Source: Spirochaetota bacterium (lineage in GTDB: Bacteria > Spirochaetota > UBA4802 > UBA5550). From it: a stretch of DNA of 32,601 nucleotides. Location of the stretch: the NCBI GenBank assembly GCA_003246895.1, contig QKCL01000075.1, forward strand, positions 1 to 32,601, in the 5' to 3' direction. A program made the position numbers and the translations under genes. This document shows positions 1 to 32,601 of the stretch, piece after piece (positions within the stretch are counted from its first letter, which is position 1; every line of letters begins with the position of its first letter). Under the pieces are notes generated by a model. The model saw nothing but the letters and a program-made list of their open reading frames with translations, was not told the DNA's origin and did no database searches.

Positions 1-20
1 TCTGACTAAAATAAAAAATA

Positions 21-40
21 CAACATCATTAAAAATGTTG
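21..40. repeat. Small inverted repeat in the left-edge intergenic region
   Basis: CAACAT (21-26) and ATGTTG (35-40) are exact reverse complements around an 8-nt AT-rich loop. It may be the tail of a terminator for a gene outside the window or part of the AT-rich promoter region before the amidotransferase gene. No T-tract follows, so a terminator role is only a possibility. Confidence 0.3.
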
Positions 41-105
41 ATTCCACTGCACCCGGGTTTATACTGTTCCTGAATTAAAAATATCAATTTAAAAAATAAA
101 TTTCC

Positions 106-843
106 ATGAAAGATTTGATCATAATAAAAACAGGGTCCAGCTTCTCCGAGCTTGTATCAGAGGCCGGAGACTTTGAAGACTGGATAATATCCAGACTCCC
201 GGAACAGGCAGGTTTTAATTACAGAATAATAAATGTGCAGAAAGGGGAGCCCCTTCCCGATCCATTATCTGTTTCAGGTGCCGTAATCACCGGTTCCCAT
301 TCCATGGTTACAGATCATGAAGAATGGAGCGAAACAACAGCCATGTGGATCAGGGATGCGGCTGAAATTTCCACCCCGCTTCTGGGAATATGTTACGGAC
401 ACCAGCTCCTGGCATTTTCCATGGGAGGGAAGGTCAGCCCTTCACCCCGGGGCCCGGAATTCGGCACAATACCCCTTTCACTCACTGCAGAATCTGTAAA
501 TGACATTCTATTCAGGGGACTGGATGAAACAATATACGTTCATACATCACACTATCAGTCAGTTACGGAACTTCCGGAAGGTTCAGTGGTTCTAGCCTCC
601 ACAGAGAAGGACCCCAACAGCGCATTCCGCATTGGAAAATGTGCATGGGGAGTACAGTTTCATCCGGAGTATACCGTCAATGTTGCAGAAACATACCTTG
701 AGTCCTACAGAAAGGAAAATCTCCTCCATGACCGGAACTGCAGAAATGATGAAGGCCGTCTTTCAGAAATCCGGTGCATGGAAACAGTTTCCGGAGAAGT
801 AATTCTTGGGAATTTTGCAGATTTTTTACTCAGCAGAAAATGA
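106..843 (+). CDS. Class I glutamine amidotransferase domain protein (GMP-synthase-like)
   Basis: Stand-alone 245-aa class I glutamine amidotransferase of the GMP-synthase-like type. The catalytic triad is visible: Cys96 in the nucleophile elbow GICYGHQ, and His186 and Glu188 in GVQFHPEYT. An oxyanion-side GSHSM motif lies near residue 63. The family hydrolyses glutamine and passes ammonia to an acceptor; free-standing members also include gamma-glutamyl peptide hydrolases, so the substrate is unknown. There is no signal peptide, so it should be cytoplasmic. The start was chosen because MKDLIIIKTG matches the usual first strand of the fold, although the upstream bases lack a recognisable SD. 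The gene is convergent with the next one, with only 7 bp between stops. No synthetase domain is fused or adjacent, which argues against guaA. Confidence 0.88.
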   Translation: MKDLIIIKTGSSFSELVSEAGDFEDWIISRLPEQAGFNYRIINVQKGEPLPDPLSVSGAVITGSHSMVTDHEEWSETTAMWIRDAAEISTPLLGICYGHQLLAFSMGGKVSPSPRGPEFGTIPLSLTAESVNDILFRGLDETIYVHTSHYQSVTELPEGSVVLASTEKDPNSAFRIGKCAWGVQFHPEYTVNVAETYLESYRKENLLHDRNCRNDEGRLSEIRCMETVSGEVILGNFADFLLSRK

Positions 844-850
844 AACAGTT

Positions 851-1057
851 CTACTCATCGATATCAAAGAGCTGAATATTGCTGCAGGACCTGCATTTTC
901 GGGCCCTGACCCTGTACTTCAGATAAAAATTCCTCTGTAAAAAACCGCTCCCGTCGCTGAAGTATTTAAGGCTGTCTGCCTGGAGATAACCCCATTCATA
1001 GTCGGCCTGCCCGCAGATCAGACATGGACTGTTTACATATTTTTCTGCTTCAATCAT
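851..1057 (-). CDS. Small zinc-ribbon-like protein
   Basis: A 68-aa protein with two CxxC pairs, Cys12/Cys15 near the N-terminus and Cys55/Cys58 near the C-terminus. This spacing fits a single zinc ribbon. The second knuckle is embedded in a basic segment (RVRARKCRSC), followed by an acidic tail. A strong SD (GGAGGAGAGG, 1067-1076 on the minus strand) lies 8-9 nt before the ATG and supports expression. Similar short zinc-ribbon proteins of unknown function are common in anaerobes. It may bind nucleic acid or a protein partner, but nothing in the sequence fixes the role. It is transcribed divergently from the agmatine operon. Confidence 0.7.
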   Translation of the reverse strand: MIEAEKYVNSPCLICGQADYEWGYLQADSLKYFSDGSGFLQRNFYLKYRVRARKCRSCSNIQLFDIDE

Positions 1058-1243
1058 TGCTAAAACCTCTCCTCCGGATTTTTCATCGGTTTAATAGAAG
1101 AGACAAGAAGCCTGCCGGTTTTCTCCTCATAAATCCATTCTTAAGTATTACAAATGGCCGCAATAGAATCAACAAAAACTTTTATATATTCAACATGCTC
1201 CGGACTGTTATTTCATGAGAGTTCATGCAGTCACAAAAAATTG

Positions 1244-1271
1244 TTGTCATAAACATGGCTTTGCCTATTTT
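1244..1271 (+). promoter_or_regulatory. Probable sigma70-type promoter of aguAB
   Basis: TTGTCA (1244-1249) and TATTTT (1266-1271) are separated by 16 bp. Transcription would start near 1278, just before the AGGAGA SD at 1285-1290. This supports the internal ATG at 1300 as the aguA start, because the upstream ATG and in-frame extension would overlap the promoter. The rest of 1058-1243 shows no gene or strong structure. Confidence 0.45.
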
Positions 1272-1299
1272 AACACTATCTCACAGGAGAAAATGGCAC

Positions 1300-2328
1300 A
1301 TGACAGAAAAAATATTCTTCCCGCCGGAATGGCATATACAGAGCGGCGTGCAGATCGCATGGCCCCACGCAAACAGCGACTGGAAACCATACCTTGATGA
1401 GGCGGAAAAATGCTTTACCGAAATTGCCAGGCAAATTTCAAAACGTGAAAAACTTCTAATTGCCGCGCCGGACATTTCAGTTCCCCGTGCAAAATGCAGT
1501 GAATTTGATGACGGCCGGATTCTCTATGCCGAAATTCCCACAAACGACACATGGTCAAGAGACTTCGGCGCCATCACCACATTTCAAGGCTCAGTACCGG
1601 TAATAAACGATTTTGCCTTCAACGGCTGGGGTCTGAAATTTGCATCCAATCTGGACAACAGAATTACCGGCCTCCTTTACGAAAAGGGACTGTACGGCAG
1701 AAAACCCATATACAAAAACCTTCTTAATTTCATACTGGAGGGAGGGTCTGTCGAAAGTGACGGGAACGGCACAGTCATGACCACTTCTGAATGCCTCCTG
1801 TCGCCAAACCGTAACGGCGGTTCTTCCATGGAGGAGATTGAAGCATCACTGAAGGGCATGTTCGGTACTGAACAGATTCTGTGGCTGAACCACGGCTACC
1901 TTGCGGGAGACGACACAGACAGCCACATTGATACACTGGCAAGATTCTGCCCCGACAACACGATCTGTTATGTTAAATGCACAGACGAAACTGACGAACA
2001 CTATGAGTCCCTGAAAAAAATGGAAGAGGAACTCAGCACCTTCAGGAACAGTGAGGGGCAAAGCTATAAACTTGTTGCCATCCCCATGGCAGATGCGGTA
2101 TATTTTGAAGGAGAGAGGCTCCCTGCGACATATGCCAATTTTCTGGTAATAAACGGAGCAGTGCTCTGCCCCACATACAACAGCCCAAAAGATACCGAGG
2201 CACTCAATATAATGAAAAGACTTTTTCCGGGCCGTGAAATAACAGGAATAGACTGCAGTGTTCTCATTAAACAGCACGGTTCACTGCACTGTGTGACCAT
2301 GCAGTATCCTGAAGGAGTAATAGAATGA
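1300..2328 (+). CDS. aguA: Agmatine deiminase
   Basis: Agmatine deiminase (peptidyl-arginine-deiminase family) converts agmatine to N-carbamoylputrescine and ammonia. The reading frame is open further upstream, but ATG 1300 has AGGAGA at 1285-1290 and begins MTEKIFFPPEW, the usual family start. This gives 342 aa, close to the normal length. Recognisable motifs are the TNDTWSRDFGA substrate-binding segment, EGGSVESDG, and GDDTDSHIDTLARF with the catalytic His. The C-terminal QHGSLHCVTMQYP holds the nucleophile Cys331. It overlaps the next gene by 4 bp (ATGA), so translation is probably coupled. The two enzymes together turn agmatine into putrescine in the cytoplasm. Confidence 0.95.
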   Translation: MTEKIFFPPEWHIQSGVQIAWPHANSDWKPYLDEAEKCFTEIARQISKREKLLIAAPDISVPRAKCSEFDDGRILYAEIPTNDTWSRDFGAITTFQGSVPVINDFAFNGWGLKFASNLDNRITGLLYEKGLYGRKPIYKNLLNFILEGGSVESDGNGTVMTTSECLLSPNRNGGSSMEEIEASLKGMFGTEQILWLNHGYLAGDDTDSHIDTLARFCPDNTICYVKCTDETDEHYESLKKMEEELSTFRNSEGQSYKLVAIPMADAVYFEGERLPATYANFLVINGAVLCPTYNSPKDTEALNIMKRLFPGREITGIDCSVLIKQHGSLHCVTMQYPEGVIE

Positions 2329-3215
2329 AGAAGAGAGAGATAAGAACAGGAATAATACAGCAGAGCAATGTTGAAAATGTCTGTGAGAACATGGATAAAC
2401 TCTCACACAATATTTCAGAAACAGCAGGCAGAGGAGCAGAACTTGTTGTGCTTCAGGAACTTCACAACTCCCTATACTTCTGTCAGGTTGAATCACCGGA
2501 CTCCTTTGACCTTGCCGAGCCCATACCCGGGCCGTCCACAGATTTCTATTCTGAGATTGCACGCAAACACTCCATAGTGCTTGTTACATCCCTTTTTGAA
2601 AAACGCGCTCCCGGACTCTATCATAACACTGCCGTTGTCTTTGAAAAGGACGGCTCCATTGCAGGAAAATACCGAAAGATGCACATCCCCGATGACCCTG
2701 CATACTATGAAAAATTCTATTTCACTCCCGGGGATCTTGGATTCACCCCAATCGGGACTTCACTGGGAAAACTCGGCGTGCTTGTCTGCTGGGATCAGTG
2801 GTACCCGGAAGCGGCAAGGCTCATGGCACTCCAGGGAGCCGAGTTGCTCATCTACCCTACGGCAATAGGCTGGGAGAGCACAGACAGCATTGATGAAAAG
2901 TCAAGACAGAGGGAGAGCTGGATAACCGTTCAGAGGGGGCATTCCGTGGCAAACGGACTGCCTATAATATCGGTTAACCGTGTAGGATATGAGAAAGACC
3001 CTTCGGGTGTTACCGGCGGAATAGAATTCTGGGGCAGTTCATTTGTAACAGGCCCCCAGGGGGAGTTTCTCCACCAGTGCCCTGACGGCATAGAAGAAAA
3101 TGCGGTAATAACAATAGACATGTCCCGATCAGAAGAGGTCAGGCGCATGTGGCCATTTCTTCGTGACCGGAGAATTGAGGAATTCGGCGGCCTTAAAAAA
3201 AGGTTTATCGACTGA
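2325..3215 (+). CDS. aguB: N-carbamoylputrescine amidase
   Basis: A 296-aa nitrilase-superfamily amidohydrolase that hydrolyses N-carbamoylputrescine to putrescine, CO2 and ammonia. The Glu-Lys-Cys triad is visible: Glu45 in VVLQELHNSLYF, Lys118 in KYRKMHIPDD, and Cys155 in GVLVCWDQWYPEAAR. YFCQ after the first catalytic motif and the WDQWYPEA segment are typical of AguB rather than beta-ureidopropionase or generic nitrilase. The ATGA overlap with aguA indicates one transcript and reinforces both assignments. No arginine decarboxylase lies in the window, so agmatine is taken up or made elsewhere. Confidence 0.95.
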   Translation: MKKREIRTGIIQQSNVENVCENMDKLSHNISETAGRGAELVVLQELHNSLYFCQVESPDSFDLAEPIPGPSTDFYSEIARKHSIVLVTSLFEKRAPGLYHNTAVVFEKDGSIAGKYRKMHIPDDPAYYEKFYFTPGDLGFTPIGTSLGKLGVLVCWDQWYPEAARLMALQGAELLIYPTAIGWESTDSIDEKSRQRESWITVQRGHSVANGLPIISVNRVGYEKDPSGVTGGIEFWGSSFVTGPQGEFLHQCPDGIEENAVITIDMSRSEEVRRMWPFLRDRRIEEFGGLKKRFID

Positions 3216-3241
3216 AAATAACCAAATGAAATTCTGCAGGG

Positions 3242-3670
3242 CTAGCTGTAATTGCCGTCTATAAGATCCTTCAGAGTCTGCTGCGAAAGAGTATTTTTAA
3301 AGGCATCTTCCGCTGACTGGAGGGTATTTTTTATATTTTCAGTGAGTTTCTCTATCTGAACGTTCTGCTCGGAAAAATTAAAATTTCTTTTAAACAGCGG
3401 TTTCTTCTGTTCCACGGCCATAAAAATATCGAGCATGGTAATTTCACCTGCATCACGCGCAAGCATTATGCCTCCGCCTGCACCCTCCTTTGTGTGAATC
3501 AGCCCTGCATCGTTAAGACTCTTCAGCACCTTCACCACTGTGGGAAAAGGTATGTTCAGATAGGCGGAAATGGCCTTTGTTGATGAATATTCCAGCCTGT
3601 CATTAACCATCTTTATGCAGACATATATGAGAATGGTTATCGCCTGTGAAAATGCCATGGAGTATGACAC
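3242..3670 (-). CDS. Rrf2-family transcriptional regulator without the iron-sulfur cysteines
   Basis: A 142-aa Rrf2-type winged-helix regulator. The N-terminal half has the family signatures: SSTKAISAYLNIPFPTVVKVL (recognition helix region), the turn AGLIHTKEGAGGG, and IMLARDAGEITMLDIFMAVE. The cluster-binding cysteine triad of IscR/NsrR is absent; the only Cys lies near residue 18. It is therefore more like the cofactor-free or otherwise-sensing members. A strong SD (AGGAAGGAGGGG) precedes ATG 3670. It lies 105 bp downstream of the ConA-like gene on the same strand and convergent with aguB. Possible targets are its own promoter or the 25-bp palindrome at 4575-4599, but neither link is proven. 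Confidence 0.88.
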   Translation of the reverse strand: MSYSMAFSQAITILIYVCIKMVNDRLEYSSTKAISAYLNIPFPTVVKVLKSLNDAGLIHTKEGAGGGIMLARDAGEITMLDIFMAVEQKKPLFKRNFNFSEQNVQIEKLTENIKNTLQSAEDAFKNTLSQQTLKDLIDGNYS

Positions 3671-3708
3671 TGTCCCCTCCTTCCTGATAGAGAATGAAGA
3701 TTCCCTGA

Positions 3709-3737
3709 GCCGGAAACATAATACTCCGGCCTTTTTT
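3709..3737 (+). terminator. Intrinsic terminator oriented on the plus strand, antisense to the rrf2 leader
   Basis: GCCGGA (3709-3714) and TCCGGC (3725-3730) form a 6-bp GC-rich stem with a 10-nt loop, followed by C and six Ts (3732-3737). The polarity only makes sense for plus-strand transcription, yet the nearest plus gene upstream ends at 3215. It would stop read-through from aguAB after the rrf2 gene has been crossed in antisense. Confidence 0.55.
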
Positions 3738-3775
3738 CTTCATAAGACTTTCACAATGCAATATTAAGTCAATAA

Positions 3776-4552
3776 CTAACCGGTGCATTCATCAAAGGAT
3801 TCTATCTCCCTTGCCGAAAAATATAAAAACCTGTACCCTGAATCCCTGAATTTCACAAATGGATTCTTCATATTCATTCCCGGATTTGCAATTATCCCTG
3901 CCTGAACCTTGTCTTCAAGCCCGAAGTTCACCGGAGAAAATTCATCACTGCTGAACCCCTCCACGGGAATATTCGTGCCGTTTCCCATGACCTCCATATT
4001 CTCCGAAGGAGTTTCCCGCCTCCATTTCCCTTCGTAATCCATATAGTATGCCCTGACCTCTCCGTTAACCCTTGCAAGCCTCAGTCTGTAGGGCCCGGGC
4101 CTGTATTCGTCAGGTACAAGATACAGAGTCGACAGCGATTTCAGGCCCATTAATACATAGGGATCAAATCTGAAGGGGGGTCTTTTTCTGGTAACCTTTA
4201 TCTCCCTGCCCCAGAAACTGTTCTGGAAACCGATGTTATACATAACCCAGACCGCCTTTCCCTTTTTCTGCTCCATGTTTCTCATGAGCAGCCCCGCAGA
4301 ACTGAACTGGGCCTTTGGCATGCCTTTATTTCCGTCAAGACGGTATATATCAACACCTGTCTCAATCATAAAATTCCCTGAAAATTCATTATAGAAAAAC
4401 GGCCCCCTGCTGTCTGAGAACCAGCCCATGCCTGATCCATGGGGAATAATGTCCAGTCCCCTTTCATCAGCATTCAGGGGCCTGTGTTTCGATGCATCAT
4501 GATCCTGAAGCTTTTTCGAATCCTTCGCTGTATTAAATACTATATTAATCAT
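3776..4552 (-). CDS. Concanavalin-A-like (DUF1349-type) beta-sandwich protein, function unknown
   Basis: A 258-aa protein that resembles the DUF1349/ConA-like lectin-glucanase fold. Visible features are a GSGMGWFSDSRGPFFYNEF opening, FMIETGVDIYRLDG, FSSAGLLMRN, and a late PFVKFRDSGYRF segment. No signal peptide is seen, so it should be cytoplasmic unless exported by another route. An AAAGGAG SD lies just before ATG 4552. Its upstream DNA holds a TTGACT -35-like hexamer and a 25-bp palindrome. The downstream gene on the same strand is the Rrf2 regulator. Enzymatic activity cannot be inferred; many relatives are unannotated binding modules. Confidence 0.65.
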   Translation of the reverse strand: MINIVFNTAKDSKKLQDHDASKHRPLNADERGLDIIPHGSGMGWFSDSRGPFFYNEFSGNFMIETGVDIYRLDGNKGMPKAQFSSAGLLMRNMEQKKGKAVWVMYNIGFQNSFWGREIKVTRKRPPFRFDPYVLMGLKSLSTLYLVPDEYRPGPYRLRLARVNGEVRAYYMDYEGKWRRETPSENMEVMGNGTNIPVEGFSSDEFSPVNFGLEDKVQAGIIANPGMNMKNPFVKFRDSGYRFLYFSAREIESFDECTG

Positions 4553-4574
4553 TCAGAATCTCCTTTAATTTACT

Positions 4575-4613
4575 AACTATATATATTATATATATAGTTT
4601 AATTAGTCAATAA
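4575..4613. promoter_or_regulatory. 25-bp perfect AT palindrome overlapping the probable minus-strand promoter
   Basis: Positions 4575-4599 form a perfect inverted repeat of two 12-bp arms (AACTATATATAT and its complement) around one central base. On the minus strand, TTGACT (4605-4610 read in reverse) sits at -35 distance from TAATAT-like hexamers inside the palindrome, so a bound protein would cover the -10 region. It lies between the divergent ConA-like gene and the VOC gene. The adjacent Rrf2 protein is a candidate ligand by position only. Confidence 0.5.
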
Positions 4614-4706
4614 TTTTATGAAACTCCCAGTATTTTCCTGTTGCAAATTCCGTTCACCATTATAAAAAATACAGATCACTGCATGTTTAATAGGATAAGG
4701 AAACTA

Positions 4707-5156
4707 ATGAAAATAAAATTCGTTCACGTCAACATTGTGGCATCGGACTGGAAAGGGCTTGCGGACTTCTACATAAAGGTATTCGGATGCACCATAAAGC
4801 CCCCCGAAAGAGACCTTTCAGGCGAATGGATCGATTCACTTACGGGCCTTAAAAATGCACATATTACCGGTGCCCACCTTCACCTTCCCGGCTATGATGA
4901 GCACGGCCCCACAATCGAGATATTTCAGTACAATGAAAGCGTTACAGCCGGAAAAAGATCAATAAACCGGGAAGGTTTTGCCCACATTGCTTTTGCAGTT
5001 GATGATGTTGAAGAGATTCTGAAAGCAGTCATTAAAAATGGTGGATCCACTATTGGCGGAACTGTCTCGTCCAAAGTTACCGGGGCAGGCACACTCCACG
5101 TCGTATATGCTTCAGATCCGGAAGGCAATATCATCGAAATCCAGAAGTGGGGATAG
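4707..5156 (+). CDS. VOC-superfamily (glyoxalase/epimerase-like) protein
   Basis: A 149-aa single-domain vicinal-oxygen-chelate protein with two beta-alpha-beta-beta-beta modules. The expected metal-ligand quartet is visible: His7 (FVHVNI), Glu71 (PTIEIFQY), His93 (FAHIAFAVDDV) and Glu144 (EGNIIEIQKW). Family members isomerise, epimerise or cleave small metabolites at a divalent metal. The sequence looks like a lactoylglutathione-lyase or methylmalonyl-CoA-epimerase relative without being clearly either. ATG 4707 was chosen over in-frame upstream codons because the protein then starts MKIKFVHVNI at the first beta strand. The SD is weak (AAGG). Confidence 0.85.
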   Translation: MKIKFVHVNIVASDWKGLADFYIKVFGCTIKPPERDLSGEWIDSLTGLKNAHITGAHLHLPGYDEHGPTIEIFQYNESVTAGKRSINREGFAHIAFAVDDVEEILKAVIKNGGSTIGGTVSSKVTGAGTLHVVYASDPEGNIIEIQKWG

Positions 5157-5249
5157 CTTTACCGCCCGAAAATCAGAGAATAAAAAATTAGTGACAAATT
5201 ACTTTGCCATGAATACTGTTCATCCTGAATTCGGGTTCAGGGGTTTAAA

Positions 5250-6158
5250 ATGAAATACACAGTTATCGGCACAGGTGCAATTGGAGGATATTACGGCGGC
5301 AAACTTGCAAGGGCCGGCCTGGAGGTTAACTTCCTTGCAAGAAGCGACTATGAACACATAAAGCAGAAAGGACTTCAAATAGATTCTGTTTACGGAGATT
5401 TTCACCTGAACAATGTAAACGTCTTTTCTTCTGCCGGAGAGATGCCTGAAACGGACGCCGTAATCATTTCATTAAAAACCACTTCAAACAGGGAGCTCAA
5501 AAATATAATTTCTCCGCTTGTAAAGGCCGGAACTGCAATACTTGTTCTTCAGAACGGCCTGGGCATGGAGGAGGAGATCCAGAAAGATTTTCCAGATGCT
5601 GCCGTAATAGGCGGAATGTGTTTTATATGCTCCCAGAAAAGAGGACACGGACACATTGTACACATGGATGAAGGATCTGTTAATTTCTCCCCCCTCAATG
5701 AAAAGCACTCTGTACTCATGAAAAATATTATAGATGATTTTGAAAAGGCGGAGATAAAGGCTTCATACACCGAGAATCTAAAATCAGCCAGATGGGGCAA
5801 ACTGCTCTGGAACATCCCCTTTAACGGGCTCTCAGTTGTTCTCAATGCCAATACAAGCGAGATCATGAACAGCGAATATGCAACATCCATAGCACGAATG
5901 ATACTTGAAGAGGTAATGGAAGGGGCGGAAGCATGCGGATGCACTCTCCACCCTGATTCACCGGAAAGGATCCTGAAATTTACAAGAAAGATGGTCCCAT
6001 ATGATCCCAGCATGAAACTGGATTTTGACAGCAGAAGGGAACTGGAAATTGAATACATATACCGCAATCCAATTAAAGAAGCTGAAAAGCACGGAGTAAA
6101 GCTGCCGCTCATAAAAATGCTCGCTGACCAGCTCTCCTTCATAAACAGCCGCTTCTGA
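5250..6158 (+). CDS. panE: 2-dehydropantoate 2-reductase (ketopantoate reductase)
   Basis: A 302-aa ketopantoate reductase, the NADPH-dependent step to pantoate in coenzyme A synthesis. The N-terminal Rossmann motif GTGAIGGYYGGKLA, the segment LKTTSNRELKNII, and ILVLQNGLGMEEEI are characteristic. The C-terminal helical domain contains ARWGKLLWNIPFNGLSVV with the catalytic Lys, and RRELEIEYIYRNPIKEA. The whole domain is present. The family also includes uncharacterised homologues with other 2-keto acid substrates. No panB or panC lies nearby, so the pathway context is not confirmed. The SD is poor (GGGG about 7 nt before ATG). Confidence 0.85.
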   Translation: MKYTVIGTGAIGGYYGGKLARAGLEVNFLARSDYEHIKQKGLQIDSVYGDFHLNNVNVFSSAGEMPETDAVIISLKTTSNRELKNIISPLVKAGTAILVLQNGLGMEEEIQKDFPDAAVIGGMCFICSQKRGHGHIVHMDEGSVNFSPLNEKHSVLMKNIIDDFEKAEIKASYTENLKSARWGKLLWNIPFNGLSVVLNANTSEIMNSEYATSIARMILEEVMEGAEACGCTLHPDSPERILKFTRKMVPYDPSMKLDFDSRRELEIEYIYRNPIKEAEKHGVKLPLIKMLADQLSFINSRF

Positions 6159-6264
6159 CATGTAACAGCAAATTCTGTATTCAGGAAAATACTTTCCATT
6201 ACTGTTTGACACATTACCTCCCGCCGGTTTCACTTGCCCCAAACAAACATATGAGGTGATGAAT

Positions 6265-7497
6265 TTGAATTCCCATACACTTTTTGCCATAATCTGTATA
6301 ATCCTTGCGTCCGGATTTTTACTGGACCAGTTTCTGGATTTTCTGAACTACAGAAACATGAAGCCCGAACTTCCCGAAAGCCTCAGAGGAATATATGACC
6401 AGGAGAAGTATTCACTTTCACAGAAATACGAACGTTCCAGATCCAGATTCGGATTTATTGTATCGTCCTTTGACTTTGCGGTCATAATGGCAATGCTCAT
6501 ATTCGGAGGCTTTGCATATGTGGATACAATTGCAAGGTCCATAACAGGAAACACTGTTCTTGTAACACTGATTTTTTTCGGAATCATCATATTTGCTTCG
6601 GATATTATAAAGCTCCCCTTTTCACTATACTCAACATTTGTAATTGAGGAGAAGTTCGGGTTCAACAAAATGACATTGGCCACATTCTTCGGTGACAAAA
6701 TAAAAGGCTGGATACTGACAGTCATAATCGGAGGGGGACTCCTTTCAGCCGTGACATATTTCTATCTCGCCGCAGGGTCAGAATTCTGGCTCTATGCATG
6801 GATACTGTTCACCGCATTTTCTGTGATTCTTACCATGACCTATTCAACAGTCATAGTCCCTCTCTTCAACAAACAGACACCCCTTCCCGAGGGTGAGCTC
6901 AGGCAGGAGATCGAAGAGTTCAGCAAAACCGCAGGTTTCACTCTGGACAGAATTTATGAAATAGACGGTTCAAAACGCTCAACAAAGGCCAACGCATATT
7001 TCACAGGGTTCGGTTCCAAAAAGAGAATAGTACTCTTTGACACTCTCATCAGGGAGATGACAACACGGGAAATTGTGGCAGTACTTGCCCATGAAATAGG
7101 GCACTACAAAAAGAAGCATGTAATAACAGGACTCATTACAGGAATACTGCAGATGGGCGCACTGCTCTTTATATTCTCCCTCTTCGCGAATAATCCGCTG
7201 CTGTCTCAGTCCCTGGGCGCGGAGAATCACAGTTTCCACATGGCAGTACTGGCATTTGGAATTCTCTTTACACCGATAAATCTTGTACTTGGAATAGTAA
7301 TGAACATTCTCTCGAGAAGAAATGAATTTCAGGCAGACCGCTTTGCAAAGGAGAAATACAGCGGCCATGAACTTGCAGGGGCCCTGAAAAAACTGTCGGT
7401 TAAGAACCTAAGCAATCTCACTCCGCATCCCCTCTATGTGTTTTTCCATTATTCACACCCCCCTGTACTTGCTAGAATTGAAAGACTTGAAAATTGA
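6265..7497 (+). CDS. Ste24/M48A-type membrane zinc metallopeptidase
   Basis: An integral-membrane M48 protease of about 410 aa. The zinc motif HEIGH is in VAVLAHEIGHYKKKH, and the third ligand Glu is in RRNEFQADRFA. Several hydrophobic segments flank the site, as in CAAX prenyl protease 1. The DKIKGWILTVIIGG loop and PLFNKQTPLPEGELR match bacterial Ste24 homologues. The likely role is turnover of membrane or misfolded proteins, as bacteria generally lack prenylation. Start choice: GAGGTGAT (6253-6260) is an excellent SD that lies 4 nt before TTG 6265. In-frame GTG 6256 and ATG 6259 fall inside this SD and are unlikely starts. Confidence 0.9.
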   Translation: MNSHTLFAIICIILASGFLLDQFLDFLNYRNMKPELPESLRGIYDQEKYSLSQKYERSRSRFGFIVSSFDFAVIMAMLIFGGFAYVDTIARSITGNTVLVTLIFFGIIIFASDIIKLPFSLYSTFVIEEKFGFNKMTLATFFGDKIKGWILTVIIGGGLLSAVTYFYLAAGSEFWLYAWILFTAFSVILTMTYSTVIVPLFNKQTPLPEGELRQEIEEFSKTAGFTLDRIYEIDGSKRSTKANAYFTGFGSKKRIVLFDTLIREMTTREIVAVLAHEIGHYKKKHVITGLITGILQMGALLFIFSLFANNPLLSQSLGAENHSFHMAVLAFGILFTPINLVLGIVMNILSRRNEFQADRFAKEKYSGHELAGALKKLSVKNLSNLTPHPLYVFFHYSHPPVLARIERLEN

Positions 7498-7541
7498 CAT
7501 TTTTTTAAACAACATATTATTATTTTTTTGAAGGGTAAGCA

Positions 7542-8024
7542 ATGGAAAAACTGAAAATAAGAAAGGCCTCGGAAAGTGATGCTGAACTCATACTTGGTTT
7601 CATAAGGGAACTTGCACGATATGAAAAGGCCGAGAATGAAGTAAAGGCAACTGCCGGGACAATACGTGAATCACTCTTTTCAAAGCAGGCAAGTGCACAC
7701 TCACTGATCTGCCTGTCGGGAGACAAACCCATCGGATTTGCAGTATATTTCTTCAACTACTCAACCTGGCTCGGCAGAAACGGACTCTACATTGAAGACC
7801 TCTATATTACTCCCGAATCAAGAGGAAAGGGCGCCGGAAAATTCATAATGAAGCATCTTGCTCAACTGGCCCTTTCAAAGGGATGCGGGAGAATGGAATG
7901 GTCCGTGCTTGACTGGAATGAGCCTGCCATAAGGGTCTATGACAGCACAGGGGCAAAACCGCAGAACGAATGGATCCTCTACAGACTAGCCGGAGAAGAT
8001 CTTAAGTCATTTGCAGGCGCCTGA
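7542..8024 (+). CDS. GNAT acetyltransferase of the SSAT-like (diamine/thialysine) group
   Basis: A 160-aa GNAT enzyme. The acetyl-CoA loop is RGKGAGKFIMKHL, preceded by the motif YIEDLYITPESRG. The segments FFNYSTWLGRNGLYIEDLY and WSVLDWNEPAIRVYDSTGA resemble the spermidine/spermine N1-acetyltransferase and thialysine acetyltransferase group. The substrate could be a diamine, polyamine or lysine analogue; this is inference. It is of interest that aguAB, which makes putrescine, lies 4 kb upstream on the same strand. Its stop is 20 bp from the stop of the convergent aminotransferase gene. Confidence 0.85.
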   Translation: MEKLKIRKASESDAELILGFIRELARYEKAENEVKATAGTIRESLFSKQASAHSLICLSGDKPIGFAVYFFNYSTWLGRNGLYIEDLYITPESRGKGAGKFIMKHLAQLALSKGCGRMEWSVLDWNEPAIRVYDSTGAKPQNEWILYRLAGEDLKSFAGA

Positions 8025-8044
8025 CAACTGCTGATCAATATTTC

Positions 8045-8917
8045 TTATCCGCCATAGGATTCAGCATATTTTTTGAAGGCGCTGCGCAGTTTCTCTGTGA
8101 CAGGGCCCACCTTCCCGTCGCCTATTGCCCTTCTGTCAGCAGTAACAACCGGTATGATCTCCGCTCCGCTTCCCGTGAGGAAGCATTCATCTGCCGTGTA
8201 CAGGTCATACTGGGCAAGGACAGTTTCCAGTACAGAAATCCCCTCCTGCTCCGCTACTTCAAGAACAGCCCCCCTTGTGATTCCACCAAGGGCGCCGCAG
8301 GTAAGGAGTGGTGTACACAGAACTCCGTCTTTTACAATGAATATATTATCGGCAGTGCATTCGGCAATGAAGCCGTCACGGTTCAGGATAAGACCCTCAG
8401 CCGCCCCGGACTGTTTTGCCTCAATCTTAGCCAGAATATTGTTAAGGTAATTCAGGGACTTGATTCTTGGGTCAAGTGAATCTACACTGTTTCTCCTTAC
8501 TGAAACACTGGCAATGGATATTCCGCTCCTGTACAGTTCCTCTGGATAGAGCTGGATATCGCCGGTTATGACAATTACAGATGCCCTGACGCATTTATCA
8601 GGGTCAAGCCCCAGGTCACCGCTTCCCCTTGTTACAACAGCCCTTATGTAGCCTGACTGCCCGGAGCCGCTCTTGCCGTTTATCTCAACTCCATCATTAA
8701 GTATCCGGGAAAACTCATCCCTGGTATAGGGAATTTCAAGAGAAAGGGCCTTTGCGCTTGCGTAGAGCCTGTCAACATGCTCCTTCAGTTTAAAAATTCT
8801 GCCGTTGTATATACGGAGCCCCTCGAAAACACCGTCTCCATAGAGCAGGCCGTGGTCAAATACTGAAACCACTGCCTGGTCCTTTTCAAAATATGAACCG
8901 TCAATAAATATCTTCAT
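8045..8917 (-). CDS. ilvE: Class IV PLP-dependent aminotransferase (branched-chain type)
   Basis: A 290-aa fold-type IV PLP aminotransferase. Signature segments are FDHGLLYGDGVFEGLRIYNG, Lys153 in RIKSLNYLNNIL (PLP Schiff base), the ECTADNIFIVKDG loop with Glu186, and GALGGITRGAV for phosphate binding. The pattern is closest to branched-chain amino acid transaminase, though D-amino-acid transaminase and aminodeoxychorismate lyase share this fold, so the symbol is provisional. A GAGGTG SD precedes ATG 8917. The start overlaps the TrmB-family gene by 4 bp (ATGA), so the pair is one transcription unit and the regulator may respond to a product or substrate of this enzyme. Confidence 0.85.
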   Translation of the reverse strand: MKIFIDGSYFEKDQAVVSVFDHGLLYGDGVFEGLRIYNGRIFKLKEHVDRLYASAKALSLEIPYTRDEFSRILNDGVEINGKSGSGQSGYIRAVVTRGSGDLGLDPDKCVRASVIVITGDIQLYPEELYRSGISIASVSVRRNSVDSLDPRIKSLNYLNNILAKIEAKQSGAAEGLILNRDGFIAECTADNIFIVKDGVLCTPLLTCGALGGITRGAVLEVAEQEGISVLETVLAQYDLYTADECFLTGSGAEIIPVVTADRRAIGDGKVGPVTEKLRSAFKKYAESYGG

Positions 8918-9717
8918 TTCAGCACCTCGTCTTTGAATATGTCCCGTAAAAGACTGTACCCGGGCCCGTATGTTTCTTCAAGAAGCTCCGGGAACCTGTT
9001 CACAACCTTCAATATATACACATCATGACTTATATAATCCCTGGCAAGAGCGGCAAAGACACTGCTTCTGCTCACAGTACCCTGGACCCTCTTTTCATTC
9101 AGGGTAGCTATTACGGCTTCATTGTCATCTCCGCAGATTACAAGCTGCCGTCCTCCCTTTTCTGCGAGAAGTGTATCCTTCACCGGATGGGAATACACTA
9201 TATCAATATCCGGCACAGAATCGCCGAACCAGACTATTGCCTTTCTGACCTTTTTGGGTTTCCGGGAAATCTGATTCACCAGTATTTCAAGGTCTTCCTG
9301 CCATCCGGACACAAGCAATGACCTGGAACTTCCGGTGATAATGTGTTTGCACTCCTCAATGAGTGTGTCATAATCACTTATATTTCGCAGGTACGAAATA
9401 TTTTCCTCCTGCCTGATCTGCGACAGCCCCTCGGAAAGCTCATCGAGCCGGTTTTCCATGGAATCCCTGTATTTCAGAACAAGCTTGTCCGGGTCCATGG
9501 GCATAAATTTCGGTTTTGCTCCGTCGCTGATTTCAAAGAGGGCTCCACGCTCCACAAGCCTTGAAATAACTTCATATATCTTTGAAGATGGGATTCCTGA
9601 ATTTTTCGAAAGTTCGTAAGCTCCGGCAGGATGTTTCTGCAGGAGTGAAACATAGGCCCTTGCCTCATATTCCGTGAAACCGAGTTCAGTCAGAAGCTGT
9701 ATATTATTAACTACCAT
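8914..9717 (-). CDS. TrmB-family transcriptional regulator
   Basis: A 267-aa TrmB-type protein. The N-terminal winged helix reads LTELGFTEYEARAYVSLL, then SGIPSSKIYEVISRLVERG, followed by a short coiled linker and the C-terminal sensor region (SRSLLVSGWQEDLEILVNQ). The family is abundant in archaea and scattered in bacteria, where ligands are usually sugars or other metabolites. An upstream in-frame TTG (9726) would add three residues, but ATG 9717 is preferred. No SD precedes it. A TATATT hexamer ends 10 nt before the ATG, so the mRNA may be nearly leaderless. The start codon lies at the centre of a 48-bp palindrome, which suggests autoregulation. It is followed by ilvE with an ATGA overlap. 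Confidence 0.85.
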   Translation of the reverse strand: MVVNNIQLLTELGFTEYEARAYVSLLQKHPAGAYELSKNSGIPSSKIYEVISRLVERGALFEISDGAKPKFMPMDPDKLVLKYRDSMENRLDELSEGLSQIRQEENISYLRNISDYDTLIEECKHIITGSSRSLLVSGWQEDLEILVNQISRKPKKVRKAIVWFGDSVPDIDIVYSHPVKDTLLAEKGGRQLVICGDDNEAVIATLNEKRVQGTVSRSSVFAALARDYISHDVYILKVVNRFPELLEETYGPGYSLLRDIFKDEVLK

Positions 9718-9740
9718 AGTAGTCAATAATATACAGCTTC
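9693..9740. promoter_or_regulatory. 48-bp near-perfect palindrome centred on the TrmB-gene start codon
   Basis: Two 24-nt arms match in 22 of 24 pairs: an outer 16-bp perfect stem (GAAGCTGTATATTATT and its complement), one mismatch, a 5-bp perfect stem (ACTAC/GTAGT), one mismatch, and the central AT pair. The regulator's ATG (9715-9717, minus strand) sits at the centre, and the first eight codons form one arm. In RNA the AUG would sit in the loop of a long hairpin. As DNA it would be an operator covering the -10 region and translation start. Confidence 0.75.
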
Positions 9741-9783
9741 AATTTTAGTCAAGCATCAAATGCCTCTTTTTTATATTTATTAG

Positions 9784-9812
9784 TTGTGGGAACAGACTTT
9801 TTCAGTTATTAT
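9784..9812 (+). promoter_or_regulatory. Possible promoter of the dioxygenase gene
   Basis: TTGTGG (9784-9789) and TATTAT (9807-9812) are 17 bp apart, about 50 bp before ATG 9861. It is divergent from the TrmB promoter and about 45 bp from the 48-bp palindrome, so one regulator could affect both directions. The -35 match is weak. Confidence 0.35.
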
Positions 9813-9860
9813 ATCAATATTGAATAATCTTTTTTATCAAGAGAACACATAGAGCATATT

Positions 9861-10661
9861 ATGGCGAATAAGAAACTGCAGGTTATTTACATTTCTCACG
9901 GAGGGGGTCCTCTCCCAATTCTTGGTGACCCTAGTCATGAAAAAATGAATTATTTCATGAAAACAATTCCTTCTTTATTAAGAAGACCAGATGCCATAGT
10001 TGTCATCAGCGCTCATTGGGAGGAGAGAACTCTTGCAGTTCAGGGGGGAGAAAACCCGGAACTTTATTATGATTATTACGGCTTTCCCGATGAAGCTTAC
10101 AGTATAAAGTATGCACCGCCCGGCAATCCGGAACTTGCAGGGATAATAAAAGATCTTTTCCTTGATTACAATATTGACTGCACCATAGATTCACAAAGAG
10201 GCTATGACCATGGACTCTTCATACCACTGAAGCTGATGTTCCCTGAGGCTGAAATTCCATCAATACAACTGTCTTTAAAAAAAGGACTTGATCCTGAATT
10301 TCACATTAATGTCGGTCGGGTTCTCAATAAACTTTCTGATGAAAATATACTGATAATAGGGTCAGGTTTTTCTTTTCACAATATGATGTTTTTTAACTAC
10401 ACCCAAAATCCCGCAGTTGATGAAAAAAACGATTCTTTTCAGAACTGGCTTATAGACATATGTACCGGTGAACATTCCATGGATAAACGAAAACAGGAAC
10501 TCATAAACTGGGAAAAGGTTCCTTCAGCAAGATACTGCCACCCAAGAGAGGAGCACCTGCTGCCGCTTCATGTATGCTGCGGGGCAGCACAGGCACAGGG
10601 GAGACTCGTTTTTGATGACTATATTGCAGGGAAAAGGGCTCTGGCCATCCTATGGAATTAG
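9861..10661 (+). CDS. LigB/class III extradiol-type dioxygenase (DODA/YgiD-like)
   Basis: A 266-aa protein of the class III extradiol ring-cleavage dioxygenase superfamily, in the DODA/YgiD branch. Metal ligands and the catalytic residue are visible: His13 in ISHGGGP, His52 in VISAHWEE, His117 in GYDHGLFIPL, His173 in GSGFSFHNM, and His232 in REEHLLPLHV. YgiD-type enzymes open catechol rings such as L-DOPA with O2 using zinc or iron. In a genome with an oxygen-sensitive hydrogenase the role is unclear, and some family members (MEMO-like) are not dioxygenases. The start has a weak SD. The gene is divergent from the TrmB-ilvE unit. Confidence 0.88.
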   Translation: MANKKLQVIYISHGGGPLPILGDPSHEKMNYFMKTIPSLLRRPDAIVVISAHWEERTLAVQGGENPELYYDYYGFPDEAYSIKYAPPGNPELAGIIKDLFLDYNIDCTIDSQRGYDHGLFIPLKLMFPEAEIPSIQLSLKKGLDPEFHINVGRVLNKLSDENILIIGSGFSFHNMMFFNYTQNPAVDEKNDSFQNWLIDICTGEHSMDKRKQELINWEKVPSARYCHPREEHLLPLHVCCGAAQAQGRLVFDDYIAGKRALAILWN

Positions 10662-10695
10662 ATCTCATCAAAGCCGGACTGAATCGGTACAACAT

Positions 10696-10714
10696 AGACA
10701 TGGAATAAATGTCT
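10696..10714 (+). repeat. Small stem-loop after the dioxygenase gene
   Basis: AGACAT (10696-10701) and ATGTCT (10709-10714) form a 6-bp stem with a 7-nt loop 35 bp after the stop codon. There is no T-tract, so termination here would be factor-dependent at best. Confidence 0.3.
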
Positions 10715-10780
10715 GTTGCAGGGAAATACAGCAGTAAAATGGCCTACTCAATGATCTGAGCTGCCACAGGTTTTTATATT

Positions 10781-10804
10781 GATATTATAAGAATTTATAT
10801 TATC
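10781..10804. promoter_or_regulatory. AT-rich imperfect dyad upstream of the ZIP transporter
   Basis: GATATTATAA (10781-10790) and TTTATATTATC (10794-10804) are near-complementary, with 9 of 12 pairs matching. The site is about 40 bp before ATG 10842, in the promoter region. Zur or Mn/Fe regulators use AT-rich dyads of this size, so a metal-responsive operator is a reasonable guess. The sequence does not match a specific consensus closely enough to name one. Confidence 0.3.
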
Positions 10805-10841
10805 TGATACCAACACATGCTGAATACATAAGGAGAAAAAA

Positions 10842-11657
10842 ATGAACCTTGAATCTCTTCTTCAGTACAATCCGGTACTGCTTGCCCTTTGTGCCACGCT
10901 GTTCACCTGGTTTGTAACAGCACTCGGCTCTTCAATGGTCTTCTTTTTTAAAACAATAAAAAAAACAGTACTCAATTCCATGCTGGGATTTGCCGCAGGT
11001 GTCATGATTGCTGCCAGTTTCTGGTCCCTGCTGAACCCTGCAATCGAGATGTCATCAAAAAACGGAGGGACCCCGTGGGTACCTGCAGTAACAGGATTTC
11101 TTGCAGGCGGCCTCTTTCTGTTTCTAGTTGATAAAATACTCCCCCACCTGCACATGGGGCTTTCAAGGGACAAGGCTGAAGGTATTGAAACATCATGGAA
11201 AAGAAGCGTCCTCCTTGTTCTTGCAATTACGCTTCACAACATACCCGAGGGGCTTGCAGTTGGGGTTGCTTTCGGGGCACTGTCATCATCTTCATCGGCC
11301 GGGGCAGTCGCCGGAGCCGTTGCTCTGGCCATAGGTATAGGCCTTCAGAATTTCCCCGAAGGGGCTGCGGTTTCGATCCCCTTAAGGCGGGAGGGATTTT
11401 CAAGGCTCAAGGCATTCCACTACGGCCAGCTGTCCGGAGTGGTTGAACCGGTCGCAGGTGTAATAGGAGCGTATCTGGTTCTGGTAATCGAACCTCTCCT
11501 TCCATATGCCCTTTCTTTTGCTGCAGGGGCCATGATCTTTGTTGTAATAGAGGAACTAATTCCCGAAGCACAGACCGGAGAGGAGACCGACCTTTCAACC
11601 GTGGGTGCAATGGTCGGATTTGCCACGATGATGCTTCTTGATGTGGCTCTGGGATAA
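10842..11657 (+). CDS. ZIP-family divalent metal transporter
   Basis: A 271-aa polytopic inner-membrane protein of the ZIP family (GufA/ZupT-like). The metal-binding pair of motifs is intact: HNIPEGLAVGVAFG in the fourth helix and LQNFPEGAAVSIPL in the fifth, followed by a conserved GQLSGVVEPVAGVIGA helix and the late EELIPEAQ motif. Members import zinc, iron or manganese. There is a low-complexity Ser/Ala stretch between the two metal helices. The SD AAGGAG is well placed before the ATG. It stands alone, with an AT-rich dyad in its promoter region, and is convergent with the HxlR gene (20 bp). Confidence 0.92.
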   Translation: MNLESLLQYNPVLLALCATLFTWFVTALGSSMVFFFKTIKKTVLNSMLGFAAGVMIAASFWSLLNPAIEMSSKNGGTPWVPAVTGFLAGGLFLFLVDKILPHLHMGLSRDKAEGIETSWKRSVLLVLAITLHNIPEGLAVGVAFGALSSSSSAGAVAGAVALAIGIGLQNFPEGAAVSIPLRREGFSRLKAFHYGQLSGVVEPVAGVIGAYLVLVIEPLLPYALSFAAGAMIFVVIEELIPEAQTGEETDLSTVGAMVGFATMMLLDVALG

Positions 11658-11677
11658 TCAACTCACCATTCCAGAAA

Positions 11678-12043
11678 CTACTTCTCCCTGTTTCTGAACG
11701 CATGGTGGTCTGTGAATCCGAATACCTCCTCGGACCAGCTTAGGGACCACTCCCCGAATGGAAGCAGAAGACTGATTAGTTTCTCTCCACGTTCTGTGAG
11801 TACATATCCGTCAATGGTGCGTTCCATAATATCCGCCTCTCGCAGATCCTTTATGCGGCTGTTCAGTATTGAAGGAGATATTGACTCACACCTGTCCTGA
11901 AGATCTCTGAAAGTACAGGGCCCCTTCTGCAGGTTCCAGACCACACCCATGGCCCAGGGCCTGCCCAGAAGATCAAAGAGGGCCATGATAGGAGCCCCTG
12001 ACCGGGAGCCCCTGACCGGTTTACCCGGATTTGGAATAGACAT
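11678..12043 (-). CDS. HxlR-family transcriptional regulator
   Basis: A 121-aa winged-helix regulator of the HxlR/MarR-like group. Visible family features are IMALFDLLGRPWAMGVVWNL at the start of the domain, then GPCTFRDLQDRCESISPSIL with the recognition helix, and LREADIMERTIDGYVLTERG (wing). GGAGGAG lies just before ATG 12043. The usual N-terminal CPI signature cysteine is replaced (GAPI), so redox sensing by that Cys, known in some relatives (YodB, HypR), is unlikely. A 14-bp tandem duplication lies in the N-terminal codons. It is 62 bp downstream of the tautomerase gene on the same strand, likely co-transcribed, and may bind the twin dyads upstream of that gene. Confidence 0.88.
   Translation of the reverse strand: MSIPNPGKPVRGSRSGAPIMALFDLLGRPWAMGVVWNLQKGPCTFRDLQDRCESISPSILNSRIKDLREADIMERTIDGYVLTERGEKLISLLLPFGEWSLSWSEEVFGFTDHHAFRNREK
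11991..12018. repeat. 14-bp perfect tandem duplication inside the HxlR gene
   Basis: GGAGCCCCTGACCG occurs twice head to tail (11991-12004 and 12005-12018). The unit is not a multiple of three, so gain or loss of one copy would shift the frame. In the present state the SD-led ATG 12043 is in frame with the winged-helix domain, so the gene is intact with two copies. Confidence 0.85.
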
Positions 12044-12105
12044 ACTTCTCCTCCAGAAAAGAAAATACCCGAAAGGCTCCGATCAGACACAGATACTGAC
12101 TAAAC

Positions 12106-12300
12106 TTACTGTTTTGCAAGTTTCTCCGTAAGCGTAACTCCCCCCAGACCGATATTATCGTAATCAAGTTCCTCTATGAAAACAATATAGGAACTTTCCG
12201 GAATACCGGTTACTTCATTAGCAGCAGACGTGAGCCTTCTGATCAACTCCTTTTTGTCTTTGGCCTGACCTGTTCCCATTTGTACTGTAATTACTGGCAT
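12106..12300 (-). CDS. 4-oxalocrotonate tautomerase-family enzyme
   Basis: A 64-aa tautomerase of the 4-oxalocrotonate family. After Met removal the protein begins with the catalytic Pro (MPVITVQMGTGQ), and the motif KDKKELIRRLTSAA follows, as in DmpI/XylH-like enzymes. These form hexamers and catalyse proton transfer through the N-terminal Pro; the physiological substrate of small stand-alone copies is often unknown. The usual Arg near residue 11 is not evident (Gly-Gln-Ala), so classical 4-oxalocrotonate activity is uncertain. AAGGAGG lies before the ATG. It heads a likely two-gene unit with the HxlR gene. Confidence 0.88.
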   Translation of the reverse strand: MPVITVQMGTGQAKDKKELIRRLTSAANEVTGIPESSYIVFIEELDYDNIGLGGVTLTEKLAKQ

Positions 12301-12318
12301 AAGCGCCTCCTTTTCTTC

Positions 12319-12358
12319 GCTATTTTTTTAATAGCTTGCTATTTATTTAATAGCAAGC
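12319..12358. promoter_or_regulatory. Twin dyads GCTATT-N5-AATAGC before the tautomerase-HxlR unit
   Basis: Two copies of the same dyad are present: GCTATT (12319-12324) with AATAGC (12330-12335), and GCTATT (12338-12343) with AATAGC (12349-12354), 19 bp apart. The second extends to a 10-bp perfect stem (GCTTGCTATT/AATAGCAAGC, 12334-12358). The pair begins 19 bp before the tautomerase ATG. Two helical-phase-spaced dyads fit cooperative binding of a dimeric regulator, the HxlR protein being the obvious candidate. Confidence 0.65.
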
Positions 12359-12441
12359 ACTCCAAAGAGCAATTCTTTTTTTCACAATAAATAAAAAATT
12401 TAAAAGACAACACATGGGTTAAATGGAGGAATTGTAACACT

Positions 12442-12501
12442 ATGATACGGCATGATGCCGTTCTGAATAAATACCGACTGGGACTCACAATATGCTGTTA
12501 A
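12442..12501 (+). CDS. Possible 19-aa leader peptide overlapping the SanA-like gene
   Basis: ATG 12442 opens a 19-codon frame ending at 12501, which overlaps the SanA-like start at 12492. The nearest SD (GGAGGA, 12425-12430) lies 11 nt upstream of this ATG, whereas the SanA-like gene has no SD of its own. Translation of the short frame could deliver ribosomes to the SanA start. The frame also spans a perfect palindrome. The spacing is longer than ideal, so this is a weak call. Confidence 0.3.
   Translation: MIRHDAVLNKYRLGLTICC
12447..12461. repeat. Perfect 15-bp palindrome ahead of the SanA-like gene
   Basis: ACGGCATGATGCCGT has two 7-bp complementary arms around one base. It lies 30 bp before ATG 12492. 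It is GC-rich in an AT-rich leader, so it may be an operator. Confidence 0.45.
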
Positions 12502-13157
12502 AAAAAAGAATACTCTACATTTCGATGGTTCTGTTTACAGGATCTATCATGGCTTTTATAATTTCACATTTTATTAACAGCACAATTATTTCAGACACTG
12601 AAAAATTCATACACCGTAAAATCAGCACCGTACCGGCTGCGACATGCGCTCTTGTTCCTGGTGCAAAGGTCTACAGCGGAGGCAGACTCTCCTCCGTTAC
12701 ATATGACAGGGTCAGAACCGCGGCGGAACTCTACAGAGCCGGAAAAGTAAAAAAAATTCTCGTGAGCGGCGACCGCAGCAAGAACAATGAATCTGCTGCC
12801 ATGAAAAACTGTCTCCTTAAACTCAAAATTCCGGGAAGAGATATATTCACCGACCACTCCGGCGTCAATACATACAACTCCGTTTTAAGGGCAAAACGTA
12901 TTTTCGGTGTCAGTGACATGATCATTGTCACACAGAAGTTTCACCTGAACAGATCAGTCTACATCGCAAAAAATTCAGGCATCAATGCCTCCGGCTTTAC
13001 TGCAGACAGACGAAAATACATGTATGGAGACAGATATGCCATGAGGGAATATCTGGCAAGGGTAAAGGCATTCATTGAGATAATGCTCAAAATTGATCCC
13101 ATACCAGGAGACCGGGTTATTCCAATTTCCGGCGACGGAAGAGAGAGCTGGGAGTAA
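12492..13157 (+). CDS. SanA/YdcF-like (DUF218) envelope protein
   Basis: A 221-aa protein with one N-terminal membrane anchor (about residues 7-28) and a periplasmic-facing DUF218 domain. Motifs are CALVPGAKVYSGGRLS at the start of the domain, the YDRVRTAAELYRAGK helix, VSGDRSKNNESAAMKN, TYNSVLRAKRIFG and VTQKFHLNRSVYIA. The domain architecture matches SanA, which affects envelope permeability to vancomycin in enteric bacteria; the biochemical activity of the family is not established. An in-frame stop lies at 12468-12470, so no longer N-terminus is possible. No SD immediately precedes the ATG. It is followed by the ribB riboswitch. Confidence 0.85.
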   Translation: MLLKKRILYISMVLFTGSIMAFIISHFINSTIISDTEKFIHRKISTVPAATCALVPGAKVYSGGRLSSVTYDRVRTAAELYRAGKVKKILVSGDRSKNNESAAMKNCLLKLKIPGRDIFTDHSGVNTYNSVLRAKRIFGVSDMIIVTQKFHLNRSVYIAKNSGINASGFTADRRKYMYGDRYAMREYLARVKAFIEIMLKIDPIPGDRVIPISGDGRESWE

Positions 13158-13177
13158 GATAAAAAAAGAATTTTATC
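13158..13177 (+). terminator. AT-rich stem-loop right after the SanA-like stop
   Basis: GATAAAA (13158-13164) and TTTTATC (13171-13177) form a 7-bp stem with a 6-nt loop directly after the stop codon; a mixed T-rich stretch follows. The stem is weak, so termination efficiency is doubtful. Confidence 0.35.
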
Positions 13178-13224
13178 CAGCTTTTGTCTTTACATTTAGT
13201 TCCTAAACATCTGAAATATAACAT

Positions 13225-13338
13225 ATTTCTTCGGGGCAGGGTGCAATTCCCTACCGGCGGTTATAGTCCGCGACTCCCTCAGGGACTGATACGGTGAAAT
13301 TCCGTAACCGACAGTTAAAGTCTGGATGGTAGAAGAAT
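13225..13338 (+). ncRNA. FMN riboswitch (RFN element)
   Basis: The conserved RFN core is recognisable: CTTCGGGGCAGGGTG, TTCCCTACCGGCGGT, CCGCGACTCC, GGTGAAATTCCG, ACCGACAGTTAAAGTC and GGATGGTAGAAGAA. Closing helix P1 pairs TTCTTC (13227-13232) with GAAGAA (13332-13337). It binds FMN and would repress the downstream ribB. Between the aptamer and ribB there is no hairpin plus T-tract, but GCCCC (13377-13381) can pair with the SD GGGGG (13400-13404), which suggests translational control by SD sequestration. Confidence 0.95.
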
Positions 13339-13411
13339 TTATTTAAAAGTATACCTCAACAGGTCCAACCTGCCATGCCCCGATATGCCTATCAATTAAG
13401 GGGGACATTTC

Positions 13412-14071
13412 ATGATTAAAAAATTCGGAAAAACATTTAATGAACGTATTGAAAACGCGGCATCCTGCCTCAGAGAAGGCAAAGGGATCATACTTGTTGA
13501 TGATGAAAACCGCGAGAATGAAGGTGATATAATATTTCCTGCATCTACAATTTCAGCAGCGGATATGGCCCTCATGATCAGGGAATGCAGCGGCATAATC
13601 TGCCTGTGCCTCTCTGAAAAAAAATGCATGGACCTTAACCTGCCCCAGATGACAAACGAAAACACCAGCAGAAACCAAACGGCATTTACCATTTCAATCG
13701 AGGCAAAAGAAGGAGTTACCACAGGCGTATCCGCCCTTGATAGAGTCCATACGATAAGAACCGCAATTGCCCCTCAGGCCGTTCCGGAAAACCTGGCCAG
13801 GCCAGGACATGTTTTCCCCCTTCAGGGCCGCAACGGAGGAGTATTTTCAAGACGCGGCCATACGGAAGGCAGTATGGACATAGTTAAAATCGCGGGTCTG
13901 GGTGATGCAGCCGTACTTTGTGAACTCACAAATATTGACGGGACAATGTCCAGACTTCCCGAAATCTGCCGTTTTGCAGACTCCAGAGATATGGCGGTGC
14001 TTTCAGTTGAGGATATTTACCAATACAGAATGAATCATGATTCATTTGAGTTAAATATGCAGGAGAGGTAA
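13412..14071 (+). CDS. ribB: 3,4-dihydroxy-2-butanone 4-phosphate synthase
   Basis: A 219-aa stand-alone DHBP synthase, which converts ribulose 5-phosphate to 3,4-dihydroxy-2-butanone 4-phosphate and formate in riboflavin synthesis. The acidic loop VDDENRENEGD (residues 29-39) binds metal and substrate, and His150 lies in FSRRGHTEGSMD. GVTTGVSALDR and FPLQGRNGG are also typical. The length matches the single-domain form; no GTP cyclohydrolase II domain is fused. An AAGGGGG SD lies 7 nt before the ATG and is predicted to be masked when the upstream FMN riboswitch is bound. No other rib gene is adjacent, so this step is controlled alone. Confidence 0.96.
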   Translation: MIKKFGKTFNERIENAASCLREGKGIILVDDENRENEGDIIFPASTISAADMALMIRECSGIICLCLSEKKCMDLNLPQMTNENTSRNQTAFTISIEAKEGVTTGVSALDRVHTIRTAIAPQAVPENLARPGHVFPLQGRNGGVFSRRGHTEGSMDIVKIAGLGDAAVLCELTNIDGTMSRLPEICRFADSRDMAVLSVEDIYQYRMNHDSFELNMQER

Positions 14072-14087
14072 ATCTCCCGCATGAATA

Positions 14088-14855
14088 CTACACTGCCAGA
14101 AGAAGGATAATCCCGAATGCTATTCTGTAAATTCCGAAGGGCACAAATGTAAAGCTTTCAAGAAATCTGAGAAAGAACTTTATTGCAAGAAAAGCCACAA
14201 TAAAGGATACAACAAATCCAATACCGAGATTTACAAAATTGGCTCCTGAAAAAAGCTCATGCCTGTGCTTGAGTATGTCATAAAAGGTTGTGGCGCACAT
14301 TACCGGGAACGCCAGAAGGAATGAAAATTCAGCGCTGGCTTTCCTGTTAAGGCCAGAAAGCATTGCTCCCACAATTGTTGAACCTGCGCGGGATGTCCCT
14401 GGCACGAGTGCAAATACCTGAGCCAGACCTATATAGAGGGCCTGTTTGAACGATACATCCTCGACATCACCTGTGGTATGCTTTGATTCATCATAGAACT
14501 TTTCGACTACTAGAAAGACTACACCTCCCACGATAAACATTACGGCAACAATCTGTACAGTGAACAGTTCCTTCACCTGTGAAGAGAATATAAATCCGAT
14601 TGCAGCAATAGGAAGAAATGCCACAAAAATTTTCAGCCACAGATTAAAATGCCTGAATGTAAACTTTGAAGGGTAATTAATAACAACAGCGAGTATTGCG
14701 GCAAACTGTATTATGACCTCAAATGCCTTTGTAACACTGTCCTGGTCTATACCGAGAAACTTACTCGCAACAATGAGATGCCCTGTTGATGAAACAGGCA
14801 GAAACTCGGTGAACCCCTCGATGATACCGAGAATTATTGAATTAAAAATATCCAT
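14088..14855 (-). CDS. uppP: Undecaprenyl-diphosphatase (BacA/UppP)
   Basis: A polytopic membrane protein of about 255 aa that dephosphorylates undecaprenyl diphosphate to recycle the peptidoglycan lipid carrier and gives bacitracin tolerance. Both catalytic motifs are intact: [17 protein letters not shown] at the N-terminus and [17 protein letters not shown] in the middle. ATG 14855 gives the usual start [14 protein letters not shown]; an in-frame ATG at 14867 would add four residues. Neither has a strong SD. It is convergent with ribB (16 bp between stops), where GGAGA/TCTCC bases around 14061-14077 could form a small bidirectional stem. Confidence 0.94.
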
Positions 14856-14879
14856 TTTCAACACCATGTTTTATTGAAT

Positions 14880-14907
14880 TAGACATAGACTAGAATTCAG
14901 GTATAAT
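14880..14907 (+). promoter_or_regulatory. Probable sigma70-type promoter of the lipoprotein gene
   Basis: TAGACA (14880-14885) and TATAAT (14902-14907) are 16 bp apart. The -10 is a full consensus match and the -35 matches at five of six. The leader before ATG 15010 would be about 95 nt and AT-rich, without a clear stable fold. Confidence 0.5.
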
Positions 14908-15009
14908 ATAGTCATCCACTTTTTACATGAAATTGAATGTTAATAAAAATTTACATCTGCTCCAATACATGGTATATTAAAAAAAAATTGTCGGGAGAGT
15001 AAAGATCAA

Positions 15010-15453
15010 ATGAAACGGATATTCTATTTTTCAGTACTGGCCGCAGTTCTATTCGCATCAGGCTGTATTCCCATAGTCACAACTGTCAAGGAACACAGCC
15101 AGTTCCAGGATTACAAAAACAGCAAAAAGGAAGTATTCAATGCACTCAGCAAAATTCTCAAAAATGAAAGCTTCCAGGTCACACACAGTAACTATTCAAG
15201 CGGTGAAATAAACGCAGAGAAAGGGACCATAATGAACAGCGGAATAATATCTGAAGGTATTGATGCAGGTGTGGCTTCGGCTTCAGTTTTTGGACTCTAT
15301 GCCAAGGTAGGGAGAGTCAAAATCGAAACAAGAACATTTTCTTCCGGTAACGGAAAGACCAGGCTGTCTGTGAGAGCTCTCTCAGGTGATGCAGAATTCA
15401 ACCGCAAACTCACGGATATAATTCTCAAAAAAGTAGAGCTCGAACTGATGTAG
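15010..15453 (+). CDS. DUF3568-like lipoprotein
   Basis: A 147-aa predicted lipoprotein. The lipobox is FASGC with lipidated Cys19 after a short charged-plus-hydrophobic signal. The mature part looks like a small alpha/beta domain related to DUF3568: HSQFQDYKNSKKEVFNALSKI, then FQVTHSNYSSGEINAEKG, and a C-terminal TRLSVRALSGDAEFNRKL. The function of this family is unknown; it is probably anchored in the outer membrane or inner leaflet. A GGGAG SD is about 11 nt before the ATG. The next gene, 165 bp downstream, encodes an outer-membrane-like protein with its own promoter. Confidence 0.7.
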   Translation: MKRIFYFSVLAAVLFASGCIPIVTTVKEHSQFQDYKNSKKEVFNALSKILKNESFQVTHSNYSSGEINAEKGTIMNSGIISEGIDAGVASASVFGLYAKVGRVKIETRTFSSGNGKTRLSVRALSGDAEFNRKLTDIILKKVELELM

Positions 15454-15498
15454 CAGTTTCTGTATCATATCCGCGTCCGGTTTTGTGTGCTCTTTTTT

Positions 15499-15527
15499 TT
15501 GTATTTCCGCATGACACCTGTTATATT
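15499..15527 (+). promoter_or_regulatory. Possible promoter of the first barrel paralog
   Basis: TTGTAT (15499-15504) and TATATT (15522-15527) are 17 bp apart. Transcription would start near 15534, so the stem-loop at 15543-15580 would lie close to the mRNA 5' end. Confidence 0.4.
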
Positions 15528-15542
15528 ATATGTACTTTCAAA

Positions 15543-15580
15543 ATTTCGGAAGAGGAGATTTTACCTCTGCGTTCCGAAAT
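15543..15580 (+). promoter_or_regulatory. Two-part 5' leader stem-loop of the first barrel paralog
   Basis: ATTTCGGAA (15543-15551) pairs perfectly with TTCCGAAAT (15572-15580). A second stem, GAGG (15552-15555) with CCTC (15564-15567), lies inside. No T-tract follows, so it is not a terminator. A further TCCTT/AAGGA hairpin and C/T-rich bases precede the SD GGGAGGAG at 15609, which they could partly mask. Confidence 0.5.
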
Positions 15581-15618
15581 CTTCTCTTCCTTATCATTAA
15601 GGACGAAGGGAGGAGATT

Positions 15619-16356
15619 ATGAATACGGTGCAAAAATTTATTACTATCACGTTTTTTCTGGCCCTGACATTTACATTCCCTGTTTCTGCCTTTTCATCTC
15701 TGGGTGATGGATTTATACCCAGCCAGCCGCCGAACCTTCCAATAGCAGATTACGCGGATGAATCTGAATCGGAAGTCAAAGTGGACTTTCTCAGTTACAG
15801 TAATGATGATATCGACATGAAGGGTATAGGTGCCGGTTATAACTACATCAGCCCGTTCGGATCAGCAAACGGTTATGTCTTTAACGTTGGTATTGCTGCA
15901 ACCTATATGACTGCAGAGACAGACACCCTTGATGGTGACGGTTTTTCAATACCAATTAATGCAAACGTGGGCATGAGGCTCAGCGGAACACATGACAAAC
16001 CGGGAGCGGTGATCTTCGCAGGTGCCCACTTTGCCTTCACACACATCTATGTAGGTGACTCAGATTCGACCAATATTGAAGTTAACGTATTTCAAAAGGG
16101 TCCGATGTTCGGTTTAATGGGAGAATTTGCCATGTCAGAGAATACAAAATTTATTCCATTTTATGCACTCAGGATAGATTTTGTCGATATGGATATCTGG
16201 GTAAACGGACATTATTACAGCGCAAGCGATACAGCGGTGTCACACCTCATAGGTTTCGATATTGAAATAAATAATGTGAGCATAGGCACAGTCCTGGACA
16301 TGATAAACAATACTGACGGTAAACTGATCGCCTTAACCCTTTCAGCAAAATTTTAA
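15619..16356 (+). CDS. Outer-membrane-barrel-like protein, paralog A
   Basis: A 245-aa secreted protein. A signal peptide (about residues 1-24, ending VSA) precedes alternating hydrophobic-polar strands and a C-terminal Phe (LTLSAKF), features of an outer-membrane beta-barrel. It is clearly paralogous to the 242-aa protein at 20845. Shared motifs are GYNYISPF, GFSIPINANVG, and a C-terminal block VSHLIGFDIEI followed by SIGTVLDM. I do not recognise a named family. A very good SD (GGGAGGAG) precedes the ATG and a strong stem-loop terminator follows. Confidence 0.7.
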   Translation: MNTVQKFITITFFLALTFTFPVSAFSSLGDGFIPSQPPNLPIADYADESESEVKVDFLSYSNDDIDMKGIGAGYNYISPFGSANGYVFNVGIAATYMTAETDTLDGDGFSIPINANVGMRLSGTHDKPGAVIFAGAHFAFTHIYVGDSDSTNIEVNVFQKGPMFGLMGEFAMSENTKFIPFYALRIDFVDMDIWVNGHYYSASDTAVSHLIGFDIEINNVSIGTVLDMINNTDGKLIALTLSAKF

Positions 16357-16362
16357 CTTCCC

Positions 16363-16394
16363 CGGATGAGGCATGCATACCCGTGCCTCATCCG
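16363..16394 (+). terminator. Strong terminator-like stem-loop after paralog A
   Basis: CGGATGAGGCA (16363-16373) pairs perfectly over 11 bp with TGCCTCATCCG (16384-16394), with a 10-nt loop. It starts 7 bp after the stop codon. The downstream bases are only weakly T-rich, so it may be a stabilising 3' stem as well as a terminator. Confidence 0.65.
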
Positions 16395-16502
16395 CTCTGT
16401 TGATCAGTAAATTCCCAAAAAGTAAATCTTTTCTAAAAATTTCTTGAACAATAACCTTCTCAAAGAAAAAATAATTCATCACACCCTATTGAGGCTTTAT
16501 TC

Positions 16503-17393
16503 ATGAAGATAAATGTTCACTGCTATCCATGCCTTTTCAAACAGGCCCTGAAACTATCAGTACTGGCTGAACTCAATGAAGAGCAGACAAAGGAGTTCAT
16601 AGACGAAACAATGAAAATTCTGCTTACCGCCAGCCCGGAATGCACAGCACCGCATATTGCAACGGCCATGCAGAAGTCCATGGGCAGAAAATATTTCCCC
16701 CATGAAAAATTCGACCCATATTCAGAACTTAAAAAAATGACCAATACCAAAGCCATGGAATATTTTGAACACCTCAGCAGAAAAACTGCCGATTCTCCGG
16801 ATCCCCTTGAAACGGCAGTGAAGATAGCCGCTGCAGGGAATATAATTGATTTCGGAGCTGACGGAGTCAAAAATATAGATATAGATCATGAGATTTCAAA
16901 AATTGACAACATAGGTTTCGGCATCTATGACTTCACCCAGCTTGAGGAGAAACTTCACAGTGCCCGCAGTATTCTATATATAGGAGATAATGCAGGAGAA
17001 ATAGTGTTCGACAAGGTACTCGTAAACACATTAAAATCAGTTAATCCGGAAGCAGAAATAACCTTTGCAACACGGGAAGAACCTGTAATTAATGACATTA
17101 CCCTTGATGATGCTGAATTCACAGGAATGACTGAAACAGCCCATGTGATGTCCAGCGGCAGTATCTATCCGGGAACAGTCCTTTCCGAAGCAAGTGAGGA
17201 ATTCAGAAATAAATTTCATACTGCGGATCTCATAATATCAAAGGGACAGGGAAATTTTGAGACCCTAAATGACGAAGACTCCTGCAGACTATTTTTTTTA
17301 ATGAGAGTAAAATGTTCACCTGTATCAAAATATATCGGAGTGGATGAAGGAAAACTTGTTCTCATGCAGAATAAAAAACAGAGAAACCAATAG
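16503..17393 (+). CDS. DUF89/ARMT1-family damage-control phosphatase-like protein
   Basis: A 296-aa DUF89 protein of the bacterial-archaeal Cys-containing subgroup. The N-terminal CYPC pair (Cys7/Cys10) is typical. The metal-site segment is YIGDNAGEIVFDKVL (Asp162, Asn163), and the late motif LIISKGQGNFETLND is present near residue 250. Characterised members are metal-dependent phosphatases acting on damaged or excess phosphometabolites such as sugar phosphates; the substrate here is unknown. The SD is modest (GAGG, 7 nt before ATG). Only 5 bp separate its stop from the following methyltransferase start, so the two are co-expressed. Confidence 0.88.
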   Translation: MKINVHCYPCLFKQALKLSVLAELNEEQTKEFIDETMKILLTASPECTAPHIATAMQKSMGRKYFPHEKFDPYSELKKMTNTKAMEYFEHLSRKTADSPDPLETAVKIAAAGNIIDFGADGVKNIDIDHEISKIDNIGFGIYDFTQLEEKLHSARSILYIGDNAGEIVFDKVLVNTLKSVNPEAEITFATREEPVINDITLDDAEFTGMTETAHVMSSGSIYPGTVLSEASEEFRNKFHTADLIISKGQGNFETLNDEDSCRLFFLMRVKCSPVSKYIGVDEGKLVLMQNKKQRNQ

Positions 17394-17398
17394 CGAAA

Positions 17399-18148
17399 AT
17401 GACAGAAAGTACAGCCTGCACCTTCGGTAAAGAATCAGATAAGTATAATCTCCACAGACCCTCATACCCTGCGGGAGTCTATGAATATCTTGCATCACGG
17501 TGCTCTGAAAAGACAATGGCATGGGACTGCGCATGCGGCAACGGACAAGTGGCCAGACACCTTGTTAAGTTTTTTCAAAGTGTTGAAGCTTCAGACATGA
17601 GTGAAAATCAGATTGAACATGCATACAGACACGAGAGAATAAACTATTCTGTACAGAAATCTGAATCAACAGTTTTTCCTGACTCATGCTTCGACCTGAT
17701 CTGTGTGGCAGAGGCAATTCACTGGTTCGACATACCAAAATTCTACGATGAAGTTAAAAGAACCCTGAAGCCAGGCGGCCTGTTTTCATGCTGGGGTTAC
17801 AACAGCGTTCGCTGCGAAAAATCAGTGAATGAGATTGTGAAGGAGATTCTGCTTAGTGCAATAAAACCATACTCCTCCCATAAAAATAAAATGATACGAG
17901 ACCGGTATGAGACTATCGGTTTCCCATTCAAAAAGATTGATGTTCCTGAATTCAAGATGATAATGAACTGGAACATGGATCAGTTCCTGAACTATGTGCG
18001 GACATGGTCAGGGTACAAAATCTACCGCAGAGAAAACACTCATAACCTTCTTGCCGAACTTGAGGAACGGCTATCTGAAGTATGGGAACAGGGAACAGTG
18101 AAAAACTTCGACATGGGATTCTTTATGTTGGCCGGGCACATGGAATAA
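17399..18148 (+). CDS. Class I SAM-dependent methyltransferase
   Basis: A 249-aa Methyltransf_11-type enzyme. Motif I is MAWDCACGNGQVARHL, the acidic end of strand 2 is VEASDMS, motif post-I is FDLICVAEAIHWFD, and PGGLFSCWGYNS is the following strand. The N-terminal TFGKESDKYNLHRPSYP segment is common in the group that includes trans-aconitate-methyltransferase-like proteins. The substrate is unknown. It has no SD of its own and starts 5 bp after the DUF89 stop, so translational coupling is likely. Confidence 0.88.
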   Translation: MTESTACTFGKESDKYNLHRPSYPAGVYEYLASRCSEKTMAWDCACGNGQVARHLVKFFQSVEASDMSENQIEHAYRHERINYSVQKSESTVFPDSCFDLICVAEAIHWFDIPKFYDEVKRTLKPGGLFSCWGYNSVRCEKSVNEIVKEILLSAIKPYSSHKNKMIRDRYETIGFPFKKIDVPEFKMIMNWNMDQFLNYVRTWSGYKIYRRENTHNLLAELEERLSEVWEQGTVKNFDMGFFMLAGHME

Positions 18149-18216
18149 AAGCTTCAGGCAAAGATACATATGAATAAAATGATTTACATATAAAATCCCT
18201 TATTGACTATACCGAC

Positions 18217-19173
18217 ATGAATAAAACAGCCGATAAAATTATAAACTGCATAATTTCACCCATTCCTGCGGCGATAAAAGTGGCCGTCTGGATAATATGC
18301 ATCACGGTACCGGTTGCATTCATGGTTTTTCTTCTCAAATATACAGGTGCCATAAACAGTATTGCCGGGTTATTCTCTCCGGTTTTTTCACTACTGGGCC
18401 TGCCCGGTGAATCCGCCCTTGTATTCATTACTTCATGTCTCCTGAATATATACTCATGCATTGCAGTAATAGGAACACTTGACCTGACCGGCCATGAGAT
18501 TACAGTGCTCGCACTCATGTGCCTCATCTCACACAACCTCCCTGTTGAATGTGCTGTTCAGAAAAAAACCGGAACCCCTGTGCTGGCACTCCTTGCTGTA
18601 AGGCTTGGGGCAAGCTTTGCCGGAGGAGCAGCCCTGAACATGCTTCTTCCTGCGGACACAGGTGTTAAATCTTTAATAAACGGAGTACACCAGTCATCCT
18701 CCGGGAAGTTCATGACTGATGCATCTGCGTGGCTTGCCAGCACAGCCTGGCTTTGCGGAAAAATTTTCGTTCTCATAGTCCTGCTCATGATACTGCAGAA
18801 AATTCTTGAACAGTTTAGAATTACAATTCTCCTGGCATCCATAATGAAATACCCTCTGGGCATTCTGGGCATTCCGAAAAATGCTGCATTTCTATGGATA
18901 GTTTCAAATACCCTCGGCCTGGCATACGGATCCGGGATACTAATAGACCATGCCGGAAAGGGAAGCATGAGCCAGAGAGAACTGAACCTGTTCAACTACC
19001 ACATTGCAGTTTCACACTCGCTTCTTGAAGATACTCTTCTATTTGTTGCAATCGGCGTATCTGCCTGGTGGATAACCTTTCCTCGAATCTTACTGGCGGG
19101 CATTGTCGTCTGGGGCGCCAGACTTATCTATTTTATGTTAAAAAACGGGATTCAGACAGCCGAGGAAAGCTGA
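18217..19173 (+). CDS. Nucleoside-recognition (Gate) domain membrane protein
   Basis: A 318-aa polytopic protein with two Gate-type repeats, as in SpmA/SpmB, FeoB C-termini and nucleoside transporters. Evidence is the long hydrophobic helices, GLPGESALVFITSCLLNIYS in the first half and LGLAYGSGILIDHAGKG with HYHIA/HSLLEDTL-type motifs in the second half. The transported species, if any, is unknown. No SD precedes ATG 18217; TTATTGACT lies 8 nt upstream instead. It is convergent with the degenerate GGDEF-EAL remnant. Confidence 0.8.
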   Translation: MNKTADKIINCIISPIPAAIKVAVWIICITVPVAFMVFLLKYTGAINSIAGLFSPVFSLLGLPGESALVFITSCLLNIYSCIAVIGTLDLTGHEITVLALMCLISHNLPVECAVQKKTGTPVLALLAVRLGASFAGGAALNMLLPADTGVKSLINGVHQSSSGKFMTDASAWLASTAWLCGKIFVLIVLLMILQKILEQFRITILLASIMKYPLGILGIPKNAAFLWIVSNTLGLAYGSGILIDHAGKGSMSQRELNLFNYHIAVSHSLLEDTLLFVAIGVSAWWITFPRILLAGIVVWGARLIYFMLKNGIQTAEES

Positions 19174-19191
19174 AGCTGTTTTAAAACAGAG

Positions 19192-19551
19192 TCAACAGCA
19201 GGCCTCTTCAGGCTTTCCAAAAAAATGTCCCTGACAGAAATCTGCCTTTAGTTCTTTCATCACTTCATATATTTTTTTATTACTCACGAATTCAGCTATT
19301 ATCTTTATACCGAGCCTGTGGGCAAATGTAATTATAGCCTCAACGCTTGTTCTTGATTCCATGCTTTCTGTTATATTTTCACATAACATAAGTTCCGCAT
19401 AATCATTAAACCCCACTGCAACTCCGGCTCTCATTGAAACAAATAATTCATTATCCTTAATAAGATATGAACTCACGAGAACGGAATCCATCAGTTTGTC
19501 AGTAAATATCAGGGACCTGCTCAATTGAACAAATGCCACATCAACAAACAA
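19192..19551 (-). pseudogene. Remnant of a GGDEF-EAL cyclic-di-GMP protein with internal deletion
   Basis: This 119-residue frame looks like two pieces joined in phase. Residues about 18-60 (KLMDSVL ... ELFVSMRAGVAVGFNDYAELM) resemble the distal part of a GGDEF domain. Residues about 67-115 (SVEAIITFAHRLGIKIIAEFV, then DFCQGHFFGKP) match the last third of an EAL domain. The GGDEF signature, the EAL motif and most metal ligands are missing, so neither activity can remain. The start would be TTG 19551 without a clear SD, and the upstream bases hold the neighbouring gene's promoter. It is best read as a decaying relic, though a short expressed domain cannot be excluded. Confidence 0.65.
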
Positions 19552-19610
19552 GAAGACTGCAATGGCATGATTCGTGCTCTATTAATAATATAAAATTAAT
19601 GGAGGAGAAC

Positions 19611-20009
19611 ATGAACATAGATTTTTACATAAAACCGGGATGCATAAATAATAAAAAACAGATTTCCATTCTGAAGGAAAACGGCCACGAAGTGAACACC
19701 ATCGACATATTTTCAACCCAATGGTCTGAAGAACTCTTAAGCCGCTTCTTCCATGACGGGAAACTGGAGAACTGGATAAATCCCGTTGCTCCTAGACTGA
19801 AATACGGAGAAGTCACGCTGGATGATTTTACAGAAGAAAACATCTTCCCGGAAATGATTAAGGATAACTATCTGATAAGACGCCCGTTAATACATGCAGA
19901 GGGTTCTTATGCATACGGTTTTGACAGTGACCTTGTAAAAGATCTTGTGAACGGAGAAGACGTTACTTCTGTGCTCAAATGCCGGCAGCCTCGCAACAGA
20001 TGTAAATAA
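19611..20009 (+). CDS. ArsC/Spx-like thioredoxin-fold protein (nitrogenase-associated type)
   Basis: A 132-aa protein of the ArsC/Spx superfamily, closest to the proteins annotated as nitrogenase-associated. It starts MNIDFYIKPGCINNKKQ, with Cys11 in the active-site position, and has the ENWINPVAPRLKYGEV segment and DNYLIRRPLIHAEG, equivalent to the RRPLI motif of ArsC. The start is ATG 19611, placed 3 nt after GGAGGAG (19601-19607). The longer in-frame ATG at 19599 runs through the SD and is unlikely. No nitrogenase gene is in the window. Arsenate reduction is not implied because the Arg pair of ArsC is not fully matched. Confidence 0.82.
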   Translation: MNIDFYIKPGCINNKKQISILKENGHEVNTIDIFSTQWSEELLSRFFHDGKLENWINPVAPRLKYGEVTLDDFTEENIFPEMIKDNYLIRRPLIHAEGSYAYGFDSDLVKDLVNGEDVTSVLKCRQPRNRCK

Positions 20010-20023
20010 AAGCAGAAGACGGA

Positions 20024-20039
20024 GAGCGGAAACCCGCTC
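20024..20039. terminator. Compact stem-loop between convergent genes
   Basis: GAGCGG (20024-20029) and CCGCTC (20034-20039) form a 6-bp GC-rich stem with a tetraloop AAAC, in the 47-bp gap between convergent stops. No T-run follows closely on the plus strand, so it may act weakly in either direction. Confidence 0.45.
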
Positions 20040-20056
20040 CCCACGAACTGAAATTT

Positions 20057-20308
20057 TTACTCTTCATTTCTACTGACTGTTTTGATTGATGCAACCTTTT
20101 CCCAGTCAAAATAGATATTCACAGTCTCTGAATCTCCATTGACAGTTATTCGGATAAAATCTTCACCAAGAAAAATCACGGAATTTTCAAACAATTCACT
20201 GTCATTAATCTGAAGCTTCACTCCCTTCCTCTGCTTTCTTGACAGTGTTCCGTGAAGCGGTGAACTTGCATATTCGAGAATTTTTTCCCAGGTTTTCTTC
20301 ATTTCCAT
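20057..20308 (-). CDS. Small hypothetical protein
   Basis: An 83-aa protein beginning MEMKKTWEKILEYASSPLHG. It has an N-terminal helix and a beta-rich remainder (VIFLGEDFIRITVNG, ETVNIYFDWEKVASIKTV). AAGGAGGTG ends 3 nt before ATG 20308, a strong SD, so it is expressed in all likelihood; an in-frame GTG at 20314 overlaps this SD. There are no cysteines, signal or membrane segment. I do not recognise a family. It could be a small dimeric adaptor. Confidence 0.6.
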   Translation of the reverse strand: MEMKKTWEKILEYASSPLHGTLSRKQRKGVKLQINDSELFENSVIFLGEDFIRITVNGDSETVNIYFDWEKVASIKTVSRNEE

Positions 20309-20314
20309 GGGCAC

Positions 20315-20844
20315 CTCCTTCTTTATTCTTAATTATTCATAAACATATTGAATATCGTACCATTAATTAAATACATTTCAAACACCTTTCCCATGAAGGT
20401 GTGGAAGGAGAAGATATTTATTTGAAAAAAATAAAGGCCTTGAACTTAACTCAAAAATTTAGTACATTATTGAAATAAAAAATACACTTATTAACATTTA
20501 TGTAATTTTCACAACAAATGAAAACTCCCGGAATTCCTGAAATTTTACATAAAGAGAAAATAAAATCATAACAAATTTTTTTCACTCAACAAAGAAGGCA
20601 ATGCTCTTCTTCAAAATCAAAACCAGTATGAGAGGAATAGACTGTTCATTTTCCATACAAAAAGATTTCACACTTAACTTATAGAGAAGTACAGGCCCGT
20701 GAGGCCACACTTACTTTCAAATTTTATTTTTTCAGACAATAAATTCAGTATATTGTTTAAAGAGAGTAGAGCACAGGCCCGGGAAGCTGGGTTTTGTTCT
20801 TTTCTTACAAACAGGCTTCCCGAGCGACAGAAAGGAGGCTGTAA
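20315..20844. other. 530-bp AT-rich non-coding region before the second barrel paralog
   Basis: This is the only gene-free stretch over 300 bp. No convincing gene, tRNA or known riboswitch is seen. It contains a perfect 7-bp stem-loop (ACACCTT 20382-20388 with AAGGTGT 20396-20402), a TTG-initiated 18-codon frame near 20421 that lacks a well-placed SD, and two copies of ACAGGCCCG (20691-20699 and 20773-20781), each preceded by an AGAG-rich run. A TATATT -10-like hexamer lies at 20749-20754, and a leader stem-loop at 20780-20822. Confidence 0.6.
20780..20822 (+). promoter_or_regulatory. Two-part 5' leader stem-loop of the second barrel paralog
   Basis: CGGGAAGC (20780-20787) pairs perfectly with GCTTCCCG (20815-20822). 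An inner stem TTTGT (20793-20797) pairs with ACAAA (20807-20811) around a 9-nt loop. It ends about 12 nt before the SD AAAGGAGG and about 25 nt after a TATATT -10-like element, so it would sit near the mRNA 5' end, as in paralog A. Confidence 0.5.
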
Positions 20845-21573
20845 ATGCAAAAAAAAATTTTTTTATTCATTATCTGTACATTCAGTTTATTTCTTTTTCT
20901 GCCGTTGATTTCAGCCAGTGCATCCGTTACAGAGGGATTTACTCCGCCGGCCCCCATAAGGATGCCTCTGACACTGTCAAATGAAACCGCACAGTCCGAA
21001 CTGAGAGTTGATTATTCATACTTCACAAACAGGGACTTTCAGTTAAACGACCTGAACCTTGGCTATAACTATATTTCACCCTTCCTAACCGGAAGCCGCT
21101 ATATACTGAATCTGGGATTCGGTGTGTCATATACCAAAGGTGAAAGTTATGATAACGTAACAAACGGATTTTCTCTGCCTATTAATGCCAACCTCGGGTA
21201 CAGGATAAGCAGCAACAAGCTGCCGGACCTCACTCTCTTCGGCGGCCTGTACTATGAATACTCGTATCTATTTATTGAAACAAAAGAGGGTATTGAGCTG
21301 AATATATGGCAGTGGGGGCCTGTTCTTGGGCTATATTCCGAATTTACAGTAAACAGTGGAATTAAAATAATTCCCTTTTACTACATGAAAACCGGGATAA
21401 CTACTTCCAATGTTTTCATTGAAAGCAGTGAATTTCACAACAAGACAACAACTGTATCCCATATCTTCGGATTTGATATGGTCATTAATGAATTCAGCAT
21501 AGGAACAGTCCTTGATCTGCTGAATAGTGAAAATGGAAGAATGTTCTCAGTTACTATTGCCCAGAGATTCTGA
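20845..21573 (+). CDS. Outer-membrane-barrel-like protein, paralog B
   Basis: A 242-aa secreted protein with a long hydrophobic signal peptide (cleavage probably near ISASA) and a C-terminal Phe (VTIAQRF). It shares with paralog A the motifs GYNYISPF, GFSLPINANLG, VSHIFGFDM and SIGTVLDL, similar length, and the same strand layout. Aromatic residues at strand ends support an outer-membrane barrel. AAAGGAGG precedes the ATG. It is convergent with the 1223-aa kinase, leaving 27 bp between stops. Ligand and function are unknown. Confidence 0.7.
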   Translation: MQKKIFLFIICTFSLFLFLPLISASASVTEGFTPPAPIRMPLTLSNETAQSELRVDYSYFTNRDFQLNDLNLGYNYISPFLTGSRYILNLGFGVSYTKGESYDNVTNGFSLPINANLGYRISSNKLPDLTLFGGLYYEYSYLFIETKEGIELNIWQWGPVLGLYSEFTVNSGIKIIPFYYMKTGITTSNVFIESSEFHNKTTTVSHIFGFDMVINEFSIGTVLDLLNSENGRMFSVTIAQRF

Positions 21574-21600
21574 AATGAATGAATAAAAGAATAATCCGAA

Positions 21601-24600
21601 TCAGCCCTTAATAACAGAAGACAGCAATTCACTGAGTTCATGATCATTAAAGGGTTTCTGTATAAATCCTGAAAGCCCCATTCTCCTGAGGTCACCGATG
21701 TTATGTTCTTTCGAGAACCCTGAAGATATTATGACTTTGCAGTTCCTGTCTATTTTTTTCATTTCAATAAATGCATCCTTGCCGTTCATTTCAGGCATTA
21801 TCATATCCATTATGACAGCATCAATATGGTCATGACTTTTTCTGAATATATCCACTGCATTTTTTCCATTATCCGCTGATATAACCGAGTACCCCATCCT
21901 TTCCAGCATATACCTGCTTGTAACCCTGATAATATCTTCATCATCAACCAGAAGCACTGTTCCTGTACCTTCGACAATTTCAGATGATTCTCTAACGGGT
22001 TCCGCCTCTCCTTCAGCACATGGAAGATAAATATTAAAAACTGTCCCAGCACCGACCTCACTGTAAACACTTATAAAGCCGTGATGATCCTCAACAATAC
22101 CATAGACTGCGGCCAGTCCAAGACCTGTTCCTCTGCCCTCTGCCTTTGTCGTAAAAAAGGGATCAAATATCTTGCCGATAATATTTTCAGGAATACCAAT
22201 GCCTGTATCCCGAACGGAAATATTGACATATTCACCGGAACCTATGTCAAATGGAGAAGTACGGCAGTAATTTTCATCAAGAAATACATTTCCTGTACTT
22301 ATTGTAAGAACTCCTCCGTCCGGCATTGCCTGTGCCGCATTGATCGAAAGATTCATGAGAGCATTCTGTAAGGCAGAATTATCTCCAACAACACTTTCTC
22401 TTTTGGCATCCAAAAATGGAACAATCCCCACTCTTTTATCGATAGACCTTTCCAGTATCTTTATGGTATCCTCTACTACTGCATGAATACTTACAGGCGT
22501 TGAATCAAGCCGCCCCTTTCTGCCGAAGGCAAGAAGCTTTGCAGTCAATTCTGAAGCACGTGTTGAAGAATTTATGATAATATCAATAAGCTGCTTCTCC
22601 TTGTCAGTAAGATTATCGTTGCCGTACTGAAGCACCTGCGCTGCACCCATTATTCCAGCCAGCATGTTATTAAAATCATGGGCTACACCTGCAGCAAGCT
22701 GCCCGATGGCATCCATTTTATTCTTGTGGCTCAGTTTAAATTCAAGATCCTTCTCTCTTGTAACATCGTCTATACGAATTACACCGCCGTCAATTCCGTT
22801 TGCCACGAGAGGATAAATGGTAATATTCTCATACTTTACCCCGTCTTCACTGTCAGAGCTGTGATTAAGCTCTCTGAAAATTTCCCTTCTTCCCAGTTTT
22901 TCCTTTATAAATGCTATATTTGGCAGCAGACTGCCCAGATATGCATCAATTGTATTCCCAATAGCCTCTCCGGCTTTAACACCTGTCCGGATTTCCGTTG
23001 ATTGATTCCACTGGGTGACAATACCGGTGGAATCAATTCCAATAATCATTGACGGCATTGAATCTATTATATTTGACAGATAATTTCTGAGTCTGGAAAG
23101 CTCCTTTTCTTTTTCCCTTTTTTCTGAAATAGTTCTGGCCTGCTGAAGATTCTGATAGGCCATATCCGAAAGCTGATTTGCAATCTTAAACAGGAAATCA
23201 GAAATTGCCCTGAACCTTTCATTGGACATCACAGGAATCTCACGAAAGGCATTTACAGAATCTTCCTCTTCCGCTCCTATTTCCCTTGCATACTCCCTTA
23301 TGTGCCTTTCCTCCATATTTTCATCTCTTACCTGCCCGATGAGCCAGTTCGCAACATGGGTTCCTCCCACAGTTATCCCTGCACCTGCATCCCAGAGTCC
23401 GCCGCTGAGGCATCTTTTAATAATTGGCCCATGGGGATTAAATTTTCCAATTGCCGAGTCTGACATCTGACAATTGATAAGCCCCTTCTCGGTTTTTCTT
23501 ATTATATCATTGCAAAGCCTGCAGAAATTACTGGGATTTGTTATGGGCCTGCCGTCAGGGAAGGTTATAATTGAAGCAACACCGGTTGCTCTTGAAAACT
23601 CATCCTGTATCTCCTGCAGATCATCAATATCAAATATATCATGAACAGATATATCACTCATATCTGTCAGCGGTTTTGTCAATGTCAGGATTCTCCTTTC
23701 CATAGCCCTTTCCGCTTCCTTGATTTTGGTAATGTCAGTTCCTATCCCAAGAAAACCTGTAATCTCCCCTCCTGTTTTTTTTATGGATGTAATCCTCAGA
23801 AAAACTTTTATACGCTCACCATCTTTCTTTATGTAGGTCCACTCGCTCCCTTCATAGTCATTCAGGCTTGCTTTATAGACCATGGCATCAAAACCGTTAA
23901 TTTCTTTTCCATATTCATCCGAAAGACTTTTCGACTTTTTAATTACCTCATCAGGATCATGAAACACTTCTGGCGTAAATTTACCAATCAGCTCATCTGC
24001 CTTGTATCCAAGCATGAGCTCTGCTCCACTGTTAAAAACTTTAATAACTCCCTTTGTATCTGTACTTATTATTGATATACCCGTTGCGGAATCATACAGC
24101 CTCTTAAGGCTTGCGTTGGTTTCTGAAAGTTCAAGCTCAATCTCTTTTCTCTGAAATATAGTGTGAAGCAGTTTTACTATTATCATGACAAGAACTACAA
24201 CCACAGCTATTATTGTGCTGATTAAATAATAATATTTTTCATAAGAAGACAGAGGCCTGTTTATTACAATGGCATCCTGAGGAATCAGACTTTCATCAGC
24301 CTGAAACTTTTTGAACTGTCTGTAATCAATCATGTATCTGTTCAGGCTTTCTTCTTCAACTTTTATATCAGCCGCATCCCTTCCCTTGAGAATTTCAACA
24401 GCCATTTTCGCTGCTTCCTTCCCCTGAATTGTGCCATGATACAGCTTCCCCCCAACTATGCCCTTGCCCAAAGTATAACCCGCGTGACTGAAACATGGAA
24501 TAGGCAGCTCTTTTATTTTACCAAATATGAATTCGGGGCTTACAAACCCGTTCACCCCTCTGTAAAAATCTGAAAAATACAGAACTGTTTTATCGGGCAG

Positions 24601-25272
24601 TCTTCCAATATTTTCAAAAAGTTTATTTAGAGAAATCCCTTTATTATATCTGTCGAGGAAAATAAAATTCACACGCCCGGCATATTCCATTTCCAATTGT
24701 TTAAACACTTTTCTGTTCAGCTGGCCCGTAGTGGTTTTATCTGTAACAAAAGCGATATTTTTCGTACCCGGGAAAAGGCCCAGGGCAAGATCTATAGTAT
24801 CCTTACGGTCAATTTTCTGGACAATTCCGGTGATATTCCTGTCTTTTTTAAGCATATCCTGTGAAAAATCTGAAACACCGCAGAAAACAGCAGGAGCATC
24901 CTTAAAAAGACTCTTATGGTTTCTCAGCAAAAAATTAAAGGCATTATCATCTGTAACTAATATGAGATCAAACTTATGCCTGGAGTATTTTAAACTGTAT
25001 AGTTTCCTGAGACTCTTTAAAAAGCTGCCAGCAGGGCCGTCATAGAACCTTTTTGTATCCATGTATTCAATGCTGTAATCAGCCTCCAGGCCGGAATTTC
25101 TGATATATGATTCGAATCCTTCCATAATAGAATCTGTCCATTCAAAATTCTTATGATAGGAGTGAAGAACCAGAACATCATATCTTCCGGCTGCATTAAG
25201 GCTCTGACGATGTGAAGCAGACATGAAAACTGAGGTGATAAAAAACAATATTAAAAACAAAGCCTTTTTCAA
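21601..25272 (-). CDS. Hybrid sensor histidine kinase: ABC_sub_bind, PAS, PocR, PAS, kinase, receiver
   Basis: A 1223-aa membrane-bound hybrid kinase. In order: signal/anchor (1-28), periplasmic ABC_sub_bind domain (about 32-310, opening [17 protein letters not shown]), membrane helix (about 347-370), PAS (about 388-520), PocR ligand-binding domain (about 540-700, with Cys584, Cys587, Cys601 and Cys621), PAS (about 730-840), and the HisKA helix with His865 in [10 protein letters not shown]. The ATPase has N974/N978, DTGIGIP and GTGLGLA. The C-terminal receiver has acid pair Asp1110/1111, phospho-acceptor Asp1156 and Lys1206. There is no output domain, so it needs a partner. The start is TTG 25272 with GAGGTAAC before it. 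It is a paralog of the next kinase. Confidence 0.9.
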
Positions 25273-25317
25273 AAAAGTTACCTCATAAACATGAATTACT
25301 GAAAAAGCATATAATAC

Positions 25318-25346
25318 AATATAGACTATTAATACCGGATAATCAA
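25318..25346 (-). promoter_or_regulatory. Probable sigma70-type promoter of the 1223-aa kinase gene
   Basis: Read on the minus strand, TTGATT (25341-25346) and TATATT (25318-25323) are 17 bp apart. The transcript would begin about 40 nt before TTG 25272. The 219-bp gap thus gives this kinase its own promoter, although read-through from the upstream 868-aa kinase gene is also possible. Confidence 0.5.
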
Positions 25347-25491
25347 GAACTGCCAGTATCTCCCATGTAAAATTTATCTAAACTGAATCTGCCCTATGAA
25401 TGACAAAAAATCTGAACTTATATATTTTATCACGGCAAGAAAAATATACCTGAATTTTAATCAATTTCTAAGAAAATATAACATCAAAAAA

Positions 25492-28098
25492 CTAAGAGTC
25501 TTCTGTTACAATTATTCCGGAAAGTTTCTTTGAAAGTTCCGCCATAGTAAAAGGTTTCTGAATAAATCCGTTGCAACCGGCATTCATTACCGACGCCACT
25601 TCATCATTCATGCTGTACCCGCTTGACAGCAGAATTCTAATACCGGGCTTTATTCTTCTCAAAATGTTAAATGTTTCAGTACCGTTCATGCCGGGCATGA
25701 TGAGATCAAGTATTACCAAATCTATATCATCCATCATTCTTCCGAAAACTTCCACACCGCTCATACCGCATTCTGCGGTAATTACTCTGTATCCAAGATG
25801 TCTAAGTATTCTGCTTCCCACTGAACGAATCATTTTTTCGTCGTCTATCAAAAGCACAAGACCTCTCCCGAAGGTAATACTGTCCTCCGGAGCACTATAG
25901 TCAACCGGCATATCCTGAACATTTGGAAGATAAACACTGAACACAGACCCTTCACCGGGTTTACTCTCTGCGTGAATAATTCCACCATGATTCTGAATTA
26001 TACCAAATGATGCAGCCAGCCCCAGACCTGTCCCTCTGCCCATTGGCTTTGTAGTAAAGAATGGTTCAAAAATCCTTTCCAGAACGGATTGCTCCATTCC
26101 AACACCGGTATCCGTTACCCTGATCAAAGAATACTCTCCCGGGCTCAAACTGACATCCGGTACATTCTCATCCTGTGGCATAACAATATCTGTTTCAATA
26201 AACAGCATGCCTCCACAAGGCATAGCCTGCCATGCGTTGACAAGAAGGTTAAGTATTACCTGTTCAATCTGACTCCTGTCAACAACCGACACAACAGGGT
26301 TTCCGCAGAGTCTGGTTTCAATGACAAGTTCTTTTTTTGTTCTGCTGAACATTTCAACCGTTGCCCCCATGAGCCGATTCAAATCAACAGGTTTAAGATC
26401 ATACTTCCCGGCTCTGGCAAATCCAAGCAGCTGTTTCGTCAGATCCGAAGCGCTTCTGATATATTTAAGTATTGATTCTATGTTTTCTCTAACATCGGGA
26501 TTTTCATTACACCCGATTTTTAAAAGTTCTGCATGTCCCTGTACGCCGGCGAGAATATTATTAAAATCATGGGCGATGCCCCCTGCAAGCGTTCCTATGG
26601 ATTCCATCCTCTGGGCTGCATTCAGCTGCTCCTGCACTTTTTTCCTTTCTGTAATATCGATCAGTATTCCACGGACACCGCAGATTTTTCCGTTTCTGTA
26701 TAATGGAGAGGACTGAATTAAAACCGGAAATTTTGTACCATCCTTGCGCACTGCCATATACTCTTTCTGGCTGCCTCTTATTACTCCATCTCTTATTTCG
26801 GCAACAACCCTGTTCATCTCACGATGATACTCTCTGTCTATTACACTGGTAATTTTAACCTTTTCCCTTATTTCACTGAAACTGTACTGAAACTGTTCCA
26901 GACCTTTCCTGTTGGTATAAACTATGTTATCATTAAAATCCATTTCGTATATTACTTCCGGGAGAAGCTCAGCCATATCCCTGAACCTGGATTCACTGTG
27001 TTCAAGTTTCTGTTCAACTGTCCTTCTTCTTAAAAAATGGAAGACCATAAAAGAAGCCAGGCACATCAGCAGGATCATGAACCAGACAAATTCCCGGTTC
27101 ATATTGTAGAAAGAATCAGGCTCATTGATTACTGTGCTTCTTTCCGGGAGCCTCGTTGACCTGACATTGAATTTCTTCATGACATTATAGTCAAAGATAT
27201 AACTGCCGGTACTTTTTCTTATAACAGGGATTTCAGATGGTTTCCTGCCATTCAGAATATCCAGTGCAATTTTTGCAGCTTCCTCTCCATGGATATTACC
27301 CTTTGTAATCATCCCTCCCAGCATCCCATGGCCAGAATAAAGATCATTACAGCCGTAAACCGGACATGAACTTGCACCCGATATTTTTCCCACGCTATTC
27401 TCTGCAAGAAATCTACTGCCGTTTCTGTCAGAGGAAAAAAATGTAAGCAGAACAATGCTGTCCCTTTGCAATGTCTTTACCCGGAATTTGATTTCATCCA
27501 TTGTCATATCGGTCAGATGTATAAAATCAACTTTCCCGTTATATTCCCGCGATATCGACCTGATTGAATCGGCCGACTGTTTCCCGAAAGGCGAATTGTC
27601 ACTGATGACATAGACAAATCTTATTCCCGGAGTTATTTTTCTTGCTGCATCAATGGTCTCCTTATAGCCGTAGGTTTCAAGAATTCCGGTAAAATTATTT
27701 ACCCCTTCCAGCATTGAGTCCTTAAAAAAATTCACTCCACAGAATACGACTGGTACTCCCCTGAAAATTTTACTTCCGTATTTTAACAAAAAGGAAAGGG
27801 CTTTATCATCTGAAGAAATTATGAGATCTATTTTTCTGTTCCGGTACTTGACAGAGTAAAAACGGGCTAGTTCAGAAAGAATAATTTCACCCGATCCAGG
27901 ATTGATATCCATATACTCAAAATTGACTCTAATTGACGGATGCTGCCTGAAGATATCCTCAACACCCTTTGTAATACTGTCTGTCCACCTCATCCCCTGA
28001 TGGTAACTGTGAAATACCAGAACATTTTTTCTGTCTGATGCGGACAGACCGGAATAAAACAAAAAAACCAGTATAACTGCAAAAGAGATTTTTTTCAT
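25492..28098 (-). CDS. Hybrid sensor histidine kinase: ABC_sub_bind, PAS, kinase, receiver
   Basis: An 868-aa hybrid kinase. It has a signal peptide (1-20), a periplasmic ABC_sub_bind domain (about 24-310, opening [17 protein letters not shown]), a membrane helix (about 336-356), and PAS (about 368-490). The HisKA helix has His510 in [11 protein letters not shown], the ATPase has [16 protein letters not shown] and GTGLGLA, and the C-terminal receiver has Asp798 and Lys848. It lacks the PocR and second PAS domains of the 1223-aa paralog. A GGGAGA SD precedes ATG 28098. No output domain is present. It is divergent from the hydrogenase operon, 274 bp from hndA. Confidence 0.9.
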
Positions 28099-28277
28099 TC
28101 CAGTCTCCCGAATAAAAATAAAATCCTACACCGTTTAATCTGAATACTCCGCCGAAAATAACCAGGATAATTTTCACATATGCCTTACAAATTTACAAGA
28201 AGATTTTGCAGAACCGGATACTTTCACATGAAGGTCTTGCAGCCATGACTCAGAAAATTCAGATGCTGACTTTTATT

Positions 28278-28300
28278 ATTTTAATAGAAAAATTTTAATA
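28278..28300. repeat. Short direct repeat upstream of the hydrogenase promoter
   Basis: ATTTTAATA occurs at 28278-28286 and 28292-28300, a 14-bp period, about 20-40 bp upstream of the -35 hexamer. It is not a Rex-like inverted repeat. It may be an UP element or a regulator half-site pair, but AT-richness alone could produce it. Confidence 0.3.
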
Positions 28301-28317
28301 AACCTGACTTTTTATAT

Positions 28318-28345
28318 TTGAATTTCTCCGTCTACAAATTATAAT
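28318..28345 (+). promoter_or_regulatory. Sigma70-type promoter of the hydrogenase operon
   Basis: TTGAAT (28318-28323) and TATAAT (28340-28345) are 16 bp apart. The -10 is a perfect consensus. Transcription would begin near 28352, only about 20 nt before the TTG start at 28373, with the SD GGAGGA (28362-28367) between. The remaining gap, 28099-28317, holds no other gene. Confidence 0.65.
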
Positions 28346-28372
28346 TAAGGAAATATAAAATGGAGGAATCAA

Positions 28373-28903
28373 TTGGCTACTGAAACTGATACCCGGGAAA
28401 TTCACATTCCCGCCAACCTTCTTGACGAACTGGACAGGTATATAGGTGATCTGAAGATTGACCTCAACTCGGAAAGAAGAAAGGGATATCTGATACAGAT
28501 TCTCCACAAGGCCCAGAGTCTTTTCGGTTTTCTTCCGGAACCACTTCAGATTATAATATCGCAAAAACTGAACATTTCCCACGCGGAAATATCCGGTGTA
28601 ATAAGTTTCTACAACTACTTTACCGCAACACCCAAAGGCAGATACAGAATCAGCGTCTGCATGGGAACAGCATGCTTCGTAAAGGGGGGAGAGAAACTTC
28701 TGGAAGAATTTGAAAAATTTCTGGAGATAAAAGCCGGTGAGGTCACTCCAGACGGCAAATATTCAATTGATGCCCTGAGATGTATCGGAGCATGCGGGCT
28801 TGCGCCTGTTGTCATGATAAATGACAAAATTTACGGGAATGTGACTGTCAAGCAGGTGGGAGATATCATTGAAGACTGCCTGTTAATGGAGGCTGAAGCA
28901 TGA
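28373..28903 (+). CDS. hndA: NAD-linked [FeFe] hydrogenase NuoE-like subunit
   Basis: A 176-aa NuoE/HydC-type subunit that carries one [2Fe-2S] cluster in a thioredoxin-like fold. The four ligands follow the family pattern: Cys96 and Cys101 (CMGTAC), then Cys137 and Cys141 (CIGAC). The N-terminal helical part (RRKGYLIQILHKAQSLFGFLP) is also typical. The start is TTG 28373 with GGAGGA 5-6 nt upstream; no in-frame ATG fits better. It overlaps hndB by 4 bp. In the complex it passes electrons between the flavin subunit and hydrogenase, probably taking part in flavin-based bifurcation with ferredoxin and NAD. Confidence 0.93.
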   Translation: MATETDTREIHIPANLLDELDRYIGDLKIDLNSERRKGYLIQILHKAQSLFGFLPEPLQIIISQKLNISHAEISGVISFYNYFTATPKGRYRISVCMGTACFVKGGEKLLEEFEKFLEIKAGEVTPDGKYSIDALRCIGACGLAPVVMINDKIYGNVTVKQVGDIIEDCLLMEAEA

Positions 28904-29286
28904 AAAAAATAACAGACATGAAATCATACCTGGAAGTTAAAAATGAATTATCCGAAATTAAAAAACAGAATACAAATTCAAAAATTTTAATAGGTTACGG
29001 AACGTGCGGAATAGCAGCCGGTGCAGGAGAAATATATGAAGCTCTTGAGGAAAGCATCATTTCAGGCGAAATATTAAACTGCGAACTGGTAAAGGTAGGT
29101 TGCGTGGGGTACTGTCATGCTGAACCGACCATTGAACTGCAGTATCCCGACGGTACGTCAGTACTTCTCGGTAATCTCCACCCTCACACAGTACCGGAGG
29201 TTGTTGCAGGCTATCTGTCAAATTTCAAAAAGAAAGGGAAGCATGTCCTTGAAAAAAATGTCACTTGCGATGTAACGAAGGTATAG
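28900..29286 (+). CDS. hndB: Hydrogenase accessory [2Fe-2S] thioredoxin-like subunit
   Basis: A 128-aa stand-alone ferredoxin-like domain that corresponds to the N-terminal domain of HydB in three-gene bifurcating hydrogenases. Motifs are GYGTCGIAAGAGEIYEAL with Cys36 and VKVGCVGYCHAEPTIEL with Cys68 and Cys72. Cys61 may be a fourth ligand, but the usual first Cys of the HydB N-domain is not present. The ATGA overlap with hndA and the 2-bp gap to hndC show tight coupling. The separate gene marks the operon as the HndABCD type known from Desulfovibrio and clostridia. Confidence 0.9.
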   Translation: MKKITDMKSYLEVKNELSEIKKQNTNSKILIGYGTCGIAAGAGEIYEALEESIISGEILNCELVKVGCVGYCHAEPTIELQYPDGTSVLLGNLHPHTVPEVVAGYLSNFKKKGKHVLEKNVTCDVTKV

Positions 29287-29288
29287 AT

Positions 29289-30749
29289 ATGATTGAACAG
29301 GTTCGAATTGTACTGAGAAATTCCGGGCTCATAAATCCGGAAGATATTGATGACTACATTTCAGTCAGGGGATATGAGGCACTTGTTAAATGCCTCACCG
29401 AATCAAGTCCCGAAGATATAATACAAACTGTCAAGGCCTCGGGACTCCGGGGCAGGGGCGGCGGGGGTTTTCCAACAGGAATCAAATGGGAAGTCACAGC
29501 CGCAAGCGAATCAGATGAAAAGTTTGTAATATGCAACGCCGATGAAGGTGACCCGGGAGCATTTATGGACAGAGCGGTTCTTGAAGGAGATCCGCATTCC
29601 GTTATGGAGGCCATGACAATCGCAGGCTACTGCATAGGGTCCTCAAAGGGAATTATATATATCCGCGCCGAATATCCTTTAGCAATAGAAAGGCTGAACA
29701 CTGCCATAGCCCAGTCCTATGAATACGGATTTCTCGGTGAAAATATTTTCGGAACAGACTTTTCATTTGATATTGAACTTAAATTCGGTGCAGGGGCATT
29801 CGTTTGCGGAGAGGAAACCTCTCTCATAAAATCAGTTGAAGGCAAAAGAGGGGAACCTGTAGTCAAACCCCCATATCCCGCTGAAAGCGGTCTATGGGGA
29901 AAACCGACCCTTGTGAACAATGTTGAAACCTATGCAAACATAAGCCCCATCATTCTGAATGGTGCCCAATGGTTCAGAAGCTTCGGCGATGAAAAGTCTC
30001 CCGGAACAAAGGTATTTGCCCTTGCGGGTAAAGTAAACAAAGTGGGGCTTGTTGAGGTTCCCATGGGAACGACTCTCCGCCAGGTAATATTCGAAGTGGG
30101 AGGCGGTATAAAAAACGGGAAAGAGTTCAAGGCCGTTCAGACTGGCGGGCCTTCGGGAGGATGTATTACATCTGAAAATCTTGATACCCCAATCACATAT
30201 GACAATCTAAAGGCCATAGACTCCATGATGGGTTCCGGAGGCATGATCGTACTCGATGAAGATGACTGTATGGTTAATGTTGCGAAATTCTATCTTGAAT
30301 TTTCACTGGATGAATCATGCGGTAAATGCACACCATGCAGAATCGGGAACACCAGGTTATGGGAAATGCTCGATGACATAACAAAGGGCAGAGCTGATGA
30401 TAATACCATGGAGAAACTTGAAGTTCTATGCAATACAATCAAAAAATCCGCCCTCTGCGGGCTGGGGCAGGCTTCACCAAATCCGGTTCTGTCTACAATG
30501 AAATATTTCAGGGATGAATACCTTGAGCATATAAATGACAAAAAATGCAGGGCCGGGGTCTGTAAGGCACTTATAGATTACGCAATTAACCCTGATAAAT
30601 GTATCGGCTGTACACTCTGCGCTAGGAACTGTCCGGTAATGTGCATTCACGGAGAACCGAAAAAGACACATGTGATAGATCAGGATAAATGCATTAAATG
30701 CGGTTCGTGCCTCAGTTCATGTAAATTCGGTGCAGTATACTATTCATGA
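29289..30749 (+). CDS. hndC: NADH-binding, FMN- and Fe-S-containing hydrogenase subunit
   Basis: A 486-aa NuoF/HydB-type subunit. GLRGRGGGGFPTGIKW and CNADEGDPGAFMDR mark the NADH/FMN site, and FGAGAFVCGEETSLIKSVEG and PTLVNNVETYANI follow. ESCGKCTPCRIG with the later CGLGQASPNPV carries a [4Fe-4S] cluster. The C-terminus adds two CxxCxxC motifs (CIGCTLCARNC and CIKCGSCLSSC), a bacterial-ferredoxin-like domain. The N-terminal thioredoxin-like domain is absent because hndB supplies it. Start ATG 29289 has AAGG at proper distance; an upstream in-frame TTG would overlap hndB. It is the site of NAD reduction or NADH oxidation. Confidence 0.95.
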   Translation: MIEQVRIVLRNSGLINPEDIDDYISVRGYEALVKCLTESSPEDIIQTVKASGLRGRGGGGFPTGIKWEVTAASESDEKFVICNADEGDPGAFMDRAVLEGDPHSVMEAMTIAGYCIGSSKGIIYIRAEYPLAIERLNTAIAQSYEYGFLGENIFGTDFSFDIELKFGAGAFVCGEETSLIKSVEGKRGEPVVKPPYPAESGLWGKPTLVNNVETYANISPIILNGAQWFRSFGDEKSPGTKVFALAGKVNKVGLVEVPMGTTLRQVIFEVGGGIKNGKEFKAVQTGGPSGGCITSENLDTPITYDNLKAIDSMMGSGGMIVLDEDDCMVNVAKFYLEFSLDESCGKCTPCRIGNTRLWEMLDDITKGRADDNTMEKLEVLCNTIKKSALCGLGQASPNPVLSTMKYFRDEYLEHINDKKCRAGVCKALIDYAINPDKCIGCTLCARNCPVMCIHGEPKKTHVIDQDKCIKCGSCLSSCKFGAVYYS

Positions 30750-30777
30750 CAGATGTGTTTTAAAAAAGGAGCTATAG

Positions 30778-32514
30778 ATGCCAAAAATAGAAATAAACGA
30801 TATCCCTTTTGAAGCTGAAAAGGGTGAAACAATATTACACGCGGCAAAAAAACTGGATATACTAATACCAACGCTGTGCCATCTTGATCTTGAAGTCTTT
30901 AATATAGAACACAGAAACGGCTCATGCCGTATATGCATGGTTGACGTTGATTCCGGAAACGGGCGCAGGCAGATGATGCCCGCATGTTCCACTCCGGTTG
31001 CGGAAGGGATGAAAATCACAACAAATTCACCAGAGGTTATTCAGACAAGGAGAACAGTTCTCGAACTTCTCCTTTCTGATCACCCATTTGAATGCCTCAC
31101 ATGCGAGAAGTCTCTGGACTGTGAACTTCAGGCTCTTGCCGAACAGTTTGGAATAACAAAAATAACCTATACAGGTAAAAAATCTGAATACCCAAAAGAT
31201 ATTTCAAGCAGGGCTATAAAAAGAGATCTGGATAAATGCATAATGTGCCGCAGATGTGAAACAGCATGCAACGAAATACAGACTGTCGGTGTCCTGAGCG
31301 GTTTCAAAAGAGGTTTTGATTCCGTAGTTGCTCCTCCCGAAATGAAGCCTCTTGACCAGTCTGTATGTGTTTTCTGCGGCCAGTGTGTTAATGTCTGCCC
31401 CACTGCGGCACTCACTGAAATTAATTTCATTCAGGATGTATGGAAAGCAATAAGCGATCCGACCAAAACAGTAATCTGCCAGACTGCACCCGCAGTAAGA
31501 GTCGGTATCGGACAGGAATTCGGAATTCCTGCCGATGAGATTGTAACCGGGAAACTCGTTGCCGGGCTGAAAAAACTCGGATTTGACAATGTATTCGACA
31601 CAAACTTCGGAGCCGACCTTACCATTGTTGAAGAAGCCCATGAAATTGTTGAGAGAATTCAAAGCGGAGATAACCTGCCCATTCTTACTTCATGCTGCCC
31701 GGGTTGGATAAACTTTCTTGAATACCAGTTTCCTGATATGGTAAATATCCCCTCCACGAGCAAGTCTCCACAGCAGATGTTCGGTGCCATAGCAAAAACC
31801 TATTATGCACAGAAAATCGGAGTAAAACCTGAAAATCTCATAGTTGTTTCAATCATGCCATGCCTGGCAAAAAAATATGAAGCGGGCCGGCCCGAGTTTA
31901 TTCACGACGGTGTCCCCGATGTGGACTATGTAATATCGACCCGTGAACTTGCAAAGATGTTCAAGGAAGCTGGAATAAACATCAAAAACCTTAATGACAA
32001 GGAATTCGACAATCCTCTGGGAGAATCAACAGGCGCGGCAGACATTTTCGGTGTTACAGGCGGCGTGCTTGAAGCAGCCCTGCGCACAGCATATTTCTAC
32101 ATTACAGGTGAAGAACTAGACGCAGTGGATTTCCACGCAGTGAGAGGTCTTGATGGAATCAAGGAGGCTGAAGTTACAATAAAGGACATGACTATAAAGG
32201 TCGCTGCCACTTCAGGTCTTGGCAACACCAGAAAGATACTGGAAAAAATACAGAATGGAGAAAATCAGTACCATGCCATTGAAATCATGGCCTGCCCCGG
32301 CGGATGCATCAATGGCGGAGGACAGCCCTATATTCATGGAGATACAGGCATACTGGAAAAAAGAATGGGAGCTCTCTATAAAATAGATTCACAGAAGCCT
32401 GTAAGAAAATCACATGAGAATCCATACATAAAGCAGCTTTACAGGGAGTTTCTGGGAGAACCCTGCGGCAAAAAATCCCATGAACTCCTGCACACACATT
32501 ACTACAAAAAATAA
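30778..32514 (+). CDS. hndD: Catalytic [FeFe] hydrogenase subunit
   Basis: A 578-aa M3-type [FeFe] hydrogenase, about the size of clostridial CpI. Modules in order are an N-terminal [2Fe-2S] domain (CRICMVD region), a His-Cys3 [4Fe-4S] motif (HPFECLTCEKSLDC), two [4Fe-4S] motifs (CIMCRRCETAC, CVFCGQCVNVC), and the H-cluster domain. L1 is TSCCPGW (residues 304-310, with Cys306 proton relay and Cys307 ligand), L2 is MPCLAKKYE (Cys362), and L3 is EIMACPGGC with Cys506 and Cys510. All active-site residues are intact. AAAGGAG precedes the ATG. The H-cluster maturases HydEFG are not in the window and must be elsewhere. Confidence 0.97.
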   Translation: MPKIEINDIPFEAEKGETILHAAKKLDILIPTLCHLDLEVFNIEHRNGSCRICMVDVDSGNGRRQMMPACSTPVAEGMKITTNSPEVIQTRRTVLELLLSDHPFECLTCEKSLDCELQALAEQFGITKITYTGKKSEYPKDISSRAIKRDLDKCIMCRRCETACNEIQTVGVLSGFKRGFDSVVAPPEMKPLDQSVCVFCGQCVNVCPTAALTEINFIQDVWKAISDPTKTVICQTAPAVRVGIGQEFGIPADEIVTGKLVAGLKKLGFDNVFDTNFGADLTIVEEAHEIVERIQSGDNLPILTSCCPGWINFLEYQFPDMVNIPSTSKSPQQMFGAIAKTYYAQKIGVKPENLIVVSIMPCLAKKYEAGRPEFIHDGVPDVDYVISTRELAKMFKEAGINIKNLNDKEFDNPLGESTGAADIFGVTGGVLEAALRTAYFYITGEELDAVDFHAVRGLDGIKEAEVTIKDMTIKVAATSGLGNTRKILEKIQNGENQYHAIEIMACPGGCINGGGQPYIHGDTGILEKRMGALYKIDSQKPVRKSHENPYIKQLYREFLGEPCGKKSHELLHTHYYKK

Positions 32515-32521
32515 AACCACA

Positions 32522-32553
32522 TAAATCCGGGAATTGACAAGTTCCCGGATTTA
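32522..32553 (+). terminator. Hydrogenase operon terminator
   Basis: TAAATCCGGGAA (32522-32533) pairs perfectly over 12 bp with TTCCCGGATTTA (32542-32553), with an 8-nt loop. It starts 7 bp after the hndD stop. The T-tract is short, but the long GC-centred stem and position make a terminator likely. Confidence 0.75.
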
Positions 32554-32601
32554 AACTTTCCCTGTAAAAAAATTATACTTTAAAACTCTCCGCCTTCTCC
32601 T

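Follow-up and report, generated by a model that had tools for sequence, protein, structure and literature searches.

The window, as we call the whole stretch of 32,601 nucleotides analyzed here, carries on its minus strand a gene for a TrmB-like regulator of 267 aa (8914..9717) and, in the same operon, a gene for an aminotransferase of class IV and IlvE type (8045..8917, minus strand), which overlaps the trmB stop codon. Most of what is known of TrmB regulators comes from archaea. The N-terminal TrmB domain was recognized in Pfam (PF01978, 2.3e-18, residues 9-76) and by a PDB profile match to TrmB 3qph (3.4e-18). The best Foldseek matches were TrmBL2 and TrmB, and the TrmB sugar-binding domain 2f5t was also matched by a model whose pTM is only 0.53. 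The C-terminal effector domain PF11495 scored 19.4 bits, below its cutoff of 22.2, and the regulator stays far below the NCBIfam equivalog cutoffs. Judged from these profile and model matches, the protein is a TrmB-type regulator with a predicted wHTH, a dimer helix and a TrmB/PLD-like sensor domain. A divergent gene for a LigB-type extradiol dioxygenase (9861-10661, plus strand) adjoins the candidate operator described below, of which a second copy was not seen in the genome.

A palindrome with arms of 24 bp lies over the start of trmB and ends exactly at positions 9693 and 9740. Our recount gave 22 Watson-Crick pairs out of 24 with an unbroken outer arm of 16 bp, as the original prediction had described. 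The dyad axis falls between the A and the T of the ATG, and the 3' arm is made of trmB codons 1-8 plus one base, which bears out the further claims that the ATG is central and that the first eight codons form one arm. No other even-centred site with 24-bp arms in the window reaches at least 20 of 24 pairs. At the composition of the window, chance should yield 4.4e-7 palindromes with at least 22 of 24 pairs in 32.6 kb, or 5e-5 in 3.57 Mb; at local composition the figure is 3e-4. A search of the genome with the arm returned no second copy, which ruled out a mobile palindrome or repeat. The whole 48 bp had been taken as the element; the palindrome is real at this length, but only about 20 bp of it are conserved among relatives. 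It consists of the conserved core TTRACTACYATGGTAGTYAA, read as TTGACTACTATGGTAGTTAA at 9707..9726 on the minus strand, and of a 14-bp extension private to this lineage. In the extension, the coding-side arm (9693..9706) forms 14 further perfect pairs with the promoter-side arm (9727..9740), which lies inside the -35/-10 spacer and the -10 hexamer.

A total of 80 relatives were collected by an alignment search of named genomes, after a single-sequence scan had matched none. They come from Spirochaetota, Desulfobacterota, Nitrospirota and Deltaproteobacteria/Myxococcota, and most are metagenome-assembled. The core, ACTAC-N4-GTAGT, was found at the gene start in 80 of 80 relatives with few exceptions at single positions. 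When near-copies had been removed, 82 distinct trmB loci remained, each with the core at the beginning of the gene, and in 51 of them it is centred on the in-frame start codon. Ten other genomes of the window's order hold this trmB, and each of them has a palindrome on the ATG; the search turned up no member of the same genus for comparison. Conservation in orthologs, the check proposed with the original prediction, holds for the core in all relatives compared and does not extend to the 14-bp arms, which are absent in nearly all of them.

The site and the gene occur together. With at most one mismatch, the site is present in 11 of the 46 genomes of the order, exactly the 11 holding trmB, and always at trmB; when two mismatches are allowed, two further genomes match, at near-palindromes located elsewhere. 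In the genome of the window, a tolerance of up to three mismatches still leaves a single site, again at trmB. In 12 genomes containing other relatives, few places apart from the trmB site match the strict pattern; in the four with no strict match, the trmB site itself departs from it. No such operator was found at the TrmB genes of other subfamilies in the phylum (L127-L140). Since there is as a rule a single site per genome, this TrmB protein appears to control its own operon only. In one genome (G011, locus L007, C4:33518-33556), two overlapping operator copies are offset by 19 bp: the ATG carries one, the -35/-10 spacer the other.

The same palindrome was found off the start codon in many Nitrospirota and a few others. 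The operator centre reads (C/T)AAGG in four Nitrospirota loci (L034, L048, L050, L058), with the ATG 10-13 nt downstream, and this AAGG may serve as a Shine-Dalgarno (SD) sequence. Three other Nitrospirota loci (L057, L067, L074) have the operator first, and then an SD and an ATG about 25 nt on. A Thermodesulfovibrionia clade (L079, L088, L090-L092, L095, L096, L098, L099, L101-L103) carries the operator between the -35 and the start. As the palindrome occurs both on and off the start codon, it is the operator that stays constant, and where it lies relative to the start codon is secondary. The operator centre is free in sequence, and so it can double as the start codon, as in the window, or as an SD sequence, as seems to be the case in some Nitrospirota.

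Promoter elements were predicted upstream of the start codon. A -35 hexamer, TTGACT, is located at 9747..9752 (minus strand) and begins 35 nt upstream of the ATG's A, at the same place where relatives have TTGACA. In the start-centred loci TTGACA occupies -35 to -40, about 36 nt upstream, perfectly in 41 of 51 and with at least five of six matches in 47 of 51, and the hexamer at -13 to -8 is mostly TATATT, ATTATT, CATATT or AATATT. The -10 hexamer predicted in the window is ATTATT (9725..9730, minus strand), 7 nt before the ATG, with an overlapping TATTAT as a possible reading, the two lying 7-8 nt from the start codon; both of its promoter hexamers are weaker than those of the relatives. The TATATT pointed out originally does end 10 nt before the ATG. 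It was rejected as the -10, being only 13 nt from the TTGACT, while ATTATT/TATTAT agrees with the relatives. No SD-like motif was found in the window, as had been noted before, nor in any of the 51 start-centred loci. The promoter spacing and the lack of an SD sequence imply a leaderless mRNA with its predicted +1 at the A of the ATG (9715..9717, minus strand), and thus lend support to the nearly leaderless transcript that had been proposed. For three of the 51 loci (L088, L090, L091) the -35 is only 17-19 nt upstream of the centred start, so the real start may be downstream.

The first codons of trmB show a constraint on the DNA level. All 51 loci have GTA as codon 2, against 14.7% of the valine codons elsewhere in these genes (log10 P about -48, by a statistic that ignores relatedness). 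The residues MVVN stay with the ATG even though the first conserved glycine of the wHTH lies anywhere between 12 and 18 residues away. This codon bias, together with the tie of MVVN to the ATG, shows that nucleotides and not residues are kept. Moreover, the half-sites covary at position 8, with 35 Watson-Crick pairs against 27.0 expected (p 0.004), and the mispairs at this position among the 51 loci include nine A.C and only four G.U, the reverse of what RNA pairing would lead one to expect.

Beyond the 20-bp core, 46 of the 51 start-centred loci pair at or near chance. Long perfect extensions are present in the other five, with 17 further pairs in L085, 14 in the window, 12 each in L055 and L062, and nine in L045. 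The longest is a perfect palindrome of 54 bp on the trmB start codon of L085 (2975-3028). The outer-arm sequences of the five loci are unrelated to one another, and none of 2,550 cross-pairings reached 12 extra pairs. At least five changes are needed on the tree to account for the extension, though the window row is a long branch of unsure placement. The -35 to ATG distance is unchanged in the extended loci. The coding arm is an ordinary TrmB N-terminus in four of the five, which makes the promoter arm probably the copied one. Template-switch mutation at palindromes is a process described in E. coli (PMC7202029) and also beyond it (PMC8794818). Perfect arm identity was gained in single lineages with a different sequence in each, and this all-or-none pattern suggests template-switch mutation, which it fits better than graded selection. 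The 14-bp outer arms of the window would accordingly be lineage-specific, most likely copied by template switching between the arms of a pre-existing palindrome.

These observations are explained best by a core that is very probably the DNA operator of a TrmB dimer, through which a leaderless trmB-aminotransferase operon represses itself. A TrmB-family dimer would bind the core of about 20 bp at the start of its own gene, at a promoter of sigma-70 type with its -35 near -36 and its -10 at about -13 to -8, where transcription would begin at the ATG. The operator, the -10, the +1 and the start codon overlap, and a bound dimer should therefore exclude RNA polymerase from the operon. The dimer would then be released by a ligand, for which an amino acid or 2-oxo acid connected with the IlvE-type enzyme is plausible. 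The autoregulatory operator over the -10 and the start, which was one of the two original proposals, is strongly supported by the conservation across phyla, the co-occurrence of site and gene, and the promoter geometry: a conserved palindrome lies over the promoter of the regulator's own gene. A conserved operator at the gene's own start could act in activation instead; in one Nitrospirota clade it is placed between the -35 and the start.

The second original proposal was an RNA hairpin presenting the AUG in its loop, here a 22-bp stem with a UAUG loop that controls translation or stability of the mRNA. On the mRNA strand of the window both mismatches indeed become G.U, which is not the general pattern among the relatives, and the predicted hairpin is strong (MFE -39.2 kcal/mol, z -5.95); extended arms still pair though their sequence differs between loci. 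However, the 5' arm is the -10 and spacer DNA, upstream of the predicted transcript start, and the gene on that side is divergent; most relatives pair in the core only; and A.C exceeds G.U at position 8. With the off-start sites of Nitrospirota and a few others, we rejected the hairpin as very unlikely, and the strand-specific mispairs, the promoter position and the off-start relatives favor a DNA operator. It is about equally improbable that the site serves another DNA-binding protein. Binding by TrmB is itself a prediction, but the site occurs in exactly the trmB genomes of the order, usually once per genome and nowhere else.

Selection of the long outer arms themselves, for contacts of a larger complex or for a supercoiling-sensitive cruciform at the promoter, is unlikely but deserves more weight than either of these. 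The 9-17 further perfect pairs in five loci are far beyond chance, and in the window genome the arms cover the promoter. Against it, pairing outside the core stays near chance in 46 of 51 start-centred loci, and the extended arms have unrelated sequences, hence no common recognition, and require five changes or more on the tree. The probability that the palindrome is due to chance, a mobile palindromic element or an assembly artefact is negligible, given an expectation of 4e-7 in the window, a genome without a second copy, and a core shared by independently assembled genomes and isolates such as Desulfoluna. Beyond autorepression by TrmB at its own start, a wider reading has in our view an even chance of being right. 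According to it, an operator family in several phyla has its unread centre reused as start codon or SD sequence, so that a single 20-bp word serves at once as promoter, operator, transcript start, start codon and N-terminal code, and this word seeds repeated template-switch growth to near-perfect palindromes, about 38-54 bp long, across the promoter.

Autoregulated operons that are leaderless and have an operator across the promoter are already known, with AcuR, NreA and phage repressors as examples. The acuR-acuI-dddL operon of Rhodobacter sphaeroides is leaderless, its mRNA beginning exactly at the acuR AUG, and resembles the trmB operon in having the regulator gene first, an inverted repeat over the promoter as operator (putative here), and enzyme genes downstream; AcuR, however, belongs to the TetR family, and its operator TAATAGAC-n6-GTCTATTA lies upstream of the ATG and is not centred on it (PMC3017554). 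The leaderless nreAXY repressor operon of Mesorhizobium is autoregulated by NreA (CsoR/RcnR family), and its operator occupies the -35/-10 spacer, an arrangement shared with the Thermodesulfovibrionia relatives, but protein and operator are unrelated to ours and the start codon is outside the operator (PMC12724321). Lambda cI and PY54 cro/cI are likewise repressor genes with leaderless mRNA and operators nearby; they are phage switches in which the operator is not over the start codon (PMC4488713). Archaeal TrmB, TrmBL1 and Tgr of Pyrococcus, Thermococcus and Halobacterium are of the same protein family and have palindromic sites; where they repress, the site often covers the transcription start, and autoregulation is reported for some (PMC4158304). 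Those sites read TACT-N3-AGTA, TATCAC-N5-GTGATA and TACT-N7-8-GAGTA, in contrast to ACTAC-N4-GTAGT, and belong to archaeal TATA promoters and sugar genes, with no start-codon-centred site described in the review (PMC4158304).

We found no report of this operator, or of a bacterial TrmB with an aminotransferase, in the open-access literature. New are the TrmB subfamily, its operator, the fact that this operator sits on the start codon in more than one phylum (several in all), and the recurrence of the extension. A bacterial TrmB subfamily thereby gains a precise predicted operator, promoter and operon. It also offers a clear case of a protein whose first residues are set by a predicted DNA-binding site, and the five apparently independent perfect arm extensions form a natural experiment on template-switch mutation at a palindrome with a function.

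The aminotransferase gene is located downstream of trmB in 62 of the 82 loci. In the loci without it, the next genes, identified by inspection, include those for isoleucyl-tRNA synthetase, histidinol-phosphate aminotransferase, malate dehydrogenase and glutamate synthase; the Thermodesulfovibrionia clade lacks the downstream aminotransferase gene and has varied neighbours (ileS-, mdh-, hisC- and bioA-like by inspection). An amino acid or 2-oxo acid as ligand is a reasonable guess, no more. Two Manganitrophus loci (L080, L100) have a diverged operator, GTCACTAC-N4-GTAGTGA(C/G), some 75 nt ahead of the trmB region that was matched, and a glutamate synthase-like gene after trmB.
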